This document shows positions 1 through 64,000 of a stretch of 64,000 bases of DNA, one piece after another. The first letter of the stretch is position 1. The number at the start of each line of letters is the position of its first letter. The DNA is from Candidatus Nitrosopelagicus brevis (lineage in GTDB: Archaea > Thermoproteota > Nitrososphaeria > Nitrososphaerales > Nitrosopumilaceae), in assembly GCF_000812185.1 (NCBI RefSeq), contig NZ_CP007026.1, forward strand, positions 681,222 to 745,221, written 5' to 3'. The notes under the pieces were generated by a model. It was given only the letters and a program-made list of their open reading frames with translations, did not search any database and was not told the DNA's origin. The position numbers were made by a program, and so were the translations under genes.

Positions 1-93
1 AGAGATACTTGGTTGATGGATTAATGTTTGTAGATCTTTTAAAAGAGAATTTTTATTTTTATCAATAAATTTGATTGGTTTTTCAGAGTTCAT
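1..93 (-). CDS. M20-type metallo-hydrolase, N-terminal fragment
   Basis: The first 31 codons of a minus-strand gene whose body lies beyond the window edge. The reading frame opens with ATG at 93 and reads MNSEKPIKFIDKN, then LLKDLQTLIHQPSIS. That last stretch looks like the first helix of M20/ArgE/DapE-type peptidases, where a phrase such as LxxLIxxPSxS precedes the metal-binding domain. It starts 2 bp after the stop of the NAD(P)HX dehydratase gene, so the two are probably cotranscribed. No metal ligands or catalytic residues are inside the window, so the family call rests on a short similarity and the substrate cannot be named. Confidence 0.5.
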   Translation of the reverse strand, partial: MNSEKPIKFIDKNKNSLLKDLQTLIHQPSIS

Positions 94-95
94 TT

Positions 96-953
96 TTAAT
101 TATTAAGTGAGTTTAGAACTTTAGGCAATACAGAAATCAAATCACTTGCAAGTATGTGGTTTCCAAATTCTTTTTGAAGTATTTCTCCTGCAGCACCATT
201 GACAAATGTCGCAGTGCTTGTAGATTCAATCATATTTTTATTTCTAGATAAGAATCCAGCTGTTAGTCCAGATAAAACATCACCTGTACCTCCTACAGTC
301 ATGCATGGAGTTGATGTAGGATTTGTATAAGTTGAATCACCATTTGTAATGATATCTTCTTGACCTTTGAGTAATATTGTAATTGAATGGTTTTTTGCAA
401 ACTTTTCACATATAGAAATTCTTGAATTAATTTCAGTTTCAGGTGATTCGCCGAATATTCTTTTAAATTCTCCTGAATGAGGAGTTACAACAACATTTTG
501 TCCTTCAATGATAGGAAGTATTTCTTTAACTAGAGAACTAGCATCTAATGATACGCGTACATTTCGGTCAAGTAATGATTTAACAAGTAATTTTATTGCT
601 TCAATATCCTGAATTGCAAGTCCCATACCAATAGCAGCTGAATCAATGTCAACTGGAATTTGTCCTAGCATTTTATTGACAGTTCCACGTGTGAGTTTTG
701 AGTCAGCCATTGGAATTACTATCAAATCTGGAGAAATCGAACGAGTGGAAAATGCATTGATTTTTGGAACACATGTATAAACAAGATCACTGCCAGAACG
801 TAACGCAGCAAGTGAGGAAAGCACGGGGGCACCATGATAGATGTAACTACCTCCGACAACCAAAACCTTACCATTATCACCTTTACGTGAATTATTCTTA
901 CGTGGTGGAATGAGTTTTTCGATGTGTTCTTTTGTTAATTTAGTGGCGGTCAA
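96..953 (-). CDS. nnrD: ADP/ATP-dependent NAD(P)H-hydrate dehydratase
   Basis: A 285-residue protein that repairs damaged nicotinamide cofactors by dehydrating the S-hydrate of NADH or NADPH at the expense of a nucleotide. It has the ribokinase-like carbohydrate kinase fold typical of the YjeF C-terminal domain: a KGDNGKVLVVGGS strand-loop near residues 25-36, TPHSGEF at 157-163, and GGTGDVLSGL at 221-230 with the family's catalytic Asp225. The N-terminal epimerase domain found in many fused NnrE-NnrD proteins is absent, so epimerisation must be done elsewhere or spontaneously. The start is TTG at 953, five bases after the stop of the tRNA methyltransferase gene, which suggests one operon. 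Confidence 0.9.
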   Translation of the reverse strand: MTATKLTKEHIEKLIPPRKNNSRKGDNGKVLVVGGSYIYHGAPVLSSLAALRSGSDLVYTCVPKINAFSTRSISPDLIVIPMADSKLTRGTVNKMLGQIPVDIDSAAIGMGLAIQDIEAIKLLVKSLLDRNVRVSLDASSLVKEILPIIEGQNVVVTPHSGEFKRIFGESPETEINSRISICEKFAKNHSITILLKGQEDIITNGDSTYTNPTSTPCMTVGGTGDVLSGLTAGFLSRNKNMIESTSTATFVNGAAGEILQKEFGNHILASDLISVLPKVLNSLNN

Positions 954-958
954 TTAGT

Positions 959-1765
959 TCACTTCTTCTTTGTTCTTTTCTTATTAAAGTGGACTTTTCG
1001 TGCTATTGCAAGATAAGTTGTATGGCCAATTCCCTGGTAGGAATGTCTAGTTTTACCGTCTCTAGCTTCAATACGACGAAGAATATGTTCAGTACATTCA
1101 ATGTCAGTAAATTCATTTTCTACAAATGCCACAGATAGTTTTTCAAGCTGATTCATTGTAGGGCAAATTGCTGCTACACTTCCGCTACTTTTCAACATTT
1201 TTCTAACCTGTGGTAAAACTTCCCATGGATCTCCAAGATCAATTATAGCCAAATCCATATCTTTCAAAGGCATTTTTTTAGATTTTTTTAGATTCATTTC
1301 ATGCATGGTGACATATTTTGACATTCCTGCTTTTTTGATATTTTTTTCTGCAACTTCCATAAATTTTGGTTCAACGTCAAAAGTGTACACATGTCCACGA
1401 GGATTCACAATACTAGCAAGAAAAGTGGTTAATGATCCACTACCAGTTCCTATTTCAACTATTTTTTGTCCAGATTGCACACCCATTCTAGCTGCTATGT
1501 AACCAAAGTCTTTTGGATAAACGATTTGTGTACTGTGTTGCATTTTCATTACATGGTCATGAAGTGTAGGTTTTAACAAGTAGACGTATTTGTCCTTGTT
1601 TGTAATTAATCTACTACCAAATTCTTTTCCAATTGCATCAGAGTGTTTGATTACTCCTATATGAGAATGAAATTGTTCTTTTTTAGAAATTTTTAATAGC
1701 CATTTTTTTGAATCGTTGTAAAAAAATAACACAAGATCTCCTGCTTTTATTTTTGCCATGTTCAA
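959..1765 (-). CDS. trmI: tRNA (adenine-N1)-methyltransferase, TrmI type
   Basis: A 268-residue class I SAM methyltransferase that forms m1A in the T-loop (positions 57/58 in archaea), stabilising tRNA. Residues 1-70 make the small N-terminal beta domain of the family. The SAM motif EIGTGSGSLT lies at 104-113, preceded by HSTQIVYPKD, which matches the TrmI/Gcd14 signature around Q-x-x-Y-x-K-D. The tail is rich in Lys and Arg, fitting tRNA binding. The first ATG-like start gives MNMAKIKAG; an inner ATG two codons later is equally possible. The gene lies between queE upstream and nnrD downstream on the same strand with short gaps. Confidence 0.9.
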   Translation of the reverse strand: MNMAKIKAGDLVLFFYNDSKKWLLKISKKEQFHSHIGVIKHSDAIGKEFGSRLITNKDKYVYLLKPTLHDHVMKMQHSTQIVYPKDFGYIAARMGVQSGQKIVEIGTGSGSLTTFLASIVNPRGHVYTFDVEPKFMEVAEKNIKKAGMSKYVTMHEMNLKKSKKMPLKDMDLAIIDLGDPWEVLPQVRKMLKSSGSVAAICPTMNQLEKLSVAFVENEFTDIECTEHILRRIEARDGKTRHSYQGIGHTTYLAIARKVHFNKKRTKKK

Positions 1766-1789
1766 AATCCTAATTTTCTCTGGTTATAA

Positions 1790-2470
1790 TCATTTTCCAC
1801 GTTGCGAGCCCCACATTGCAACATGTAGTCTTGGGGAAAATGAAAAATTATGTAGTTTGGCCAGTTCAGAAATTGACTTTTCTTTCATAGAAATCTCCTC
1901 TTTTGTCGATGCCTGAGTCATCAATTGTACTCGGTTTTCAGGAATATTGTACTTTGTGACAAATTTTTTAATTTCAGGAATATCACTTTCATTTTCTACA
2001 ACATATTTGAAAAAACAATTTTCTTGGTTTGCAAAAAAGTAATAACATTCATTATTTTCACAAAGTTCCAATGGATTTCCAGAATTTTGGGTTTTAGGAG
2101 ATACGTTCCATTGATCAATTAAATCAGTTAACATTTTGTTTGGTAAAATTGTACAATTAGTTTCAACTTCCACATAAAAATCAGGTTTTAAGAAAGACAG
2201 TAAATCAGCTAGATCATCTTGTTGAAGTAACGGCTCACCTCCGGTAATTACAAGGTGTTTTATCTCAAGATCCAATATAGCATCTTTAACTTCGTCTATG
2301 GTCATCTCTTTTACCTCCTTTTGAAAATCATAATTTTTCCAATCCCAGGTATATTTTGTATCACACCAAGTACATTTTAGATTACACTGAGCGGTTCTAA
2401 GAAAAATTGCAGGCTTCCCAAAGTTTGGCCCTTCACCCTGAATTGATTTAAAAATTTCATTTACTTGCAT
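1790..2470 (-). CDS. queE: 7-carboxy-7-deazaguanine synthase QueE
   Basis: A 226-residue radical SAM enzyme that converts 6-carboxytetrahydropterin to 7-carboxy-7-deazaguanine, the committed step to preQ0 and, in archaea, archaeosine in the tRNA D-loop. The cluster motif is C29-x3-C33-x2-C36 within AQCNLKCTWCDTKY, the QueE-typical QGEGP is at 11-15, and the SAM-binding GGEPLLQ follows near residue 77. No other queuosine/archaeosine gene is in the window. Its product is a tRNA-modification precursor and its downstream neighbour is another tRNA-modification gene. A TATA-like box on the minus strand near 2486-2494 lies about 20 bp before the ATG. Confidence 0.93.
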   Translation of the reverse strand: MQVNEIFKSIQGEGPNFGKPAIFLRTAQCNLKCTWCDTKYTWDWKNYDFQKEVKEMTIDEVKDAILDLEIKHLVITGGEPLLQQDDLADLLSFLKPDFYVEVETNCTILPNKMLTDLIDQWNVSPKTQNSGNPLELCENNECYYFFANQENCFFKYVVENESDIPEIKKFVTKYNIPENRVQLMTQASTKEEISMKEKSISELAKLHNFSFSPRLHVAMWGSQRGK

Positions 2471-2491
2471 GGTAGTTAGTATTTCATATAC

Positions 2492-2500
2492 CTTATATCC
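2492..2500 (+). promoter_or_regulatory. TATA-like box for the 2522 gene
   Basis: The sequence cttatatcc is centred about 26 bp before the GTG at 2522. In archaea transcription starts about 25 bp after the TATA centre, so the transcript would begin at or next to the start codon. This spacing supports the GTG as a leaderless start. Confidence 0.5.
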
Positions 2501-2521
2501 TAAACTCTCAATTTTATCAGT

Positions 2522-2890
2522 GTGATACGCGAGTTAATCATTAGTTTTGACTATCATAGTGGAAAAACTGTTAAAAAATTAAGAGAATTAGAGCTAGAAA
2601 AAAAGAATACAGAAGACAAGGAAAAATTGAATAATCTAAAAAAAGAGATTGAAATCTTACAGAGTGATTATGAATCAAAATTAAAACCTGTGGCACTTGA
2701 AATTGCATTTAACATAGATTCACAAATGGAAAAAATGTCAGAAGAGGAAATTTTTCAGAAATTCCAAGTTAAAAATGCAGATTCATCAATGGTAGGAGAA
2801 TGTGTTTACAAAATTTGTCAAAAGTTAGAAAGACAACCATCCCATAAAGCAATTTTAGAAATGATGCCAGAAAGATTTAGGCCCAATTAG
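2522..2890 (+). CDS. conserved-looking hypothetical protein, coiled coil
   Basis: A 122-residue protein of unknown function, divergent from queE. Residues 15-60 are dense in Lys, Glu and Leu with heptad spacing and should form a coiled coil. The C-terminal 60 residues include a Cys-x4-Cys pair in GECVYKICQKLE and end in PERFRPN. The start is GTG at 2522, supported by the TATA box at 2492-2500. Its stop TAG shares bases with the stop of the minus-strand gene that follows, a tail-to-tail overlap. I do not recognise a family. Confidence 0.7.
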   Translation: MIRELIISFDYHSGKTVKKLRELELEKKNTEDKEKLNNLKKEIEILQSDYESKLKPVALEIAFNIDSQMEKMSEEEIFQKFQVKNADSSMVGECVYKICQKLERQPSHKAILEMMPERFRPN

Positions 2891-3168
2891 CCTTCAGGAC
2901 TATAGCTGACAATTTTTTTCCAACCTTCAGTGTCAGTGCATTGTTCGTTAGTCATACGAGAAAACAATAGATCATTCATTTTTGCAAATTTTTCAGTGTC
3001 AAAATTAGATTCTTCCATATTTTCAATCATTTGATTTGCAAGACTCATGCATGCTTGCTCATGCAAATTTATTGCATTTGATGGAAATAGCATATTTGTT
3101 GTTGCAATTATTGCAATTATCGAAATTCCAGCAATTATGCCAATTTTTACAACTTTGCTCAAATCCAT
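2887..3168 (-). CDS. small membrane-anchored hypothetical protein
   Basis: A 93-residue protein with one hydrophobic segment at residues 8-29 (IGIIAGISIIAIIATT), followed by a hydrophilic domain with two cysteines (in QACMSLAN and EQCTDTEG). The layout suggests a signal anchor with the small domain outside the membrane, where the two cysteines could pair. It overlaps the stop codon of its convergent neighbour by 4 bp. No family recognised. Confidence 0.6.
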   Translation of the reverse strand: MDLSKVVKIGIIAGISIIAIIATTNMLFPSNAINLHEQACMSLANQMIENMEESNFDTEKFAKMNDLLFSRMTNEQCTDTEGWKKIVSYSPEG

Positions 3169-3257
3169 GATTTATTCTCATCTTATAGATAAAATAAACA
3201 ATATCATTAGGAATGAAAAAGGAAAATCATTTTAAGATCTAGTCACTATATGATACG

Positions 3258-3452
3258 ATGAAACTTTTCACCAAATCAGAAGAGAGTTCAACAAAATGCA
3301 AAAAATGTGGATCAGAATTACATGATGCAGAGAGACTGAAAAGACATGAAAAAATTGCACATGGAAGAAGGGTTGACGTCAAGTGTCGGAATTGTGGGAC
3401 GGAGTTTAGAGACCCAGATGACTTGAGAAAACACAAAAAGAAGTGTAAATGA
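3258..3452 (+). CDS. two-finger C2H2 zinc-finger protein
   Basis: A 64-residue protein made of two C2H2-like fingers. Finger 1 is C-KK-C (14-17) with a distal His pair in RLKRHEKIAH. Finger 2 is C-RN-C in VKCRNCGTEF, followed by LRKHKKKC, where the last ligand is Cys (C2HC). Basic residues flank both fingers, so it may bind nucleic acid. A tttaag TATA-like element at 3231-3236 sits about 24 bp before the ATG, consistent with a leaderless message. One of several tiny zinc-finger genes in the window. Target unknown. Confidence 0.75.
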   Translation: MKLFTKSEESSTKCKKCGSELHDAERLKRHEKIAHGRRVDVKCRNCGTEFRDPDDLRKHKKKCK

Positions 3453-3635
3453 TCACATGTGAGAATCCATAGTTTCGTTGGAAATATGTTTGAGTTTTAC
3501 ACGTCTTCGTCTAATTAGAACATAGTATTGTATAATTTCAGTAATCTGTTCTTCAACAGTATTTTCATGTTCATTACTTTCAAGTAAAAAATCCAGATAA
3601 TCTTTTTCATTTACTTTTACAGTTATTTTTCTCAA
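3453..3635 (-). CDS. small hypothetical protein, possible RHH-like DNA binder
   Basis: A 60-residue reading frame starting at TTG 3635 and ending immediately against the stop of the zinc-finger gene. Its opening ITVKVNEKDYLDFLLE, a beta strand followed by a helix, then EEQITEIIQYYVLIRRRR, resembles a ribbon-helix-helix layout. A basic RRRRVKLKH patch follows. The short length and non-ATG start make it less certain than its neighbours; no homologue is known to me. Confidence 0.45.
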   Translation of the reverse strand: MRKITVKVNEKDYLDFLLESNEHENTVEEQITEIIQYYVLIRRRRVKLKHISNETMDSHM

Positions 3636-3718
3636 AATTATAACAGGGGATTGAGGGATATTACAGATTCATTATGCGATTCATTGATTAGTAGTCAATC
3701 GTAATTACAGGTGAAAAG

Positions 3719-3814
3719 ATGAAAAAATGCATAATTTGTGGATGTAAAGATCATAGACTGGTGGGATGCATACGCCACAAGACAAAACAGTGTAATTGCT
3801 ATAAGCAGGAATAA
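3719..3814 (+). CDS. 31-residue cysteine-rich miniprotein
   Basis: A short frame reading MKKCIICGCKDH, then GCIRHKTKQCNCYKQE. It holds six Cys and two His in 31 residues, arranged as C-x2-C-x-C near the start and C-x-C near the end, which suggests a single metal site. A GGTGA Shine-Dalgarno-like element (3710-3714) lies 4 bp before the ATG. It ends 12 bp before the TPR gene on the same strand, so both could share a transcript. Too short for standard gene callers; the call rests on ribosome-binding site and composition. Confidence 0.45.
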   Translation: MKKCIICGCKDHRLVGCIRHKTKQCNCYKQE

Positions 3815-3826
3815 TATTAAAAAAAT

Positions 3827-4642
3827 ATGGGATTGTTTGGAAAAAAGGAAGACCCGGAAGACTTGATGTATCAAGCAATGACATTTTTAGAAAAAAATCA
3901 GCCAAAAGCAGCAGTCTCATTATTCAAAAAAGTAACAAAAATTGATCCAGAAAATGTTAACGCATGGTATAATCAGGGTTTGGCATTAAATCAATTAAAA
4001 AAATATGCAGATGCAATAACATGCTTTGATATGATAACACAAAGAAATCCAAATGATGCAGCTGCGCTGAATAATAGAGGCATTGCAATGGCAGAACTTG
4101 GAGACCCAGAAGGAGCAATGGAATATTATGAAAAAGCAATTAAAGCAGATTCAAGCTATGCTCCTGCATATTACAATAAGGGAGTTTTATTGGATAAGAA
4201 ACTTGAACATGATGAATCGCTGAAAGTTTTGGATGAGGCAATTGAGAAAGATCCAAAGAAACCAAATCCAAGATTTTACAAAGGAATTGTTTTAGGTAAA
4301 ATGGGAAAGCATGAACTTGCATTGAATTGTTTTGAAAGTGTTCATAGAGCAAATCCGCAACACCTTGATTCATTTTTTCATAAAGGAATAGAATTAGCAG
4401 AATTAGAAAGACATGAAAAAGCAATAGAGGTTTTTGATAAAATTTTAGATAAACACAAGGGCAATGTGAATGTGGTTTATGCCAAAGCTAGGAGCAAAGC
4501 TGCAATGAATGAAGTGAATGAAGCGTTTGATTTGTTGAATCTCGCAATAAAACAGTCAAAGGCAATCAAGCTATGGGCAAGAAAAGAAAAAGTTTTTCAG
4601 AAATTTTATGATGACCCAGAATTTCAAAGAATGGTAAAATGA
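3827..4642 (+). CDS. TPR-repeat protein
   Basis: A 271-residue soluble protein built of about six 34-residue tetratricopeptide repeats from residue 10 to about 235. Examples of the repeat core are AWYNQGLALNQLKKYADAI and ALNNRGIAMAELGDPEGAM. TPR arrays are protein-docking scaffolds; no catalytic domain is attached. The N-terminus MGLFGKKEDPE precedes the first helix and closely matches the N-termini of two zinc-binding proteins in this window. Partner unknown. A second, separate TPR gene lies at 21914. Confidence 0.85.
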   Translation: MGLFGKKEDPEDLMYQAMTFLEKNQPKAAVSLFKKVTKIDPENVNAWYNQGLALNQLKKYADAITCFDMITQRNPNDAAALNNRGIAMAELGDPEGAMEYYEKAIKADSSYAPAYYNKGVLLDKKLEHDESLKVLDEAIEKDPKKPNPRFYKGIVLGKMGKHELALNCFESVHRANPQHLDSFFHKGIELAELERHEKAIEVFDKILDKHKGNVNVVYAKARSKAAMNEVNEAFDLLNLAIKQSKAIKLWARKEKVFQKFYDDPEFQRMVK

Positions 4643-5347
4643 TTAGAGGATCTTTTTCCTAACAGCATCAATTCTTAATATTTTGACTCTTTTTTTAGGA
4701 CCGATCAATCGTGCTTCATAGATAGGAACATAGATTTCTAAAATATCCCGAAATTCAAAAGTTTCTTCAGAAGATTTTATTCCGGCATCTGCAGGTTTTT
4801 TTAATTTTGCAATGAGTTTTAACTTTGCAGCCTCAATAGTGATTTCAGGTCGACGAATAGAATCTTTATCGTCATTGATTGTCTTTTTAGGATGTTTATC
4901 CAATAATTTCAATGTGTCACGATATGAAAGATTCATTGCTTTTCCATGATGATCAAATGAAACATCAGCATCGTTTTCAAGCATAACACGCTCCTGCATT
5001 TGTATTTTAATTTTATTTTTGAAGGACGGTTCCAGTTTACTCAAAACACCGCGTTTCTTTTTAACAGGAAAAACTTCATCAGAAATTATTATTTCTTGAA
5101 CATCCTTATCAACATGTAAGGTATGATCTGCATCACGAATAAAATCAACAGAATATTTCCCAGACAAAAGAAGAATTGATTCATAATGTAATGTAAGAGA
5201 ATGTAAATGTACATCACTTTTTTTAGGTTTGTGAAGTAAAGTTTGAAATGTTTTTACTTTTCTTGAATCAACCATTTCTTCAGCAGCATCCAAATCAAGT
5301 AATGGTTTCAATGAAATTACTTTTATTTTTGTATCATTTTTTGCCAT
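4643..5347 (-). CDS. hypothetical protein
   Basis: About 234 residues from the preferred ATG at 5347 (MAKNDTKIKV); an upstream in-frame start would add five residues. No membrane segment or nucleotide-binding motif. The sequence is rich in Lys and Asp. Short beta-like stretches near the C-terminus (FEFRDILEIYVPIYEARLIGP), then a basic KKRVKILRIDAVRKK tail, could bind nucleic acid or a membrane surface. The stop abuts that of the convergent TPR gene. No family recognised. Confidence 0.6.
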   Translation of the reverse strand: MAKNDTKIKVISLKPLLDLDAAEEMVDSRKVKTFQTLLHKPKKSDVHLHSLTLHYESILLLSGKYSVDFIRDADHTLHVDKDVQEIIISDEVFPVKKKRGVLSKLEPSFKNKIKIQMQERVMLENDADVSFDHHGKAMNLSYRDTLKLLDKHPKKTINDDKDSIRRPEITIEAAKLKLIAKLKKPADAGIKSSEETFEFRDILEIYVPIYEARLIGPKKRVKILRIDAVRKKIL

Positions 5348-5427
5348 ATGAACTACATACAATTGATTTGTCTATTTTTAAATCCTGTTAAACTATGACT
5401 CTTATACCTCACTAAATCACTCATTAT

Positions 5428-5892
5428 ATGCAAAAAGAGAATCTCTTTACAAAATCAGGCATACCAAGTAAAAAAGCTAAAGTGAATTATTTTACAGGAA
5501 AAATTGCTGCAAAAGACATTTCAGCCAAAATTAAGCCAAGTACAGAGAAAATTTATCATGTAACATTCAAAAATGGAGCACGTACAAAACTCCATTTTCA
5601 TGATGCAGGACAGACACTGATAGTTACTAAAGGTAAAGGTAGCTTAGTTATGTACAAAAAAATTGGTACAGGAACAAAAAATTTTAAAATAAAAAAATTA
5701 GAAAGTATGAATCTGAATAAAGGTGATTGTGTACATATTCCTGCAAAAAGATTACACACACATGGTTCTACAAAGAAAAGTGAAGATTTTGCACATGTTG
5801 CAATAAACTCATTTCCAAAGAAAAAATCAGAACCAAAAACAATTTGGTATGAATCAGATTTTAAAACAATCGTAACTGAACAATTACCATAA
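5428..5892 (+). CDS. cupin-domain protein
   Basis: A 154-residue protein with one beta-barrel cupin domain. Cupin motif 1 is seen in ARTKLHFHDAGQTLIVTKGKG (about 50-70), giving the HxH...Q metal ligands. Motif 2 is KGDCVHIPAKRLHTHG (about 99-114) with the later His. The domain suggests a metal-dependent small-molecule enzyme or binding protein, but the substrate cannot be read from sequence. The next gene, two bases downstream, also encodes a cupin, so this is a tandem pair. Confidence 0.75.
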   Translation: MQKENLFTKSGIPSKKAKVNYFTGKIAAKDISAKIKPSTEKIYHVTFKNGARTKLHFHDAGQTLIVTKGKGSLVMYKKIGTGTKNFKIKKLESMNLNKGDCVHIPAKRLHTHGSTKKSEDFAHVAINSFPKKKSEPKTIWYESDFKTIVTEQLP

Positions 5893-5893
5893 A

Positions 5894-6253
5894 ATGAATA
5901 CTAAAGAAATTGAAAATATAGATGCATTCTCAGGACATGAGGGGACACAGATTAGACAAATTTTTTCTCCCGAAGACACAGCCAATACAACTCGATATAG
6001 TTTGGCACACTGTACAATAGCCCCAGGCAATAGTTCAAAACCACATAAAATGAAGACAAGTGAAATTTACTATATTTTGCAAGGAAGTGGGATTATGCAT
6101 ATTGAAGAAGAACAAAAAGTAGTGAAGAAAAATGAAACAATCTTTGTTCCGCCAATGTCTAAACAATTCATAGAGAACAATGGAGAGGGAGATCTGATTG
6201 CACTTTGTATAGTAGATCCAGCGTGGAAACAAGAAGATGAAGTCACAGAATAG
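5894..6253 (+). CDS. cupin-domain protein, second of a pair
   Basis: A 119-residue single-domain cupin, one base after the previous cupin stop. Motif 1 reads NSSKPHKMKTSEIYYILQGSG, with His, Glu and Tyr where cupins carry H-x-H-x(3,4)-E. Motif 2 is KNETIFVPPMSKQFIEN and lacks the usual His, having Gln or Phe instead. The metal site may therefore be incomplete. It resembles polyketide-cyclase or mannose-6-phosphate-isomerase-like cupins in general layout. Translational coupling with its neighbour is likely. Confidence 0.75.
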   Translation: MNTKEIENIDAFSGHEGTQIRQIFSPEDTANTTRYSLAHCTIAPGNSSKPHKMKTSEIYYILQGSGIMHIEEEQKVVKKNETIFVPPMSKQFIENNGEGDLIALCIVDPAWKQEDEVTE

Positions 6254-6289
6254 AGCATGTTTTTAACATATTGGAAGTAATGTAAAACA

Positions 6290-6976
6290 ATGAATTCAAG
6301 CCAAGCCTACAAAACTTTGGAAATTAACAGTAATTCAGATTTTGAAGAAGTCAAATATGCATACAGAAAATTAGCACTTCAACATCATCCAGATAAGAAC
6401 AAAAATTCAGAAAGTGAAAAAAAATTTAAGATAATCACAGAAGCATATCATTTTTTGAAAAATCAAAATAAACATTCTTCAAGACAAAAACCAGAAAAAG
6501 CTACAGAAGAATCAGATTATACCCAAACAAGTAGAAAATTCTACAAGAGAACTAAATGGGGAAAAGATGGAGAGAGTAAAACACCTGAAGCGGATTGGGG
6601 CAAATATACAAAAGATTTTGAAGCAAATGAGGAATGGTGGAAAAGATATGAAAGTGAATTCTGGGATAAATATGAAAAAACAGTTAACGAACAGACAGAT
6701 AAACAGCCAGAAGATAGAGGATTTCCAAAGAAACGAAAAGAATTTGAATTAAAAGTTGATGTTGATCAAAGTCTATGTATCGGATGTTGTAGTTGCGAGA
6801 TGATTGCACCAGGAGTCTTTACAATTGATAAAAATACAAAATCAAATCCAAAATCTAGAGTTTATAATAAAAAAGGTGCAAAGAATCAAAAAATAATTAA
6901 TGCTGCAGAAACATGCCCTACAAAAGCAATAATCGTAGATAATCTAGATGAAAATCAAAGAATCTATCCATATTAG
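6290..6976 (+). CDS. DnaJ-ferredoxin fusion protein
   Basis: A 228-residue fusion. Residues 1-60 form a J-domain with the HPD tripeptide at 33-35, which stimulates Hsp70 ATPase. Residues 70-145 are a Trp- and charge-rich linker. Residues 155-222 form a single-cluster ferredoxin with C163-x2-C166-x2-C169 and a distant C209-P. This J-domain/ferredoxin architecture is known from green-plant chloroplasts and Thaumarchaeota and has been proposed to reflect transfer of a chloroplast gene into the archaeal lineage. It might couple redox or Fe-S status to chaperone recruitment. It lies tail-to-tail with the HIT gene. Confidence 0.9.
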   Translation: MNSSQAYKTLEINSNSDFEEVKYAYRKLALQHHPDKNKNSESEKKFKIITEAYHFLKNQNKHSSRQKPEKATEESDYTQTSRKFYKRTKWGKDGESKTPEADWGKYTKDFEANEEWWKRYESEFWDKYEKTVNEQTDKQPEDRGFPKKRKEFELKVDVDQSLCIGCCSCEMIAPGVFTIDKNTKSNPKSRVYNKKGAKNQKIINAAETCPTKAIIVDNLDENQRIYPY

Positions 6977-7383
6977 ATAATCTTCAACTGATTGTAAAGC
7001 GAATCAATTTCAGAATCAGATAAATCAATTTTATCTTTAAACATTGAATGTACAGGACCAGCAGAATCAGTATTGCTACGAGGTATCAAATGAACATGAA
7101 CATGAGGAATTTCCTGACCACTATCTTTTCCATTATGAATGGCCACAAGAGTTGAACCTTGGAGTGAATCAACTTTAGGAGTCATTTTATGTACGGTATT
7201 GAACAATTTTTGATTTACATCAGAAGGTAAATCTTGGATTTTTGCATGGTGTTTTTTTGGAATTACCAAGGTGTGTCCTTTTGCAACAGGAAATGCATCA
7301 AGAAATGACATGGTATCATCATCTTCGTATAAAATTTTTGTAGGAATTTCTTTTGTAACTATTTTGCAAAAAATACAATCCAT
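6973..7383 (-). CDS. HIT-family nucleotide hydrolase
   Basis: A histidine-triad protein of 136 residues that hydrolyses or transfers nucleotidyl groups from AMP- or ADP-linked small molecules. The N-terminal CIFCKIVTKEIPT and LDAFPVAKGHTLVIPKKHH stretches and the catalytic triad HVHVHLIPR (near residue 100) are all typical. The two N-terminal Cys with a later His may hold zinc, as in Hint-like enzymes. I prefer ATG 7383 to the upstream start at 7392 because the latter overlaps the preceding gene's stop. Four bases overlap the convergent DnaJ-ferredoxin gene. Confidence 0.9.
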   Translation of the reverse strand: MDCIFCKIVTKEIPTKILYEDDDTMSFLDAFPVAKGHTLVIPKKHHAKIQDLPSDVNQKLFNTVHKMTPKVDSLQGSTLVAIHNGKDSGQEIPHVHVHLIPRSNTDSAGPVHSMFKDKIDLSDSEIDSLYNQLKII

Positions 7384-7384
7384 A

Positions 7385-7669
7385 TTATTCACCAGGAGTT
7401 ACAATTTTTGCCCAAGGAAGTCCATGACCATACATTATGGTTACCTGGGTCCCAGGTTTAAGATTACAGTTTTCAATGGTTTTTGGGATTCCGTCAATAG
7501 TATCAACATAACAATTGCCATCAGCAGACTGAAAAATTTCAACTTCTTCAGTAATATCTTCACGAATAAAGTTCCAAAATGGAAATACAAGCGTACCAAG
7601 AATAATACCCGCAACTGCCAAAGATCCCAAGAAAACTATTGCATATTTTTGACCGTCAGATAATTCCAA
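7385..7669 (-). CDS. small membrane protein
   Basis: 94 residues with a hydrophobic segment at about 8-31 (KYAIVFLGSLAVAGIILGTLVF), then an outward-facing or cytoplasmic domain with two Cys (GNCYVD and ENCNLKPG) that could form a disulfide. The stop lies one base before the HIT gene's ATG, so both are probably on one message. No family known to me. Confidence 0.6.
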   Translation of the reverse strand: MELSDGQKYAIVFLGSLAVAGIILGTLVFPFWNFIREDITEEVEIFQSADGNCYVDTIDGIPKTIENCNLKPGTQVTIMYGHGLPWAKIVTPGE

Positions 7670-7701
7670 TGTTTAATCACAGAAATTTTGTATTAATAAT
7701 T

Positions 7702-7887
7702 TTACCACATACCGCCTTGTTCAACTCCACCTTTGGTGCTGAATTCAGGTTTTTTCTCAGGGACATTGCCATGTGCTTTTTTCATGTGTCGTTCTAATCT
7801 TTCAGGTTGATGTAATTCCAGGTCACAAACTTTGCAGATGGTATTGGTTTTCTTATCATCTTTCTTTTTCTTACCAAATAATCCCAT
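7702..7887 (-). CDS. single C2H2 zinc-finger miniprotein
   Basis: A 61-residue protein with one C2H2 finger: C-KV-C in NTICKVCDLEL, followed by RLERHMKKAH. The N-terminus MGLFGKKKKDD is nearly the same as that of the TPR protein at 3827 and the zinc protein at 9835, although the rest is unrelated. The finger is related to those of the 3258 protein (same RLxRHxKxAH helix). Likely nucleic-acid or protein binding; target unknown. Confidence 0.7.
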   Translation of the reverse strand: MGLFGKKKKDDKKTNTICKVCDLELHQPERLERHMKKAHGNVPEKKPEFSTKGGVEQGGMW

Positions 7888-7908
7888 GTAGATATTTCAA
7901 ACTAGATT

Positions 7909-7917
7909 GATATAATG
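7909..7917 (+). promoter_or_regulatory. TATA-like box of the 3-hydroxyacyl-CoA dehydrogenase gene
   Basis: The stretch gatataatg sits 24 bp before the GTG at 7936. An in-frame ATG at 7915 falls inside this box and so is unlikely to be transcribed. This argues for a leaderless message starting at the GTG. Confidence 0.55.
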
Positions 7918-7935
7918 GTTTTTCAAAGAGGGTGC

Positions 7936-9075
7936 GTGACAGTAAAAAACATCACAGTTTTAGGTTCAGGAGTCATGGGACATGGAATTGCCCAAGTTTC
8001 AGCAACAGCCGGATATAATGTAGTATTACGAGACATCAAACAAGAATTTCTTGATAAAGCCATGGAGAAAATCAAATGGAGTTTAGATAAAATGGTCACA
8101 AAGGAAAAAATTTCAAAAGAAGAGGCAGATGGAATTTATTCAAGAATTACACCAATAGTAGATTTGAATGAAGCAGTCAAGGATGCTGAAATGGTAATAG
8201 AAGTGGTGCCAGAAATAATGGATCTGAAAAAACAGGTTTATGCAGAATTAGACAAGGCTGCAAAACCAGAAGTAATCTTTGCATCAAATACAAGCACATT
8301 ACCAATCACAGAAATTGCAAATACAACAAGTAGACCTGAGAAATTTATTGGGATTCATTTCTTCAACCCACCACAATTAATGAAATTAGTTGAAGTTATT
8401 CCTGGTGAAAAAACAGCACAAGAGATAACAGAATTGACACAAGAATTTGTAAAATCAGTAAATAAACAAGCCGTGTTATGTAGAAAAGATGTACCAGGAT
8501 TTATCATCAATAGATTATTCATTCCAATGGTTCACGAAGCGTGTTATCTACAAGATAGAACTAATGCAACTTTAGAAGAGATAGATTCTGCAGTGAAATT
8601 CAAGTTAGGTTTTCCAATGGGAATTTTTGAATTAGCAGACTTTACAGGAATGGATGTAATCCATAAAGCAACAGTCGAGATGCATCTACGAGATAAAAAA
8701 GTAATCAATCCACATAAAACAGTAGAAAAAATGTTTGATGAGAAAAAATTAGGTCAAAAATCAGGAGAGGGCTATTACAAATACTCAGATGACAAATATG
8801 AAAGAGTAGAATTATCTGAAGAATTAGCTGAGAAATGTAATCCTATTCAACTTGTTGCCAATATTCTAAACAATGCAGCTTGGTTAATTACAAATGGCGC
8901 AAGTGACATTGAAGAAATTGAAAAAGCATGTAAACTTGGATTGGGATTGAAAAAACCATTATTTGAAACTGCAAAAGAAATTGGTATCAAAAACATCGTA
9001 GATGAATTAAACAAATTAGCAGAAGAACATGGTGAATTTTACAAACCAGACCCACTTTTAGAATCTATGATTTAG
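7936..9075 (+). CDS. 3-hydroxyacyl-CoA (3-hydroxybutyryl-CoA) dehydrogenase
   Basis: About 379 residues. An N-terminal Rossmann domain carries GSGVMGHGIAQ. The catalytic region is FIGIHFFNPPQLMKLVEVIPG with the family's His. Two copies of the helical C-terminal dimerisation domain follow (about 185-280 and 300-372). It oxidises 3-hydroxybutyryl-CoA to acetoacetyl-CoA with NAD. In Nitrosopumilus an enzyme of this type works in the 3-hydroxypropionate/4-hydroxybutyrate cycle, and I infer the same role here. Unlike bacterial FadB it has no crotonase domain. The GTG start at 7936 is preferred on promoter spacing; the ATG at 7915 would add seven residues with no family counterpart. Confidence 0.88.
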   Translation: MTVKNITVLGSGVMGHGIAQVSATAGYNVVLRDIKQEFLDKAMEKIKWSLDKMVTKEKISKEEADGIYSRITPIVDLNEAVKDAEMVIEVVPEIMDLKKQVYAELDKAAKPEVIFASNTSTLPITEIANTTSRPEKFIGIHFFNPPQLMKLVEVIPGEKTAQEITELTQEFVKSVNKQAVLCRKDVPGFIINRLFIPMVHEACYLQDRTNATLEEIDSAVKFKLGFPMGIFELADFTGMDVIHKATVEMHLRDKKVINPHKTVEKMFDEKKLGQKSGEGYYKYSDDKYERVELSEELAEKCNPIQLVANILNNAAWLITNGASDIEEIEKACKLGLGLKKPLFETAKEIGIKNIVDELNKLAEEHGEFYKPDPLLESMI

Positions 9076-9574
9076 TTTGTTCTAAAATATAATCAACTGC
9101 ATCTTTTGGAGAATCAAATCCAATGATTTTTACATTTTCTCTATGATCTAAATATTGATCAGCGTATTTGGTGGCCATTCCACCAGAATTTTTGATAGTT
9201 GCAATTGGTTTTTTGTACATGTATGCGGCACAAATTTCTGATAAAGTACCAGAGCCACCACCTACAACTATTACACCATCTGCAGATAATGCATTTAGAA
9301 AGTCTCTAGATAATCCCATTCCAGAAGGAATTACAATATCACAGAACTCATTTGCAAGAGAAGCATCATCTTGGGGAATAATTCCAATTGTTAAGCCTCC
9401 ACCGTCTTTTGCACCGTGAGATGCAGCCTTCATCACACCTCCTAATCCTCCAGTGATCAAAACAGAGTTTGATTCTGCTACATGTTTTCCTGCATCATAC
9501 GCAGTTTTTTCAAGTTCAGGAGTACAGCCGTTGTCATTATTTCCAATAATTAAGATCTGACGCATCTTTGCCAT
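9065..9574 (-). CDS. LOG-like / TIGR00725-type Rossmann protein
   Basis: A 169-residue protein of the lysine-decarboxylase-like superfamily. It shows the glycine-rich motifs of the fold: SVLITGGLGGVMKAASHGA (near 42-60) and VIVVGGGSGTLSEICAAY (near 100-117). The latter is the PGGxGTxxE motif with V-G-G-G-S-G in place. Relatives include cytokinin-activating LOG and molybdenum-cofactor-carrier-like proteins that bind or hydrolyse nucleotides. The precise substrate cannot be decided. Its 3' end overlaps that of the dehydrogenase by 11 bp. Confidence 0.75.
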   Translation of the reverse strand: MAKMRQILIIGNNDNGCTPELEKTAYDAGKHVAESNSVLITGGLGGVMKAASHGAKDGGGLTIGIIPQDDASLANEFCDIVIPSGMGLSRDFLNALSADGVIVVGGGSGTLSEICAAYMYKKPIATIKNSGGMATKYADQYLDHRENVKIIGFDSPKDAVDYILEQTKS

Positions 9575-9643
9575 ACCATAATATCATACGTACATAATAT
9601 AACTGAAAAAATAAGCAAGGTTTAAAACAAAAAGGAAAATTCA

Positions 9644-9775
9644 ATGAATATGGATAAACGTTCAATGCCAGTATGCTTTACTAACGAGCAATACAAAAAG
9701 ATCGAAGAAATTGCCAAGAAAAAAGGCATGCTAAACTCTAGTCAAGGTTTGGAAAAATTACTATCAGAACTCTAA
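9644..9775 (+). CDS. 43-residue ribbon-helix-helix protein
   Basis: Reads MNMDKRSMPVCFTNEQYKK, then IEEIAKKKGMLNSSQGLEKLL. A short strand (SMPVCFT), a helix (NEQYKKIEEIAKKKG) and a second helix (SSQGLEKLLSEL) are the order of an RHH/MetJ-Arc DNA-binding domain, which works as a dimer. A tttaaaac box at 9621-9628 lies 25 bp before the second ATG (9650), so translation may begin there on a leaderless message, giving 41 residues. Probably a small transcription factor. Confidence 0.6.
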   Translation: MNMDKRSMPVCFTNEQYKKIEEIAKKKGMLNSSQGLEKLLSEL

Positions 9776-9834
9776 ACCAAGAAACTCTTTTTCTCATTTT
9801 ATAATTTAATTAGATCTCCATTTTATCATTCAGT

Positions 9835-10245
9835 ATGGGATTGTTTAGCAAAAAACCTGCCATTTGCACAGTTTGTAAAAAGGAAACCAAACACAAGCAC
9901 AAGGCAAAAAAAGAATGGTATGTAGAATCACCACTTTGTGGAGATTGCTATATGGATAAGATGAAGGAATCTTATGATTCAAACATCAAAGCAAAATGCG
10001 TAGTTTGTGGAAAACAAAGTAAGATTACTGATTTATGGGAACCAAGATGGCAATGGGACATGAAAGGATTACTTTGTAAGACATGCTTTGATAATAAAGA
10101 GGCGGATTTTAAGACAAAAAAAGAATTTTGTGTTTTATGTAATAAAAAAATGGGATTTATCAGATATAACCCAAAACCAGAATGGAAAATCAAAGGCCAG
10201 CTATGTAGGGTATGCTGGGACGAACAAAAAGCAAAAAATAGTTGA
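9835..10245 (+). CDS. multi-CxxC zinc-ribbon protein
   Basis: 136 residues containing three successive zinc-ribbon-like units. Each has an initial C-x2-C (ICTVC, KCVVC, FCVLC) and a later C-x2-C (LCGDC, LCKTC, LCRVC), with a Trp-rich stretch between them (KKEWYVESP, PRWQWDMKG, KPEWKIKG). The regularity shows threefold internal duplication of about 45 residues. N-terminus MGLFSKKPAIC shares the MGLFxKK start noted elsewhere. Role unknown; the fold suggests a structural metal and protein or nucleic-acid contacts. The next zinc-finger gene starts one base after this stop. Confidence 0.7.
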   Translation: MGLFSKKPAICTVCKKETKHKHKAKKEWYVESPLCGDCYMDKMKESYDSNIKAKCVVCGKQSKITDLWEPRWQWDMKGLLCKTCFDNKEADFKTKKEFCVLCNKKMGFIRYNPKPEWKIKGQLCRVCWDEQKAKNS

Positions 10246-10246
10246 A

Positions 10247-10447
10247 ATGAAATTTTTTGCAAAAATTCCATGTGAGAAATGTGATTTAAAATTTAAGAGT
10301 CAAGAAGAATTAATGCAACATCTTCAGATTACACATTTCAAAGATTTACCTTACGATTGTAAGGAATGCGGAGAAAATTTTTCCAATATGGAAGATATGA
10401 GAACTCATTTACAAAGAAAACATAGTTACAAAAAGGATAGAATTTAG
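10247..10447 (+). CDS. two-finger C2H2 zinc-finger protein
   Basis: 66 residues from ATG 10247, one base after the previous stop, so likely cotranscribed and coupled. Finger 1: CEKC, then LMQHLQITH. Finger 2: CKEC, then MRTHLQRKH. Both fit C-x2-C-x(12)-H-x(3,4)-H with hydrophobic core residues. A longer frame starting upstream would overlap the preceding gene by 158 bp and is rejected. Its stop overlaps the convergent rpo12 stop by 4 bp. Probably a nucleic-acid-binding protein. Confidence 0.75.
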   Translation: MKFFAKIPCEKCDLKFKSQEELMQHLQITHFKDLPYDCKECGENFSNMEDMRTHLQRKHSYKKDRI

Positions 10448-10653
10448 ATAGCGTTTACGTTTCTGACCAGGCCAGGTCTTTTCTTAGTAAATACTCTGAA
10501 ACCACAAATGCACTTAATTTCAGGAAGTCTTGCTAATTCTTCCAAAGCAGTTTCATGACCACATCTCATACATTTGTAAAATACATCAAATTTTTCTTGA
10601 GAAAATGATTCTTCAAAATTCTCTTCAGACATGTTGCTAATCACAGACTCCAT
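10444..10653 (-). CDS. rpo12: RNA polymerase subunit Rpo12 (RpoP)
   Basis: 69 residues. The core FYKCMRCGHETALEELAR, then IKCICGFRVFTKKRPG and a final AI, matches the zinc-ribbon Rpb12/RpoP subunit that joins Rpo3 and Rpo10 in polymerase assembly. The zinc ligands are C-x2-C near 28-31 and C-x-C near 48-50, tighter than the usual C-x2-C in the second knuckle. The N-terminal 20 residues are extra to the family core, so an inner ATG at 10632 is possible. It follows rps10 by 14 bp and tuf, forming a translation/transcription operon. Confidence 0.85.
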   Translation of the reverse strand: MESVISNMSEENFEESFSQEKFDVFYKCMRCGHETALEELARLPEIKCICGFRVFTKKRPGLVRNVNAI

Positions 10654-10667
10654 AATAAAAGGCTAAG

Positions 10668-10976
10668 TTATTTTAGAGATAACTCGATGTAGACGTCATC
10701 AGGGATTTTTAGACGCATTAGTTGTCTTATTGCCTTATCGTCAGCATTAAGATCAATAATTCGTCTGTGCATACGCATTTCCCATTTTTCATATGTTTCA
10801 GTTCCGCTTCCACATGGGGATTTTCTAGTGACAACATTAAGACGTTTAACAGGAAGTGGAGTTGGACCTTTTACTTTGACACCAGTTTTTTTACCAATGC
10901 CCATAATTTCATCACATACGCCACCGAGCTTCAAAAGACTTGTACTGGTTAGTTTAATGCGAGCATTTTGAGCCAT
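10668..10976 (-). CDS. rps10: 30S ribosomal protein S10
   Basis: 102 residues matching archaeal uS10: ARIKLTSTSLLKLGGVCDEI at the start, then GPTPLPVKRLNVVTRKSPCG, and MRMHRRIIDLNADDKAI at the C-terminal end. It contributes to the 30S head. Located 13 bp after tuf, the tuf-rps10 arrangement conserved across archaea, and followed by rpo12. Confidence 0.95.
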   Translation of the reverse strand: MAQNARIKLTSTSLLKLGGVCDEIMGIGKKTGVKVKGPTPLPVKRLNVVTRKSPCGSGTETYEKWEMRMHRRIIDLNADDKAIRQLMRLKIPDDVYIELSLK

Positions 10977-10989
10977 AATGACTCTTTCT

Positions 10990-12288
10990 CTAAGGTGTGT
11001 GTGCTTCTGTAATTTCTTTTACAACACCGGCTGCAATTGTTGCACCCATGTCTCTTAATGCAAATCTGCCCATTTCAGGGAATTCTTGGAAAGTTTCAAT
11101 TGGTGTTGGTCTTACAGGTCTAATTTTGACAATTGCAGAATCACCAACTTTAAGGAATTTTGGATTTTCTTCATCCATTGCACCAGTCTGTGGATTAATT
11201 TTTCCTAGGAACTCGGTGATTGTTGCTGCAACTTGTGCTGTGTGAGCATGCATTACAGGTGTGTAACCTGGTGCGATTGCAGTTGGATGATGAATAACGA
11301 TAATTTGTGCTTTGAATTCTTTTGCTACTGCTGGAGGTGCGTCAGGAGTTCCCAAAACATCTCCACGTTTGATATCTTTCTTTTCAATTCCTCTCAAGTT
11401 GAAACCAATGTTATCACCTGCTTCAGCACTTGGAAGTTCTGCATGATGGGATTCAATAGATTTAATCTCACCTTGTGCGCCAGATGGCATAACTACAATT
11501 TTTTGTCCTGGTTTCATCAATCCGGTTTCGACACGTCCTACTGGAACGGTTCCTACACCAGTGATTGAATAAACATCTTGAATTGGAAGTCTTAATGGTT
11601 TACCTGTTGGTTTTTCAGGAGCAGTGAAATCATCAAATGCTTCTAAAAGTGTTTTACCGGAATACCAACCCATGTTTTCAGATTTTTTAACTAGGTTGTC
11701 ACCTTTCCATCCAGATACTGGGATGAATGGTACTTCATCTGGTTTGTAACCACATGATTTGATTAGTCCTTTACCTTTCTCTACTGCTGCTTTGTATGCA
11801 TCTTCAGCAAAGTTACTATCATCCATTTTGTTAATTGCAACAATAATTTGACCTACACCGAGTGTTTTTAGTAAGAAAGCATGTTCACGTGCTTGTCCAC
11901 CAGGTGCAATTGCGGTATCAGTTTCACCAGGTTTTGCAGACAATACAAGAACTGCACAATCAGCTTCTGAAGCACCAGTAATCATGTTTTTGATAAAGTC
12001 TCTGTGTCCAGGAGCGTCGATTAATGTATAATTGAATTTTGGGGTTTCGAATTTTTGGAAAGCAAGGTCAATAGTAATACCTCTTTCTCTTTCGTCTTTG
12101 ATGTTATCCATAACCCAAGCATACTTGAAGGTATCACCCTTTCCAGTTTTCTCAGATTCAGCAGCATGAGCATCAATTGTTCTTTGGTCAACTACACCAA
12201 GATCCATCAAAAAGTGACCCATTGTTGTGGACTTACCATTATCAATGTGTCCTGTGATAATCATGTTCAGGTGTGGTTTGTCTGCCAT
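10990..12288 (-). CDS. tuf: translation elongation factor 1-alpha
   Basis: A 432-residue GTPase delivering aminoacyl-tRNA to the ribosome. G1 is GHIDNGKST (about 13-21), where most archaea and eukaryotes have His rather than Asn before GKS. The switch II box is DAPGHRDFIKNM, G4 is NKMD and the three-domain length is normal. Domain II begins near LPIQDVYSITGVGTVPVGRV. A TATA-like TTATAAA on the minus strand (12311-12317) lies about 26 bp before the ATG, fitting a leaderless, strongly expressed operon with rps10 and rpo12. Confidence 0.97.
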   Translation of the reverse strand: MADKPHLNMIITGHIDNGKSTTMGHFLMDLGVVDQRTIDAHAAESEKTGKGDTFKYAWVMDNIKDERERGITIDLAFQKFETPKFNYTLIDAPGHRDFIKNMITGASEADCAVLVLSAKPGETDTAIAPGGQAREHAFLLKTLGVGQIIVAINKMDDSNFAEDAYKAAVEKGKGLIKSCGYKPDEVPFIPVSGWKGDNLVKKSENMGWYSGKTLLEAFDDFTAPEKPTGKPLRLPIQDVYSITGVGTVPVGRVETGLMKPGQKIVVMPSGAQGEIKSIESHHAELPSAEAGDNIGFNLRGIEKKDIKRGDVLGTPDAPPAVAKEFKAQIIVIHHPTAIAPGYTPVMHAHTAQVAATITEFLGKINPQTGAMDEENPKFLKVGDSAIVKIRPVRPTPIETFQEFPEMGRFALRDMGATIAAGVVKEITEAHTP

Positions 12289-12301
12289 GAGAAATTCTCA
12301 T
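12287..12301. repeat. perfect inverted repeat over the tuf start
   Basis: ATGAGAA-A-TTCTCAT is a perfect 7-bp inverted repeat between the tuf TATA box and its start codon, overlapping the first bases of the gene. It could be a protein-binding site, or coincidence. Confidence 0.35.
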
Positions 12302-12424
12302 TATATGGTCTTTATAATCATTTTGATTTTTTGCATTTTTTTCTATCTTTTTTTGAAATTTTTAGATCACAGAAATTTGCGGTCTTAACATATACTATAA
12401 ATCAAAGAAGAAAAAATCGTTAGT
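12302..12424. promoter_or_regulatory. divergent promoter region of tuf and fbp
   Basis: Contains TTATAAA on the minus strand (12311-12317) for tuf and actataaatc on the plus strand (12394-12403) about 26 bp before the fbp ATG. Both spacings predict leaderless transcripts. T-rich DNA lies between them. No other feature seen. Confidence 0.6.
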
Positions 12425-13561
12425 ATGAAAATTACAGTATCAGTAATCAAAGCAGATGTCGGAGGTATTGGAGGACATACAAGACCTAGCGACAATTTGA
12501 TTCAAGCAGTTAGAGATACTGTTAACGCATCATCAGATCTATTGATTGATCATTATATCGGATATTGTGGAGACGACGTACACATTGTCATGAGTCATAC
12601 ACATGGAGTGGATAATGAAAAAATTCACAAGTTAGCATATGACGCGTTTGTTGCAGGAACTGCAGTCGCAAAGAATGAAGGGCTATATGGTGCAGGTCAA
12701 GATTTGTTAAAAGATTCTTTTTCAGGAAATGTAAAAGGAATGGGACCAGGAGTAGCAGAATTAGAATTTGAAGAAAGACCTAACGAAGCATTTACAGTTT
12801 TTGCAGCAGACAAAACTGAGCCAGGATGTTTCAACTATCCAATGTATAGATTATTTGTAGACGCATTAAGTAACACAGGATTAATTGTAAACAAATCACT
12901 TGCAAAAGGAGTTGACTTTCACATAATGGATGTAGAAGAGGCAACCATTGCAAAATTATCATTATGGCAAGATAAACCAGTTTTAGAAGCTGCGTTAATG
13001 TATCCGGGAAGATATGTTATTTCATCAATTACTACAAAAGATGGAGAACCAATCATGGATGCATCGACAGATAGACTGCACAACATTGCAGGAACTTATG
13101 TTGGAAAAGATGATCCAGTTTGTATTGTAAGAACACAAAAAATGTTCCCAGCAACAGAAGAAGCAGGAAGTGTTTTTAACAATCCACATTATGTTGCAGG
13201 AAACACAAGAGGAAGTCACAACATGCCTCTAATGCCTGTTAAACTAAACTCTGCTGCAACAATTAATTTCTGTATTCCAATCGTACAATCACTAGTATTC
13301 AGTATGCATGATGGAAAGTTTACAGGTCCATTTGATGGATTCTCAACACCGGACTGGGATTATGTAAGAGAACAAGCAACAATCAAAGCACTAGCAATAA
13401 GAAGTCAAGGATTCATTCATCCAGCAACACTTGTTCCAGATGAATTAGAATATGCAGAAGGATACAAAGATGTCATGACAGGACTAAAAGAAAAAATGGT
13501 TCCAATGGACTCAAAATCAGATACTAGTGAAAGAAAAGAAAATTACGAAGATCCAGACTAG
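12425..13561 (+). CDS. fbp: fructose-1,6-bisphosphate aldolase/phosphatase
   Basis: A 378-residue type V bifunctional enzyme that condenses DHAP and GAP and then dephosphorylates FBP to fructose 6-phosphate, making gluconeogenesis effectively one-way. Start MKITVSVIKADVGGIGGHT carries the family's N-terminal metal-binding Asp and His; GRYVISSITTKDGEP and GTYVGKDDPVCIVRTQKMFP hold active-site Tyr and Lys residues. In Thaumarchaeota it supplies hexose from fixed carbon. Monocistronic, with its own promoter. Full length for the family (about 380). Confidence 0.95.
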   Translation: MKITVSVIKADVGGIGGHTRPSDNLIQAVRDTVNASSDLLIDHYIGYCGDDVHIVMSHTHGVDNEKIHKLAYDAFVAGTAVAKNEGLYGAGQDLLKDSFSGNVKGMGPGVAELEFEERPNEAFTVFAADKTEPGCFNYPMYRLFVDALSNTGLIVNKSLAKGVDFHIMDVEEATIAKLSLWQDKPVLEAALMYPGRYVISSITTKDGEPIMDASTDRLHNIAGTYVGKDDPVCIVRTQKMFPATEEAGSVFNNPHYVAGNTRGSHNMPLMPVKLNSAATINFCIPIVQSLVFSMHDGKFTGPFDGFSTPDWDYVREQATIKALAIRSQGFIHPATLVPDELEYAEGYKDVMTGLKEKMVPMDSKSDTSERKENYEDPD

Positions 13562-13614
13562 AGATCTTAGATATTTTAAGCAAAGATTAAATCAATTGTT
13601 GTCGTAGTTAATCC

Positions 13615-14043
13615 ATGATTTCAAAATATGAATTTCAATTTTCATTCTTATCTCAAAGTGTAACAAAAATTGCAATGACAGTTGCAGCAATATTGACATT
13701 TTCACATATTGTAGTTCAACTATTCGGACAGACAATTCCAGATCTTTTCTGGCCAGTGTTCAAAGACATAGGAGCAGGATTTATCATATTTGCAGCATTT
13801 GCATTTGCTGTCGCATGGTTTCTAAAAGCAAGACCACACAATAGACCAAAACACTACTCAATAGTAGTATTTGATATTGATGGAAAAGAAACAGTTTTGC
13901 CAGGTATACGAACAGAATTTAGAAATCACGATGTGGCATGGAGTTTCATGAAACAGTACAAAGAGGCATATCCATTAAACAATTTTGCGCTAGTATCAGA
14001 CGTAAAAAAGGATCGAAAAAAAGTCATGTTCCGATACATCTAG
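13615..14043 (+). CDS. two-helix membrane protein of unknown function
   Basis: 142 residues with two hydrophobic segments, about 17-38 (KIAMTVAAILTFSHIVVQLF) and 50-70 (GAGFIIFAAFAFAVAWFLKA), joined by a short loop. A basic, soluble C-terminal domain includes HYSIVVFDIDGKETVLPGIR and a stretch of alternating charge. The C-terminal domain is probably cytoplasmic by the positive-inside rule (KARPHNRPKH after the second helix). No family recognised. Precedes the DNA ligase gene by 42 bp. Confidence 0.7.
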   Translation: MISKYEFQFSFLSQSVTKIAMTVAAILTFSHIVVQLFGQTIPDLFWPVFKDIGAGFIIFAAFAFAVAWFLKARPHNRPKHYSIVVFDIDGKETVLPGIRTEFRNHDVAWSFMKQYKEAYPLNNFALVSDVKKDRKKVMFRYI

Positions 14044-14085
14044 AACAAAAGTTAATCAAATAAACAAACAAAACTAAAACAATAC

Positions 14086-15843
14086 ATGAAATTTTCAATT
14101 ATTTCAGATGCATTCCAACAAATGGAAGCAACTACCAAAAGACTCGAGTTAACCGACATTCTTGTCAAACTAATACAAGAAATTCCAGAAGATGTAATTG
14201 CAAAAGCCATCTATTTGATACAAGGAAAACTGAGACCAAACTTTGAGGGTGTTGAACTTGGTATCGCAGAGAAACTTGTGATGAGAGCAATGTCAAAATC
14301 ATCAGGAATACCATTAAAAAAAATTGAAGACGATTATAACAAAGGTGGGGATTTAGGACAAACTGCAGAAAATATTTTACAGCAAAAAATTCAAACAACA
14401 TTTGCATCAGAAGTGATAACGTTAGAGAAGGTTTACGATACACTATTCAAAATTTCAAAATTAGAGGGAAAGGGCTCGCAGGAAATGAAAATGAAGTATG
14501 TTTCAAGTATGCTAAATGATGCAACTCCTCAAGAATCAAAATTTATTTTGAAGATTTTACTAGGAACGCTACGCCTAGGTATTGCAGAAAATACAGTCAT
14601 GGATGCATTAGCAATTGCATTTACCGGAAAAAAAGAAAATAGAGAAATTATTGAAAATGCATACAATGTCTCAAGCGATTTAGGAAAAGTTGCAGAAGTT
14701 ATTTCAACTAGAGGAGTTGAAGAGATTGAAAAATTTCAAATTAAATTATTCAGTCCAATTAGACCAATGCTAGCAGATAGAATAAAGAGCGGAGAAGAAA
14801 CAGTTGAAAAATTTCAAGAAAAGTTTGCTGCAGAATACAAATTAGATGGAGAGAGGGCACAGATACATAAACAAAAAGATAAGATAGAAATTTTTTCTAG
14901 GAGTTTAGAAATAATTACATCATATTATCCAGACATAGTTGAAAAAATTTCAAAACTAATTATTTCAGAAGATGTGATTTTGGAAGCAGAAGTAGTTGCA
15001 ATGAATTCAAATTCAGGAGATTTTTTACCATTTCAAGAATTAATGCATAGAAGAAGAAAATATGAAATTGAAGAGGCTGTAACAAAATATCCTATTACGG
15101 TTAATTTCTTTGATGTGTTATTTTCTGAGGGGAAAAATTGCATGGATATGAGATATGAAGAAAGAAGAGAGTTGTTGGAGAAAATTATCAAACAAGATGA
15201 TTTTGCCAGACTAATTCCAATGTCAATTATAGAAAGCAAAGAACAAGTTCTAGAAGTTTTAGAAAATTCAATAAATTCAGGATGTGAGGGATTAATGTTG
15301 AAACATCTGGATTCGACGTATCGAGCAGGAATTAGAGGAAGTAACTGGTTGAAGCTTAAAAGAGAATATCAGAATGAATTAGGAGATAGTCTTGATTTAG
15401 TAGTCGTTGGTGCATTTTTTGGTAAAGGTCGAAGAACCGGCAAGTATGGAACACTGTTACTATCTACTTACAATGATGAAGAAGATGTTTTTCCAAGTAT
15501 TTGTAAAGTTGGAACAGGATTTACAGATGAAAGTTTAGATCAATTATACCAAATTCTTTCACCTAAAGTCACTCTGAAAAAAAATCCAAGAATAGTTAGT
15601 GAAATGGAGGCAGACGTGTGGTTTGAACCAGAATTAGTTATAGAGATAGTCGCATCAGAAATTACACAAAGCCCAATCCATAAAACTGCGTTGGATAAAA
15701 TTAAAGAAGGTACAGGATTAGCATTACGATTTCCAAAATTTACAGGGAAAATTAGAACTGAGAAAAATTCAGAAGATGCATCAACAGACGAAGAAGTTAT
15801 CGCATTATACAAAGTCCAAAAAAAGACAGAAAATCAAGAGTGA
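14086..15843 (+). CDS. lig: ATP-dependent DNA ligase
   Basis: A 585-residue archaeal replicative ligase that seals nicks in Okazaki fragments and repair intermediates. An N-terminal helical DNA-binding domain (1-220) is followed by the nucleotidyltransferase domain with motif I EYKLDGERAQIH; Lys252 is the adenylation site. Further motifs are SRSLEIITSYYPD, VILEAEVVAMN, CEGLMLKHLDSTYRAG and NWLKLKREY. The OB domain follows, with a closing YKVQKK that may be a PCNA-interacting tail. Length and order match the archaeal family. Confidence 0.97.
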   Translation: MKFSIISDAFQQMEATTKRLELTDILVKLIQEIPEDVIAKAIYLIQGKLRPNFEGVELGIAEKLVMRAMSKSSGIPLKKIEDDYNKGGDLGQTAENILQQKIQTTFASEVITLEKVYDTLFKISKLEGKGSQEMKMKYVSSMLNDATPQESKFILKILLGTLRLGIAENTVMDALAIAFTGKKENREIIENAYNVSSDLGKVAEVISTRGVEEIEKFQIKLFSPIRPMLADRIKSGEETVEKFQEKFAAEYKLDGERAQIHKQKDKIEIFSRSLEIITSYYPDIVEKISKLIISEDVILEAEVVAMNSNSGDFLPFQELMHRRRKYEIEEAVTKYPITVNFFDVLFSEGKNCMDMRYEERRELLEKIIKQDDFARLIPMSIIESKEQVLEVLENSINSGCEGLMLKHLDSTYRAGIRGSNWLKLKREYQNELGDSLDLVVVGAFFGKGRRTGKYGTLLLSTYNDEEDVFPSICKVGTGFTDESLDQLYQILSPKVTLKKNPRIVSEMEADVWFEPELVIEIVASEITQSPIHKTALDKIKEGTGLALRFPKFTGKIRTEKNSEDASTDEEVIALYKVQKKTENQE

Positions 15844-15886
15844 CTTAAATTCATTTAACCAAGCCTTAATATTCAGTACGAAAGTT

Positions 15887-16549
15887 ATGCTACTTGTTAT
15901 GTACAGTGGGGAATTAGAAGTACAAGCAAAGCGAAAAGCAGTTGCTGTTTTACAAGATGAGATAAACAGGATATTAAATGCAGGAAGAAGCCTTTCACAA
16001 TTACCAGAATTAATTGTAAAAAAAGACAAAGCTGGAATTAAAGATGCAATGGAGCAAATTACATCATTAGAGGAAGAAGTTGAGAGTTTAAGAAGGAAAA
16101 TTACAAGAGACGTTGCAGACGTAGGCGGTCTAATCTTAAATCGTGAAAATTTGCTAAATACGGCTTATACCATGGATGAGATTGCAGGATATATCACAGG
16201 AATTGCATTCAAATTATCAAATATCAAAGCAAGCACACTAAAATCATCAAAACTTGATGGAGACCTAACAGAATTAATTGAATTAGTAGTAGATGAGATT
16301 TACAAATTAAATGAAATTATTAGAAGTCTAAATTCAGATTCTGCAAAATCAATTGAATTAGCACAAGATACACAAAAACTAGAAAGAGAAATTGATATCA
16401 AATATCGAAAGATGGTATTGAAAGCACTTGAAATTTCTACTACAAGTGAAATGCTATTGATGAAAGATACAATAGAAGGAATTGAAGAAATGGCAGACAA
16501 ATGCCAAGAAGTATCAGATTCATTCATTCTTTTGGCATTGAGTTTATAG
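15887..16549 (+). CDS. PhoU/DUF47-like protein
   Basis: About 220 residues from ATG 15887 (or ATG 15899), almost wholly helical, with EVESLRRKITRDVADVGG and TMDEIAGYITGIAFKLSN matching PhoU-like three-helix bundles, and KDTIEGIEEMADKCQEVSDS near the end. Relatives bind metal clusters and regulate phosphate or metal transport, usually beside a PiT transporter; none is present here. A frame starting at 15776 overlaps the ligase and lacks a promoter, so it is rejected. A ccttaata box at about 15863-15870 lies 20-30 bp upstream. Confidence 0.7.
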   Translation: MLLVMYSGELEVQAKRKAVAVLQDEINRILNAGRSLSQLPELIVKKDKAGIKDAMEQITSLEEEVESLRRKITRDVADVGGLILNRENLLNTAYTMDEIAGYITGIAFKLSNIKASTLKSSKLDGDLTELIELVVDEIYKLNEIIRSLNSDSAKSIELAQDTQKLEREIDIKYRKMVLKALEISTTSEMLLMKDTIEGIEEMADKCQEVSDSFILLALSL

Positions 16550-16551
16550 TT

Positions 16552-17088
16552 TTGAAAACAGAATTACTAGAAAATCGTTTGATTGTATGGAATTTAGATG
16601 ATTCTAAAAAATTATTTGGTCAAGGTTACTATGGGAAACCTATTGGAATTCCAAAACCAAAATTAGATGAAATTAATGTTCCATTAATTTTAGATTTAAT
16701 TGAAGGATATTATTTAATGAGTAAATCGAAAATTCAAATCTATAAAAATAAAAAGAAAATTACAACTAAAAAAATGCTTGATATTTGTCAAGAGCAACAC
16801 CACAACTTTGAAAAAAAATTTCAAGTGTACAAAGATTTTAGAGATAAAGGGTATATTGTAAATCCAGGTATAAAATTTGGATGTGACTTTGCAGTATATC
16901 AAAAAGGACCAGGAATTGATCACGCACCATTTTTAGTTCAAGTTTACAACAGAAATGAGAATATGACATCAACAGACATTGTTTTAGCAGGAAGATTAGC
17001 ATCAAGTGTTAAGAAACAATTCATTTTAGCAATTCCATCTGGAAAGGATAAAGTTGATTATGTTGCACTTGATTGGTGGAAAGCTTAG
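16552..17088 (+). CDS. endA: tRNA-splicing endonuclease
   Basis: 178 residues from TTG 16552, two bases after the preceding stop. EndA excises introns from tRNA at bulge-helix-bulge motifs. The catalytic triad is visible: Tyr in CDFAVYQKG, His in IDHAPFLV and Lys in ASSVKKQFI. The N-terminal domain includes LIEGYYLMSKSKI, typical of the family. The upstream ATG at 16501 would overlap the PhoU-like gene by 49 bp and adds no conserved sequence. Single-domain size means it acts as a dimer or with a partner subunit; no second subunit is in the window. Confidence 0.92.
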   Translation: MKTELLENRLIVWNLDDSKKLFGQGYYGKPIGIPKPKLDEINVPLILDLIEGYYLMSKSKIQIYKNKKKITTKKMLDICQEQHHNFEKKFQVYKDFRDKGYIVNPGIKFGCDFAVYQKGPGIDHAPFLVQVYNRNENMTSTDIVLAGRLASSVKKQFILAIPSGKDKVDYVALDWWKA

Positions 17089-17456
17089 AAGCTCTTGATG
17101 TGACCAGCGATTTTATCAAATATTTCGAATTGAACCTTTGATACATTAAATTCAAAACTATTTTTCCATTTTCCATAGATTCTGACGCCTTTTGAAGTAG
17201 GATCAATAGTAATTGTTGCATCATCTACAGATTGCTGTGCAATAAGATCATTCAATACGGTATCGGCGTTTAAAGTATCAGCAATTTTTCCACCTTGCCA
17301 TTCAACTTTGGTGACCTTTTTTGAACCGAAATGTCCGGAGGTTTTTAGAATGGTTCTGGCGGTAAGGTCTACAGATTTTTCTGCTTGCTTTCTGACAATA
17401 AAATGAGCCTGAAAACGGTCTTGTGCACCCCAAGGAAGTGGATTTGGATCTTGCAT
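17085..17456 (-). CDS. hypothetical protein
   Basis: 123 residues without membrane segments. It opens MQDPNPLPWGAQDRFQAHFIV and has alternating strands and helices (KVTKVEWQGGKIAD, DATITIDPTSKGVRIYG). Its start is two bases after the stop of the next gene upstream (17459), so the two are cotranscribed. It overlaps the stop of endA by 4 bp. No family recognised, though the composition is that of a real, soluble, single-domain protein. Confidence 0.65.
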   Translation of the reverse strand: MQDPNPLPWGAQDRFQAHFIVRKQAEKSVDLTARTILKTSGHFGSKKVTKVEWQGGKIADTLNADTVLNDLIAQQSVDDATITIDPTSKGVRIYGKWKNSFEFNVSKVQFEIFDKIAGHIKSF

Positions 17457-17458
17457 AG

Positions 17459-17695
17459 TTATCCCTTCTGTATTATCTGAATGACGTCAATGTTAGTTCC
17501 AGTGACATCAAGACAGCCCTTGTTTGTAACCATTCGAGTGGTTTGTGAAAACACTCTACTGTAATAATCATCATTTTCAACATCATCAGTTGCAATTTCT
17601 TTTGGAGTTGAATCTACTGCGATCTCTTTTAGCATCTCGGAAAATTTTTCAGGCATTGATTGAATAACAAATGTATCAGGTTCTGTATCATGCAT
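17459..17695 (-). CDS. small acidic hypothetical protein
   Basis: 78 residues, acidic (MHDTEPDTFVIQSMPEKF), followed by TPKEIATDDVENDDYYSRV and a C-terminal TNIDVIQIIQKG. First gene of a two-gene minus-strand operon with the protein at 17085. It shares the 87-bp divergent intergenic region with the double SDR gene. Function unknown. Confidence 0.6.
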   Translation of the reverse strand: MHDTEPDTFVIQSMPEKFSEMLKEIAVDSTPKEIATDDVENDDYYSRVFSQTTRMVTNKGCLDVTGTNIDVIQIIQKG

Positions 17696-17747
17696 TAGCT
17701 ATCTTCAAGATTACCCTCAAATAAAGATAATTCTTGAGTGACAAGCA

Positions 17748-17757
17748 ATTAATATTG
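17748..17757 (+). promoter_or_regulatory. TATA-like box of the double SDR gene
   Basis: caattaatat-type AT-rich box centred about 30 bp before the TTG at 17783, placing the predicted transcription start near 17779, inside the palindrome that follows. Confidence 0.45.
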
Positions 17758-17762
17758 CAATT

Positions 17763-17781
17763 CTGACAAATTTTTTGTCAG
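17763..17781. promoter_or_regulatory. perfect palindrome at the SDR transcription start
   Basis: CTGACAAA-TTT-TTTGTCAG is a perfect 8-bp inverted repeat around 3 bp, ending one base before the TTG start codon and covering the predicted transcription start. A repressor bound here would block polymerase. RNA from it could also fold as a hairpin, but the leader would be too short for one if transcription starts inside it. Confidence 0.5.
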
Positions 17782-17782
17782 A

Positions 17783-19531
17783 TTGAAGTTCGAAAATAAA
17801 GTTGTTTTAATCACAGGCAGTGGAACCGGCATCGGAATGACGGTTGCAAAGAAATTCGTAGAAAATGGAGCCAGCGTCGTCATTTTAGGCAGAAGAAAGG
17901 AACCCCTTGATAGTACATCAGAAATGCTAACAAAAATCATCAATGAAAAAAACTCAAAAGGATTTGTAAAGATATTTTCAGGAGTAGATGTCAGTGATGA
18001 GAAATCAGTTACAGAGATGTTTGATGCTTTAAAAAATGAAGGTATCAACATAGATGTAATTGTAAATAATGCAGGAGTTTCAGGACCAGTCACATGTTTC
18101 CCACATGCACCATTAGAAGATTTTAGAAGTACAGTCGACATACATCTAACTGGAACATTTTGGACTTCCGTACAAGCATTAAAGGTAATGAAAGAAGGCG
18201 GCAAGATTATTACAATTTCAACATTCTTTGCTGAAGAAAGACCATTAGAGCAAAGACCATACAGATTCAGAGGCCCGTATACCGCATCACAAGGTGCAAA
18301 GAATAGATTAGTTGAAGCAATGTCTTGGGAATTAACAGAAAAAGGAATTATTTCGATTGGAACAAATCCAGGCCCAGTGCATTCAGATAGAATTTACAAA
18401 ACGGTATATCCAAAAGCTGCATCTGAATTTCTCAGAGTAAGCGGATTTGAAGATTTAACACCTGCAGAAGTTGAGGCTGCAAATAAAGAGATTGTAGGAT
18501 TACTTGGTGAAGATGAGGATACAATCAAGAATGGAATTAAAGCTGCAGCAGAAAAATTAGGAAAACAAGAATCAACATTTACAAATTTACTCAATAAAGT
18601 ACAAAGTATTGCTGAGAAAATTCAAAAAAATACATCAACAATGATTGCTGATCAACAATTCCTATCACAAGATCAAGTTGCAACAACAGTTCTAACATTA
18701 TCAGATGATCAACAAGCAAAAATTCTAAATGGAAAAATTATTCCAGGAGACAGAGTTTTCTATCCAGTAAGATCACATATTACATCAGTACCTGAGACTG
18801 TAAAACAATATGATTATTCATCAAAAATTGCAGTACTAACAATTGATGCAACTGATGAAGAAGATGCAAAGAAAGCTGAAGAAATTGCAACTAACGTACA
18901 AGCTAACGGAGGTCAAGCAATTTGTTTCATTTCAGACAAGTGTTCAAAAGAGATTCAAGATTCAATTGGAAATAAATTCCATTCACATGTAATAGATTTT
19001 TCAAATAATGAAGAAATTACAAGATGGTTCAACACAGCTAAATCAAAAGGAGACATTGAAGTATTCATACACATTACCGGCAAAGTTCCAACAATTTCAA
19101 AATTAACAGAATTATCTAGAAGTGAATGGGATGAGTTAACAGACAAATTCATCAATATTCCAGCTACTGTTAGTCAAAACGCAATGGGAATTTTTGTTCC
19201 TAATGGTTCGGAGGATCCTAGACTTTTCAAAGATGCAAAAGGACGTATCGTAATAATTGGTCCAGACCTCCCACATGGAAAGAAAATAGGAGGCGGAGAA
19301 AGAGCCAAAGTAGAAGTTTTCAGAGGAGCGCTAAGACCATTTGCAACGACAATTAACCAAGAACTAAGTGATGTTTTGAAATCAAATGTCAGAACATTCC
19401 TAGTATTAGCAGGAACAGTAGACGGTAAAGAGCCAAACAATGCCAGAATTACAGACACGGTGAATTATCTAATATCTGATGATTCAAAATCTAGTGCAGA
19501 AGTAATTTTCTGTCCTGATGAATCTAGATAA
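17783..19531 (+). CDS. double short-chain dehydrogenase/reductase (SDR) protein
   Basis: A 582-residue protein of two SDR-like halves. Half 1 (1-240) begins MKFENKVVLITGSGTGIGM with the TGxxxGIG cofactor loop, then VNNAGVSGPV and catalytic-site ITISTFF. The YxxxK motif reads YTASQ, so Gln replaces the catalytic Lys; a Lys lies three residues later. A helical insert (250-300) precedes half 2 (about 330-582), which keeps the fold outline (IAVLTIDATDEEDAKKAEE, GRIVIIGPDLPHGKK) but has no glycine motif. Start TTG 17783. Tandem-SDR proteins include the Chloroflexus malonyl-CoA reductase, but the missing Lys makes a matching reaction doubtful. The next gene is 3 bp downstream. Confidence 0.75.
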   Translation: MKFENKVVLITGSGTGIGMTVAKKFVENGASVVILGRRKEPLDSTSEMLTKIINEKNSKGFVKIFSGVDVSDEKSVTEMFDALKNEGINIDVIVNNAGVSGPVTCFPHAPLEDFRSTVDIHLTGTFWTSVQALKVMKEGGKIITISTFFAEERPLEQRPYRFRGPYTASQGAKNRLVEAMSWELTEKGIISIGTNPGPVHSDRIYKTVYPKAASEFLRVSGFEDLTPAEVEAANKEIVGLLGEDEDTIKNGIKAAAEKLGKQESTFTNLLNKVQSIAEKIQKNTSTMIADQQFLSQDQVATTVLTLSDDQQAKILNGKIIPGDRVFYPVRSHITSVPETVKQYDYSSKIAVLTIDATDEEDAKKAEEIATNVQANGGQAICFISDKCSKEIQDSIGNKFHSHVIDFSNNEEITRWFNTAKSKGDIEVFIHITGKVPTISKLTELSRSEWDELTDKFINIPATVSQNAMGIFVPNGSEDPRLFKDAKGRIVIIGPDLPHGKKIGGGERAKVEVFRGALRPFATTINQELSDVLKSNVRTFLVLAGTVDGKEPNNARITDTVNYLISDDSKSSAEVIFCPDESR

Positions 19532-19534
19532 AAA

Positions 19535-19996
19535 ATGGAAAAATTCAAAACAATAAAGGTAGGAAATTCCTTTGTTTCGACTACAAGTATTTCAAAAAAA
19601 GAATTAGATGAATATCTGGGTTTTTCAAGAATAAAAAATGCAATGTTTGAGATTGATTCAGGAAAAGACGAGAACCGAGTAATTTCTGGAAGAGCAATTA
19701 TTTCACGAATGGAGGGAGAGTTTACAAGATTAAGACAGATTTATGGAAATTATATTGTGTTGTATGGAATTGACGGAGATGAAGAATGGAAAAATAGACA
19801 AACCAGATTTGTCCGACCGGTATATACTGATCAAGTCTTACGACTCAAGTATACAATTTCAGATAAAAGAGATATCGATGATGAATATGGTTTGATTAGC
19901 GTGGATTTTGAGGCTACATTTGAAGATGGAGAATTAGTTTTAACCTCAAAGAAAAATCTCTATAGAATTAAAAAAGAGCCTCCATCGAATCGATAA
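19535..19996 (+). CDS. MaoC-like hotdog-fold protein
   Basis: 153 residues. KTIKVGNSFVSTTSISKKEL at the start and RPVYTDQVLRLKYTISDKR, then YGLISVDFEATFEDGELVL, match the strand pattern of MaoC/NodN hotdog dehydratases. The catalytic Asp-His signature (HxxDP-like) is not evident, so it may bind an acyl-CoA-like ligand without hydration. It follows the double SDR by 3 bp, suggesting a joint acyl-CoA or polyketide-like step; this is inference. Overlaps the TauE/SafE gene tail by 29 bp. Confidence 0.6.
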   Translation: MEKFKTIKVGNSFVSTTSISKKELDEYLGFSRIKNAMFEIDSGKDENRVISGRAIISRMEGEFTRLRQIYGNYIVLYGIDGDEEWKNRQTRFVRPVYTDQVLRLKYTISDKRDIDDEYGLISVDFEATFEDGELVLTSKKNLYRIKKEPPSNR

Positions 19997-20726
19997 TTAG
20001 TTTTACAGCAGCTGCTAAAAGAACTATTGTTACAAGAATTTTTAATTTTCTTTCTTTGATTTCTAATGATAATCTGGCGCCAAGTAGACCTCCACCAAAT
20101 GCACCAACTGCTAAGAAAAAGGCTTGTAAGTAATCAGGATGGCCTAATGCAGAATGAACTAAAAGACCACTAAGAGATGCAAACATCAAGATTAATTGGG
20201 CAGTAGGTGCAGCCCTTCTCATTGGAATTCCTATTCCAATAACCATTAATGGTACAAAGATAATTCCACCACCAATACCAAATAAACTGGAAATAATTCC
20301 TGCAAAGAAGCTAGCACCTGCAGAAAAAATCATCATTAAAGCAGTTTTGTTGTATGGTTTTTCATCGATTGCACGTTTGATGAATATGTAAACAGCAGAT
20401 GCTATCAATACAAATGCAAATAGAATTTGGAATGTAACAGGAGTCATCATATCAGAGACAAATGCACCTAAAATCGTGCCAGGAATACACATCAATCCAA
20501 GTTTTATTCCAATTCCAAATTCAACACGTTTTTGACGTGCATAAGATACAGTAGAGGCAACAGAATTACTAAATGCTGCAAAAAGACTGTTACTTGCTGC
20601 CAATGCAGGAGGAAATCCAGCAAATGTCATTGCAGGTACTGCAATTATTCCACCGCCTAGTCCTACAATAGAACCCAATACGCCGGCTGCAAATCCCAAT
20701 GGAATTAACCATAAATTTTCATACAT
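19968..20726 (-). CDS. TauE/SafE-family anion permease
   Basis: 252 residues with about eight membrane helices. The family signature GLGGGIIAVPAMTF (near 22-36) recurs in the second half as GIGGGIIFVPLMVIG, showing the internal inverted duplication of TauE/SafE. Family members export sulfite, sulfoacetate or other organic anions. Substrate cannot be told here. Divergent from the RAM-domain gene; a CTAATATACC box lies about 25-30 bp before the start. Confidence 0.85.
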   Translation of the reverse strand: MYENLWLIPLGFAAGVLGSIVGLGGGIIAVPAMTFAGFPPALAASNSLFAAFSNSVASTVSYARQKRVEFGIGIKLGLMCIPGTILGAFVSDMMTPVTFQILFAFVLIASAVYIFIKRAIDEKPYNKTALMMIFSAGASFFAGIISSLFGIGGGIIFVPLMVIGIGIPMRRAAPTAQLILMFASLSGLLVHSALGHPDYLQAFFLAVGAFGGGLLGARLSLEIKERKLKILVTIVLLAAAVKLIIDSMEALF

Positions 20727-20804
20727 TGTAAGGAGGACAGAAGATCATGAGGTATATTAGATTTAGGAAAGAAAATTTAACTGCAATGAGAACGTATTGG
20801 TACC

Positions 20805-21047
20805 ATGGCTCAAGCATTTGTTTTAATAAATTGTGAATTAGGTTCAGAAGAACACATTATTTCAGAATTGAAAACATTTGATGACATCGAAGAAGTTCAT
20901 GGGACATTTGGTGCATATGACATAATAGCAAAAGTGTCATCAGAATCAGTTGATAAAATTCGAGAAACTATCACATGGAAAATACGTAAAATTGAGAAAA
21001 TTCGCTCTACCTTGACACTAACTAAGATTGAAGGTCAAGGAGAATAA
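20805..21047 (+). CDS. stand-alone Lrp/AsnC ligand-binding (RAM) domain protein
   Basis: 80 residues: AQAFVLINCELGSEEHIISEL, then VHGTFGAYDIIAKV, then IRKIEKIRSTLTLTKIEG. This is the RAM/ACT-like effector domain of Lrp regulators without the helix-turn-helix. Such proteins sense amino acids and modulate full-length Lrp partners, none of which is nearby. Its stop codon abuts that of the SIMPL gene. Confidence 0.85.
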   Translation: MAQAFVLINCELGSEEHIISELKTFDDIEEVHGTFGAYDIIAKVSSESVDKIRETITWKIRKIEKIRSTLTLTKIEGQGE

Positions 21048-21860
21048 TTATTTCTGTGCAATGTAGAAAACTACACTTACATCAGTTCTAATTTCTTCAT
21101 CACCAGACATAATTGGTGCAGATTTCATTGAAGACTCCATTGCCATTCCAGCAAATGAAGATCTCATAGGACTGTCATAAAATGGCATGGCATTGTCGTG
21201 GATAATTACAGACTTTACTCCAACAATTTGTTGCTTCAATGGCACAAGTGCTTTTTCTGCTTTTTGTGTTGCATCAAGTATAGCATTGGAAATTAAATCA
21301 TCACTAATTTTTTGGGATTTTTCATCTGAAAGTTGAAATGAAACATTATCAACACGGTTTGCACCAGAAGACACTGCAATATCAATTACGTTTCCAGCCG
21401 AATCAATCTTATCAGTTTGAATGGACAGCATGTTGGATACACGATAACCAATTAGAATTTGTTTATCTTTTGAATCTGAAAAATCATATAACGGATAGAT
21501 TCTAAAATTCGATGTTTGAATGTCGTCTTCAGATATTCCAGAATTAGTTAATGATGAGATTACTGCGTTTAATGAGTTAGAATTTTGAGACAAAGATTCA
21601 TTTGCAGTTTTTGCTTCAGAGTCAACACCAAGAACAACAATTAATGTATCGGGTTCTGAAGAAGCAGTTGCACTACCTGAAACTGAAATGGTATTTTGTG
21701 AAGGATCGTATTTTTCTATCCAGTGAGTCATTAGCTCATCACTTATTTCAAATTCAGCGTCTTGAGATACAGCTTGATTTTCATATTGGGTTAAAGTTAC
21801 AGCAAAGGCTAAAACAAATACAACACCAACTATTACAGCGATGTTGATACGAGTGTCCAT
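21048..21860 (-). CDS. SIMPL-domain (DUF541) exported protein
   Basis: About 270 residues from ATG 21860. One hydrophobic segment at 4-22 (INIAVIVGVVFVLAFAVT) acts as a signal anchor. The SIMPL/DUF541 domain begins ISVSGSATASSEPDTLIVVLG and includes GISEDDIQTSNFRIYPLYDF and a hydrophobic core ending DEEIRTDVSVVFYIAQK. Relatives (BP26, YggE) occur in envelopes and are linked to oxidative-stress tolerance. An upstream start at 21872 is possible. A monomeric extracytoplasmic protein is the likely state. Confidence 0.82.
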   Translation of the reverse strand: MDTRINIAVIVGVVFVLAFAVTLTQYENQAVSQDAEFEISDELMTHWIEKYDPSQNTISVSGSATASSEPDTLIVVLGVDSEAKTANESLSQNSNSLNAVISSLTNSGISEDDIQTSNFRIYPLYDFSDSKDKQILIGYRVSNMLSIQTDKIDSAGNVIDIAVSSGANRVDNVSFQLSDEKSQKISDDLISNAILDATQKAEKALVPLKQQIVGVKSVIIHDNAMPFYDSPMRSSFAGMAMESSMKSAPIMSGDEEIRTDVSVVFYIAQK

Positions 21861-21913
21861 ACAATTTATCAAAAGATATAGTATAAAAATTCACGAGGTA
21901 TAATGAGATTACA

Positions 21914-22627
21914 ATGAAGGATATACCATTACTTGATCCAGTTACAGAATTAAAGAAATTATTTGATGCAAAAAAATTTGATGCAGCTATAGAATTTTGT
22001 CAAAAATTACTTGAAAAAGACCCAAATGACCCTATTGCATTGCAAAATCTAAGCACAGCATACTATATTGTAGGCGCATATGAAGATTCCATCAAATGTT
22101 CTGACAAGGCATTAGAAAAAGACCCAAATGAAGAACATGCAGTGAAAAATAAAATGCTTGCATTAGAGAAGCTTGAATTACATGATCAAGTTTTAGAGTG
22201 TTGTGAAATTCTATTATCAAAAAATGATAAAGATGTAGATGCGTTAGTCACAAAAGGTATTGCATTAAACAAAACAGGAAACCATGAGGATGCATTGACA
22301 TTGTATGATTTAGCGTTAGAGTTGGATAAAACAAATGTAGATGCGTTAATGAATATGGCAGTAACTTTGAGTTATTTAGAACGATATCAAGAATCAATTC
22401 CATATTATGATACTGTACAACAAATTATGCCCGATTTTTCTAGAGCCTCAATTGAAAAATCAAAAGCGTTCAAAAAATTAGGAAGAGAAGATGATGCATT
22501 TCTAGCAGCACAAGGTGTAAGATTAAAAGATGCAGAATTACTAAAAAAAGACGCAAAAGAAAACAAGTATTCAGTACAACATGCATTTTTGCTTAAAAGA
22601 TACAAAAACGTTGAGAAAAAGAACTAA
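21914..22627 (+). CDS. TPR-repeat protein
   Basis: 237 residues with about five TPR units (for example ALQNLSTAYYIVGAYEDSI and ALVTKGIALNKTGNHEDAL), followed by a basic helical tail. Similar in style to the TPR protein at 3827 but lacks the MGLFGKK start. Scaffold role; partner unknown. Its stop abuts argS. Confidence 0.82.
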   Translation: MKDIPLLDPVTELKKLFDAKKFDAAIEFCQKLLEKDPNDPIALQNLSTAYYIVGAYEDSIKCSDKALEKDPNEEHAVKNKMLALEKLELHDQVLECCEILLSKNDKDVDALVTKGIALNKTGNHEDALTLYDLALELDKTNVDALMNMAVTLSYLERYQESIPYYDTVQQIMPDFSRASIEKSKAFKKLGREDDAFLAAQGVRLKDAELLKKDAKENKYSVQHAFLLKRYKNVEKKN

Positions 22628-24514
22628 CTACATTCTTTCAGGTGCATCAATACCAAGTAAACTTAGTGAAGATTTGAGAGTTTTTTGGAACGACACAACA
22701 AGACATAATCTAGCATTTAGTAATTCAGGAGTTTCAGATTTCAATACTTTAACATGTTCATAAAATGAAGAAAAGGTCACTGCCAAATCATAGGAATATT
22801 TTGCAATCACTTTAGGCGAAAAGTTATTGACAGAGTCATTGACCTGTACATCAAACATTGCAATTTTTTTTATGAGATTTTTTTCATATTCAGAAGATAA
22901 TAATTCAAATCCAGAATCAAAATTAGGTTTAGTTTCTGTTTTTTCAAGTATTCTAGATGCACGTGCGTATGAATATTGTATGTAACTACAAGTATCACCT
23001 TCTAAACGAAGAGAGTTTTTCAAATCAAATGTAATGATTTTGTCTAAATCAGGTTTTATCATTTCATAACGGATTGTTCCAACTGCCACAATATTTGCAA
23101 TATTTTCAAGTTCAGATTCAGACAAATTCTCATTTCTGCTTTTTGATTCATCATAAACACGTTTTGTGAGTGTTTCAAGCACTGTATCGGCATTCACATA
23201 CAGGCCTTTACGACCAGACATTTGTGCAGATTCACCATCAACTGATAATCCCAGTGATTTTACAGTATCGGCACTCAAAGTGACAGATTCATAGCCAAGG
23301 TGTGTGTATGCGCCTTCTTCTTTGAATTTTGCCATCAAACCAGATACTATTTTTTGTAAACGAATTTGCCTATTATCAATTACAGTAATCACTTTGTTAC
23401 CAGACAAATTTAGTTTATCGTCATCATGATCAGAAATTTCATCCAAAGTTGTCTCATAAAGTGTTTGAGAATTTTTTTGTGTGGAGTGAATTTTATAAGA
23501 AAATGGATCATCAACAAGACCTAGTTTCCAAGCTGCATATGGAATATCTTTTGCAATATACGTTGCAACACCATTGCTACGAACTAGTATCTTGTCATCT
23601 TCGCCTTCTGCAGGAATCACCCAACATCCAGCATTATCGCCTGTTTCTTCATATTTTATTTGGTTTTCAGATTTTAATTTCTCAAATATTTTATCCCATA
23701 ATTTTGAATGTATGATTTGAGATTCAAAATTAAGACAGTCATAAAAGACTCCTAAATTCCACACAGTTTTTAGTTGTTCATCTAATACTTTTCGAGTAAT
23801 TGTTTGTGCCATTTTTGAAATGGTACTTGAACTGTCTTCAATTTGTTTCAGAATTTCATGCCGTTTTTCTTCTAATTGTTTATCGGTTTCATACTTTTCA
23901 GTGGTTTTAACATATACAGTATCACCACAATAATGATCAAATTTTTCATTTTCAGGAGGTTCTTGTGAAAATCCAAGTTCAGTGAAACCAACTATGATGT
24001 CAGCAACTTGTAAACCAGAATCATCAACATAATTTAAGACCTTTACATCAAAGTTTCCTTTTCTTAGAATTTTAGAGACAATATCACCTAAGATTACATT
24101 TCGAATATGCCCAACGTGTAGAGCTTTGTTTGGATTAACAGAAGTATGTTCTACAACAATTTTTTCATTATGTCCAATATCAAGTGAACCATAATTTTCT
24201 TGGAGAGAAGAATTGATTACAAGATTAGTGAATTGTGTGTAATCAATATTGAAATTGAGATACCCACTGGCATGTGATTCAACATTTTTAATTTGTGGGA
24301 TATCATCAAATTTGTATAATTTTGACAGCTCTTTAGATATCTCTTGGGGGCTTTTTTTGAGCTGTTTTGAGAGTAAAAATGCAACATTACACGTTATGTC
24401 ACCAAATCCAGGTTTTGCAGATTCAACTGAGAATGTGACAGGATCATAATTTTGAGAATCTAAAATTTCAGACGTCTCCTTTCGTATATTTTCAAGTAAT
24501 TCTAGAAATACCAT
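22628..24514 (-). CDS. argS: arginyl-tRNA synthetase
   Basis: A 628-residue class I synthetase that charges tRNA-Arg. An N-terminal Add-1 domain (1-120) precedes the HIGH box ALHVGHIRN. The KMSKS position reads QMSGRKG, as in many ArgRS that lack a canonical loop. The C-terminal DALR anticodon-binding domain begins near YSYARASRILEKT. It lies 3 bp downstream of the phosphoglycolate phosphatase gene, so the two likely form an operon. Confidence 0.95.
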   Translation of the reverse strand: MVFLELLENIRKETSEILDSQNYDPVTFSVESAKPGFGDITCNVAFLLSKQLKKSPQEISKELSKLYKFDDIPQIKNVESHASGYLNFNIDYTQFTNLVINSSLQENYGSLDIGHNEKIVVEHTSVNPNKALHVGHIRNVILGDIVSKILRKGNFDVKVLNYVDDSGLQVADIIVGFTELGFSQEPPENEKFDHYCGDTVYVKTTEKYETDKQLEEKRHEILKQIEDSSSTISKMAQTITRKVLDEQLKTVWNLGVFYDCLNFESQIIHSKLWDKIFEKLKSENQIKYEETGDNAGCWVIPAEGEDDKILVRSNGVATYIAKDIPYAAWKLGLVDDPFSYKIHSTQKNSQTLYETTLDEISDHDDDKLNLSGNKVITVIDNRQIRLQKIVSGLMAKFKEEGAYTHLGYESVTLSADTVKSLGLSVDGESAQMSGRKGLYVNADTVLETLTKRVYDESKSRNENLSESELENIANIVAVGTIRYEMIKPDLDKIITFDLKNSLRLEGDTCSYIQYSYARASRILEKTETKPNFDSGFELLSSEYEKNLIKKIAMFDVQVNDSVNNFSPKVIAKYSYDLAVTFSSFYEHVKVLKSETPELLNARLCLVVSFQKTLKSSLSLLGIDAPERM

Positions 24515-24517
24515 TTA

Positions 24518-25213
24518 CTATAGAAATTGATCAGATATCATTGATAAGCCTTCCAATAGACCTTCACCTGAATTTTTTGTAGTTACAATTTTAGCAATTT
24601 CCTTCAATTCAGGAATAGAATTGTTTACCGCAATATTGTTTTTGACAGTTCTAAACATAGGGACGTCAGTTTCACTGTCACCCAATGCAATAGTATCTTC
24701 CAAATCGGCATTAAGCATTTCAAGTGCTTTAATCAGGCCAGAACCTTTGTCAACTCCACGAGAATTAATGTGATAAGCATATCCACTATCAAACAATCCT
24801 ACATTGAATCCTTCCTCGTCTAAAATCGCTTGTGCATTTTTAATATCAAAAGTTCTGTCTAATACAACTTCGGTAAGTCTAGGGAATACAGGTTTTTCTT
24901 TGATTGGTTCATCTAGTGATTTTTTTAGATAAGAGAAAGCATTTTGACATTCATTTTTATCTCCAATCATCTTGTGAGTCATAATTTCACCATGCGTTAT
25001 GCAACCACCATTTTCTCCCACTCCAAGTAATGTTAATCCTCCAAAGATAGATAGAAAATATGCCTCAATAGACGAACGACCTGTAACAAAAATTACATGA
25101 TGCCCATCATTTTTCAGATTTCTCAATTTTTCTAGTGCTTGCAAATGAATTTTTCCAAATCCATTTAGCGTAATTGTTCCATCAATATCTACTGCAAGAA
25201 CTTTTTTTGCCAA
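24518..25213 (-). CDS. archaeal phosphoglycolate phosphatase (HAD superfamily)
   Basis: 231 residues. HAD motif I is AVDIDGTITLNGF (nucleophile Asp in DxD), motif II is FVTGRSS and motif IV is ALGDSETDVPMF. The Cof-type cap between them fits the archaeal TIGR01487 group, which dephosphorylates 2-phosphoglycolate. Sugar-phosphate or sucrose-phosphate phosphatase activity cannot be excluded. Upstream gene of argS. Confidence 0.85.
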   Translation of the reverse strand: MAKKVLAVDIDGTITLNGFGKIHLQALEKLRNLKNDGHHVIFVTGRSSIEAYFLSIFGGLTLLGVGENGGCITHGEIMTHKMIGDKNECQNAFSYLKKSLDEPIKEKPVFPRLTEVVLDRTFDIKNAQAILDEEGFNVGLFDSGYAYHINSRGVDKGSGLIKALEMLNADLEDTIALGDSETDVPMFRTVKNNIAVNNSIPELKEIAKIVTTKNSGEGLLEGLSMISDQFL

Positions 25214-25296
25214 TGTTTTTTCAATTCAGATACCATTAATGAGTAAAGCGTTAGAAACCTTTGATATTGAGTTAATTTTTTAATAAATTGATATCA

Positions 25297-26400
25297 ATGG
25301 GAATCCCAGAGAAGATTAAAGCAATTCAAGATGAGATACATAGAACACAGCTGAATAAAGCAACGGAACATCACATCGGATTATTAAAAGCAAAAATTGC
25401 AAAATTGAAAAGAGAGCAAGAAGCAGAACAGGTTAAAAAAAGTGCTAAAAAACAAGATGGGTTTGATGTAAAAAGGACGGGAGATGCTACAGTAGTTTTT
25501 ATTGGATTGCCGAGCGTAGGCAAATCTACATTATTGAATAGATTAACAGGCTCAAAATCAGCAGTAGGTGCATTTCAGTTTACTACATTAACAGTAGTTC
25601 CAGGAGTAATGAATTACAGAGGTGCAAGAATTCAGGTTCTAGATTTACCAGGAATTATCAAAGGAGCCTCAACTGGAAAAGGTTTAGGAAAAAGAATTCT
25701 TTCTGTTGCAAGAAGTGCAGATATAGTGCTATTAGTTTTAGATGTTTTTCAACCCTACCACGAAGATGTTTTGATAACTGAATTAGGGAATATAGGAATT
25801 AGATTGAATCAATCACCGCCAAATATTGTTATTGAAAAATCAACTACAGGAGGAATTGCAGTAGCACAACAAGTAAAGTTAAAAAAAATGTCTGAAAAAT
25901 TACTAAAAGAAATTCTCAATATTTATGGATATACAAGTGCACGAGTTGTAATTAGAGAAGATATCGAATCAGAGCAACTAGTAGATTTCATAAATGGTAA
26001 TAAGACATATGCAAAAGCAATTACAATTTTAAATAAAATTGATCTGGTAGATGATAAATTTGTAAAAGATGTTTCAAAAAAATTAAAAACGGATTTTATA
26101 CCAACATCTGCAGATTCAAACAAAAATATCAATGAATTAAAAGAAAGAATTTACAATGAATTACAATTTATTCGAGTTTATCTTAGACCAAAAGGAGGGG
26201 AAACTGATTTTAAAGAACCGTTGATAGTGAGAAAGGGAAATACCGTAACAGATGTTTGTAATAAACTTCATAGGAATTTAAAAAAAGATTTTAGATTTGG
26301 TTTAGTTTGGGGCAAGAGTGTGAAATTCGGAGGTCAACGAGTAGGCTTAAAGCATGTTTTGATTGATGAGGATGTTCTTACAATAATTAAAAGAAAATGA
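25297..26400 (+). CDS. DRG-family GTPase with TGS domain
   Basis: 367 residues from ATG 25297. An N-terminal helix-rich segment of about 50 residues binds partner proteins. The G-domain has G1 GLPSVGKSTLLNRLTG, switch II LDLPGIIKGAS and G4 NKID; the S5D2L insertion is present. A C-terminal TGS domain ends with GLKHVLIDEDVLTIIKRK. Archaeal and eukaryotic DRG proteins bind ribosomes, often together with DFRP. Shares ATGA with the next gene, so translation is coupled. Confidence 0.93.
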   Translation: MGIPEKIKAIQDEIHRTQLNKATEHHIGLLKAKIAKLKREQEAEQVKKSAKKQDGFDVKRTGDATVVFIGLPSVGKSTLLNRLTGSKSAVGAFQFTTLTVVPGVMNYRGARIQVLDLPGIIKGASTGKGLGKRILSVARSADIVLLVLDVFQPYHEDVLITELGNIGIRLNQSPPNIVIEKSTTGGIAVAQQVKLKKMSEKLLKEILNIYGYTSARVVIREDIESEQLVDFINGNKTYAKAITILNKIDLVDDKFVKDVSKKLKTDFIPTSADSNKNINELKERIYNELQFIRVYLRPKGGETDFKEPLIVRKGNTVTDVCNKLHRNLKKDFRFGLVWGKSVKFGGQRVGLKHVLIDEDVLTIIKRK

Positions 26401-26963
26401 TTTTAGATAAAAAATTTTATGAACGAGAAACTGTAACAGTAGCAAAAGAACTCATTGGGAAAACGTTAACTAGAAAATTCAAAGGTAAAAAATTATCAGG
26501 AATTATTACAGAAACAGAAGCATATAGAGGAAAAGATGATCTTGCAAGTCATGCAGCAACAAAAATGACAGACAGGAATAAAGTAATGTTTGGTCCAGTT
26601 GGCATGTCTTACGTCTATTTTACTTATGGAATGTACTTTATGCTAAATGTTGTAGCAAAAAGCAAAAGACAAAATGCAGGAGCGGTACTAATTAGAGGGA
26701 TTTTTCCCCAGGAAGGCATTAAAACTATGATTAGAAATAGGGGAATTAGTGATTTGAGTAAAATTACTAATGGACCAGCAAAAATAACAATGGCCATGGA
26801 TATTTCAATGAAAGAAAATAATATCGACGTAACAAAAAATTCAATTATTTACATTAGTGACGGAATACCAATAAAAAAAATTAAGAAATCACCAAGAATT
26901 GGAATTTCAAAAGCAATGGAGAAAAAATGGAATTTCAGTATTAACCCAAAAGATTATTTTTGA
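26397..26963 (+). CDS. 3-methyladenine DNA glycosylase (AAG/MPG type)
   Basis: 188 residues. LDKKFYERETVTVAKELIGK begins the beta fold; ITETEAYRGKDDLASHA carries the catalytic Glu and the DxASH signature of AAG, and MYFMLNVVAKS follows. It removes alkylated purines such as 3-methyladenine by base flipping. It overlaps the DRG gene by 4 bp and the convergent DedA gene by 10 bp. Confidence 0.93.
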   Translation: MILDKKFYERETVTVAKELIGKTLTRKFKGKKLSGIITETEAYRGKDDLASHAATKMTDRNKVMFGPVGMSYVYFTYGMYFMLNVVAKSKRQNAGAVLIRGIFPQEGIKTMIRNRGISDLSKITNGPAKITMAMDISMKENNIDVTKNSIIYISDGIPIKKIKKSPRIGISKAMEKKWNFSINPKDYF

Positions 26964-27619
26964 TTTTTATCATCATCCTCTAGAGTCCAAGGAAGAAAGC
27001 GTCCAAGTATACGACTCCAATCCATTCTTAACATCAATACAACTACGGCAGTCATTACAGCACCAAAAACTACAATACCAATAATTATTGGCGTAGGATC
27101 ATCCAAATCTTCAGGTTCCGTAATTCCAAACATTTCAAAGATTGGATCAATTACAGGACCACTCAAATAATGAGCCAGTATAACAATTGCGTAACATAAA
27201 ACAAGTTTCCCTGTCAAAGTTGCGATAAAAAATCGTAATGGATTGTATTTTGCTAGACCTAGTGGAACATATATGATATCATCTGGAATCGGGGTAGCTG
27301 CGGCAACAAATGCTGCTGCTGCACCGTATTTTTTAACTAATCTTTGAAATGGTAACATACGTTGTTTTGTTTTTTCCGACATAATTTTTCTTCCACCATA
27401 ACTAATTACGAAGATTATTTGTTTTGCAACAGTAGCAGTAACTGCTGCAATTATTGCAAGTATATGAAGATCAAATTGATTACCAACAGACATTGTAACT
27501 AATAAGATAAAAGATGGAATCGGAACAAAGGGGATTAAAGAACCAAAAAAGCTAACTAACGCTAGGCCAAGATAGCCGACTTCTGAGGAAAAGAATGGAA
27601 TAAAGTCCCAAAGATCCAA
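26954..27619 (-). CDS. DedA/VTT-family membrane protein
   Basis: 221 residues with 4-6 membrane segments. The SNARE-associated (VTT) core has LIPFVPIPSFILLVT, VAKQIIFVISYGGRK and a re-entrant loop ATPIPDDIIYVPLG, followed by a last helix near 180-200. A cytoplasmic tail of acidic residues ends the chain. Family members flip or transport lipids and affect membrane homeostasis. Substrate unknown. Confidence 0.85.
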   Translation of the reverse strand: MDLWDFIPFFSSEVGYLGLALVSFFGSLIPFVPIPSFILLVTMSVGNQFDLHILAIIAAVTATVAKQIIFVISYGGRKIMSEKTKQRMLPFQRLVKKYGAAAAFVAAATPIPDDIIYVPLGLAKYNPLRFFIATLTGKLVLCYAIVILAHYLSGPVIDPIFEMFGITEPEDLDDPTPIIIGIVVFGAVMTAVVVLMLRMDWSRILGRFLPWTLEDDDKNQK

Positions 27620-27697
27620 TAGATTACAAAATTTACAACCGTATATAAAAAAATTGAATTTAGTTAATCATTAAAATATTCGAAAATGAGTAATTAG

Positions 27698-28075
27698 ATG
27701 ATGACTGAAAATGAAGACTATGAAATTGCAGATTTAATCTCAAAAATTAGCCCATACATTAGATTTATTGGAGTTATCAGCAAAACTGGAGAACTTCTTT
27801 CATATTTTAGAAGAGAGGATTTAGCTCCGCTATTAGACCAAAAAAGGACACAATACCAATTTGCACAAATTGCCATTAAAACAGAACTTGAAGAACAGTT
27901 TGATGATCAATTGGGAGATACAGAATTTGTGTGGGAAGAAAGAACAAAAGTTCAAACAATTGCATTTGCAATCTCGTCAAAAAGAATTTGGATTACAATT
28001 GACAAAAATGTGATTCGTTCAGAAATGCTTAGAATTATCGATTCATGTCTTCCAATTGTGAAACGTTATTCTTAA
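27698..28075 (+). CDS. DUF6659-like hypothetical protein
   Basis: 125 residues, soluble, with GVISKTGELLSYFRREDL, IAIKTELEEQFDDQLGD and IAFAISSKRIWITIDKNV. The alternation suggests a roadblock/profilin-like or sensor fold. I believe this matches DUF6659 proteins that are frequent in Thaumarchaeota, but I cannot verify it. Starts at tandem ATGs 27698/27701. Function unknown. Confidence 0.6.
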   Translation: MMTENEDYEIADLISKISPYIRFIGVISKTGELLSYFRREDLAPLLDQKRTQYQFAQIAIKTELEEQFDDQLGDTEFVWEERTKVQTIAFAISSKRIWITIDKNVIRSEMLRIIDSCLPIVKRYS

Positions 28076-28169
28076 TCAACAAGGATTAGAAAATCCATCA
28101 TGTTTTTTATACACAAAGTAGAATATTAAGAATAGATCAGTATCTATACTACCAAAAATCAGGAAAAAT

Positions 28170-28322
28170 ATGGTCAAGTATACGTGTAAAAGTTGCAAAA
28201 CAGACTGTGATGATATTACAGATCATATGTTAAAGGTTCATAAATTCTCAAAATGGATTATGGAATTACAATTAAAAACAAATCCAAATACGTACAAAAA
28301 TTGTTTTGAAAAGAAAGCTTAA
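28170..28322 (+). CDS. 50-residue zinc-finger-like protein
   Basis: A short frame, MVKYTCKSCKTDCDDITDH, then MLKVHKFSKWIMEL. It has C-x2-C, then H-x4-H, in a C2H2-like spacing with an extra Cys. A tatctatact TATA-like box (28142-28150) lies about 25 bp before the ATG, so a leaderless transcript is plausible. Too short for standard callers. Possibly nucleic-acid binding. Confidence 0.6.
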   Translation: MVKYTCKSCKTDCDDITDHMLKVHKFSKWIMELQLKTNPNTYKNCFEKKA

Positions 28323-28392
28323 ACTCATGGAACAAGAGTTTACAACTAATTGTCAGTGTTAGGTTTTAATTTATTATAAAAAAAACACATCC

Positions 28393-29142
28393 ATGGACCA
28401 TAAAATTTGGGATGGGATGGCTATTGATTACGATAATAGCGTAGAAAATAATCAAGACCCAATTATTGTTAATTATCTAAAGAAGGAAATTGATATCCTA
28501 ACAAATTTGTGTAAGAAAGTTTATGATCAAAACAAAAATTCTTCAATTATTGATATGGGGGCAGGTACAGGACGTGTCATATTTGCGCTAGATGAAAGAC
28601 TACAAGAAAGCACTACCAAATTTTATGGAGTTGAGGTTTCAGAACCAATGCTAGATTATGCAAAACAAAAAAACCAAAATCATGAAGGAGTTTCTAAAAT
28701 TGAATTTCTCAAATATGATTTAACAGAACCGAACTTATCTGATTATTTCAATAAAGGTGAGACAAACATTGTAATGTGTTTATACAACACGTTGGGTGTA
28801 ATTCCCTCAGAAAAACGACAACAATTCATCGATAATATGAGATGTATTGCAGGTGAAAAAGGATTAACTATACTTACAGCGTTTAATGGTGATGAATTTG
28901 ATTTCATAGCACCAAGATTGTATAATCCAATGATGCCCATGATTAAACAGATAGATGAAAATTCTTTTGATGTAAAGAATAAGGTTTTTCAAAATGGTCT
29001 TGGTTTTCGCAGCCAGTGGTTCACTAAAGAGGAATTAAAATCAATGTTGCAATCGAATGTAGACCCAATCCCAATCGAGGTAACCACTAATGATACAACA
29101 CATACATTTGGAAATGTATTTGTAGATAGATACATTGTCTAA
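28393..29142 (+). CDS. class I SAM-dependent methyltransferase
   Basis: 249 residues. Motif I is IIDMGAGTGRVIFAL near 57-71, followed by YGVEVSEPMLDYAKQKN (acidic loop) and VMCLYNTLGVIPSEKR (motif IV region). No domain identifies the substrate. A ttattataaaa box lies about 20 bp before the ATG. The next small gene overlaps or follows by 4 bp. Confidence 0.82.
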   Translation: MDHKIWDGMAIDYDNSVENNQDPIIVNYLKKEIDILTNLCKKVYDQNKNSSIIDMGAGTGRVIFALDERLQESTTKFYGVEVSEPMLDYAKQKNQNHEGVSKIEFLKYDLTEPNLSDYFNKGETNIVMCLYNTLGVIPSEKRQQFIDNMRCIAGEKGLTILTAFNGDEFDFIAPRLYNPMMPMIKQIDENSFDVKNKVFQNGLGFRSQWFTKEELKSMLQSNVDPIPIEVTTNDTTHTFGNVFVDRYIV

Positions 29143-29146
29143 CAAT

Positions 29147-29335
29147 ATGGCCGACACAGATGAAGATCGTTATGAAACAATATCTATCGAATCAAAAGTT
29201 AGAGAAGGAGTATTTCATAAAGTCGTTAAAGATTTAGAAACTGGAAAAGCTGTGGCCTGTTCTTGTAAGTGTTGGACTAAAGGCAACAAACCTTGCTTTG
29301 GTATGAAGACAGTGGGCTATGATAACAATGCCTAA
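29147..29335 (+). CDS. small cysteine-containing hypothetical protein
   Basis: 62 residues from ATG 29147 (a TTG at 29135 overlaps the methyltransferase stop). ETISIESKVREGVFHKVV, then ETGKAVACSCKCWTKGNKPC. The C-x-C-x-C with a fourth Cys gives a candidate metal site. Likely cotranscribed with the methyltransferase. Function unknown. Confidence 0.55.
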   Translation: MADTDEDRYETISIESKVREGVFHKVVKDLETGKAVACSCKCWTKGNKPCFGMKTVGYDNNA

Positions 29336-29344
29336 TGTGATTAT

Positions 29345-30280
29345 CTACTCGTAAAGCCAGCATGAAACATAACCGGTTTTTGTTTTAATTTTTGGCGGAT
29401 CTTTTTTACATTTCTCCATTGCTTCAGGGCATCTATCATAAAATTTGCAACCTTCAGAAGGGTTTACCAGATTTGGAGGAATTCCAGGAATAAATTTTGG
29501 TTTTGTGTCTTTAGATAAAACTGGAATTGATTCTAACAGACCTTTCGTGTAAGGATGTTTTGGTTCAAGAAAAATTTCTTCAGAATCACCAAATTCAACC
29601 ATTCTTCCTCCATACATAATTCCAATTTTCTCTGCAACCTCAGATAGTACAGCTAAATCATGGGAGATGATCATAAAGGACTGGCCATCTTTTTTTAATT
29701 TTTTAAACAAATTAACAATTTGAGCTTGAATTAAGACATCAAGTGCAGTCGTAGGTTCATCAGCAATTACAAATTTTGGTTTTAGAATCAATGCCATAGC
29801 AATAATTACTCTTTGTTTCATTCCTCCACTCAATTCATGTGGAAATTTCTTTAGAACAGATTCATCAAGATTTACAGAATTTAATGATTGAATAATAGAT
29901 TGTTTTGAATCACCTTCAAAATTATGCTGTTTTAAGACTTCATCAAATTGTTCTTGGATAGAAAATACAGGATCAAGAGAACTCATTGCGCCTTGAAATA
30001 CCATAGAAATTTCCTTCCATCTAATTTTTTTATCAAATTCATCATCAGGAATATCAAGCAATGACTGCCCATCGAATTGAATTTTTCCAGAATAGATTTT
30101 TCCATTTGAAATCATCTGGATTATAGATAACCCAAGAGTACTTTTTCCGCATGCACTTTCACCTGCAATTCCAATTGATTCTCCTTTATCGATTGCAAAG
30201 GTTACATCTTCTAATGCATGAACTAGCCCTTTTGAGGTGTTATAACGAGTAGTGAGATTTTCAATTGAAATAAAACTCAT
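29345..30280 (-). CDS. peptide/nickel-type ABC transporter ATPase
   Basis: 311 residues of the OppD/DppD group. Walker A GESACGKSTLG, signature LSGGMKQRV, Walker B FVIADEPTTALD. The C-terminal oligopeptide extension has FIPGIPPNLVNPSEGCKFYDR and a Cys cluster (CKFYDRCPEAMEKC) seen in this subfamily. No permease or binding-protein gene is adjacent, so it must pair with a transporter encoded elsewhere, or with partners beyond the window. Confidence 0.9.
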   Translation of the reverse strand: MSFISIENLTTRYNTSKGLVHALEDVTFAIDKGESIGIAGESACGKSTLGLSIIQMISNGKIYSGKIQFDGQSLLDIPDDEFDKKIRWKEISMVFQGAMSSLDPVFSIQEQFDEVLKQHNFEGDSKQSIIQSLNSVNLDESVLKKFPHELSGGMKQRVIIAMALILKPKFVIADEPTTALDVLIQAQIVNLFKKLKKDGQSFMIISHDLAVLSEVAEKIGIMYGGRMVEFGDSEEIFLEPKHPYTKGLLESIPVLSKDTKPKFIPGIPPNLVNPSEGCKFYDRCPEAMEKCKKDPPKIKTKTGYVSCWLYE

Positions 30281-30337
30281 ATTTTTAGTTATGAGAGCTT
30301 AGATTAAGTTTTTACGGGCGTATATTTTCATCATTAC

Positions 30338-31624
30338 ATGGATATTTCAAGAACACATCTTATTGAAGATCTAAATTCATCCATGGAAGGTCAAGACGTT
30401 CTTTTTGGAGGATGGGTTGTTGATCTTCGAAAACTTGGAAAGATGGCATTTTTGACTGTAAGAGATGTTACAGGAATGTGTCAAGTTATAGTAAAAGGAG
30501 ATGCAATGAGTTTACTTGAAGGATTAAACAGACAAAGTGTTGTTCGAATTTTAGGCAAAGTGCAAGCTAGTAAAGCAAAAGATTTTGATTTTGAGGTTTC
30601 TGCCATAGAACTTCAGGTTCTTGCAAAAGCAGAATATCCATTACCTATAGATCCAATTGGAAGATTAGAAAGTGACATCGATAATAGATTAAATTCAAGA
30701 GCGCTGGATATGAGAAACCAAAAGACAGCATCAATTTTCAAATTAAGAAGTCAAGTTTTGGCATCAATTAGAGAGACGCTCATTAAAAGAAAATTCATTG
30801 AAATAAACACACCAAAGATTATCGGAAGTGCAAGTGAAGGAGGTGCTGATTTATTCAGTCTCGATTATTTTGGAAAACAGGCATACTTGGCTCAAAGCCC
30901 ACAATTATACAAAGAACAGATGACCATAGGTCTTGAAAGAGTATTTGAGATATCATCATTTTACCGAGCAGAAAAATCACATACAGGAAGACATCTGAGT
31001 GAATTCACAAGCGTGGATATTGAAGCTGCAATGATGGATTATACAGACGTCATGGATGTTTTAGAATCAATCGTGGTAGATGTTTTCAAGAATACCGCTG
31101 AAAATTCTAAAACAGAACAACAAGATATTGGTCATGAAATCAAAATTCCAGATTCACCGTTTGAAAGAGTATCATATACTCAAGCATTGGAAGAATTAGG
31201 AAATTTGGATATCAAATTAGAGTTTGGAGAAGATTTGCAAGACTCACATCTTCGTAGTTTAGGAGACAAACACCCAGGATTTTTCTTTTTGACAGATTGG
31301 CCTATGAAACTAAAACCATTCTATATCCATGAGAAAGATGACGACCCAACACTTTCACGTTCTTTTGATTTACAGTATGGATATCTTGAATTGTCATCAG
31401 GAGGACGTCGATTACATGACCCAGAACAGCTGAAATCTCGACTAAAAGAACAAAATTTGGATCCAGCAAGCTTTGAAGAACATTTGAAAACTTTCGGATG
31501 GGGAATGCCACCACATTCAGGTTGGGGCATGGGATTAGATAGGTTGATGACAGTTTTGATTGGAATTGACAATGTTAGAGAGGTAACTTTGTATCCAAGA
31601 GATCCAGACAGGCTCAAACCATAG
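30338..31624 (+). CDS. aspS: aspartyl-tRNA synthetase, archaeal type
   Basis: 428-residue class IIb synthetase. The OB-fold anticodon domain (1-110) has GWVVDLRKLGKMAFLTVRD. Catalytic motif 2 is FEISSFYRAEKSHTGRHLSE and motif 3 HSGWGMGLDRLMTVLIG. No bacterial GAD insert. Whether it also charges tRNA-Asn cannot be decided from sequence alone here; archaeal AspRS exist in both forms. Confidence 0.95.
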   Translation: MDISRTHLIEDLNSSMEGQDVLFGGWVVDLRKLGKMAFLTVRDVTGMCQVIVKGDAMSLLEGLNRQSVVRILGKVQASKAKDFDFEVSAIELQVLAKAEYPLPIDPIGRLESDIDNRLNSRALDMRNQKTASIFKLRSQVLASIRETLIKRKFIEINTPKIIGSASEGGADLFSLDYFGKQAYLAQSPQLYKEQMTIGLERVFEISSFYRAEKSHTGRHLSEFTSVDIEAAMMDYTDVMDVLESIVVDVFKNTAENSKTEQQDIGHEIKIPDSPFERVSYTQALEELGNLDIKLEFGEDLQDSHLRSLGDKHPGFFFLTDWPMKLKPFYIHEKDDDPTLSRSFDLQYGYLELSSGGRRLHDPEQLKSRLKEQNLDPASFEEHLKTFGWGMPPHSGWGMGLDRLMTVLIGIDNVREVTLYPRDPDRLKP

Positions 31625-31698
31625 AAAAAATTAAATCAAAAAAACAAACAAAGATGACAGAATTAGATATCAGCTAAATCGTATTTTGACAAATCATA

Positions 31699-31818
31699 AT
31701 GACAACAGCTGAACGTAGTAGAGCCGCAAGATTAGGTTGGATTCATCATGATGTTGAAGCTCTCAAACGAAGTATTGCATCAGTAAAGGGTTGGGAAACT
31801 AGAAGAAGTAATTATTAG
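31699..31818 (+). CDS. 39-residue hypothetical miniprotein
   Basis: Reads MTTAERSRAARLGWIHHDV, then ALKRSIASVKGWETRRSNY. It is basic and helical, downstream of aspS on the same strand, and ends 4 bp before the leuB tail. No other explanation for this frame is apparent, but it is short and unsupported by a clear promoter or ribosome-binding site. Confidence 0.4.
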   Translation: MTTAERSRAARLGWIHHDVEALKRSIASVKGWETRRSNY

Positions 31819-31822
31819 ATAT

Positions 31823-32836
31823 CTATAATCTATTAGTAATTTCTTTAGTAAATTCATGCGTGGATTTTTCTCCACCAATATCCTTAGTTGTAATGCCAGA
31901 TTTTATCAAATCCAATACTACATCTTCAAGTTTCTTTCCAGCAGAGATGCACTCAGAATCATTATGTTTCGAACCTAACCAATCAAGCATCATTTTTGTA
32001 GATAGTATGAATGAAGAAGGATTTGCAATCTGTTTTCCAGCAATATCAAATGCAGCGCCATGAACAGGCTCAAATAAACCAAAATTATCGCCCAAATTTG
32101 CAGCAGGAGCCATGCCTAATCCTCCCACAACTTGAGAAGACTCATCAGATAGTATATCACCAAACAAGTTTGTAGTGACAATTACATCAAATTCATGAGG
32201 GGCACGAATCAAATTCATAGCACAGGCGTCAACGTACATCTGATCAAAGGTAACGTCAGGATAGTCTTTTGATACATCCTCACATACACGAGCAAAAAGA
32301 CCATCTGTTATCTTCATGACATTTGATTTATGAACACATGTAACCCGTTTTTGTTGACTTCTATCCATTGCTGTCTCAAAAGCATGTTTTGCGATTCTCT
32401 TGGAAGCTTTTTCACTAATTATTCTCAATGCGACAGCAGTATCATCTACTTGAAATTCTTCACCTGTGTATAGATCCTCTGTATTTTCTCTAACAATTAC
32501 TAAATCAACATCATCTCTTAGTGCAGGAGTATTTGGGTATGATTTTGCAGGACGGATATTTGCGTACAAATCTAATTTTTGTCTTAATGCAACAATGACA
32601 TCCTTAGCACTTTCTCCAACAGGGGCTTTTAAACATGCATCAGATGATTTGATCGATTCAAAGACATCATCAGGTAATGCTTTTCCAGTTTTTTCGAGTG
32701 CAGCATCTCCAGCTACAAGTGAATTGACATTAAATTTAATGTCAAATTTGTCACTGATTGTATCCAAAATCGTATTTACAGATTCTGATAATTCAGGACC
32801 AATTCCATCACCAGTAATTAGAGAAATATTATACAT
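31823..32836 (-). CDS. leuB: isopropylmalate/isocitrate dehydrogenase family enzyme, probably LeuB
   Basis: About 337 residues from ATG 32836. Beta-decarboxylating dehydrogenase fold: ISLITGDGIGPEL at the start, NANIRP-like LYANIRPAKSYPN, VRENTEDLYTGEE and the Lys/Asp active-site strand near TNLFGDILSDESSQV. Adjacent leuA points to 3-isopropylmalate as substrate; homoisocitrate or isocitrate remain possible for this family. Last gene of the ilvB-ilvN-leuA-leuB operon. Confidence 0.88.
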   Translation of the reverse strand: MYNISLITGDGIGPELSESVNTILDTISDKFDIKFNVNSLVAGDAALEKTGKALPDDVFESIKSSDACLKAPVGESAKDVIVALRQKLDLYANIRPAKSYPNTPALRDDVDLVIVRENTEDLYTGEEFQVDDTAVALRIISEKASKRIAKHAFETAMDRSQQKRVTCVHKSNVMKITDGLFARVCEDVSKDYPDVTFDQMYVDACAMNLIRAPHEFDVIVTTNLFGDILSDESSQVVGGLGMAPAANLGDNFGLFEPVHGAAFDIAGKQIANPSSFILSTKMMLDWLGSKHNDSECISAGKKLEDVVLDLIKSGITTKDIGGEKSTHEFTKEITNRL

Positions 32837-32863
32837 ACACAATCACCTAAAATTTTGTAATGA

Positions 32864-34378
32864 TTAAATCTTCTTTTCCTTTAGAAGAGTTTTCAACATG
32901 ATGCGGTTAATTCCATCAACCATTGCTTGAACACTTGTTGTGACAATATCTTCTCCAACAGATTTTGATGAAATAATATTACCACGTGCATCTTCAACTT
33001 TTACAGTTACTTCACATAATGCATTAGCACCGCCAGATATGGAATCTAACTTGTATTCTTTTAATCGAACTTCATCAGTTACTTGACTTGTAATTTTTTG
33101 AATTGCATTTAATGCAGCATCCACAGGACCGACGCCGTAATCAGTTGCAGAGAATTCTTGACCATCAACATTCAATTTTACAAATGCATATGGCATTGTT
33201 CCAACACCGGTAGATACTGAAAATCCTGCTAACTGAACAATTCGTTTTAATTTATTTTCACCAATTACTTCATTAGCCATAGATAATAATTCAACTTCTG
33301 TTACCTGTTTTCCTTGATCACCTAATGCCTTTACTTTATCCAAGATTTGCTTTGTTTGGTCTTCATTTGGCTCAATGCCATACTCTTTGAGCATTGCATT
33401 CATACCGTGAATTCCTGCATGTTTTCCTACCTGTAACCAACGGGTTCTACCTACAATTTCAGGACTAATTGGCTCGTATGTCAAAGGATTATTCAATACA
33501 CCATGAGTGTGAATTCCAGATTCATGACCAAATGCATTTTCACCAACAATTGCTTTGTTTGGTTGTACAGACATTCCTGCTAATTTAGAGATGTACCTAG
33601 AGGTTTCGTAAATTAATTTTGTATTGATGTTTGTTTCCCATTTGTTTTCAAATTCTAAACTATGTAGTGCCATAACAAATTCTTCCAAAGAAGCATTACC
33701 TGCACGTTCACCAATTCCATTTATGGTAACATGTGCGCAAGATGCACCTGCTTGTACTCCAGATATTGCGTTTGCAACAGCTAAACCAAAGTCATTATGA
33801 CAATGTACACTAATTGGTAATTTTGATACTTCAATTGCATCTTTTGTTATTTCACCAATGTATTGTGGTGTTGAATAACCAACGGTATCAGGAATATCAA
33901 TTCTGTCAGCACCTGCATTGGCAACAGCACCAAAAACTTTTTTCAAGAATTCACGATCAGTTCTGGTTGCATCTTCTGCAGAAAATTCTACTTGTAATCC
34001 ACGTGATTTACCATATTCAACAGCCTCAATTGCTTTTTCTAATGCTTCATCACGAGTCATTTTTAATTTATGTTCTAAATGAATATCAGATGTTGCGATG
34101 AATGTGTGAATGTAATTTAATCCACAGTCTACTGCAGCATCAATGTCTTTTTTGTTAGTTCTTGCTAATCCACATAATTCTGCTTTTAATCCCTCTCCAA
34201 CAATTAATTTTACACCTTCTTTTTCTCCATCAGATATTACAGGAAAACCTGTTTCAATTGCATCAACACCTAACTGATCAAGTTTTTTTGCAATGTTTAA
34301 TTTTTTTTCAGGAGATAATGAAACACCAGGAGATTGTTCACCGTCACGTAAGGTAGTATCAAAAATTCTAATGTTCAT
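32864..34378 (-). CDS. leuA: 2-isopropylmalate synthase
   Basis: About 504 residues from ATG 34378 (a GTG at 34387 is upstream). DRE-TIM barrel with FDTTLRDGEQSPGVS, HCHNDFGLAVAN and NGIGERAGNASLEE (metal and substrate sites), followed by a C-terminal LeuA dimer domain that carries feedback inhibition by leucine. It condenses acetyl-CoA and 2-oxoisovalerate. Citramalate synthase is a related alternative. Overlaps ilvN by 11 bp, so translation is coupled. Confidence 0.92.
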   Translation of the reverse strand: MNIRIFDTTLRDGEQSPGVSLSPEKKLNIAKKLDQLGVDAIETGFPVISDGEKEGVKLIVGEGLKAELCGLARTNKKDIDAAVDCGLNYIHTFIATSDIHLEHKLKMTRDEALEKAIEAVEYGKSRGLQVEFSAEDATRTDREFLKKVFGAVANAGADRIDIPDTVGYSTPQYIGEITKDAIEVSKLPISVHCHNDFGLAVANAISGVQAGASCAHVTINGIGERAGNASLEEFVMALHSLEFENKWETNINTKLIYETSRYISKLAGMSVQPNKAIVGENAFGHESGIHTHGVLNNPLTYEPISPEIVGRTRWLQVGKHAGIHGMNAMLKEYGIEPNEDQTKQILDKVKALGDQGKQVTEVELLSMANEVIGENKLKRIVQLAGFSVSTGVGTMPYAFVKLNVDGQEFSATDYGVGPVDAALNAIQKITSQVTDEVRLKEYKLDSISGGANALCEVTVKVEDARGNIISSKSVGEDIVTTSVQAMVDGINRIMLKTLLKEKKI

Positions 34379-34859
34379 GTTCTTCACGTTCCAATGCAGT
34401 AATTCCTGTTCGTGCCATTTCTTTTATACCAAATTTCTTTGCTAATTCTTCAAAGGCAGATATTTGGTGAGGAGTAGCAGTCATCTCAACAATAATTGAT
34501 TCTTTTTTTGCATCATGAGTTTTGGCAGAGTATGCACTAGCTAATTTGTTAATTTCCATGCTATCTTCTGGTTTGCTTACTTTAATCTTAAACATTACCA
34601 ACTCTCTATATACTGAATTATTAACATCTAACCTACGAACCTCAATTGTGTCAATCATTTTGTCAAGTTGTTTGACAATTTGGGTAATTTGCTTCTCATC
34701 GCCAATTGTAGTAATTGTCATTCGAGAATATTTTTTGTCTTCAGTGACACCTACAGAAATACTATCGATGTTAAAGTTACGTGATCTAAAAAGATGTGTA
34801 ACCTTAAACAAGATTCCTGGTTTATTTTCCACTTTGATTGATAAAATTGCCCAAACCAT
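34368..34859 (-). CDS. ilvN: acetolactate synthase, small (regulatory) subunit
   Basis: 163 residues: ACT domain WAILSIKVENKPGILFKVTH, FNIDSISVG and a C-terminal ALS-small domain with ELVMFKIKV. It stimulates the large subunit and binds valine. Nine bases after ilvB and overlapping leuA. Confidence 0.93.
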   Translation of the reverse strand: MVWAILSIKVENKPGILFKVTHLFRSRNFNIDSISVGVTEDKKYSRMTITTIGDEKQITQIVKQLDKMIDTIEVRRLDVNNSVYRELVMFKIKVSKPEDSMEINKLASAYSAKTHDAKKESIIVEMTATPHQISAFEELAKKFGIKEMARTGITALEREEHEH

Positions 34860-34868
34860 TTTGCATCA

Positions 34869-36560
34869 CTATGAAGGTAAGATCATGTCCTTTAATCCAG
34901 TTCCAGGTGCAACAAATGGTAAAACGTCTTCTTCAGGATCAATTGGAATATCAATTACAGTTGCAACATCACTGTTTAATCCATCTTTGATTGCCTTTTC
35001 AAGTTCATCCATAGATTGTGCACGAATTCCTTGTGCGCCATATGACTCAGCTAATTTAACATAATCAGGACATTTCTTAAGGTCGACACCAACCATTCGA
35101 CGGTCATAGAAAGTTCTCTGCCATTGTGCAACCATTCCTAAAGAATAATTATTTATCAAAAAGACAATTACAGGTAAATCTTCTAAAACTGCAGTTGCAA
35201 GTGAATGTTCTGTCATATTGAAGCTACCATCACCTGCAATGTCAACTACAGGTACATCAGGACGTGCAGTTTTTGCACCAATAGCAGCAGGAAATCCCCA
35301 ACCCATAGTACCCAAACCAGTAGAACTGAAGAAAGTACCAGGATGTATTGCATCAAAAAATAATGATGCCCACATTTGGTGTTGTCCGACTTCAGTTGTA
35401 ACGATAGATTCCTTTGGGAGTAATTCTCTTAATTTTCTAAGAATTTTAGCTGCTCCCATTTCTCCAGGATGTATTTTTAAATTTTCACGCCAGTATTGTT
35501 TTGTCTCTTTAACATGTTTTAACCAAGGATTGTCATCAGAAGCTCTAACTGCTTTATCCATCAATAATTTTCCAAATATTCTCAACGATGTACGAACATC
35601 ACCTACAACAGCTACAGATGTTGTTTGATTCTTTCCAATTTCTGCAGGATCAACATCCATATGAATAATCTTTAAGTTCTTTTCAAATTCCTCAAATGTA
35701 CCTACAGAACGGTCTGAGAATCTTGTACCAATTGCCAACACACAGTCAGCTTCGGTCATTAATTTATTGGCCTCAGCATGTCCATGCATTCCAATTGGAC
35801 CTAATGATAAAGGATGATTTTCAGGAAATGCACCTTTACCTTTGAAAGTGGTTACCACAGGAATCATTAGTAATTCAGCGATTGATTGTAATTCTGCAAA
35901 TGCAGATGAGATGATAACACCACCGCCAGCAAGAATTATTGGTTTTTTTGCAGACAATAGTAATTCCACTGCACGTCCAGTATTTTGCATGTCAGGATCA
36001 GTCCATGGATGATATCCTGGAACTCGAACTTCATCTGGGAATGGAATGTTACCTTCATTTTGTTGAACATCTTTAGGAATATCTAACAAAACAGGTCCAG
36101 GTCTTCCTGTTTCAGCAATGTAAAATCCTTGTTTAACCATAGTTGGAATTTCTTCAGGAGTTCTAGGTTGATATGAATATTTCAAAGCAGGATTTGCCAT
36201 TCCGATTATATCACTTTCTTGAAATGCGTCTTTTCCAATCATTGCAACAGGTACCTGTCCAGTAACTGCAACCATTGGTGCAGAATCTGCTTGAGCAGTT
36301 GCAATTCCAGTTAACAAATTTGTTGCACCAGGACCAGAAGTTGCAAAACATACGCCAGGTTTTCGACTAACTCTACCAAAACCATCTGCCATATGTGCAG
36401 CAGATTGTTCATGTCTTACCAAAATATGACGAATGTTACTTTTACCTAACTCGTCATACATTGGAAGGTTCGCACCTCCCGGTAAACCGAAGACCTCCTT
36501 TACTCCTTCTTTTTCCAATGCTTTCATTAGCGCAGTAGCGCCGATCATAGTTTCATTCAT
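34869..36560 (-). CDS. ilvB: acetolactate synthase, large subunit
   Basis: 563-residue ThDP enzyme that makes 2-acetolactate for valine, leucine and isoleucine. EVFGLPGGANLPMYDEL (PYR domain), the catalytic Glu in HEQSAAHMADGFGR, and the ThDP motif GDGSFNMTEHSLATAV near 430-450 are clear. A TATA-like atttaaat on the minus strand (36586-36593) sits about 25-30 bp before the start. First gene of the operon. Confidence 0.96.
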   Translation of the reverse strand: MNETMIGATALMKALEKEGVKEVFGLPGGANLPMYDELGKSNIRHILVRHEQSAAHMADGFGRVSRKPGVCFATSGPGATNLLTGIATAQADSAPMVAVTGQVPVAMIGKDAFQESDIIGMANPALKYSYQPRTPEEIPTMVKQGFYIAETGRPGPVLLDIPKDVQQNEGNIPFPDEVRVPGYHPWTDPDMQNTGRAVELLLSAKKPIILAGGGVIISSAFAELQSIAELLMIPVVTTFKGKGAFPENHPLSLGPIGMHGHAEANKLMTEADCVLAIGTRFSDRSVGTFEEFEKNLKIIHMDVDPAEIGKNQTTSVAVVGDVRTSLRIFGKLLMDKAVRASDDNPWLKHVKETKQYWRENLKIHPGEMGAAKILRKLRELLPKESIVTTEVGQHQMWASLFFDAIHPGTFFSSTGLGTMGWGFPAAIGAKTARPDVPVVDIAGDGSFNMTEHSLATAVLEDLPVIVFLINNYSLGMVAQWQRTFYDRRMVGVDLKKCPDYVKLAESYGAQGIRAQSMDELEKAIKDGLNSDVATVIDIPIDPEEDVLPFVAPGTGLKDMILPS

Positions 36561-36733
36561 TTTATTATTATCATCAATATTCCTAATTTAAATCGGTAAA
36601 TTGGCTGTTGTTTACAGCAGCAGGTCAACTAGCAGTGACATACCAAAAGTGCTAATTGTTGCTTCATGTTTCAATGTAAACTCAAAAACAGGGGATGCAC
36701 CTATAAAGATTCCTTTTTGAGAAATTATGTAAT
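36561..36733. promoter_or_regulatory. divergent intergenic region of ilvB and the SnoaL-like gene
   Basis: 173 bp. Holds the ilvB TATA box (36586-36593, minus) and a cctataaag box (36700-36708, plus) about 28 bp before the ATG at 36734. A short stem gctgt-ttgtt-type hairpin (gctgttgtttacagc) occurs near 36604-36618. No gene-sized frame. Confidence 0.45.
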
Positions 36734-37138
36734 ATGTCTGACCAAGAAGAAATTATAAAAATTATAGAAACATTTTTTGAAATTGGAAAATCAAAGAAAT
36801 TAGAAATTTTAAAAGATATTCAAATTAATGATTCTGCATTTTCTAGTTTTAGTGATGTTCCACCATATGATCTAAAAGATTACGCCACTACAATTGCATT
36901 AGAAGAATTACGATTTGTTAGTATTTCAGATTATGATTACAAAATAAATAATGTGAAAGTAAGTATTTTTGGTGAAACTGCAGTAGTAGCTCTAGAATTA
37001 GTTCAAAAAGGAATGCTTGTAGACAATAAAGCCTTCACAGGTGAGCATATCACAATTGGAGGAAGAGCAACATTTGTGTTGATAAGACAACCTACGTGGA
37101 AAATTATCCACATTCATTTATCTAAATCAGAAAACTAA
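36734..37138 (+). CDS. SnoaL/NTF2-like protein
   Basis: 134 residues with the cone-shaped NTF2 pattern: MSDQEEIIKIIETFFEIGK, a beta core with VKVSIFGETAVVALELV, and TIGGRATFVLIRQPTWKIIH, a typical closing strand. Family members are ketosteroid isomerase-like enzymes or ligand carriers. Substrate unknown. Overlaps the aldolase gene's stop by 4 bp. Confidence 0.7.
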   Translation: MSDQEEIIKIIETFFEIGKSKKLEILKDIQINDSAFSSFSDVPPYDLKDYATTIALEELRFVSISDYDYKINNVKVSIFGETAVVALELVQKGMLVDNKAFTGEHITIGGRATFVLIRQPTWKIIHIHLSKSEN

Positions 37139-38058
37139 TTACGTTTTTTTGAGTTTTTATTAAAATTCTTTTTAGGTTTGTTATTTTGATTTTGGTTAGA
37201 TTTGTTTTTAGGTTTGTTATTTTGATTTTGGTTAGATTTGTTTTTAGGTTTGTTATTTTGATTTGGGTTAGGTTTACCAGATAATTGCTTATACAAAGTG
37301 AATGCTTGTTCGGCATTATTACTTCCATGCACAATTGAATGAACAGCTTTAATCATTGCAACAGGATTATCAGATTGCCAAATGTTACGTCCCATATCTA
37401 CACCAACGGCTCCAGCCTTTAGTGCATCATATGTTAATTTCAAAGCGTCTTTTTCAGGAATTTTTTTACCACCTGCAATAATTATTGGTACAGGGCAAGA
37501 TTTTACAACTTTTTCAAAGTTTTCGCAAAAGTATGTCTTTACAATATGTGCACCTTGTTCAGCTGCAGTTCTACATGCAAGAGATAGATAACGAGCATCT
37601 TTTGTTCCAATTTCTTTTCCAACTGCAGTGACAGCTAATACAGGAATTCCATATTCTTCAGCTTCGTTTACAAGTTTTCCAAGGTTTACAATGGTTTGAT
37701 ATTCATATTTTGAACCAACAAAAACTGACATTGCAACTGCAGACACATTTAATCTGATTGCATCTTTGATGCTAACTGTGATATCTTCTTGAGATAGATC
37801 CTCACCAATTATGCTAGTTCCACCAGAAACACGTAATACAACTGGTACAGGGTAATCAGGATTAACAGAAGTTCTTAATGCTCCACGCGTAATCATTAAA
37901 GAATCACAATGTTTTGCCAATGGAGCAATTGTTTTTTTCAAATCTTCTAGTTTTTCAGTAGGACCTAGGAAGTAACCATGGTCAACTGCAAGCATTAATG
38001 CCCTATTATCAGCAGGCGAGATGATTTTTGCAAGTCTATTTTTTAATCCCCAGTCCAT
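37135..38058 (-). CDS. LsrF/DhnA-type class I aldolase with repeat tail
   Basis: About 307 residues from ATG 38058 (MDWGLKNRLAKI). Closely resembles LsrF: RALMLAVDHGYFLGPTEKLE, KTYFCENFEKVVKSCPVPII, IIAGGKKIPEKDAL and GVDMGRNIWQSDNPVAM match that family and include the Schiff-base Lys region. The LsrF substrate in E. coli is a phosphorylated AI-2 product; no lsr operon is present, so the substrate here is probably another phosphosugar. The C-terminus carries a 12-residue repeat (NQNNKPKNKSNQ) about three times. The adjacent upstream gene is a zinc alcohol dehydrogenase. Confidence 0.85.
   Translation of the reverse strand: MDWGLKNRLAKIISPADNRALMLAVDHGYFLGPTEKLEDLKKTIAPLAKHCDSLMITRGALRTSVNPDYPVPVVLRVSGGTSIIGEDLSQEDITVSIKDAIRLNVSAVAMSVFVGSKYEYQTIVNLGKLVNEAEEYGIPVLAVTAVGKEIGTKDARYLSLACRTAAEQGAHIVKTYFCENFEKVVKSCPVPIIIAGGKKIPEKDALKLTYDALKAGAVGVDMGRNIWQSDNPVAMIKAVHSIVHGSNNAEQAFTLYKQLSGKPNPNQNNKPKNKSNQNQNNKPKNKSNQNQNNKPKKNFNKNSKKRN
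37170..37270 (-). repeat. 36-bp in-frame tandem repeat
   Basis: About 2.7 copies of a 36-bp unit (beginning ttaggtttgttattttga) in the 3' end of the aldolase gene, nearly identical in the first two copies. It encodes NQNNKPKNKSNQ, a basic low-complexity tail. Period is a multiple of three, so copy-number change keeps the frame. Confidence 0.85.
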
Positions 38059-38101
38059 TTTCTTATTTTTTTGAAAAAAAATTACCTTTCTTAAGCCTTT
38101 G

Positions 38102-39130
38102 CTAATTTTCAATAATTATCTTCATGGCGCTGTCACCGGTTTTAGCATGCTCAAATGCCTTTTGTGAGTCATCAAGTGAATATTTGTGTGTGACAAGTGA
38201 TTTTACATCTACATTTCCAGAGGAAATTAATTCTAATGCTTTTTTTGTATCCATGTCCGATGCAGCATATGTAGTGACAATGCTAATTTCTTTAGAATAA
38301 ACCACGCTCATGTCAATTTCAGTTGTTGCACCTTTACTAGGTACACCAAACATTACAACAGTTCCACCTTTTCTTACAAGTTTTATTGCATCTTGAAAAG
38401 CATGTAAGCTACTTGTAGCTACAATTGCAACATCAACTCCAATAGTAGTATCATCAGTAACTTTTTGTACTAAATTTGGATCGTCAGAACGGATAGTTAT
38501 AACATCGAATTTTTTTACAAAATCTAATCTGAAATCATTTAAATCCATACAAAATATTTTTGAGAATCCAAAATATTTTGCGAGTAAAACATGCATCATA
38601 CCAGTTGGGCCAACACCTAAAATTGCAACAGTATCATTTTTCTGATATTTGAATTTAGACCATGCGCGTACACAACATGCAAGAGGTTCAATTAGCGCAG
38701 CTTCTTGATATGAAACATTATCAGGTAGTTTTAGAACACCGCCATGAAGTACATTCCATTCAGGTACAACATAATTGTCAGCTAATCCACAAGGATTGAG
38801 ATTTGATTGGTAGTATTGTTTACACATAGTTTCATTTCCATGACTACATTCATGGCAATCCTTTGAGTAACATGCCACATGATGATGTGTAAATACACGG
38901 TCGCCTATTTTAAAATCAGAAATTGCATCGCCTATTTTTATTACTTCTCCTGCAGGTTCATGCCCTAATCGCATAGAAGGCTGACCATATTTACCAAATA
39001 CCTTTTCAACATCAGAACCACAAATTCCACAAGATTGCATTTTGATGAGTAATTCATTTGGGGCAACATCAGATATAGTAAAATTTTCTATCTCGACTTT
39101 TGAATTTCCTTTTACAACAGCTGCTTTCAT
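38102..39130 (-). CDS. zinc-dependent alcohol dehydrogenase
   Basis: 342-residue medium-chain dehydrogenase. Catalytic zinc Cys in QSCGICGSDVEKV and the GHEPAG His-Glu; structural zinc cysteines in CYSKDCHECSHGNETMC; NAD-binding AILGVGPTGMMHVLLAK. The group includes sorbitol- and threonine-type enzymes. Divided by 43 bp from the LsrF-like aldolase and on the same strand, so they may serve one phosphosugar or polyol route; this is inference. Confidence 0.85.
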   Translation of the reverse strand: MKAAVVKGNSKVEIENFTISDVAPNELLIKMQSCGICGSDVEKVFGKYGQPSMRLGHEPAGEVIKIGDAISDFKIGDRVFTHHHVACYSKDCHECSHGNETMCKQYYQSNLNPCGLADNYVVPEWNVLHGGVLKLPDNVSYQEAALIEPLACCVRAWSKFKYQKNDTVAILGVGPTGMMHVLLAKYFGFSKIFCMDLNDFRLDFVKKFDVITIRSDDPNLVQKVTDDTTIGVDVAIVATSSLHAFQDAIKLVRKGGTVVMFGVPSKGATTEIDMSVVYSKEISIVTTYAASDMDTKKALELISSGNVDVKSLVTHKYSLDDSQKAFEHAKTGDSAMKIIIEN

Positions 39131-39155
39131 GATTGATAATGATTTTATTGTATAT

Positions 39156-39452
39156 TTATACGCCTAGGATTTTTTTGAGCATAACTCTGTAATCTACCTC
39201 AGATTTTTCACTTCCCGATGCAGGAAGAGCAAATACAAGAGGAGTAGATTTTTCTGCGCGTAGTTTTGTTAATTTATCATTAATTTGTTCAGTTAAATCA
39301 TCACTTACAAGAACTAGACCTACTTCAGAATCATCATATAGTTTTTTGATTTCTTCAAAAGCATTATCAGATGAATCGACAATTTTTCCTTGAACGCCGG
39401 CAAGTTGGAAACTTGTGACAAATACACGACTTCCAACAGTTACTACCTTCAT
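39156..39452 (-). CDS. atpF: A-type ATP synthase subunit F
   Basis: 98 residues: MKVVTVGSRVFVTSFQLAGVQ and LGLVLVSDDLTEQINDKL match the archaeal AtpF/V-ATPase F central-stalk subunit. It rotates with subunit D. No other subunits are nearby, so the gene is separated from the usual atp cluster. Functional assignment is by sequence pattern. Confidence 0.78.
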   Translation of the reverse strand: MKVVTVGSRVFVTSFQLAGVQGKIVDSSDNAFEEIKKLYDDSEVGLVLVSDDLTEQINDKLTKLRAEKSTPLVFALPASGSEKSEVDYRVMLKKILGV

Positions 39453-39527
39453 TAAATCTGATTTTTAAGACATGCAATTTAACCGTTTCAAACAATAAAT
39501 TCAAACATTACTAATTCAAGTAAGAAT

Positions 39528-39722
39528 ATGGATAATCCGGAAGAGATCGACTCAGTATACTGGGATGAAGAGAGTAAATCATGGAAAACAAAACTGGTCA
39601 AAGTAGAAGAATATCATGGATTTACAGAATGTAGGTATTGCCAGAGACCAATGTCACATAACATAAAGACAGAAGGAGAATTCAAAGTTGTTTATGTTAA
39701 ATGTGGATGTTCTAGAAGCTAG
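39528..39722 (+). CDS. small zinc-ribbon-like hypothetical protein
   Basis: 64 residues with C-x2-C in FTECRYCQRP and C-x-C in VKCGCSRS, a possible one-metal ribbon; acidic N-terminus MDNPEEIDSVYWDEE. Stop overlaps the following minus-strand gene by 4 bp. Function unknown. Confidence 0.6.
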   Translation: MDNPEEIDSVYWDEESKSWKTKLVKVEEYHGFTECRYCQRPMSHNIKTEGEFKVVYVKCGCSRS

Positions 39723-40279
39723 CTGCAATTTTTAATGCAAATGAATGCAATTTCTTGTGTTCCGTCCATACCATGTCTATTTGGAACAATACCAACACGA
39801 TACTGCATTTCTTCATCATATTCAATATCAAATTGTGTTGTCATGGTAACTGCTTTTTGAGGTTCAAGATCTATCAAAGATAATTCATTATCACCATAAC
39901 CAACAAAAATTGGACTGAATCGTTTGTTTGAGCCATCATAAAGGTGCAATTGACCTCCAGTAAATCTCACAATATCATTACCTTTGTTTTCAGCAGTAAC
40001 TTGTATTTGGAAATATGTGTGAGTAGGTTTTTCATTAGATGCTTCTATCAACCCTCTATCAATTTCAGCTTTTTCAGCTAGTTTGAATTCTTTAGTTTTT
40101 TGGAGAAAATCAAAGTTTGTAACATATTGCACATCAAACATCACATCACCTACTTGAACAGGTTCACCAAAGGAAGAGACCTTGACGTCTGTCAGAACTT
40201 CATCAGAGTAAAAGAAGAAAGAAACAGCTAATACTGCAAAGATTGCGCCAATGACAATAATTCCACCTACTCTAACCAA
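39719..40279 (-). CDS. membrane-anchored beta-sandwich protein (DUF4352-like)
   Basis: 186 residues. N-terminal anchor at about 5-25 (GGIIVIGAIFAVLAVSFFFY). The outer domain has alternating strands with YFQIQVTAENKGNDIVRFTG and FSPIFVGYGDNELSLIDLEP, similar to DUF4352/telokin-like folds. Two Cys at the C-terminus (FICIKNC). It neighbours the cupredoxin gene on the same strand, so may also act at the outer face. Confidence 0.6.
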   Translation of the reverse strand: MVRVGGIIVIGAIFAVLAVSFFFYSDEVLTDVKVSSFGEPVQVGDVMFDVQYVTNFDFLQKTKEFKLAEKAEIDRGLIEASNEKPTHTYFQIQVTAENKGNDIVRFTGGQLHLYDGSNKRFSPIFVGYGDNELSLIDLEPQKAVTMTTQFDIEYDEEMQYRVGIVPNRHGMDGTQEIAFICIKNCS

Positions 40280-40328
40280 TTTAATTTTGTTTCAGATTAT
40301 TCGAGTATAACTGTTTAATTTTATACAA

Positions 40329-41357
40329 TTATTCAACAATAATTGTGCCTTCCATCCATGGATGAACCATGCAGAAGTATGTGTAAGTTCCTGCGTCAGC
40401 TAATGTAACATCAAAGCTTGCGTTCATCATGATTAATGAAGTATCAAATACTCCGTCAGGACCGTTTGCTGCACTACCACTTGTTGATGTGTGTGGAGCA
40501 GTATCAGTATTTGTGAAAGTTACAGTTCCACCTGCAGAAATTGTTGCAGTGGATGGAGTATAGCATTCAGTAGTTTCACATCCTGGTGCACCAGAACCTG
40601 CTACAGGTTCAACAGTGACAGCCATTGGTGCTTTAGCGGCGGCTGCTGCGGCTGCTGCTGCTTTTTCAGCGGCTGCTTTGTCTGCTGCTGCTTTTTCAGC
40701 GGCTGCTTTTTCAGCGGCTGCTTTTTCAGCGGCTGCTTTGTCTGCTGCGGCTGCTGCTGCTTTGTCTGCTGCTGCTTTTTCAGCGGCTGCTTTGTCTGCT
40801 GCCATCATGGCTTCATGTTCTTTTGAATCTTCAGAGTGACCCATAGAACTCATATCGTGTCCGCCAGATTTGTAGCCTTCACCGTAAATCATAATTTTTT
40901 GAGAGTTTGCCATAAAGTCAATTGTTAATCTTTTTCCTACTTGAGTGAATTCAACTTCTTCACCATCAATTGTTACAAAATATGTTCCATCATCAAATGG
41001 TTTTACTGAGTTATTGTTTACTGTAATTGTAATTTGTCCATCTAATCTTGAATCCATTTCAATTTTTACTGCATTGTGATGTTCATCTTGAGAAATAGAA
41101 TCAACTATACCACCACGAATTGTATATTTCAAATTATCACTAGATGATGTTTGTGGAGCGGCTTGAGGTGTAGGGGTTTGTACAGGTGCTGCTGCCGGAG
41201 CTGGTGGTGGGGAATATGTTTGAGTTGGAGCAGCCATACTTGGTGTTGCAGGTGTTGTATCAACTTGCAATAGACCACCCATTATAGCAATCATTGCAGC
41301 TGCAAAGGCTATTGAGAAAATCACACCGAATTTATCTGCTGATGTCATATCAGCCAT
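40329..41357 (-). CDS. membrane-anchored plastocyanin-like cupredoxin
   Basis: 342 residues: N-terminal membrane anchor (about 10-30), Pro/Ala linker, a first beta domain (75-155), a His/Met-rich stretch HDMSSMGHSEDSKEHE, an Ala-Glu-Lys repeat helix (AAEKA/AADKA, about 185-245), and a C-terminal type 1 copper domain with His in TAPHTSTSG and the Cys/His/Met ligands in YFCMVHPWMEG. Blue-copper electron carriers of this kind are abundant in ammonia-oxidising archaea and replace cytochrome c. Probably pseudoperiplasmic. The coiled repeat may be a spacer. Confidence 0.9.
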   Translation of the reverse strand: MADMTSADKFGVIFSIAFAAAMIAIMGGLLQVDTTPATPSMAAPTQTYSPPPAPAAAPVQTPTPQAAPQTSSSDNLKYTIRGGIVDSISQDEHHNAVKIEMDSRLDGQITITVNNNSVKPFDDGTYFVTIDGEEVEFTQVGKRLTIDFMANSQKIMIYGEGYKSGGHDMSSMGHSEDSKEHEAMMAADKAAAEKAAADKAAAAAADKAAAEKAAAEKAAAEKAAADKAAAEKAAAAAAAAAKAPMAVTVEPVAGSGAPGCETTECYTPSTATISAGGTVTFTNTDTAPHTSTSGSAANGPDGVFDTSLIMMNASFDVTLADAGTYTYFCMVHPWMEGTIIVE

Positions 41358-41430
41358 TTTTTTAGGTATTTTAAATATCTAATGCTTTGATCCGATCTAG
41401 ATTTATTTGCGGAATTTACTGAATCAGGGT

Positions 41431-41733
41431 ATGGCAGACGTAGATTCAAGTAAAAAGTTCTATCTCTTTCTTCATGGAAGAATGGACTTACATGAAAAAA
41501 TGTTGAATTCATTAGCAAGTAATGGATTTCAAAAAGAAAATGCAGTCATGGGCAATCCAAAACAAGCAGGACAAGTCGGAGACTACATGGTACAATTATG
41601 GCCACCAGGACCAAACCCAGAAAATATCAAAGTTCAGACAATCACAGCAGTTGAAGAATGTGAACCTGAAGGAATGATTGGTGTTTGGAAAGGTGTTTCA
41701 AAAGAGGATCTTTTTGAAATTAAGCTAGAATAG
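41431..41733 (+). CDS. hypothetical protein
   Basis: 100 residues from ATG 41431 (a TTG at 41407 is upstream). A gatttattt box near 41399-41407 lies about 28 bp before the ATG, so a leaderless start is likely. FYLFLHGRMDLHEKMLNSL, then VQLWPPGPNPENIKVQ. A compact soluble domain; no family recognised. Confidence 0.6.
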   Translation: MADVDSSKKFYLFLHGRMDLHEKMLNSLASNGFQKENAVMGNPKQAGQVGDYMVQLWPPGPNPENIKVQTITAVEECEPEGMIGVWKGVSKEDLFEIKLE

Positions 41734-41734
41734 A

Positions 41735-42037
41735 TTACAAATCGCTAACAATTCCAGAAATGAATGATTCGTATTCATCATCCATGAATTCGATAATTTC
41801 AAATTTATTTTCTTTTTTTGCTTTTAAAATTGAATCCAAATGATAACAAGGACTTTTATTTTTTATCATGCCAAAGTAATAGCCTGAACAAGAACAAAAT
41901 TTTGAATCAGGATCAATCCAATGTTCTTTTGCTTTGCCAACAATAGTCCAAATTTCTCTTTTACTTGGATTAAACCGATGTAACTTTACACGTCTTTGGT
42001 CTACAACGGAGTTAATTTTTTCTTGTTTTGTAGACAT
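41735..42037 (-). CDS. SWIM-type zinc-finger protein
   Basis: 100 residues. WIDPDSKFCSCSGYYFGMI, then SPCYHL: C-x-C, 14 or so residues, C-x-H, which is the SWIM zinc-binding signature. Family members bind nucleic acid or proteins in recombination factors such as the Sws1 group. Overlap-free but 1 bp from the convergent gene. Exact role unknown. Confidence 0.7.
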   Translation of the reverse strand: MSTKQEKINSVVDQRRVKLHRFNPSKREIWTIVGKAKEHWIDPDSKFCSCSGYYFGMIKNKSPCYHLDSILKAKKENKFEIIEFMDDEYESFISGIVSDL

Positions 42038-42067
42038 AAGGAATTAATCTAAGACAAGCGTATAATC

Positions 42068-42820
42068 TTGGTGGTAACTACAAGAATAATTGATTCAGAA
42101 CCTGCATTAATTGTAGAAGAAGAGAGAAAAAATCTGGTTATATCTGATCTCCATATTGGATTTGAGCATAAATTTTCATCAAATAAAAATACAATTGAAA
42201 ATAATTCTTCAATAAAGGATATTATTTCTAATATTAAAAAAATTATAAAAAAAGAAAATCCAGATACATTAATTCTTTTAGGAGATGTGAAATCAAGTAT
42301 TCAAAATATAACAAAAACAGAATGGAATGATGTACCATATTTTTTTGAAGAGATTAAAAATTCATTGGACATTATATTAATTCCAGGAAATCATGATTCA
42401 AACATTGATAGATTAATTCCAAACGATGTTACATTAATTGGTTCTAAAGGAATGATTATTGATGATATTCTTTTAACACACGGTCATACAATGCCATCAA
42501 AAAATTATTCTAATGTAAATAACATCATCATGGGACATATACATCCAGTTTATTTTGATCAAAACTCATTACTCAATGGAGAAAGAATTTGGATTTCAAT
42601 TAAAACAGATAAATCAAAAATTTTCCCATCAACAAAAGGAAATCTAAACATAACAATCATTCCTTCATTTAATCCGTATTTTTACGCAACTGAAAAGAGA
42701 TACTATAAAAAATCAATTTCGCCAATAGTAGAGAAAATCAAAGATTCAACAATGGCAAAAATTTTGACATTGGATGGGACAATAATTGGAAATGAATCAA
42801 TAATCAACCAAGTTTTATGA
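42068..42820 (+). CDS. calcineurin-like metallophosphoesterase
   Basis: 250 residues. Metal motifs: ISDLHIGFEH, LLGDVKSSI, IPGNHDSNID, LTHGHTMPS and IMGHIHPVYF. It hydrolyses a phosphoester in a two-metal site. The archaeal group (TIGR00024-like) has unknown substrate and lacks the Mre11 cap. The start is TTG 42068 or GTG 42071; an aattaatct element about 25 bp upstream suits the latter. Confidence 0.88.
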   Translation: MVVTTRIIDSEPALIVEEERKNLVISDLHIGFEHKFSSNKNTIENNSSIKDIISNIKKIIKKENPDTLILLGDVKSSIQNITKTEWNDVPYFFEEIKNSLDIILIPGNHDSNIDRLIPNDVTLIGSKGMIIDDILLTHGHTMPSKNYSNVNNIIMGHIHPVYFDQNSLLNGERIWISIKTDKSKIFPSTKGNLNITIIPSFNPYFYATEKRYYKKSISPIVEKIKDSTMAKILTLDGTIIGNESIINQVL

Positions 42821-42833
42821 GTAAAGTATGAAA

Positions 42834-45800
42834 TTATTCAAGGATATCGTATGGCTCAATTGGATCCCTTGTTGTTTCATTATTTTGCAGCCATTCGAGC
42901 GTCTTAACAAAAGAATCAGCCAACTCAATTGTAGTAAGTACTGGAATTCCTAGTTCAAGAGATTTTCTTCTAATCTGGTATTCATCATCTAACATTCCAA
43001 CATATTTTTCCAAAGAAAGTGTGCTTGGTATGTTAATAATGAAATCAATCTTTTTCTCATAAAGTAAATCAGAAATGTTTGGTTTACGTTCTGGTTCAGA
43101 GATTTTGTGTACAATTTCTATATCTCCAACTTTCTCTTCAAAGAATTCAGCAGTGTGTTCTGTTGCCAGTATTTTGAATCCCAGTTGTTTAAGTTTAGCA
43201 ATTGATGGCAATAGTTTTTCTTTATTCTGAGAACCTCCAGCAGTGACTAAAGCAGTTCCTTTATCAGGCAAATTGTAACCAACAGATGTTAGACCTTTAG
43301 ATAATGCATCATAGAAACTATTTCCAAAGCATGCAGCTTCACCAGTAGATTGCATTTCTACTCCTAATGCAATATCAGCACCGTCTAATTGCATGAATGA
43401 AAATTGAGGTACTTTGATTCCATAATTATGAATTTTTTGCCATTTATTTTCTGGAACTTTTGGTAAGGGTTTATCCAAAATTGCTTTAGATGCTAGAGAA
43501 ATAAGATTAGTTTTCACTAGTTTTGAGACAAACGGCATTGAACGTGATGCCCTAATGTTAAGCTCAATAACATAGACATGGTCATCATGAATAAGAAATT
43601 GTAAATTGAATGGACCTTTAACATTGAATGTAAGTGCAATCTTTTTTGTATAATCATTTATGGTTTCAATTGTCTTATTACTAAGACGCCATGGAGGAAT
43701 ACACATCATTGCGTCACCCGAATGAACTCCAGCAGAATCAATATGTTCAACTATTGCACCTATGACTACTTCTTTTCCATTACTAATTCCATCAACATCT
43801 ACTTCAAGTGAATCTAACATGAATTTTGAAATTACAACCGGATGATCTGGGGAAACATCAGTTGCCTCTTTCACATATGTTTTTAGCTCATCTTGAGACC
43901 AGACAACTTTCATTGCAGCGCCAGACAGAACATAAGAAGGTCTAACAATAACAGGGAAACCTACATCTTGTGCAAAGTTTCTTGCTTCATTTAGATTTGA
44001 AAATGCTTGCCATTTTGGTTGTTGTATGTGAAGCTTATCAAGTTCTGCGCTAAACTTTGAACGGTCTTCAGCCCTATCTACATCAATTGCACTTGTACCC
44101 ATAATATTGATTCCACGTTGTGCAAGACCAGGAGTGAGATTATTTGCGGTTTGTCCACCAACACAAGTGATTACACCTTTAGGGTTCTCAAAGTCAGATA
44201 TATCGAGTAAACGTTCTTGAGTTAATTCTTCAAAGTACAATCGAGTACAAATATCATAATCAGTGGACACGGTTTCAGGATTACAGTTTACAACTGACAC
44301 ATTTTTTTCACCATTTTCTTGAAGGCCCCACACCATGTTTACGGTTCCCCAGTCAAATTCAACACTACTTCCTATTCGGTATGGACCTGCGCCGACTACA
44401 ACTATTCCTTTCTCATCTGGAGATACTTGAATATCATTGGAATTTCCACCATAAGTAAGATAAAGATAATTTGTGACAGCAGGCCATTCAGCAGCTAAAG
44501 TATCAATTTGTTTTACAGCAGGAATTATTCCAAAGTCTTTTCTAATTTTACGAACTTCATCAGGAGTTTTTTCTTTTACACGTGCAATCTGATTGTCAGA
44601 AAATCCCATCTTTTTTGCATTTCTCAAAACCGATTCATTTAATTCAGATTCTTTAAGGTTTGATTCAACATTTACAATATTTTTAATTTTTTCAATAAAC
44701 CAAGGATCAATTGCAGATAGTTCATAAATCCGGTTAACAGAAATGCCCATCTTTAGTCCGATTGCAACATTATACAAAATTTGATCATCATGATGTGAAA
44801 GCTTGTATTCAATTTCTTCTTCAGTGTATGTTTTACCATTAGAGCGATTTAATACAAGACCATCATTTCCGATATCAAGCATTCGTATTGCTTTTTGTAA
44901 AGATTCTTCAAAGGTTCTTCCAACTGCCATTACTTCACCAACAGATTTCATTGTTACACCTAGTTTACGGTTTACGAGTTCAAATTTGGAAAAGTCCCAT
45001 CGAGGATGTTTGCAAACAATATAATCAAGTGAAGGTTCAAAACATGCAGTTGTACTTTTTGTGATTCGATTTACAAGTTCAGATAAATTGTAACCTAATC
45101 CAATCTTTGCAGACATGTATGCTAATGGGTAACCAGTGGCTTTACTAGCAAGAGCTGAAGAGCGAGACAAACGAGGATTGATTTCAATTGCAACATATCT
45201 ATCAGAATCAGCATCCAATGCATACTGAATATTACATTCACCAACAATTCCAACATGTTTTGTAGCACGTAGCGCTGCGGTGCGTAACATATGATATTCA
45301 TGATTGTTAATGGTTTGAGAAGGAGCAACTACAATATTATCACCGGTGTGGACTTTCATAGAAAGAACATTTTCCATATTACAGACGATTACATTATTTC
45401 CATCATAATCTTGCATCACCTCATATTCAATTTGTTTCCAGTGTCCAATGTATTCTTCAACCAAAACCTGACCTACCATACTAGCCTTACAGCCACGTTC
45501 TACAATTTCATGGAGTTCGATTTCATTATGAGCAATTCCGCCGCCTCTTCCACCAAGGGTGTATGCCACCCGAATTATTACAGGATATGATAATTCTTCA
45601 GCGACCTTTTTTGCATCCTCAAAATTTGTAACAGTCTTACTTTTGAGTACAGGGACACCTGCTTCTTTCATTGAATCTTTGAAAAGCTGCCTATCTTCAG
45701 TGTTTTTTATTCCATCTACTTGAGTACCAAGAACTTTGACGTCGTATTTTTTGAGAATTCCCGCCTCCTCTAACTTTACACCACAATTTAGGGCAGTTTG

Positions 45801-46076
45801 TCCTCCATATGCCAACATGATGCCATCAGGCCTTTCTTTTTCAACAATTGATTCAACATAATTTGGAGTTACAGGCAAGAGGTAAACTTGGTCTGCAAAT
45901 CGTGTATCTGTTTGGATGGTGGCAATGTTGGGATTAATTAGAACACTTTTGATTCCATCCTCATGAATGGCCTTGAGACACTGACTTCCAGAATAATCAA
46001 ATTCTCCCGCTTCACCAATTTTTATTGCACCACTTCCAAGTACTAGGATTTTCTTTAATGATTCATTTTTTGGCAT
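42834..46076 (-). CDS. carB: carbamoyl-phosphate synthase, large subunit
   Basis: 1080 residues with two ATP-grasp halves: KILVLGSGAIKIGEAGEFDY and, in the second half, VVGAGPYRIGSSVEFDWG mark the paired starts. RVAYTLGGRGGGIAH and RPSYVLSGAAMKVV are the ATP-binding loops. C-terminal allosteric MGS domain present. Produces carbamoyl phosphate for pyrimidines and arginine, in partnership with CarA three bases upstream. Confidence 0.97.
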   Translation of the reverse strand: MPKNESLKKILVLGSGAIKIGEAGEFDYSGSQCLKAIHEDGIKSVLINPNIATIQTDTRFADQVYLLPVTPNYVESIVEKERPDGIMLAYGGQTALNCGVKLEEAGILKKYDVKVLGTQVDGIKNTEDRQLFKDSMKEAGVPVLKSKTVTNFEDAKKVAEELSYPVIIRVAYTLGGRGGGIAHNEIELHEIVERGCKASMVGQVLVEEYIGHWKQIEYEVMQDYDGNNVIVCNMENVLSMKVHTGDNIVVAPSQTINNHEYHMLRTAALRATKHVGIVGECNIQYALDADSDRYVAIEINPRLSRSSALASKATGYPLAYMSAKIGLGYNLSELVNRITKSTTACFEPSLDYIVCKHPRWDFSKFELVNRKLGVTMKSVGEVMAVGRTFEESLQKAIRMLDIGNDGLVLNRSNGKTYTEEEIEYKLSHHDDQILYNVAIGLKMGISVNRIYELSAIDPWFIEKIKNIVNVESNLKESELNESVLRNAKKMGFSDNQIARVKEKTPDEVRKIRKDFGIIPAVKQIDTLAAEWPAVTNYLYLTYGGNSNDIQVSPDEKGIVVVGAGPYRIGSSVEFDWGTVNMVWGLQENGEKNVSVVNCNPETVSTDYDICTRLYFEELTQERLLDISDFENPKGVITCVGGQTANNLTPGLAQRGINIMGTSAIDVDRAEDRSKFSAELDKLHIQQPKWQAFSNLNEARNFAQDVGFPVIVRPSYVLSGAAMKVVWSQDELKTYVKEATDVSPDHPVVISKFMLDSLEVDVDGISNGKEVVIGAIVEHIDSAGVHSGDAMMCIPPWRLSNKTIETINDYTKKIALTFNVKGPFNLQFLIHDDHVYVIELNIRASRSMPFVSKLVKTNLISLASKAILDKPLPKVPENKWQKIHNYGIKVPQFSFMQLDGADIALGVEMQSTGEAACFGNSFYDALSKGLTSVGYNLPDKGTALVTAGGSQNKEKLLPSIAKLKQLGFKILATEHTAEFFEEKVGDIEIVHKISEPERKPNISDLLYEKKIDFIINIPSTLSLEKYVGMLDDEYQIRRKSLELGIPVLTTIELADSFVKTLEWLQNNETTRDPIEPYDILE

Positions 46077-46079
46077 ATT

Positions 46080-47144
46080 TTATTTCTCCATTAATTTTTT
46101 TAACTCGTCAAAAACATATTTGCAGTCAAAAGGACCAGGTGCAGCTTCAGGGTGAAACTGTACAGCAATACAATTTTTTGTTTTATGTTTTATGCCTTCA
46201 ACAGTATCATCATCAGCATTTGCAAACCATAATTTAAAATCGGATTTTTCTAGAGATTCGGGTTTGATACCATATCCATGATTCTGACTTGTAACATAAA
46301 CTTGATTTGTTTCTAAATTAACACAAGGTTTGTTTTGTCCACGATGACCATACTTCAATTTGTAAGTCTCCGTATTTCCTGCAATACCAATAATTTGTGC
46401 ACCTAAGCAAATACCTAGTGTAGGAATATTATTTTCAATTAGTTTTTTTGCAGTATCAACGGTATCAGGACAGTTTTGTGGATCGCCTGGACCACTACTC
46501 AAAACAACTCCTTTAGGTTTGTATGACATTATTTTATCAAACGGAGTATTCCATGGAACTACAATTGCTTTGTAACCTAATTCTCGTATATTTCTAACAA
46601 TTGCATTTTTTGCCCCGGTATCAATAACAACCACAGAATTATTTTCATCACCATAGATTTTTTCTTCTTTGGTAGACACAATATCCATGAATTTTTCAGA
46701 ATTGTAAGTAGTAATATTTGCAAGTTCATTTTTGACTTTTTCAACATCAATCTCTTCATCAGAGACAACAAGGGCTGCCATCATAACTCCACTAGTAGTT
46801 AATTTCTTGGTAATTGCACGAGTGTCAATTCCAGAAATTCCTGGAACTTTTTCATTATACATCCATTCATCCAAGGTCATTTTCAAATTCCAATGACTTG
46901 CAGTTTGAGACAATTCATGAACTACTAGTCCTCTGATCTGCATCGTATCAGATTCAAAGAATTTTGATATTCCATCTTCATCTACTGCATCTAAATCGGG
47001 AATGCCATAATTTCCGACTAAAGGATACGTTAAGGTAAGAATCTGACCATTGTAAGATGGATCAGTTAAGGCCTCAGTATAGCCCACCATGCCTGTATTA
47101 AAGACAATTTCACCAAAAACAGTAGTAGAATAACCAAAACCCAT
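46080..47144 (-). CDS. carA: carbamoyl-phosphate synthase, small subunit
   Basis: 354 residues from the first ATG, but family alignment shows this ATG is inside the gene. The glutaminase domain has GICLGAQIIG (catalytic Cys) and VQFHPEAAPGP (His-Glu). The N-terminal domain normally begins about 17-20 residues earlier with a strand like LLVLEDGT; the codons before the ATG read KFGKLILSDGTVLDG, clearly homologous. No ATG, GTG or TTG exists between these codons and an in-frame TAG at 47229-47231, so the true start is non-canonical (for example ATA 47219 or CTG 47177). Confidence 0.93.
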   Translation of the reverse strand: MGFGYSTTVFGEIVFNTGMVGYTEALTDPSYNGQILTLTYPLVGNYGIPDLDAVDEDGISKFFESDTMQIRGLVVHELSQTASHWNLKMTLDEWMYNEKVPGISGIDTRAITKKLTTSGVMMAALVVSDEEIDVEKVKNELANITTYNSEKFMDIVSTKEEKIYGDENNSVVVIDTGAKNAIVRNIRELGYKAIVVPWNTPFDKIMSYKPKGVVLSSGPGDPQNCPDTVDTAKKLIENNIPTLGICLGAQIIGIAGNTETYKLKYGHRGQNKPCVNLETNQVYVTSQNHGYGIKPESLEKSDFKLWFANADDDTVEGIKHKTKNCIAVQFHPEAAPGPFDCKYVFDELKKLMEK

Positions 47145-47219
47145 TCCATCAAGAACGGTTCCATCAGAAAGGATCAGCTTCCCAAACTTGTTTGCGTGTT
47201 TGGATTTCTTTGTAGTTAT
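47145..47219 (-). other. carA: carA 5' extension, coding but without standard start codon
   Basis: Twenty-five in-frame codons upstream of the annotated-type ATG. They encode TTKKSKHANKFGKLIL, then SDGTVLDG. A TATA-like TTTTAAAT on the minus strand centred near 47255 puts the transcript start about 47229, so most of this stretch is transcribed. Confidence 0.7.
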
Positions 47220-47249
47220 TGTGACCCTCTACAAGTCTCTTTGAATCGG

Positions 47250-47258
47250 GATTTAAAA
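47250..47258 (-). promoter_or_regulatory. TATA-like box of carAB
   Basis: Minus-strand cttttaaat; predicted transcription start is about 47229, 10 bases or so before the possible ATA start (47219). Confidence 0.45.
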
Positions 47259-47288
47259 GCTTCTTTAGCTGATCGATACTAAAAACGA

Positions 47289-48500
47289 TCAGAGTGCACC
47301 GAAAGATTCGCTCCATTTATGATATGCACGGATATTTTCTGTGGAGACACTTGGTTTTCTTCTTGCTTTGATATCTTTGAAATCAGCCATAGTTAGCTCA
47401 CGTGGGTCTTGAGGAGCTTCACCATCAACTGGTTCATGATAAGTAGCAGATCGGAATAATTCATTTACAACTAGTAATTGTGCACCTTGACAAACATCTT
47501 TGATATCACTTGCACTGTATCCATCAAACTGTTTTGCGAGACTAGCAATATTGAATCTTGTAGATTTTTTCAAAGGGTTAGTATACTGTTCAAAGAGTTT
47601 ATGACGTGCGTCTTGTGCGGGAAGTGAAACATAAATTCTTTTTTGGAATCTTCTCAAAAATGGTTCATCCAAACTCCATGGTTTGTTTGTAGCACCTATA
47701 ACATACATCATAGTTTCTTTACCTTTTCCATTAACACCATCTAGTTCAGAGAGGAATTGGTTTTTGGCTCTAATTTCACCACCAACTTCACTATTACGAT
47801 CACCAAGAAGTGAATCAACTTCGTCAATGAATAATATTACTGGTTTTCCTTCTCGTTCGTTATACTTTCTAGCCATTGTGAATAATTTTGATACGTTTTT
47901 TTCTGCTTCACCTAACCATTTACTCATCATAGATGCTGCATCCACATTTATGAAATATCCATCGAGTTCATTTGCAGTTGCGGCAGCAAGCATTGTTTTT
48001 CCAGTTCCTGGAGGACCATACAATAACATTCCACGTGGCCAACCTAATGGAAACAAATCAGGTCTTTTACTAGGATAAACAATTGATTCACGTAATGCGC
48101 CTTTTGCATCATCTAATCCAATTACCTCAGACCATTTGACATCAGGCTTTTCTTTCATGACCAATTCTTCAAGGTCATTACCTTCATCTTTGTGAGGTTG
48201 AGCTCTTGCTAAAGCCTTTTTTTGTTCCTCAGGAGATGCATTAGGGTCCACTACAGGTTCAACATTAGCCCCACGGGTCTCACGTAATGCTTTGATACGC
48301 TCCTGGTATTTTTGATAGCTTTGCTGGTAAATCTTGTTTAGACTGCTAGTAGGATAAAGTCTCATTAATTTCAATAGCGTTTCAGATGCATTTTGATAGT
48401 CAGTTATGGCCATTCCAGCAGCCCCTTGTGAATCTGCTCTTATAGCTGCTGCAGCATACTTGCTAGCGCTTTTTTCTAATTCTTGTGGGGCCATACTCAT
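47289..48500 (-). CDS. cdvC: CdvC/Vps4 AAA+ ATPase
   Basis: 403 residues. An N-terminal MIT domain (about 1-75) binds the ESCRT-III homologue CdvB; a linker follows. The AAA domain has LLYGPPGTGKTMLAA (Walker A), ILFIDEVDSLLGDR (Walker B) and an arginine finger near FLRRFQKRIYV. C-terminal helix with RPSVSTENIRAYHKW is Vps4-like. It remodels ESCRT-III filaments in cell division of Thaumarchaeota; cdvA and cdvB are outside the window. A second ATG at 48494 may be the start. Confidence 0.95.
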   Translation of the reverse strand: MSMAPQELEKSASKYAAAAIRADSQGAAGMAITDYQNASETLLKLMRLYPTSSLNKIYQQSYQKYQERIKALRETRGANVEPVVDPNASPEEQKKALARAQPHKDEGNDLEELVMKEKPDVKWSEVIGLDDAKGALRESIVYPSKRPDLFPLGWPRGMLLYGPPGTGKTMLAAATANELDGYFINVDAASMMSKWLGEAEKNVSKLFTMARKYNEREGKPVILFIDEVDSLLGDRNSEVGGEIRAKNQFLSELDGVNGKGKETMMYVIGATNKPWSLDEPFLRRFQKRIYVSLPAQDARHKLFEQYTNPLKKSTRFNIASLAKQFDGYSASDIKDVCQGAQLLVVNELFRSATYHEPVDGEAPQDPRELTMADFKDIKARRKPSVSTENIRAYHKWSESFGAL

Positions 48501-48627
48501 CTCAAATCACTAATGAATTCAATCTGGATTTGACTAGGTATTACACAGAGTAAACTGGTATCGAAATTTTAGTGAAATTAATTCAACTGAAATTATGATT
48601 TATGCCTGCAAGAATTCAACATAGGAC

Positions 48628-48635
48628 TAAATATA
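48628..48635 (+). promoter_or_regulatory. TATA-like box of the RidA gene
   Basis: taaatata centred about 24 bp before the ATG at 48655; predicts a leaderless message. The remaining 48501-48654 spacer shows no other feature. Confidence 0.55.
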
Positions 48636-48654
48636 CAAATTTCAGAGAAATTTC

Positions 48655-49113
48655 ATGATTGAAGATAAATTAAGAGAATTATCCATCGAGTTGCCAACAC
48701 CACCAAGTCCAGCAGGTTCTTACATTCCAGTAGTTACTACAGGAAATCTTGCATTTGTTTCAGGGCAAATTCCAATGAAAGAAGGAAAAGTTGTGTTTGA
48801 AGGAAAAGTTCCAGATAAGCAATCATTAGATGAGGCAAGAGATGCAGCAAAAATTTGTATAATTAATGGTCTTGCACAATTAAAAGCAAATCTTGGATCA
48901 TTGGATAAGATTACAAAATTTGTAAGAATATCAGGATTTGTTAATTCCAATCCAGAGTTTACAGAACAACCAAAAGTAATCAATGCAGCATCAGATTTAC
49001 TAGTGGAAATATTTGGAGACATGGCAAAACATTCTAGAATTGCAGTAGGAGTAGCTAGTCTTCCATTAAATTCAACCGTAGAAATCGACATGGTTGTTGA
49101 ATTTTCTAATTAA
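48655..49113 (+). CDS. RidA (YjgF/YER057c/UK114) family protein
   Basis: 152 residues, slightly long for the family. VVTTGNLAFVSGQIPMKEGK and ITKFVRISGFVNSNPEF, then KHSRIAVGVASLPLNSTVEID show the trimeric RidA fold; the Arg in KHSRIAVG is the substrate-binding Arg. RidA deaminates reactive 2-aminoacrylate and related enamines that come from PLP enzymes. Convergent overlap of 8 bp with the next gene. Confidence 0.9.
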   Translation: MIEDKLRELSIELPTPPSPAGSYIPVVTTGNLAFVSGQIPMKEGKVVFEGKVPDKQSLDEARDAAKICIINGLAQLKANLGSLDKITKFVRISGFVNSNPEFTEQPKVINAASDLLVEIFGDMAKHSRIAVGVASLPLNSTVEIDMVVEFSN

Positions 49114-49660
49114 TTTCAGAGACATTTTTTTCTAATTCATCTACAAGAGACTCGTAATGTGAGCGAGTTTTTCCTAATTCTGAAAGTTTTCTTTCTTCGA
49201 TGTCATCCATATTCTTATCAATTTCATTTGTAGCATCATTCAATCTAGCATCAGCCATCATGAATAAGCGATTATTTTCTTTCCATAAATGTTCAGTTAC
49301 ATGTTGAACGTATAGCTCTAAAGTCTCTATCAAATAAGCAGAATCACCATTTTCAAGATATTTTTTTGATGCTAGACTGATGTGTTCGGCAATTTCTTTA
49401 GTTCGCTTGTGATCAAGTAGCATCATGTGTATTGGGCCCATGGTTGTAGGCATGCCAGCCTTTTCAAGTGCAGGGAATAATGCTTCCTCCTCCTTTCCAT
49501 GATGGCAAACATCTGTGAAGTTTTGAGTAAAATCAAGTGTGGGTGACAGTATTTCTTCAGGAATTTGTTTTCCATCTTTCAAAAGTTTTATTGTTGCATC
49601 TAAAGCTTGTAATACTTTTTCAATTAATTTATGATCCTTTCTTAATGATTGAGTAGACAT
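49106..49660 (-). CDS. hemerythrin-like HHE-domain protein
   Basis: 184 residues of helical bundle. Iron ligands: His in LRKDHKLIEKV, VCHHGKEEEALFPALE, IHMMLLDHKRTKEI and YVQHVTEHLWKEN. Bound di-iron senses or carries oxygen or NO. A C-terminal coiled helix follows. One base before the next gene's stop codon, likely cotranscribed with the DHH gene. Confidence 0.88.
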   Translation of the reverse strand: MSTQSLRKDHKLIEKVLQALDATIKLLKDGKQIPEEILSPTLDFTQNFTDVCHHGKEEEALFPALEKAGMPTTMGPIHMMLLDHKRTKEIAEHISLASKKYLENGDSAYLIETLELYVQHVTEHLWKENNRLFMMADARLNDATNEIDKNMDDIEERKLSELGKTRSHYESLVDELEKNVSEIN

Positions 49661-49661
49661 T

Positions 49662-50657
49662 TTATTTTGCCAATGAAGAATTTAGGGTATTTAGGAATTT
49701 TGTAATTTTGTTTTTTGGGATTGATGCACCACATGCTTTATCATGACCACCGCCAGAACCACCAACTTCAGTAGTAATTTTGTTTATCAATCTTCCAAGA
49801 TGAATTTTACACTGTTTTGATCCTCTTACAGAAACTGCATAGACACCATAGTCAACTCGTTCTTTGTAAGCAACCCCTACATCTTTACCAGATAAACCAA
49901 GAACAAAATTAACTGCACCGCTTGCACCAGAATCAGTAATTTCCATATATCCTAAATTCTTTTTTAGTTTCATATTCTTTTTGACTTTTGCAACAACAGA
50001 TGCAAGTTTTTCAACTTGTAGTTGTGCAAATTCATACGAGTTTGGAATTTCATGTGGATATTTAGATTCACTAAGTTCATCTACAAGATAAAGTAGATAA
50101 TCAGGTTCTTTTTGATGACCAACAATATTGTATGTCATTACAGTTGCACTAATCAATGCAAATTGTCTATCAAATATCTGAAGAAGTTTTGAACCAAGAG
50201 GTCTATCTTCCATGTAATCAGTTATTGCAGCACATGCAGCAATAAACGCAGCATGATCATCTAGTTTCTTTTTGTATGTGTCATAAACTTGAACAGAAGC
50301 ACACTCATTTGTATCATGTACGACATTAACTTTGATTTTTTTTAGTTGATTGATGATTTTCCTATCAAGATCATGATGATCAAGATATGAAATTTTTACG
50401 CTACGTTTTCTAAGGTGTGTTAACAATTCAACAAAATCACATTCATTTTTTTTATTTAGTCCAAGATCACAGATGTATAATTCTTTCAAAGATTCATCAT
50501 TTCGTAGAGGCTCCATATCATCCATCATTCCAGGATAATCTGTGAGAATTGTTTCTCCGCCGAATGCTTGTTTGATTAATGCAGCAGAGCTTATGCCATC
50601 ACAATCTTCTCTATGAGAAACACAAACAATTTTTGATTTTTTTATTTTAGCTGCCAT
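49662..50657 (-). CDS. DHH-family phosphoesterase
   Basis: 331 residues. VCVSHREDCDGISSAALIK (DxD metal site), ISYLDHHDLDRKI (DHH motif) and a DHHA1 region with VGGSGGGHDKACGASI. Family includes archaeal RecJ-like and oligoribonuclease-like enzymes. Without the other parts of a GINS-associated RecJ and at this length, an oligonucleotide or cyclic-dinucleotide hydrolase is equally possible. Starts MAAKIKKSKI. Confidence 0.85.
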   Translation of the reverse strand: MAAKIKKSKIVCVSHREDCDGISSAALIKQAFGGETILTDYPGMMDDMEPLRNDESLKELYICDLGLNKKNECDFVELLTHLRKRSVKISYLDHHDLDRKIINQLKKIKVNVVHDTNECASVQVYDTYKKKLDDHAAFIAACAAITDYMEDRPLGSKLLQIFDRQFALISATVMTYNIVGHQKEPDYLLYLVDELSESKYPHEIPNSYEFAQLQVEKLASVVAKVKKNMKLKKNLGYMEITDSGASGAVNFVLGLSGKDVGVAYKERVDYGVYAVSVRGSKQCKIHLGRLINKITTEVGGSGGGHDKACGASIPKNKITKFLNTLNSSLAK

Positions 50658-50700
50658 TAATGATCAAAATTGGATTAACCCTCATTTAAACCAAAAATGC

Positions 50701-50898
50701 TTATTTTTGATTTGACTTTGGTTTTGGAGATACCGTTTTTTCCGAATTGAGTATTGTGGAATAAATCTCATAAATCGTTGAATAGTTCAATTGGTTTTCT
50801 TGATCAAATTTTTGAACTTTTTCAAGAAATTCAGGGGTTGCGTTAAGAATTTCTTCGTCAATTCTTTTTCTCATTTCACGTTCAGATAAGGTTGACAT
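50701..50898 (-). CDS. small hypothetical protein
   Basis: 65 residues from ATG 50898 (MSTLSEREMRKRIDEEI). Mostly helical with a Lys-rich tail. A catatttc box on the minus strand at about 50910-50920 lies upstream. Frames starting further upstream (50991) add a hydrophobic stretch with no support. Function unknown. Confidence 0.5.
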   Translation of the reverse strand: MSTLSEREMRKRIDEEILNATPEFLEKVQKFDQENQLNYSTIYEIYSTILNSEKTVSPKPKSNQK

Positions 50899-51037
50899 GT
50901 AAATTAATGAAATATGTTCTAATATGCTCAAGCTTTGATTCTTTAGACTTTCTACACCGAAAATTATTGACTGGTAATATAGGAAATACATGGCAGACTA
51001 GTTGAAAATTTAAAAGTCAAAAAATTACGAGTAATGT

Positions 51038-52201
51038 ATGGAAACTAAGAATATTGGATTGAGAAACATACCAATTGCAGATACAAAAATATCGTTAATT
51101 GATGGAGAAAAAGGCAAGCTCATTTATCGAGGATTTGATGTTTTAGATTTAACAAAAAATTCAAATTTTGAGGAATGCTGTTTCCTGCTTTTACATGATC
51201 ATTTACCAAATAGGATAGAATTCAATGAATTTACCACGAAGCTGAAAGAAGCCAGAGCAATTCCTGAACAAATGCAGAAAAATATGAAAAACTGGAGGAA
51301 AAATGCTCACCCTATGGATGTACTGCAAGCATTTGTTGCAGCACTTGCAGGATATTATGATGAACAAGGTTCAGAAAAAGAAATTAGTCAACAAAGAGCA
51401 ATCAATCTAATTTCAAAAGTTCCAACCATTATTGCAAGTTGGGAGAGAGTTAGAAATGACAAAGAGCCAATTCAACCAGATCCAGAATTGAGTCACGCAT
51501 CAAATTTTCTATACATGTTGACAGGAAATAAACCAGATAAAGAAATGGAAAGAGTGTTTGATGTTTGCCTAATTTTGCATGCAGACCATACATTTAATGC
51601 ATCAACTTTTGCTGCAAGAGAAGTTGCATCTACTCGTGCACATATGTATTCAGCAGTAAGTGCTGCAGTAGGCGCACTTAGTGGAGAATTACATGGAGGA
51701 GCAAATTATGAAGTTATGAAAATGCTACTAGACATTAAAGATGAAAATAATGCCACAAATTGGGTTAAATCCAGAATTGAAAAAGGAGACAGAATTATGG
51801 GCATGGGACATGCAGTTTACAAAACAGTTGATCCTCGTTCAATGGTTCTAAAAGGATTATCAAAAAAATTATCAGAAAAAACAGGATTACCATGGTATAA
51901 CATTACAAAAAAAGTTGAAGAAACTACTTCAGAGATTATGAAAAATAGAAAAGAACGAGATATTTTTCCAAATGTTGATCTTTACAGTGCATCAGTTTAC
52001 TATATGCTAAACATTCCCATGGATTTGAACACACCAATTTTTGCAATATCAAGAGTTTCAGGATGGGCAGCTCATGTTATTGAAGAGAAATTTGCAGAGG
52101 CGGCACCAAAACCAATGTTGTACAGACCTAAAGCAACCTATGTTGGAAAATACGAAGGTCCACAAGGATGTAATTACATACCAATAGAAGAACGAAAATA
52201 A
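51038..52201 (+). CDS. gltA: citrate synthase
   Basis: 387 residues. Active-site His in HADHTFNASTFAAREVAST, SGELHGGANYEVMK, catalytic Gly-His in GMGHAVYKTVDPRS, and Asp in FPNVDLYSASVYYML. The length matches the short archaeal/Gram-positive type without NADH allostery. It feeds acetyl-CoA and oxaloacetate into the (oxidative or reductive) citric acid branch. Own TATA-like box (gaaaatttaaaag, 51005-51017). Confidence 0.95.
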   Translation: METKNIGLRNIPIADTKISLIDGEKGKLIYRGFDVLDLTKNSNFEECCFLLLHDHLPNRIEFNEFTTKLKEARAIPEQMQKNMKNWRKNAHPMDVLQAFVAALAGYYDEQGSEKEISQQRAINLISKVPTIIASWERVRNDKEPIQPDPELSHASNFLYMLTGNKPDKEMERVFDVCLILHADHTFNASTFAAREVASTRAHMYSAVSAAVGALSGELHGGANYEVMKMLLDIKDENNATNWVKSRIEKGDRIMGMGHAVYKTVDPRSMVLKGLSKKLSEKTGLPWYNITKKVEETTSEIMKNRKERDIFPNVDLYSASVYYMLNIPMDLNTPIFAISRVSGWAAHVIEEKFAEAAPKPMLYRPKATYVGKYEGPQGCNYIPIEERK

Positions 52202-52202
52202 A

Positions 52203-52409
52203 CTAATTTCTTGTTTTCAACCAATTTTGAGCTTTTGAGTTTACATCATGGCTGTATAATACTTCGAAAACCATATCGTAAAATGTAATTCCCTTTTTTT
52301 GAGCCTGACTATCTAGCCATTTTATTCCATCAGCTAATTCAGGATCATGTGCAGAGAATTCTACTAATTCGTCAACCATTTTTCTGAAGAAATTATGTGA
52401 CTTCATCAT
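52203..52409 (-). CDS. small hypothetical protein
   Basis: 68 residues, helical: FFRKMVDELVEFSAHDPEL and KGITFYDMVFEVLYSHDVN. Stop is one base from citrate synthase's stop (convergent). No family recognised. Confidence 0.55.
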   Translation of the reverse strand: MMKSHNFFRKMVDELVEFSAHDPELADGIKWLDSQAQKKGITFYDMVFEVLYSHDVNSKAQNWLKTRN

Positions 52410-52485
52410 GAAAATTAATTTCGATATGGATCATTAAGACAAGAATACAAATTAAATAGACAAAAAACACCTTTTTGGTTGACTT

Positions 52486-52926
52486 ATGGAACATGATATT
52501 TTCTTTGATGGCAATGTGAAAGAATATTCGTGGTCGATAAAAACAAATGATAAAGTTGCAGACCAGATTAGAGAACACCCACCAGCTTTTCGTTCAGGTG
52601 GAAAATTAGACATAAAAAATAATGAAGAATCAAGATTTGTTGCATTACATGTTGGAATTTACTGGGGATTAGGTGTCAATATCATAAAAAATAATGATGT
52701 CGTTAATGTAATGTGTGATTCAAAAATTATGTTTGAAATTATGACCGGAGCAGAAAAAATTGATAATGATATAATCAATGACAAGGTCTACTTCATAAAT
52801 CAATTAACAAATTTAAGAAAATTGAAACTTAATTATCAATTAATAGAGTCTAAAGAAAATATTGCAACAAAACATCTTTTTGGCGAAGATGATACTGCAG
52901 GAAGAGATTCTAAGGGTTATGTCTAA
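52486..52926 (+). CDS. RNase H-like fold hypothetical protein
   Basis: 146 residues. DIFFDGNVKEYSWSI at the start carries the first Asp (8) of an RNase H-type strand. An Arg/Glu-rich turn (KNNEESRFVALHVGIYWGLG) places acidic 47/48 on the first helix, and NVMCDSKIM puts Asp78 on the fourth strand. The helix INQLTNLRKLKLNY and IESKENIATKHL resemble the RNase HI ending, but the last acidic residue (normally in xxADxL) is replaced. Enzymatic activity is uncertain. Overlaps the glycerate kinase tail by 17 bp. Confidence 0.5.
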   Translation: MEHDIFFDGNVKEYSWSIKTNDKVADQIREHPPAFRSGGKLDIKNNEESRFVALHVGIYWGLGVNIIKNNDVVNVMCDSKIMFEIMTGAEKIDNDIINDKVYFINQLTNLRKLKLNYQLIESKENIATKHLFGEDDTAGRDSKGYV

Positions 52927-54193
52927 TTATAACACCAATATCATTTACATTGTTTTGAGTAATACCTGTTTTAATTAAACCACCAAATTTTTTAAAAAAT
53001 GATGACGAATCATTATTTTTTAGATATGAACGTCCATCATAATTATACTTAGTTGAAAATATAGAACCAGCAAATTTAGTATTTCCATCAATTCCATCGG
53101 TTCCAATTGATGCAAATGTGAAATCAGGTTTTTTATGTTTTAATTTTTCATACAAACGGAGTACAAGCTCTTGATTACGTCCACCTTTTCCATTCCCGAT
53201 TACATTGACTGTGGGTTCACCGCCAAATATTATACAATTATTTTTTGACGTAATTGCTTTAGATGCAATCATTTGAGTGACTTGATCAAGATTGCCAGTA
53301 ATATTTGAAATTAGTTGAGCTTTGTAACCTAATTTTTTAGATTTGTCTTTCATTTTTAAAAGACAAGTTAAATTATTTAGAATTATAGTATTTTTTATTA
53401 CTGTCTTTTTTGGAGTTTCGGGAATATTTCCATTGACACCAGATTTCAAGACAGATAACGTGGAATTTGGTAATGTATGTTGAAGAGAAAATTTTTTGAG
53501 AATTTTTAATGCATCTGTGAAAGTGGATTTATCATAAGATGTCATTCCAGATGAAATTGAAGTTATGTCATCCCCAATTACATCAGAAACAACAAACGAT
53601 ATTCCCTTGCAATTCATATTTTGGATTAAGCGTCCTCCTTTGATTAGCGATAAGTGCTTACGAACACACGTAATTTCATTAATGTTTGCTCCTGATCGGA
53701 TCAATTCTTCATTTACAAGAATTTTGTCACGCAATGAAATTAAGTTAGGATATACAGACAGGGCAGAACCACCACCTGAAATGAGAAATAACACAAAATC
53801 ATTTTTTTGGGTTTTATTCAGAAATTCAACCAAATTCTTTCCTGCTTTGAGACTATTTCGATTAGGGAGAGGGTGACCTGCATTAATTATTTCAAAAATT
53901 TTTTTATTTAATTTTGGAGTTACTTCTTTTGGTACAACAACTATTCCATGATTGAATTTTATTTTTTGAGAAACATATTCAGTCATAGTGCCTGCAGATT
54001 TACCAACTGCAATTAAGAAAATATTATTAAATTTTTTGAGATCAATTTTAGAAGTAGAAAATTGAATTTTATTTTTTGAGATGTATTTTTTAAGATGTTG
54101 AGAAGGTGATGATGCAATTATCCCTTCATTCAATATTTTTAGAATGTCACGAGAATTATGATTGAGAGGTAATTTTGAGGGATTTTTGATCAA
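52910..54193 (-). CDS. glycerate 2-kinase (GckA/MOFRL)
   Basis: 427 residues: DUF4147 N-terminal domain with IFLIAVGKSAGTMTEYV and NDFVLFLISGGGSALSV (phosphate-binding), and a C-terminal MOFRL domain with FTFASIGTDGIDGNTKFAG. Makes 2-phosphoglycerate from glycerate. No other semi-phosphorylating ED gene nearby; in Thaumarchaeota it may salvage glycerate or link to the phosphoglycolate pathway. The 24518 phosphatase yields glycolate, but no connecting enzyme is visible. Confidence 0.85.
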   Translation of the reverse strand: MIKNPSKLPLNHNSRDILKILNEGIIASSPSQHLKKYISKNKIQFSTSKIDLKKFNNIFLIAVGKSAGTMTEYVSQKIKFNHGIVVVPKEVTPKLNKKIFEIINAGHPLPNRNSLKAGKNLVEFLNKTQKNDFVLFLISGGGSALSVYPNLISLRDKILVNEELIRSGANINEITCVRKHLSLIKGGRLIQNMNCKGISFVVSDVIGDDITSISSGMTSYDKSTFTDALKILKKFSLQHTLPNSTLSVLKSGVNGNIPETPKKTVIKNTIILNNLTCLLKMKDKSKKLGYKAQLISNITGNLDQVTQMIASKAITSKNNCIIFGGEPTVNVIGNGKGGRNQELVLRLYEKLKHKKPDFTFASIGTDGIDGNTKFAGSIFSTKYNYDGRSYLKNNDSSSFFKKFGGLIKTGITQNNVNDIGVIIRHNP

Positions 54194-54240
54194 TTACTTA
54201 TGATTAGGATGAAAATAACTTAAGTTTTTGAGATTGGAAG

Positions 54241-54247
54241 GTATAAG
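54241..54247 (+). promoter_or_regulatory. TATA-like box of the iron alcohol dehydrogenase gene
   Basis: gtataag centred about 28 bp before ATG 54272; likely short or absent leader. Confidence 0.55.
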
Positions 54248-54271
54248 TAAGAATACTATCTTACATCAAAT

Positions 54272-55216
54272 ATGGATACAGTAAGAGTTCCCAAAGTAAT
54301 TCAATTTGGGGAAGATGCATTATCACAAGCTGAATATCCAAAAAATGCTTTAGTTGTTACAACAGTACCTCCAGAATTATCTGACAAATGGTTAGGAAAA
54401 ATGGGTATACAAGATTATATCTTGTACGACAAAGTTCAACCAGAACCATCAATTGAAATGGTTAAAGAGGTAATTGACGAATACAAATCCAAAAACATTA
54501 GTGCAATGATTGGATTAGGAGGAGGAAGTTCAATGGATGTTGTCAAGTATGCAGCTTCTGAAATGGGTGTAGAAAAAATTCTAATTCCTACAACATTTGG
54601 AACTGGTGCAGAAATGACAACATATTGTGTTCTAAAGTTTGATGGAAAAAAGAAATTGCTTAGAGAGGACAGATTCCTTGCAGATAGAGCAGTAATTGAT
54701 TCATACTTTATGAACGGTACACCAGAACAAGTTATCAAAAGTTCAGTATGTGATGCATGTGCACAAGCAACAGAAGGTTATGACAGTAAACTTGGAAATG
54801 ACCTTACCAAAACATTGTGTAAACAAGCATTCGATGTATTGTATGACGCAATCATGAATGATAAACCAGAGAATTATCCATATGGCTCCATGTTATCGGG
54901 TATGGGCTTCGGAAATTGTTCAACTACGTTAGGACATGCATTATCGTATGTCTTTTCAAATGAAGGAGTGCCACATGGTTACTCACTTTCATCATGTACT
55001 ACAGTTGCCCACAAACATAACAAATCGATATTTTATGATAGATTCAAAGAAATTATCGAAAAAATGGGATTTGATAAATTAGACCTCAAAGCAGATGTTA
55101 ATCAAGCTGCAGATGTTGTGATGACAGACAAAGGTCATTTAGATCCAAACCCAATTCCAATTTCAAAAGAAGATGTTGTAAAATGTCTCAACGATATTAA
55201 AGCCGGAAATCTCTAA
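54272..55216 (+). CDS. iron-containing alcohol dehydrogenase, probable malonic semialdehyde reductase
   Basis: 314 residues, short for the family (usually about 380). NAD-binding site MIGLGGGSSMDVVKYAA, PTTFGTGAEMTTYCVL, and metal ligands in TLGHALSYVF and GVPHGYSLS. A similar short iron ADH of N. maritimus reduces malonic and succinic semialdehydes in the 3HP/4HB cycle, and this is the best-fitting role. The reduction in size comes from a shortened C-terminal helical domain. Own promoter. Confidence 0.82.
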   Translation: MDTVRVPKVIQFGEDALSQAEYPKNALVVTTVPPELSDKWLGKMGIQDYILYDKVQPEPSIEMVKEVIDEYKSKNISAMIGLGGGSSMDVVKYAASEMGVEKILIPTTFGTGAEMTTYCVLKFDGKKKLLREDRFLADRAVIDSYFMNGTPEQVIKSSVCDACAQATEGYDSKLGNDLTKTLCKQAFDVLYDAIMNDKPENYPYGSMLSGMGFGNCSTTLGHALSYVFSNEGVPHGYSLSSCTTVAHKHNKSIFYDRFKEIIEKMGFDKLDLKADVNQAADVVMTDKGHLDPNPIPISKEDVVKCLNDIKAGNL

Positions 55217-55305
55217 ACACTAATTCTTTTTTATATTTTATTTACTAGTGCCTTAACAAACCGCTATGCTTTATTAACGGTAATTTTCGAGTATCAACAG
55301 GTAAA

Positions 55306-56391
55306 ATGCTCAAATTCGGAATTCAAAATGGATTAAACGTAGCAAGATTAGGATTAACTGAAGATCAAATTTTAACAGCATGTAGTTTAGCAGACAAAAC
55401 AGGTTATCACTCAATCTGGTACATGGACCACTCAAATGTGCCACAGTGGAGTAACGCAATTGTTAACGACCCATGGGTTATGCTTGCAGGAATTGCAGCT
55501 GTAACAAATAATGTAGAATTAGGAACTTGTGTAACAGATGCACTAAGAAGACATCCATCAAACATTGCACTTGCATCAATTACACTAGATAGATTATCAA
55601 AAGGAAGAGGAACATTAGGAATTGGTGCAGGAGAAGCACAGAATCTAAAAGAATTCAATATTCCATTTGATAAACCAGTATCAAAATTTGAAGAACAACT
55701 TCAAGTTATCAAACATCTTTATGATTCAGATCCAGATAACAGAAAAACCTGGGAAGGAAAATATTATCAATTAACTGAAGCATGTCTACAAGCAAAATCA
55801 GTACGACAGCCACATGTTCCAATTTACATGGCATCTGGAGGACCACGAACCCTAAAGATGACAGGAAAGTATGGAGACGGATGGTTACCAATAGGTTACA
55901 CACCAGAATTATTTGAAGATCACAAAAATCAAATTGTTGATTCAATGAATGAAAATGGAAGAACAGAAGAAGAAAAGCAAGATTTCCAAATGGCGCTAGA
56001 TATTGACGTGTACTTCTCAGATGACGCAGAAACATCATGGGCAAAGATGAAAGAAGCAATCAAAGTTAGTTTGTTTAAACCAGAAGTTCTAAGAGTTCAT
56101 GGATTAAAAGACATAGAAGGATTTGATTTTAAAAAATACTTTACAGAATATTCAATGTCAAATCAAGATTGGATTGTAAAAATGAGAGAAGCTGCAACAA
56201 CAATTCCAGATAAGATTGCAAGATCTTCAGTAGGAGTTGGTACACCAGATGATGTAATCGAAGTCTTTGAAAAATTCCTTAAAGCAGGCGTAAACCATTA
56301 TGTTATCAGATTCTGGGGTTCAAATTACTTTGGCTCCATTGATCAATTTGCAAATAAAGTAATTCCATATTTCAAAGATCAAGATAAATAA
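55306..56391 (+). CDS. LLM-class flavin-dependent oxidoreductase (Mer-like)
   Basis: 361 residues, TIM-barrel luciferase-like. DKTGYHSIWYMDHSNVPQW, GTCVTDALRRHPSNIALAS, RGTLGIGAGEAQNL and VPIYMASGGPRTLKM match F420-dependent 5,10-methylenetetrahydromethanopterin reductase and relatives. The cofactor is probably F420. The exact substrate is uncertain because Thaumarchaeota encode several such paralogues. A ctttattaa box lies about 32 bp before the ATG. Confidence 0.85.
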   Translation: MLKFGIQNGLNVARLGLTEDQILTACSLADKTGYHSIWYMDHSNVPQWSNAIVNDPWVMLAGIAAVTNNVELGTCVTDALRRHPSNIALASITLDRLSKGRGTLGIGAGEAQNLKEFNIPFDKPVSKFEEQLQVIKHLYDSDPDNRKTWEGKYYQLTEACLQAKSVRQPHVPIYMASGGPRTLKMTGKYGDGWLPIGYTPELFEDHKNQIVDSMNENGRTEEEKQDFQMALDIDVYFSDDAETSWAKMKEAIKVSLFKPEVLRVHGLKDIEGFDFKKYFTEYSMSNQDWIVKMREAATTIPDKIARSSVGVGTPDDVIEVFEKFLKAGVNHYVIRFWGSNYFGSIDQFANKVIPYFKDQDK

Positions 56392-56418
56392 TTTAACTAA
56401 CAAGAAATTTCTAAGCGT

Positions 56419-57051
56419 ATGCAACTGTTAGGAAAATTAATCATAAAATCTAAAACTAAAATTATTAAATTTTTGAACGAAGAAAATACTGGTAGAATTT
56501 CAAGTATAGATGAACAAGGATTTCCTCAAATTATTCCAATGAATTTTGTTTTCTTAAATGATTCAGTGTATATGCATTCACATATCAGAGGAGAGAAAAT
56601 TGAAAACATAAAGCGGAATTCTAAAGTTGGATTTGAAGTAGATAGAAATTTAGAATTTTTACCTTCATATTTTTCAGATCCAGAAGATGCATCACTTGCA
56701 GATACATTATACATTAGTGTTGTAATCAAAGGTGAAGCATTACTAGTGGAAAATAATGAGGAAAAGGTTCTAGCATTGAATGGATTAATGAAAAAATATC
56801 AACCTGAAGGGCGATACAAGCCAATGGATAAGGATATGGACGTATTAGATGCAACTGCAGTAATCAAGATAATACCAAAAGAGATGAATGGAAAATACAA
56901 AATTGGCCAAAACATGAGTAAAGAAGAAAAAATTGATTTGGCTAATAAAATAAAGGATAGAAATTCTAAAACATCTAGAGAGACATTAGCTATCATGGGT
57001 TTTGTAATTCAGGATGACGAATTGGTCATGAAAGAAGATGTAGAGTGGTAA
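56419..57051 (+). CDS. pyridoxamine 5'-phosphate oxidase-like flavin protein
   Basis: 210 residues. Split barrel with NTGRISSIDEQGFPQIIPMNF, VYMHSHIRGEKIENIKRNSKVGF and GEALLVENNEEKVLAL. This is the PNPOx/FMN- or F420-binding split barrel group. It follows the LLM oxidoreductase by 27 bp on the same strand, so both may share a deazaflavin-linked role (inference). C-terminal basic/acidic helical tail. Confidence 0.72.
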   Translation: MQLLGKLIIKSKTKIIKFLNEENTGRISSIDEQGFPQIIPMNFVFLNDSVYMHSHIRGEKIENIKRNSKVGFEVDRNLEFLPSYFSDPEDASLADTLYISVVIKGEALLVENNEEKVLALNGLMKKYQPEGRYKPMDKDMDVLDATAVIKIIPKEMNGKYKIGQNMSKEEKIDLANKIKDRNSKTSRETLAIMGFVIQDDELVMKEDVEW

Positions 57052-57093
57052 GTTCGTACTAATTTTTATAAACATTTCAAACAGGGATATTAC

Positions 57094-57987
57094 ATGTCAG
57101 ATTCAACCATAGATGATGCATTAAGGTTATTAGAAATTGGTAAAGGTAATCCAGATAGATTAAAGCAGATAATTGAATCATTTCAAAAAAGAAGCATGAT
57201 TTCTATGCAAGATAGAAAATATGTAGATGCACTAGTCGAACAATATCTAACTCCAAGGCATAGACAGATGACAAGTAAAATGAAACCATCTGAGAGACAA
57301 AAAACTAATTTTCCAAGAATTAGAAAAACAACAGAATCTTCATTTAAGATTACAGAAGTTAAAGCAACATCAGAAAAGACAAAATCAGAAGAAACAACAT
57401 CAGAAAATCCATATATCAAATCAACTGCAGAAGTTAAAAAATCGGAACCTCAAAAAGAAGAACTTGCCTCAAAGGAACCAACAATTGAAGAAAAATTTAT
57501 TGAACATGTTGAAAAAGATCGTTCCACTACAAAGAAATCAAATAAAGGAAAAGTTGTAGGGATCATCATAGGAATTATTGCCGTAATTGTAATTGGTGTG
57601 GGTGCAGCATATATGGGAAGTAGTTCAGATTTACTTTCTTCAGAACCAGAAATTGAAGAAAGAATTACGTGTCAAGATAACATATTACTTGTATCAGCTA
57701 CAAAGATTCCTAATTTCCCAGCACCAGGAAAAGATTTGAAATATTATCAGGACCGTTATGATAATGAGCCATCCTACAAAGATTGGTTTGATAGAAACTT
57801 CCCAGGTCAAACAATAGAAGAAGTTTTGGTACCACAAGTGGGAGACAAAGAAACAATCATTCCAGGATTTCCAGATCCTGAAAAAGACTTGCAGCATTAT
57901 CTAGATAGATACGATAATGAGCCATCCTACAAAGATTGGTTTGATAGAAACTTCCCAGGTCAAACAGTTAGAGAAGCGGTTTGTTAA
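57094..57987 (+). CDS. membrane protein with duplicated C-terminal domain
   Basis: 297 residues. N-terminal helical region (1-60) with VDALVEQYLTPRHRQM. A Lys/Glu/Thr-rich linker to about 150, then a membrane segment at 150-171 (GKVVGIIIGIIAVIVIGVGAA). Two copies of a 30-residue motif follow, each with YDNEPSYKDWFDRNFPGQT, which suggests the outer C-terminus binds a repetitive partner. The copies are separated by 51 codons and are nearly identical in DNA. Function unknown. Confidence 0.75.
   Translation: MSDSTIDDALRLLEIGKGNPDRLKQIIESFQKRSMISMQDRKYVDALVEQYLTPRHRQMTSKMKPSERQKTNFPRIRKTTESSFKITEVKATSEKTKSEETTSENPYIKSTAEVKKSEPQKEELASKEPTIEEKFIEHVEKDRSTTKKSNKGKVVGIIIGIIAVIVIGVGAAYMGSSSDLLSSEPEIEERITCQDNILLVSATKIPNFPAPGKDLKYYQDRYDNEPSYKDWFDRNFPGQTIEEVLVPQVGDKETIIPGFPDPEKDLQHYLDRYDNEPSYKDWFDRNFPGQTVREAVC
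57760..57966 (+). repeat. exact 54-bp direct repeat, two copies
   Basis: The copies are 57760-57813 and 57913-57966, identical over all 54 bases, 153 bp apart. Both are in frame and encode the domain duplication of the preceding CDS. Identical codons argue for a recent duplication or gene conversion. Confidence 0.9.
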
Positions 57988-58032
57988 ATTTCAATAGCTA
58001 GCTATATCTTTTCTTCCAGATAACGCTAAGTA

Positions 58033-59973
58033 TTGCAAAAATTTGAGATAAATTCAGAGTTTTTACCGACAGGAGACCAGCCACAAGCAATTGATGATCT
58101 TGTAGAAGGTTCCAAAACAAAGATGAACCAGACATTATTAGGAGTTACAGGTAGCGGCAAGACATTCACAGTAGCAAATGTTATTGCAAACACTGGAAAA
58201 AATGCATTAATCATATCACATAACAAAACATTGGCAGCACAGCTTTATTCAGAATTAAAACAATTCTTTCCAAAAAACAATGTAGGTTATTTTGTTAGCT
58301 ATTATGATTATTATCAACCAGAAAGTTACATGCCACAAACAGACACGTATATAGAAAAAGATACACAGATTAATGAAAAAATTGAAAAAATGAGATTAGA
58401 AGCCACTGCAATGCTTCTATCTGGAGAACCAACTATCATAGTATCAACGGTATCATGCATCTACTCGCTAGGCTCACCAAAAGAATGGGAAGATATGGCA
58501 ATCACATTAAAGAAAAATGAGGAAATTGCACGAAATGAAATTATTAAAAAATTAATCAATGCAAGATATGAAAGAAACGATGTCGAGTTAATCCCAGGAA
58601 ATTTTAGAGTTAAAGGAGACACAATTGATGTAATACCTGCATATTCCCAAGACATTATTAGAATTTCATTATTTGGAGATGAAATTGAAAGAATAACAAT
58701 TCTAGATAACGTTTCATTAGATATAAAAAAACAATTGGAATCTTTCAAAATTTTTCCTGCAAAACACTATCTCATTGCAAAAGACATTCGAGATAATGCA
58801 GTAAAATCAATCAAGACAGAATTGAAAGACAGGTTAAGCAGATTACCAGAATTAGAAAGACAGAGACTAGAGATGAGAACAAAATATGATTTAGAGATGA
58901 TAGAAGAGTTAGGATATTGTTCAGGAATTGAAAATTATTCACGACATTTTGATGGAAGAAATGAGGGAGAACCCGCATTTTGTCTCTTAGACTTTTACGG
59001 AAAAGAATTCTTACTTGTTATTGATGAATCACATGTAACACTCCCACAGCTACATGGAATGTACAAAGGAGATTTCTCTAGAAAAAAATCATTGATAGAT
59101 TATGGATTTAGATTACCAAGTGCATTTGATAACAGACCATTAAAGTTTGAAGAGTTTGAAAAAAAACTTAAGGATGTAATTTTTGTTTCGGCAACACCAG
59201 GAGATTATGAAAAAAAGAGATCAAAACAAATTGTAGAACAATTAGTGAGACCTACAGGATTAATTGATCCTATCGTAGAAATAAGAAAATCTCAGGGACA
59301 GATGGATGATCTGATTAAAGAAGTTTCTAACAGAGCCAAAAAAAATGAGCGAACGTTAGTTACAACATTGACCAAAAGAATGGCAGAAGATTTAGCAGAT
59401 TATCTATCTAAAAAAGAAGTAAGAGTGAGATATCTGCATTCGGAAATAGAAGGACTGCAAAGAACAGAATTAATCAGGCAGTTGAGATTAGGGGAATTCG
59501 ATGTACTAGTAGGCATAAATCTGCTAAGAGAAGGATTGGATATTCCAGAAGTATCACTAGTAGCAATTTTAGATGCAGACAAGGAAGGGTTTTTGAGAAA
59601 TAACACAAGCTTAATCCAAACTTTTGGAAGAGCCGCAAGAAATTCCCAAGGCAAAGTGATCATGTATGCAGACAATATTACAAAATCAATGAAGTCTGCA
59701 ATTGCAGAAACAGAAAGAAGACGAGAAAAACAAATAGAATATAATAATGAAAATAAAATCATACCTAAAACAATCATAAAATCAATACCAGAACAAGAAA
59801 CAGAATTAGATGATATTAAAAATAAATCAAAAACTGACTTAGGTAAACAAAAAATTGAAATTGAGACACAGATGAAAGTATTTGCCGAAGATCTAGATTT
59901 TGAAAATGCAATAAAATGTAGAGATAAAATAAAAAGAATTGAAAAGGAGTTACAAAAAGATGAATCAAAATGA
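58033..59973 (+). CDS. uvrB: excinuclease ABC subunit B
   Basis: 646 residues from TTG 58033 (no ATG in frame nearby). Walker A GVTGSGKTFTVANV, the beta-hairpin region YYDYYQPESYMPQTDTYIEK, Walker-B/DEAD-like FLLVIDESHVTLPQ, helicase motif VGINLLREGLDIPEVS and FGRAARNSQGKV are present, with a C-terminal UVR domain (DFENAIKCRDKIKRIEKEL). It verifies damage and loads UvrC. Bacterial-type nucleotide excision repair, patchily present in mesophilic archaea. Overlaps uvrA by 14 bp. Confidence 0.97.
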   Translation: MQKFEINSEFLPTGDQPQAIDDLVEGSKTKMNQTLLGVTGSGKTFTVANVIANTGKNALIISHNKTLAAQLYSELKQFFPKNNVGYFVSYYDYYQPESYMPQTDTYIEKDTQINEKIEKMRLEATAMLLSGEPTIIVSTVSCIYSLGSPKEWEDMAITLKKNEEIARNEIIKKLINARYERNDVELIPGNFRVKGDTIDVIPAYSQDIIRISLFGDEIERITILDNVSLDIKKQLESFKIFPAKHYLIAKDIRDNAVKSIKTELKDRLSRLPELERQRLEMRTKYDLEMIEELGYCSGIENYSRHFDGRNEGEPAFCLLDFYGKEFLLVIDESHVTLPQLHGMYKGDFSRKKSLIDYGFRLPSAFDNRPLKFEEFEKKLKDVIFVSATPGDYEKKRSKQIVEQLVRPTGLIDPIVEIRKSQGQMDDLIKEVSNRAKKNERTLVTTLTKRMAEDLADYLSKKEVRVRYLHSEIEGLQRTELIRQLRLGEFDVLVGINLLREGLDIPEVSLVAILDADKEGFLRNNTSLIQTFGRAARNSQGKVIMYADNITKSMKSAIAETERRREKQIEYNNENKIIPKTIIKSIPEQETELDDIKNKSKTDLGKQKIEIETQMKVFAEDLDFENAIKCRDKIKRIEKELQKDESK

Positions 59974-62776
59974 ATTAAAAGTTAGAGGTGCACGTCACCA
60001 TAATCTAAAAAATATTGATGTGAATATACCAAAAAATAAAATTGTTGTAATTAGCGGATTATCAGGTTCAGGAAAATCAACACTTGCATTTGATACAATT
60101 TATGCTGAAGGCCAAAGGCGTTATGTTGAATCACTTTCTGCATATGCAAGACAATTTTTAGAAATGATGGATAAACCAGATGTTGATTCAATAGATGGGC
60201 TATCACCTGCAATTTCAATTCAACAGAAAACAACTAGTAAAAATCCACGTTCAACAGTAGGAACTACTACAGAAATTTATGACTATATGAGACTGTTATT
60301 TGCAAGAATTGGAATTCCACATTGTACAAATTGTGGAAGAAAGATTTCAACACAATCAATCGAATCAATTACAGATTCAGTCATAAAGGAATTTTCTCAG
60401 AAAAAAGTTCTAGTTTTAGCACCACTAATTCAAAGAAAAAAAGGAACGTACGAAAAATTATTTGAGCAAATGAAAAAAGATGGATATTCAAGAGCAAGAG
60501 TTAATGGAGAAATCATTTTACTTGAAGATGAATTTCCAAAATTAGACAGACAGAAATGGCATAACATTGAGATTGTTGTCGACAGGATTATCGCATCAAA
60601 ATCTGATAAAAGTAGAATTTTTGAAGGTATTCAAACTGCATTAAAGGCCGCAAAGGGTTCTGTTCTAGTAGCATCAGAAAAAAATGAAAAGATTTTTTCA
60701 CAGAATAATGCATGCCCACATTGTGGGATTACTGTAGGAGAATTAGAACCACGCACATTTTCTTTCAATTCTCCATTTGGAATGTGTAACCAATGTAACG
60801 GATTAGGTGTCAAGATGGAATTTGATCCAGATTTAGTAATTCCTGATAAGACAAAATCAATTTTAGATGGAGCAATTGTTCCATGGAGTGGGAGATTTTC
60901 ATCATATAGAAAACAGGAATTGAGAGTGGTTGGAAAGAAATACAAATTCAATTTGATGACGCCAATGAATCAAATGAAGTCAAAGCAGATCAAAGTAATT
61001 TTGTATGGTACTGAAGATGTAATGAAATTTTCATACGAAGCAAAGACTAGTGATACAATTTGGGAATATACAGATGCGTTTGAAGGAGTGTTAAACAATC
61101 TGCAACGAAAATTCATGGAAACTGATTCAGAATCTAAAAGAGAATGGTTAAAACAATTCATGAGAGACACGCCATGTTTAACATGTCAAGGTAGAAAGCT
61201 AAAACCAGAAGCACTAGCAGTGAAAATTAATTCAAAAAACATAATGGAAGTTTGTGATTTATCAATTGATTCATCTTATGAATTTTTTAATAAATTAGAA
61301 TTAACTGATACAGAACAATTCATTGCAAGAGATATTTTAAAAGAAATTAAAGAAAGATTGGAATTTTTAAGAAATGTTGGATTGAACTATCTTTCTTTAA
61401 ATCGTTCAAGCGCAACACTTTCAGGAGGAGAATCACAGAGAATTAGGCTAGCAACACAGATTGGTTCGAATTTGACAGGAGTTTTGTACGTACTAGATGA
61501 ACCAACAATAGGTTTGCATCAAAGAGATAATGCAAGATTAATCAAGACATTATCAAAATTACGAGATTTAGGAAATACAGTCATAGTAGTAGAACATGAT
61601 GAAGAGATTATTAGAAACTCAGATTGGATTTTAGATTTAGGGCCAGGTGCAGGCGTACATGGAGGAAGTGTAGTTTTTGAAGGTACATTGAAGCAAATTC
61701 TCAATAATCATAAATCAGTAACAGGGGATTATCTAAAAGATCATAATCTAATCAAGATTGAAGATAAGATAAGAGAACAAAAAGGAAAAATTGTTGTAAA
61801 AGGTGCACAAGAAAATAATCTAAAAAACATTAACGTTGAATTCCCGTTAGGATTTCTAATTTCAGTTACGGGAGTTTCAGGCTCAGGAAAATCGACATTG
61901 ATCAACGACATATTACTCAAAGCACTATCATCTTACTTTTACAAAACTACAGGATTACCTGGAAAACATAAGGATGTTGCAGGAGTAGAAAATATAGATA
62001 AAATAATTTCAATTGATCAATCACCAATAGGGAGAACGCCTAGATCAAATCCTGCAACATACATTGGTGCGTTCACACCAATTAGAGAATTATTTTCAAA
62101 TACTGAACTATCAAAAGAAAGAGGGTATACACCAGGACAATTCTCATTTAATGTTGCAGTTGGAAGATGTTTTGCGTGTGAAGGAGATGGAGTGAAAAAA
62201 ATTGAAATGCAGTTTTTATCAGATGTTTATGTGAAATGTGACGAATGTAATGGAAAAAGATACAATTCTGAAACATTAGGTGTCATGTATAAGGGAAAAA
62301 ATATTGCAGATATTTTACAAATGACAGTTGAAGAAGCACTAAAATTTTTTGAGAATATACCTGCAATAAAAAAGAAATTAGAAACTGTGCTAGACGTAGG
62401 ATTAGGATACATAAAACTTGGTCAGTCATCAACTACATTATCCGGAGGAGAGGCACAACGAGTAAAGCTCGCATCAGAATTATCAAAAAGAGGAACAGGG
62501 AAAACGCTTTACATCTTAGATGAGCCTACAACAGGATTACATTTTGCAGATGTTCAAAAATTACTTGATGTTTTAAACAGATTGGTAAATGTAGGAAATA
62601 CAGTAATTGTTATTGAACATAACATGGATGTTATAAAAAATTCAGATTGGATAATAGATTTAGGACCAGAAGGAGGAGATGAAGGAGGAAATCTAGTCAT
62701 CGCAGGCACGCCAAAAGAGGTATCAAGTTTTTCAAAAAGTTATACAGGAAAATATCTCAAAAAAGTGATAAACTGA
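59960..62776 (+). CDS. uvrA: excinuclease ABC subunit A
   Basis: 938 residues from ATG 59960 ([19 protein letters not shown]). Two ABC ATPase halves: [20 protein letters not shown] and [18 protein letters not shown] for Walker [13 protein letters not shown] and [15 protein letters not shown] signatures. Zinc fingers: CPHCG...CNQCNG and CFACEGDG...[10 protein letters not shown]. UvrA dimer scans for DNA lesions and loads UvrB. ATG overlaps the uvrB stop by 14 bp and shares one base with uvrC. Confidence 0.97.
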
Positions 62777-64000
62777 TGACATTTGAAATATCTAAAATTT
62801 CCATACCAAAAGAGCCGGGAATTTATTTAATGAAAGATTCCAAAGGAGAAATAATCTATATTGGAAAAGCAAAAAATTTGAAAAATAGAGTAAAATCATA
62901 TTTCTTAAAAAATCAAAATTATAAAACTCAAAAGTTAGTTTCAAAGATTGAAGATATTGAATTCGTTCTAACAGACAATGAAAGTGAAGCATTTTTACTT
63001 GAATCAAATATGATTAAAAGATATAGACCAACATACAACATTGAATTAAAGGATCAACAAAGATACACATACCTTAGAGTTACAAATGAGAAATTTCCCA
63101 GATTATTAGTTGCAAGAAGAACGCGGAATGGGGATTTTCTAGGTAAAGGAAAAATATTTGGACCATTTACAAAAGGAAGTTCAAAATTATTAACAATAGG
63201 TTCGTTAAGAAAATCATTCAAAGTAAGAATTTGCAATACACTACCAAAAAAAGTATGCTTAGAATATCATATAGGAAATTGTGATGGCCCATGTGAATTT
63301 AAATCAGCCCAAAAAGAATATGTGAAAAATATTTCGGATTTAGAATCAATTCTAAAAAGTAAACAACAGATGAAAGAATTTACTAAAAAATTACAAAAAC
63401 AAATGGAAGATGCTTCAGATTCACAACAATTTGAAAGAGCCATAGAAATTAGAGATACACTACAAAGATTAGGTAGCATAGATTCAGGCAAAAAAATGGA
63501 AGATGCTAAAAAATCAGACGAAGAATATTTTGGAATAAGGTATGGAAAACAAGATGCCATAGTTATGACGTTTAGACAAACACATGGAGTAATCAGAGAT
63601 AGTGAAAAATTTTCTTTTGATCTAATTGGAGACAATAATTTCACAAATTTTCTATATCAATACTACACAACACATCAAATTCCTAAGACTATAGTTACAA
63701 GTGAAGAGATTGAAGAAAAGCAATCACTTGCAGACGCATTAACAGATAGAGCTGGATTTTCAGTCAAAATCATAGTTGGGGTAAAGGGAAAAAGAAAAGA
63801 AATGATAGAATTAATTCTTCGAAATCTAGATTTGATTCAAAACAATAATGCCGCCCCAGGATTAGTAGAATTAAGAGATATTCTCAAACTACCTTCAATT
63901 CCACGCATAATAGAGTGCTTTGACATATCAAATCATGGGGACGAATATGCAGTAGGCTCCATGGCAAGATTTGTGGATGGGAAACCAGACAAATCAGGAT
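62776..64000 (+). CDS. uvrC: excinuclease ABC subunit C, 3' end outside window
   Basis: 408 codons from ATG 62776, open to the window edge. GIY-YIG nuclease domain: PKEPGIYLMKDSKGEI, then IIYIGKAKNLKNRVKSYF. UVR helix QMEDASDSQQFERAIEIRD near 210-228. The RNase H-like endonuclease domain begins at IPRIIECFDISNHGDEYAV. It cuts 3' and 5' of the lesion. Third gene of a uvrB-A-C operon, overlapping uvrA by one base. Confidence 0.95.
   Translation, partial: MTFEISKISIPKEPGIYLMKDSKGEIIYIGKAKNLKNRVKSYFLKNQNYKTQKLVSKIEDIEFVLTDNESEAFLLESNMIKRYRPTYNIELKDQQRYTYLRVTNEKFPRLLVARRTRNGDFLGKGKIFGPFTKGSSKLLTIGSLRKSFKVRICNTLPKKVCLEYHIGNCDGPCEFKSAQKEYVKNISDLESILKSKQQMKEFTKKLQKQMEDASDSQQFERAIEIRDTLQRLGSIDSGKKMEDAKKSDEEYFGIRYGKQDAIVMTFRQTHGVIRDSEKFSFDLIGDNNFTNFLYQYYTTHQIPKTIVTSEEIEEKQSLADALTDRAGFSVKIIVGVKGKRKEMIELILRNLDLIQNNNAAPGLVELRDILKLPSIPRIIECFDISNHGDEYAVGSMARFVDGKPDKSG

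Follow-up and report, generated by a model that had tools for sequence, protein, structure and literature searches.

Which protein reduces malonyl-CoA in ammonia-oxidizing archaea (AOA), and could the double-SDR protein encoded at this locus be that enzyme? AOA rank with the most abundant autotrophs of sea and soil. Their CO2-fixation cycle is called the most energy-efficient aerobic one in the literature, and papers from 2018–2020, at least in their accessible parts, assign no gene to several of its reductases. Specifically, the malonyl-CoA reductase reaction was measured in N. maritimus extract with no gene identified for it, and the same holds for the acryloyl-CoA, succinyl-CoA, and succinic semialdehyde reductases, which are also active in extract (accessible text of PMC6038301, 2018). 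The malonyl-CoA reductase gene of AOA was still unidentified in 2020 (accessible text of PMC6964070), and the part of a 2026 marker resource available to us (PMC12894919) enters the Sulfolobales and Chloroflexus enzymes under a KEGG orthology number but has no such entry for the thaumarchaeal variant. The accessible parts of PMC8287830, PMC7845616, PMC9802188, PMC8613188, PMC7490402, PMC12246640, PMC11917034, and PMC12400630 name no AOA malonyl-CoA reductase gene, and no assignment was found in our literature search, which covered few subscription journals. An earlier reading of this DNA, made from sequence only, had likewise regarded the thaumarchaeal gene as not settled.

The window, i.e. 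the whole stretch of 64,000 nucleotides that was analyzed, is part of a genome assembled as a single contig of 1,232,128 bp. The sequence-only reading had described a double SDR protein in it, and the open reading frame at 17783–19531 (+) indeed encodes 582 aa with two SDR-like halves. Its start codon is TTG, which upstream comparison places one codon inside the ATG used by most Nitrosopumilaceae relatives. Both motifs reported for half 1 are present (TGSGTGIG at residues 11–18 and NNAGVS at residues 95–100), and half 2 (about 345–582), for which an SDR-like outline without a glycine loop had been proposed, comes out in the model as a further Rossmann/SDR-like domain, one that lacks TGxxxGxG. 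The protein scores 128.8 bits with PF00106 (cut-off 26.6) and thus belongs to the SDR superfamily. The features of the gene are:

17783–19531, + strand: double-SDR protein, proposed stand-alone SDR-type malonyl-CoA reductase, 582 aa (open reading frame and fold match over residues 1–582)
17813–17836, + strand: dinucleotide glycine loop TGSGTGIG, residues 11–18
17891–17896, + strand: R37-R38 after strand 2, with R37 aligned to Arg616 of the Roseiflexus enzyme in a printed alignment
18143–18145, + strand: His121 at the Asn position of the SDR tetrad, invariant
18221–18223, + strand: Thr147 at the position of Ser731 (MCR-C) and Thr165 (MCR-N), by alignment
18260–18271, + strand: Tyr160-x-x-Arg163, the counterpart of Tyr743/Arg746 (MCR-C) and Tyr172/Arg175 (MCR-N), by alignment
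18278–18301, + strand: Tyr166-T-A-S-Gln170-G-A-Lys173, with the catalytic Tyr, Gln in place of the catalytic Lys, and a Lys one helical turn on; Gln and Lys invariant
18368–18397, + strand: PGPVHSDRIY motif, residues 196–205, close to PGPVEGDRL of bacterial MCR
18386–18652, + strand: helical extra region, residues 202–290, at the place of the MCR-C extra domain or lid (secondary structure of the model)
18815–19528, + strand: second SDR-like domain without a glycine loop, residues 345–582 (model and profile)

The sequence-only reading had proposed a structure prediction with a search against tandem-SDR families. The AlphaFold2 model, built from 46 sequences, has a mean pLDDT of 84.6 and a pTM of 0.88, with a loop beside the active site (residues 149–160) at pLDDT under 50. 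When this model is compared with the PDB using Foldseek, chains of bacterial malonyl-CoA reductase (MCR) occupy ranks 1–24 and 26, i.e. 25 of the 26 top matches, with TMq of 0.66–0.73. The exception at rank 25 is peroxisomal MFE-2, whose (3R)-hydroxyacyl-CoA dehydrogenase part (2et6) also consists of two tandem SDR domains but gives a much weaker whole-length match (TMq 0.56). VIA likewise places MCR at ranks 1–19 (Z 30.4–32.3), with 482–514 residues aligned across the full model. Its top row is 8hi6, MCR-N with NADP and semialdehyde, although MCR-N and MCR-C are tied on fold (Z 32.3 vs 31.9).

Searches by profile or by single sequence also return MCR chains as the first PDB matches (8hjw and 8hi4, E 1e-29 to 6e-46), and these matches fall in both SDR1 and SDR3. 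Per single domain, however, ordinary SDRs equal or beat MCR (e.g. 4iuy at 92.2 bits vs 85.1 for SDR3), so membership in the MCR group rests on architecture, fold, and motif, not on sequence score. A profile of SDR2 alone matches ordinary SDRs (best E 2e-6), and the best 60 of its 224 matches comprise these and one designed protein, with no MCR. The archaeal protein shares with the MCR halves of Chloroflexus aurantiacus and Roseiflexus castenholzii a catalytic SDR followed by a noncatalytic one and the fold over the whole length; it also shares the Tyr-x2-Arg-x2-Tyr and PGPVxxDR motifs, and the malonyl-binding Tyr-Arg pair is thus present. It differs from the bifunctional bacterial enzyme in being a stand-alone single half of 582 aa, archaeal and limited to AOA families in the genomes searched, with Gln for Lys, His for Asn, and an invariant Lys at Tyr+7. 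By fold and architecture, it is very likely that the double-SDR protein is homologous to one half of MCR.

In Roseiflexus MCR-C, Tyr743, Arg746, and Tyr749 contact the malonyl end of the substrate, Arg616 binds NADP, Ser731, Lys753, and Arg799 are among the essential residues, and a Lys753Ala change abolishes activity (accessible text of PMC10470521). Y160, R163, and Y166 of the archaeal protein occupy the Tyr743, Arg746, and Tyr749 sites, and T147 takes the Ser site, where its identity agrees with Thr165 of MCR-N. The pair R37-R38 suggests a preference for NADPH, and the helical extra region may be the same element as the MCR-C lid, judging from the model. MCR has CoA-binding arginines in its extra domain (Arg785 and Arg799) and Arg1164 in SDR4; the archaeal protein has conserved R218, R514, and R518 besides its helical insert, any match of these to the MCR residues being tentative.

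The unusual feature of this active site is the residue that replaces the catalytic lysine (Lys753 in the C half and Lys182 in the N half of MCR). Half 1 reads YTASQ instead of YxxxK, with Y166 as the catalytic Tyr, as had been read from the letters. The alignment with the MCR N half is gapless from this Tyr to the PGP...DRI motif, and in the alignment with the C half Gln170 falls on Lys as well; Gln170 is therefore truly at the Lys position. Thus, where the bacterial enzyme has Y-A-V-S-K-A-G-Q, the archaeal one has Y-T-A-S-Q-G-A-K, i.e. the invariant Lys173 at Tyr+7 stands where MCR-C has Gln. Compared with the classical N-S-Y-K tetrad, Lys is replaced by Gln170 and Asn by H121, the latter in 36/36 and 46/46 sequences of two alignments (A1 and A2, of 36 and 46 chosen sequences, respectively).

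The earlier reading had asked whether the Gln is conserved in orthologues, and we find it in all 78 orthologue rows and all 80 named loci, none of which has a standard YxxxK, as well as in 36/36 sequences of A1 and 46/46 of A2. These four sets overlap and hold a few duplicate genes: L001, an incomplete duplicate entry of the window locus, is left out of the 78 rows, in which some genes appear twice (e.g. G031 as L024/L077 and G034 as L022/L079), while several named loci are likely from the same assemblies as the sample genomes. Y160, R163, and Y166 are invariant in A1 (36/36) and A2 (46/46). More generally, no variation is seen in the Tyr, the Thr, the Tyr-Arg pair, or NNAG, and very little in the glycine loop and the active-site loop. 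The mean consensus fraction in A1 is 0.74 for half 1 vs 0.57 for half 2.

Within the order, the orthologue is present in 143 of 200 genomes with completeness of 85 or more, and archaeal AmoA in 140. Both genes occur together in 139 genomes, neither in 56, and 5 genomes disagree, in counts compiled by hand, like those for aldehyde dehydrogenases and Fe-ADH below, from match lists that do not name every genome lacking a match. Fisher tests take no account of relatedness, and no argument here rests on them. The five consist of 4 genomes with the orthologue and no AmoA (G130, G183, G224, and G230), all from families that otherwise have AmoA, and 1 genome (G175) with AmoA and no orthologue. All orthologues in this sample are confined to 4 families (f1, f2, f3, and f8), of which f2 is probably Nitrosocaldaceae. 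The co-occurrence with AmoA is not specific, because the AOA core holds about 344 genes (accessible text of PMC7490402). Among 397 genomes of the phylum, 85 have a match and 83 of these are members of the order; outside it no orthologue appears in this sample, and the two matches cover SDR1 only. The best 80 of 545 relatives in a contig scan are named as AOA or as thaumarchaeal, or simply as "archaeon". The viral contigs searched hold no relative, and among plasmids 102 records have SDR matches, with none covering 80% of the query and no bacterial single-half homologue.

Which other gene of this genome could encode the reductase? To our knowledge, CoA-acylating malonyl-CoA reductases are aldehyde-dehydrogenase-like, Asd-like (in Sulfolobales), or MCR-like. 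The aldehyde dehydrogenase family PF00171 is absent from this closed genome, with 14/14 control genomes positive, and it is not among the Pfam matches of the double-SDR protein itself. Across the genus it is absent from 30 of 31 genomes, this one included, the exception being a 63% complete bin (G002). Across the order sample it is lacking in 16 of 200 genomes, of which 11 (this one and 10 more, with the single-contig G000, G156, G031, and G036 among them) are f1 genomes that have both the double-SDR gene and AmoA. Only two PF01118 genes exceed the cut-off: one scores as ArgC/LysY and adjoins LysX- and LysZ-like genes, and the other (L161) is the archaeal Asd (TIGR00978 387.7 bits, cut-off 301.2). 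Finally, four further SDR genes exceed the PF00106 cut-off on their own score (L170, L171, L172, and L174), and L175 barely reaches it, only together with its neighbors. The four further SDR proteins that were translated have 215–277 aa and a single domain, so 17783–19531 is the only double SDR found in the genome. A probable gene for the next step of the cycle lies about 35 kb away in the window:

54272–55216, + strand: iron-containing alcohol dehydrogenase (Fe-ADH), PF00465 match

From its sequence, this gene is probably the counterpart of the malonic semialdehyde reductase, and it would be equivalent to Nmar_1110. An Fe-ADH that fits this function is found in 133 of the 200 genomes, of which 130 also have the double-SDR gene and 3 do not. 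The double-SDR gene occurs without it in 13 genomes (6 of f2, 1 of f3, G232, and 5 of f8). In this sample, none of the double-SDR carriers of f2 (six genomes) and f3 (one genome) has an Fe-ADH match.

The sequence-only reading had raised the lead of a tandem-SDR malonyl-CoA reductase, for which fold, motif, phyletic pattern, and elimination provide strong support. The double-SDR protein, with its unusual active site, is the best candidate we found for the AOA malonyl-CoA reductase, and we consider it moderately probable that it is a stand-alone SDR-type enzyme catalyzing this step of the thaumarchaeal HP/HB cycle. Perhaps it also reduces succinyl-CoA. This assignment is weakened by the loss of activity of Roseiflexus MCR upon Lys753Ala, given that Gln stands here, and by the His at the tetrad Asn.

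We infer substrate, cofactor, and mechanism as follows. SDR1 would bind NADPH, Tyr160 and Arg163 would hold the malonyl carboxylate beside Tyr166 and Thr147, and the latter two would hold the thioester carbonyl; hydride transfer to this carbonyl would then release CoA, which the helical insert and the noncatalytic SDR2 may clamp. Gln170 takes the place of the lysine by which SDRs normally bind the nicotinamide ribose; it could form a hydrogen bond to this ribose but not carry protons. This may be enough when the group expelled is a thiolate rather than an alkoxide, and would fit an enzyme that goes no further than the aldehyde. The positive charge may instead come from Lys173, i.e. from a Lys/Gln swap relative to MCR-C. 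The resulting semialdehyde would next be reduced by the Fe-ADH whose gene starts at 54272. A more ambitious version, in which one SDR enzyme serves both malonyl-CoA and succinyl-CoA through a rebuilt His-Thr-Tyr-Gln relay with the Lys moved by one helical turn, as a relative of the Chloroflexus enzyme that evolved apart from the Asd-type one of Sulfolobales, is doubtful as a whole. The gap left by the missing reductase now has a specific candidate. If the assignment is true, AOA and Chloroflexus use related enzymes for malonyl-CoA reduction, whereas Sulfolobales do not, and the active site would widen what an SDR can do without the canonical lysine.

The closest rival is an alcohol dehydrogenase like the MCR N half, acting on malonic or succinic semialdehyde, which we regard as unlikely. 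It would fit the top VIA row (8hi6), the Thr147 shared with Thr165 of MCR-N, and the seven f2 and f3 genomes that carry the double-SDR gene with no Fe-ADH match. The gap in f2 agrees with the accessible text of PMC5797428, according to which N. cavascurensis is without Fe-ADH and SDRs with about 30% identity to the Chloroflexus enzyme were proposed for that step. This is the nearest published idea that we found; the short-chain alcohol dehydrogenases it refers to may include the double-SDR orthologue, although it concerns one species and the next reaction only, i.e. malonic semialdehyde reduction. However, 130 of the 143 genomes with the double-SDR gene also have a fitting Fe-ADH, the helical insert seems longer than expected for a domain of the MCR-N type, and such an assignment would leave malonyl-CoA reductase without a gene in genomes that lack aldehyde dehydrogenases. 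That the protein instead catalyzes another missing reduction of the cycle, either of succinyl-CoA alone or of acryloyl-CoA in the manner of an enoyl reductase, is still less probable. Both steps are also without genes in the accessible text of PMC6038301, and Y166 and K173 are invariant at the Tyr-x6-Lys spacing found in FabI, but the whole fold is that of MCR, the gapless alignment with MCR-N puts Gln at the Lys site, and a Tyr-Arg malonyl clamp would be useless for acryloyl-CoA. K173 was rejected as the canonical Lys, as the alignment, which is gapless there, would then have to contain a 3-residue deletion.

The alternative put forward together with the reductase in the sequence-only reading was a ligand-binding pseudoenzyme. 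Such a protein would bind NADP(H) or acyl-CoA as a sensor or scaffold, and we give this a similarly low probability. In its favor, two of the four tetrad positions are changed in all sequences. Yet the catalytic half is the more conserved one, its active-site loop hardly varies, and the catalytic Tyr and Thr, the Tyr-Arg pair, and NNAG do not vary at all, which makes a pseudoenzyme less likely, and the gene is retained in genomes as small as 0.8 Mb (G034) and 1.23 Mb. Finally, the single Asd (L161) might reduce malonyl-CoA as a moonlighting activity while the double SDR does something else. The malonyl-CoA/succinyl-CoA reductase of Sulfolobales is an Asd relative. That enzyme resembles the double-SDR protein in proposed reaction and pathway position, and differs in belonging to an unrelated fold family of which this genome has no third PF01118 member over the cut-off. 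Against such a role, L161 scores as an ordinary Asd equivalog and is the sole Asd of a genome that would need one for amino acids; we consider this very improbable. A stand-alone malonyl-CoA reductase stays our preferred function for the double-SDR protein.

Two elements lie just upstream of the gene:

17749–17757, + strand: A+T-rich, putative TATA-like element, about 27–30 bases before the start codon
17763–17781, no strand: inverted repeat CTGACAAA-TTT-TTTGTCAG, not conserved, at chance level

A similar TATA-like element stands near the same place in Nitrosopumilaceae orthologues, and the one at 17749–17757 would act as such here. The earlier reading had placed the gene under a repressor because of the perfect palindrome at its start. 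The palindrome does lie just before the TTG start and in fact extends to 17762–17782 (9-bp arms and a 3-bp spacer), but a repressor is not supported. Specifically, the window holds 16 inverted repeats (arms of at least 8, spacers of 0–6, nested ones counted apart), and five simulations under a first-order Markov model gave 11–21; most congeners have broken arms, and the element is absent outside the genus. Its chance frequency and lack of conservation therefore give no support for a repressor, and we reject it as an operator. The proposed search for further copies of CTGACAAA-TTT-TTTGTCAG found none elsewhere in the genome. A longer element, the perfect 22-base inverted repeat TTGACATTAAATTTAATGTCAA, is located at 32724–32745.

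The gene that follows was described earlier as a hotdog-fold gene 3 bp downstream, and both the spacing after the double-SDR stop and the fold, which is MaoC-like in the model, are as described:

19535–19996, + strand: MaoC-like hotdog protein, 153 aa, adjoining the double-SDR gene in most Nitrosopumilaceae loci examined

Its similarity to MaoC is weak by sequence (E 2.5e-4) and clear by model fold. The catalytic motif of MaoC is Asp/His, and none is obvious in this protein. It does have a helix, GEFTRL, that hardly varies, and the motif GNxxxxxGxDGD. We rejected the hotdog gene as an obligate partner, since it is not adjacent to the double-SDR gene across all AOA, i.e. not in the f2, f3, and f8 loci, in Cenarchaeum, or in several Nitrosopelagicus loci. 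In some Nitrosopumilus and Nitrosarchaeum loci (L089, L092, and L107), the spacing that flanks the SDR gene is about 1–2.5 kb wider than in relatives, and something has therefore been inserted there.

Follow-up and report, generated by a model that had tools for sequence, protein, structure and literature searches.

A probable AUA/AUU start codon of carA conserved across Nitrosopumilaceae and Nitrososphaeraceae

The bacterial genes infC and pcnB are initiated at AUU. Bacterial AUU, AUC and AUA starts are classed as non-canonical, their third base not being G, and are discriminated against by IF3 (PMC4611024); the archaeal factor aIF1 favours discrimination against non-canonical starts (cited in PMC6237735). 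Start codons change toward AUG far more often than away from it (PMC5622118). A weak start is found at carA of E. coli, which begins at UUG (PMC6245113) within the sequence CTGGAGGGTGTTTTGATTAAG, the TTG following GGAGGGTG.

Here we describe the carA locus of Candidatus Nitrosopelagicus brevis, contained in the 64,000-nucleotide stretch of its genome that was analysed (the window; Table 1). Comparison of related sequences indicates that carA of this organism, and of the Nitrosopumilaceae and Nitrososphaeraceae in general, is very probably translated from AUA or AUU with the assistance of a Shine-Dalgarno interaction. The proposed start resembles those of infC and pcnB in its third base, which is not G, in the Shine-Dalgarno block upstream of it and in its long evolutionary persistence; it differs in serving an archaeal ribosome, with aIF1 in the place of IF3, in belonging to a biosynthetic enzyme instead of an initiation factor, in its predicted leader of ~9 nt, and in a third base that alternates between A and U. 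Autoregulation of the infC type was rejected, since the gene is carA, and the gene for aIF1, which is present in the genome, has an ordinary ATG. With E. coli carA, an ortholog, the locus shares a weak start (the E. coli gene has a GGAGGG Shine-Dalgarno sequence and ATT as its second codon), but UUG is a canonical codon with G in third position, whereas the archaeal codon is AUA or AUU.

Starts of the AUU type are already known; what appears to be new, judged from sequence, is an AUH start conserved across two whole archaeal families. A literature search that covered few subscription papers found no description of an archaeal gene whose AUH start is conserved throughout a class, and none of carA in ammonia-oxidising archaea. 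An AUA/AUU start is normally very rare, and one kept across two families would therefore provide a natural test case for archaeal start choice, with carA as a natural, conserved substrate for start selection (aIF1 versus near-cognate codons) in central metabolism. Gene finders limited to ATG, GTG and TTG are liable to misplace the N-terminus of carA in these archaea, which are abundant in the sea and in soils.

Table 1. Coordinates of features at the carA start, with one comparison locus in a relative
Feature	Position	Strand	Basis or remark
carB, large subunit	42834..46076	(-)	ordinary ATG, 3 nt past carA stop (ORF list)
carA, glutamine-dependent carbamoyl-phosphate synthase small subunit	46080..47219	(-)	379 aa counted from AUA
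N-terminal coding stretch lost if ATG 47144 is annotated; holds first beta strand KLILSDGTVLDG	47145..47216	(-)	diversity and profile starts
ATA, proposed carA start codon	47217..47219	(-)	ATA/ATT in 128/128 distinct family sequences
GAGGGT, Shine-Dalgarno-like block	47224..47229	(-)	6 nt between GAGG and start codon
Predicted transcription start	47228 (about +/-2 nt)	(-)	26 nt downstream of TATA centre
In-frame TAG, upstream bound of carA open frame	47229..47231	(-)	sequence and translation
TATA box TTTAAA, carA promoter	47252..47257	(-)	CTTAAAT in most relatives
Lrp/AsnC-like gene of a relative	G148 sample, L333-L337 (joined stretch B333), near 85445	minus	ortholog comparison

The carA product scores 438 bits against TIGR01368 (cut-off 307), matches both PF00988 and PF00117, and its translation carries the Cys and His-x-Glu motifs of class-I amidotransferases (GICLGAQ, FHPEAAPGP). 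The gene adjoins carB, as expected of CarA, and is single copy in the 1.23-Mb genome; a pseudogene is ruled out by the single copy, the intact motifs and the profile scores. Upstream of the ATG at 47144 the frame is open back to the TAG, after which it reads AGG GTC ACA ATA ACT ACA AAG AAA TCC AAA CAC GCA AAC AAG TTT GGG AAG CTG ATC CTT TCT GAT GGA ACC GTT CTT GAT GGA before the ATG. An earlier note on this DNA had observed that no ATG, GTG or TTG occurs in this stretch, and none is found in its 28 codons, whose encoded sequence ends ...KFGKLILSDGTVLDG. At the codon usage of this genome such an absence has a probability of ~0.27 for a single sequence, and start-free leads of at least 28 codons precede ~2% of long ORFs, so that a missing start in one carA sequence is weak evidence and unremarkable. 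The absence rises above chance because close relatives conserve it together with the frame, the AGGGT block and an ATA or ATT at the same codon. This alignment with related Nitrosopumilaceae, which the earlier note had proposed as a check, bears out its suggestion of a start at the ATA, and the recurrence in independent genomes excludes sequencing error as the cause.

PF00988 and TIGR01368 begin at residues 14-15 of the AUA-started product, or residues 13-15 when the E. coli CarA alignment is included, such that the first beta strand would be lost if translation began at ATG 47144. This bears on the reading in which translation begins downstream, at ATG 47144 or CTG 47177, with the preceding stretch as untranslated leader. 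The ATG is the first standard start and the likely choice of gene finders, but the stretch evolves as protein-coding sequence and encodes the strand at which both profiles begin, and many Nitrosopumilus relatives have Gln, Glu or Lys in place of this Met and offer no standard start there; we regard a downstream start as the most improbable of the alternatives. Among the options raised in the earlier note, the ATA thus stood and two fell: CTG 47177 lies inside the first beta strand at a codon that varies (CTG, CTA, CTC, CTT, TTA and others), and an untranslated stretch is ruled out by the third-position substitution pattern.

Sequences of carA were collected within the genus and at each wider rank up to the phylum, with family names assigned from record titles. 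The codon at 47219-47217 is ATA or ATT in all 128 distinct sequences from the two families and ATG in none: among 93 from Nitrosopumilaceae 46 have ATA and 47 ATT, and all 35 from Nitrososphaeraceae have ATT. One further sequence (L083), left outside this set by the anchor pattern, has ATC. Stop codons bound the interval in which a start could lie. A TAG occupies the position of 47229-47231 in 14 of the 93 Nitrosopumilaceae sequences, part of this family having TAG or TGA directly ahead of AGG GTN ACA ATH, and in most others an in-frame TAA sits within the TATA box (CTTAAAT). TGA GGG TCA AAA ATT occurs in Nitrososphaeraceae, and in several members of this family the stop is directly or one codon upstream (TAA ATT ATT, TAA AGT ATT, TAA AAT ATT), crowding the codon so closely that AUH would be the start by elimination. 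No canonical start could give the conserved N-terminus, and within the interval left open to a start ATH alone occurs in every sequence.

A start just upstream, most plausibly a GUN at codon -2 (GUC 47225-47223) near the 5' end, would make the AUA an ordinary Ile codon. Codon -2 is indeed GTC, GTT or GTA in 82 of 93 Nitrosopumilaceae, with a varying third base, but it is GCC in L045, and it falls out of frame in L059-L061 and genus g33. The spacing from AGGGT to ATT shifts by one base between species (L059-L061; Nitrososphaera), so that upstream codons leave the frame while ATT stays in it. In Nitrososphaeraceae the same position holds a stop or unrelated codons, leaving ATH alone common to all, and the codon itself lacks the variation expected of Ile there; we consider a GUN start very unlikely.

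The boundary of coding-type variation coincides with the proposed AUA/AUU start. In Nitrosopumilaceae, nucleotide diversity at the three codon positions is 0.13, 0.13 and 0.38 over codons +1 to +12, and 0.54, 0.54 and 0.53 over codons -10 to -4, coding periodicity being absent upstream of ATH; in Nitrososphaeraceae a sharp boundary occurs at AAA-ATT-CCN-ACN. The position is therefore fixed in orthologues by both the 128/128 count and the onset of periodicity. 'Never ATG' is by itself no proof of a start, because an internal Ile codon would exclude G from the third base too. Compared with control Ile columns, the codon nevertheless behaves unlike an ordinary Ile codon: in Nitrososphaeraceae it is ATT in 35/35 sequences, whereas six other invariant Ile columns of that alignment are mixtures of ATT, ATA and ATC (entropy 1.2-1.6 bits), and along the gene tree the proposed start changed its third base 11 times, always between A and T and never to G, where control Ile columns show 16-41 third-base changes that include C.

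Not every species is obliged to use AUH, since some relatives do offer a standard start in frame within a few codons of it, either upstream (Nitrososphaeraceae genus g44, Nitrosopumilaceae genus g33, f2) or downstream (f2, f3, f15). In genus g44 (L178, L179, L182, L188, L190, L191) an in-frame ATG directly precedes AGG GTC AAA ATT; this ATG approximates the expected transcript start, and a switch to a leaderless ATG start is possible there.

The promoter places the proposed codon a short distance inside the transcript. A TATA box had been suggested near 47255, and TTTAAA is found there. Its centre is 35 nt ahead of the start codon in 75 of the 92 Nitrosopumilaceae with a box, whereas for the other genes of the genome TATA-like boxes are most frequent at 26 nt upstream of ATG. 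Calibrated on the leaderless genes of the same genome, this difference predicts a carA leader of ~9 nt, in keeping with the ~10 nt proposed earlier. The gene thus shares with leaderless thaumarchaeal mRNAs its promoter type and a TATA box near the gene, but unlike them, with their start at the 5' end and TATA ~26 nt upstream, it has a 35-nt distance and an AUA predicted to lie away from the 5' end.

A conserved (G)AGGGT block lies 6-9 nt upstream of the proposed start. In 82 of 92 Nitrosopumilaceae this leader carries an (A/G)GGG whose first base is at -9, and the GAGG of the window lies at a spacing (6 nt) appropriate to a Shine-Dalgarno element of NUH starts. The 16S rRNA ends GGAUCACCUCCUUA, with anti-Shine-Dalgarno CACCUCCU, and the duplex of the latter with the carA leader is estimated at -6.3 kcal/mol, stronger than the -2.6 that ATG starts average across the genome; none of 248 comparison starts is preceded by GAGGGT. 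Some Nitrososphaeraceae (L180, L183) lack the block. Elsewhere in the order (L097-L110, L202 and other loci) GAGGGT is kept ~20 nt after the TATA box even where a standard start follows further on, so its role may exceed that of a Shine-Dalgarno sequence, for example as part of the transcript start. The GGGU where the transcript is predicted to begin might also undergo reiterative addition of G and so act as a UTP sensor. A regulon motif was rejected: TTTAAAT-N16-26-GAGGGT occurs once in its own genome, at carA, and with one mismatch allowed AGGGTNACAATH is no commoner than its reversed control, its sole other exact match lying inside an unrelated stretch.

A standard start could be supplied, and its absence from the DNA explained, by splicing of the leader, by RNA editing or by a frameshift out of an upstream frame. 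Against these, the TATA box ends ~22 nt before AGGGT, a leader of ~9 nt is too short for an upstream frame, and there is no ATG in any frame between promoter and AUA; nor do the first 131 nt, taken as a candidate RNA element, fold better than shuffled sequences (z +0.58). We judge such a source of the start highly improbable.

Initiation at the AUA/AUU codon would then proceed as follows. The short leader, with GAGGGU near the 5' end, would position the 30S subunit; initiator tRNA would pair with AUH despite the third-base mismatch; and the product would begin with Met although the codon specifies Ile, reading MTTKKSKHANKFGKLILSDGT. Use of initiator Met-tRNA is inferred by analogy with the known bacterial AUU, AUA and AUC starts. 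If the codon is the start, its history suggests that AUG is disfavoured there, and movement of the third base between A and T but never to G leads us to infer selection for weak initiation, a purpose for which we see the case as evenly balanced. Such a weak start might set or regulate carbamoyl-phosphate synthesis at the branch point of arginine and pyrimidine synthesis with aIF1 as the discriminating factor, although regulation through aIF1 is speculation.

Alternatively, the AUH could be a tolerated relic, any NUH working behind a good Shine-Dalgarno sequence with no selection for weakness. Other NUH-start genes in the same genomes speak for this, as do the 11 A-T changes, which mark the third base as partly free. 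On the other side, AUG is one transition from AUA and normally favoured, yet it is seen in 0/128 sequences of two families, and weak starts (GTG or TTG) are found at carA of E. coli and of many further Thermoproteota; outside the two families, only GTG or TTG is offered in 32 of 75 carA sequences. We favour selection for weak initiation, since the E. coli TTG start indicates that weak carA initiation recurs in distant lineages, and hold a relic to be the somewhat less probable reading, if a serious one.

Start-free conserved N-termini are rare in the genome and not unique to carA. The gene-set control covered 464 kb of this genome (38% of it) together with 800 kb from a relative. Among long ORFs of the 464 kb, long start-free leads that look coding were found at carA, a uppS-type gene and an unnamed protein; among 254 ortholog pairs with the relative (which include some residual shadow ORFs), an N-terminus conserved ahead of every standard start was convincing for carA, for the unnamed protein and for an Lrp/AsnC-like gene. 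The uppS-type cis-prenyltransferase (PF01255; L250:1025-1837, G000:C1:301025-301837, minus strand) has a 38-codon start-free lead, and the homologous position before AAC GGA, behind GAGGTGG, holds ATT in the Nitrosopelagicus group, ATC in L277, GTT in L278 and ATG in L279. The unnamed protein (IGIATEYGKPYFKLSKIFK...; L262:7016-7684, G000:C1:1087016-1087684, minus strand) matches no Pfam or NCBIfam family and lacks a standard start before its conserved N-terminus in 14/14 same-genus sequences found. The Lrp/AsnC-like regulator has ATG in the genome of the window and, in the relative, ACG at the homologous start with 72 codons lacking a standard start.

Tentatively, Nitrososphaeria may tolerate, and in a few genes conserve, starts with any third base (AUH, GUH, perhaps UUY), their strength being a regulatory variable acting through aIF1, a generalisation that we think unlikely as it stands. 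If it were true, carA, the uppS-type gene, the unnamed protein and the GUC, GUU, AUU and UUC of family f9 carA would be members of the set. The carA of other families in the order either has one of ATG, GTG and TTG or, as in f9 and f11, likewise lacks all three. In f9 (L109, L110, L230-L236) the conserved TCG of carA is preceded, behind GAGGGTTCTC, by GTC, GTT, ATT, TTC or AGT, as if GUG, AUG and UUG had lost their third-base G.
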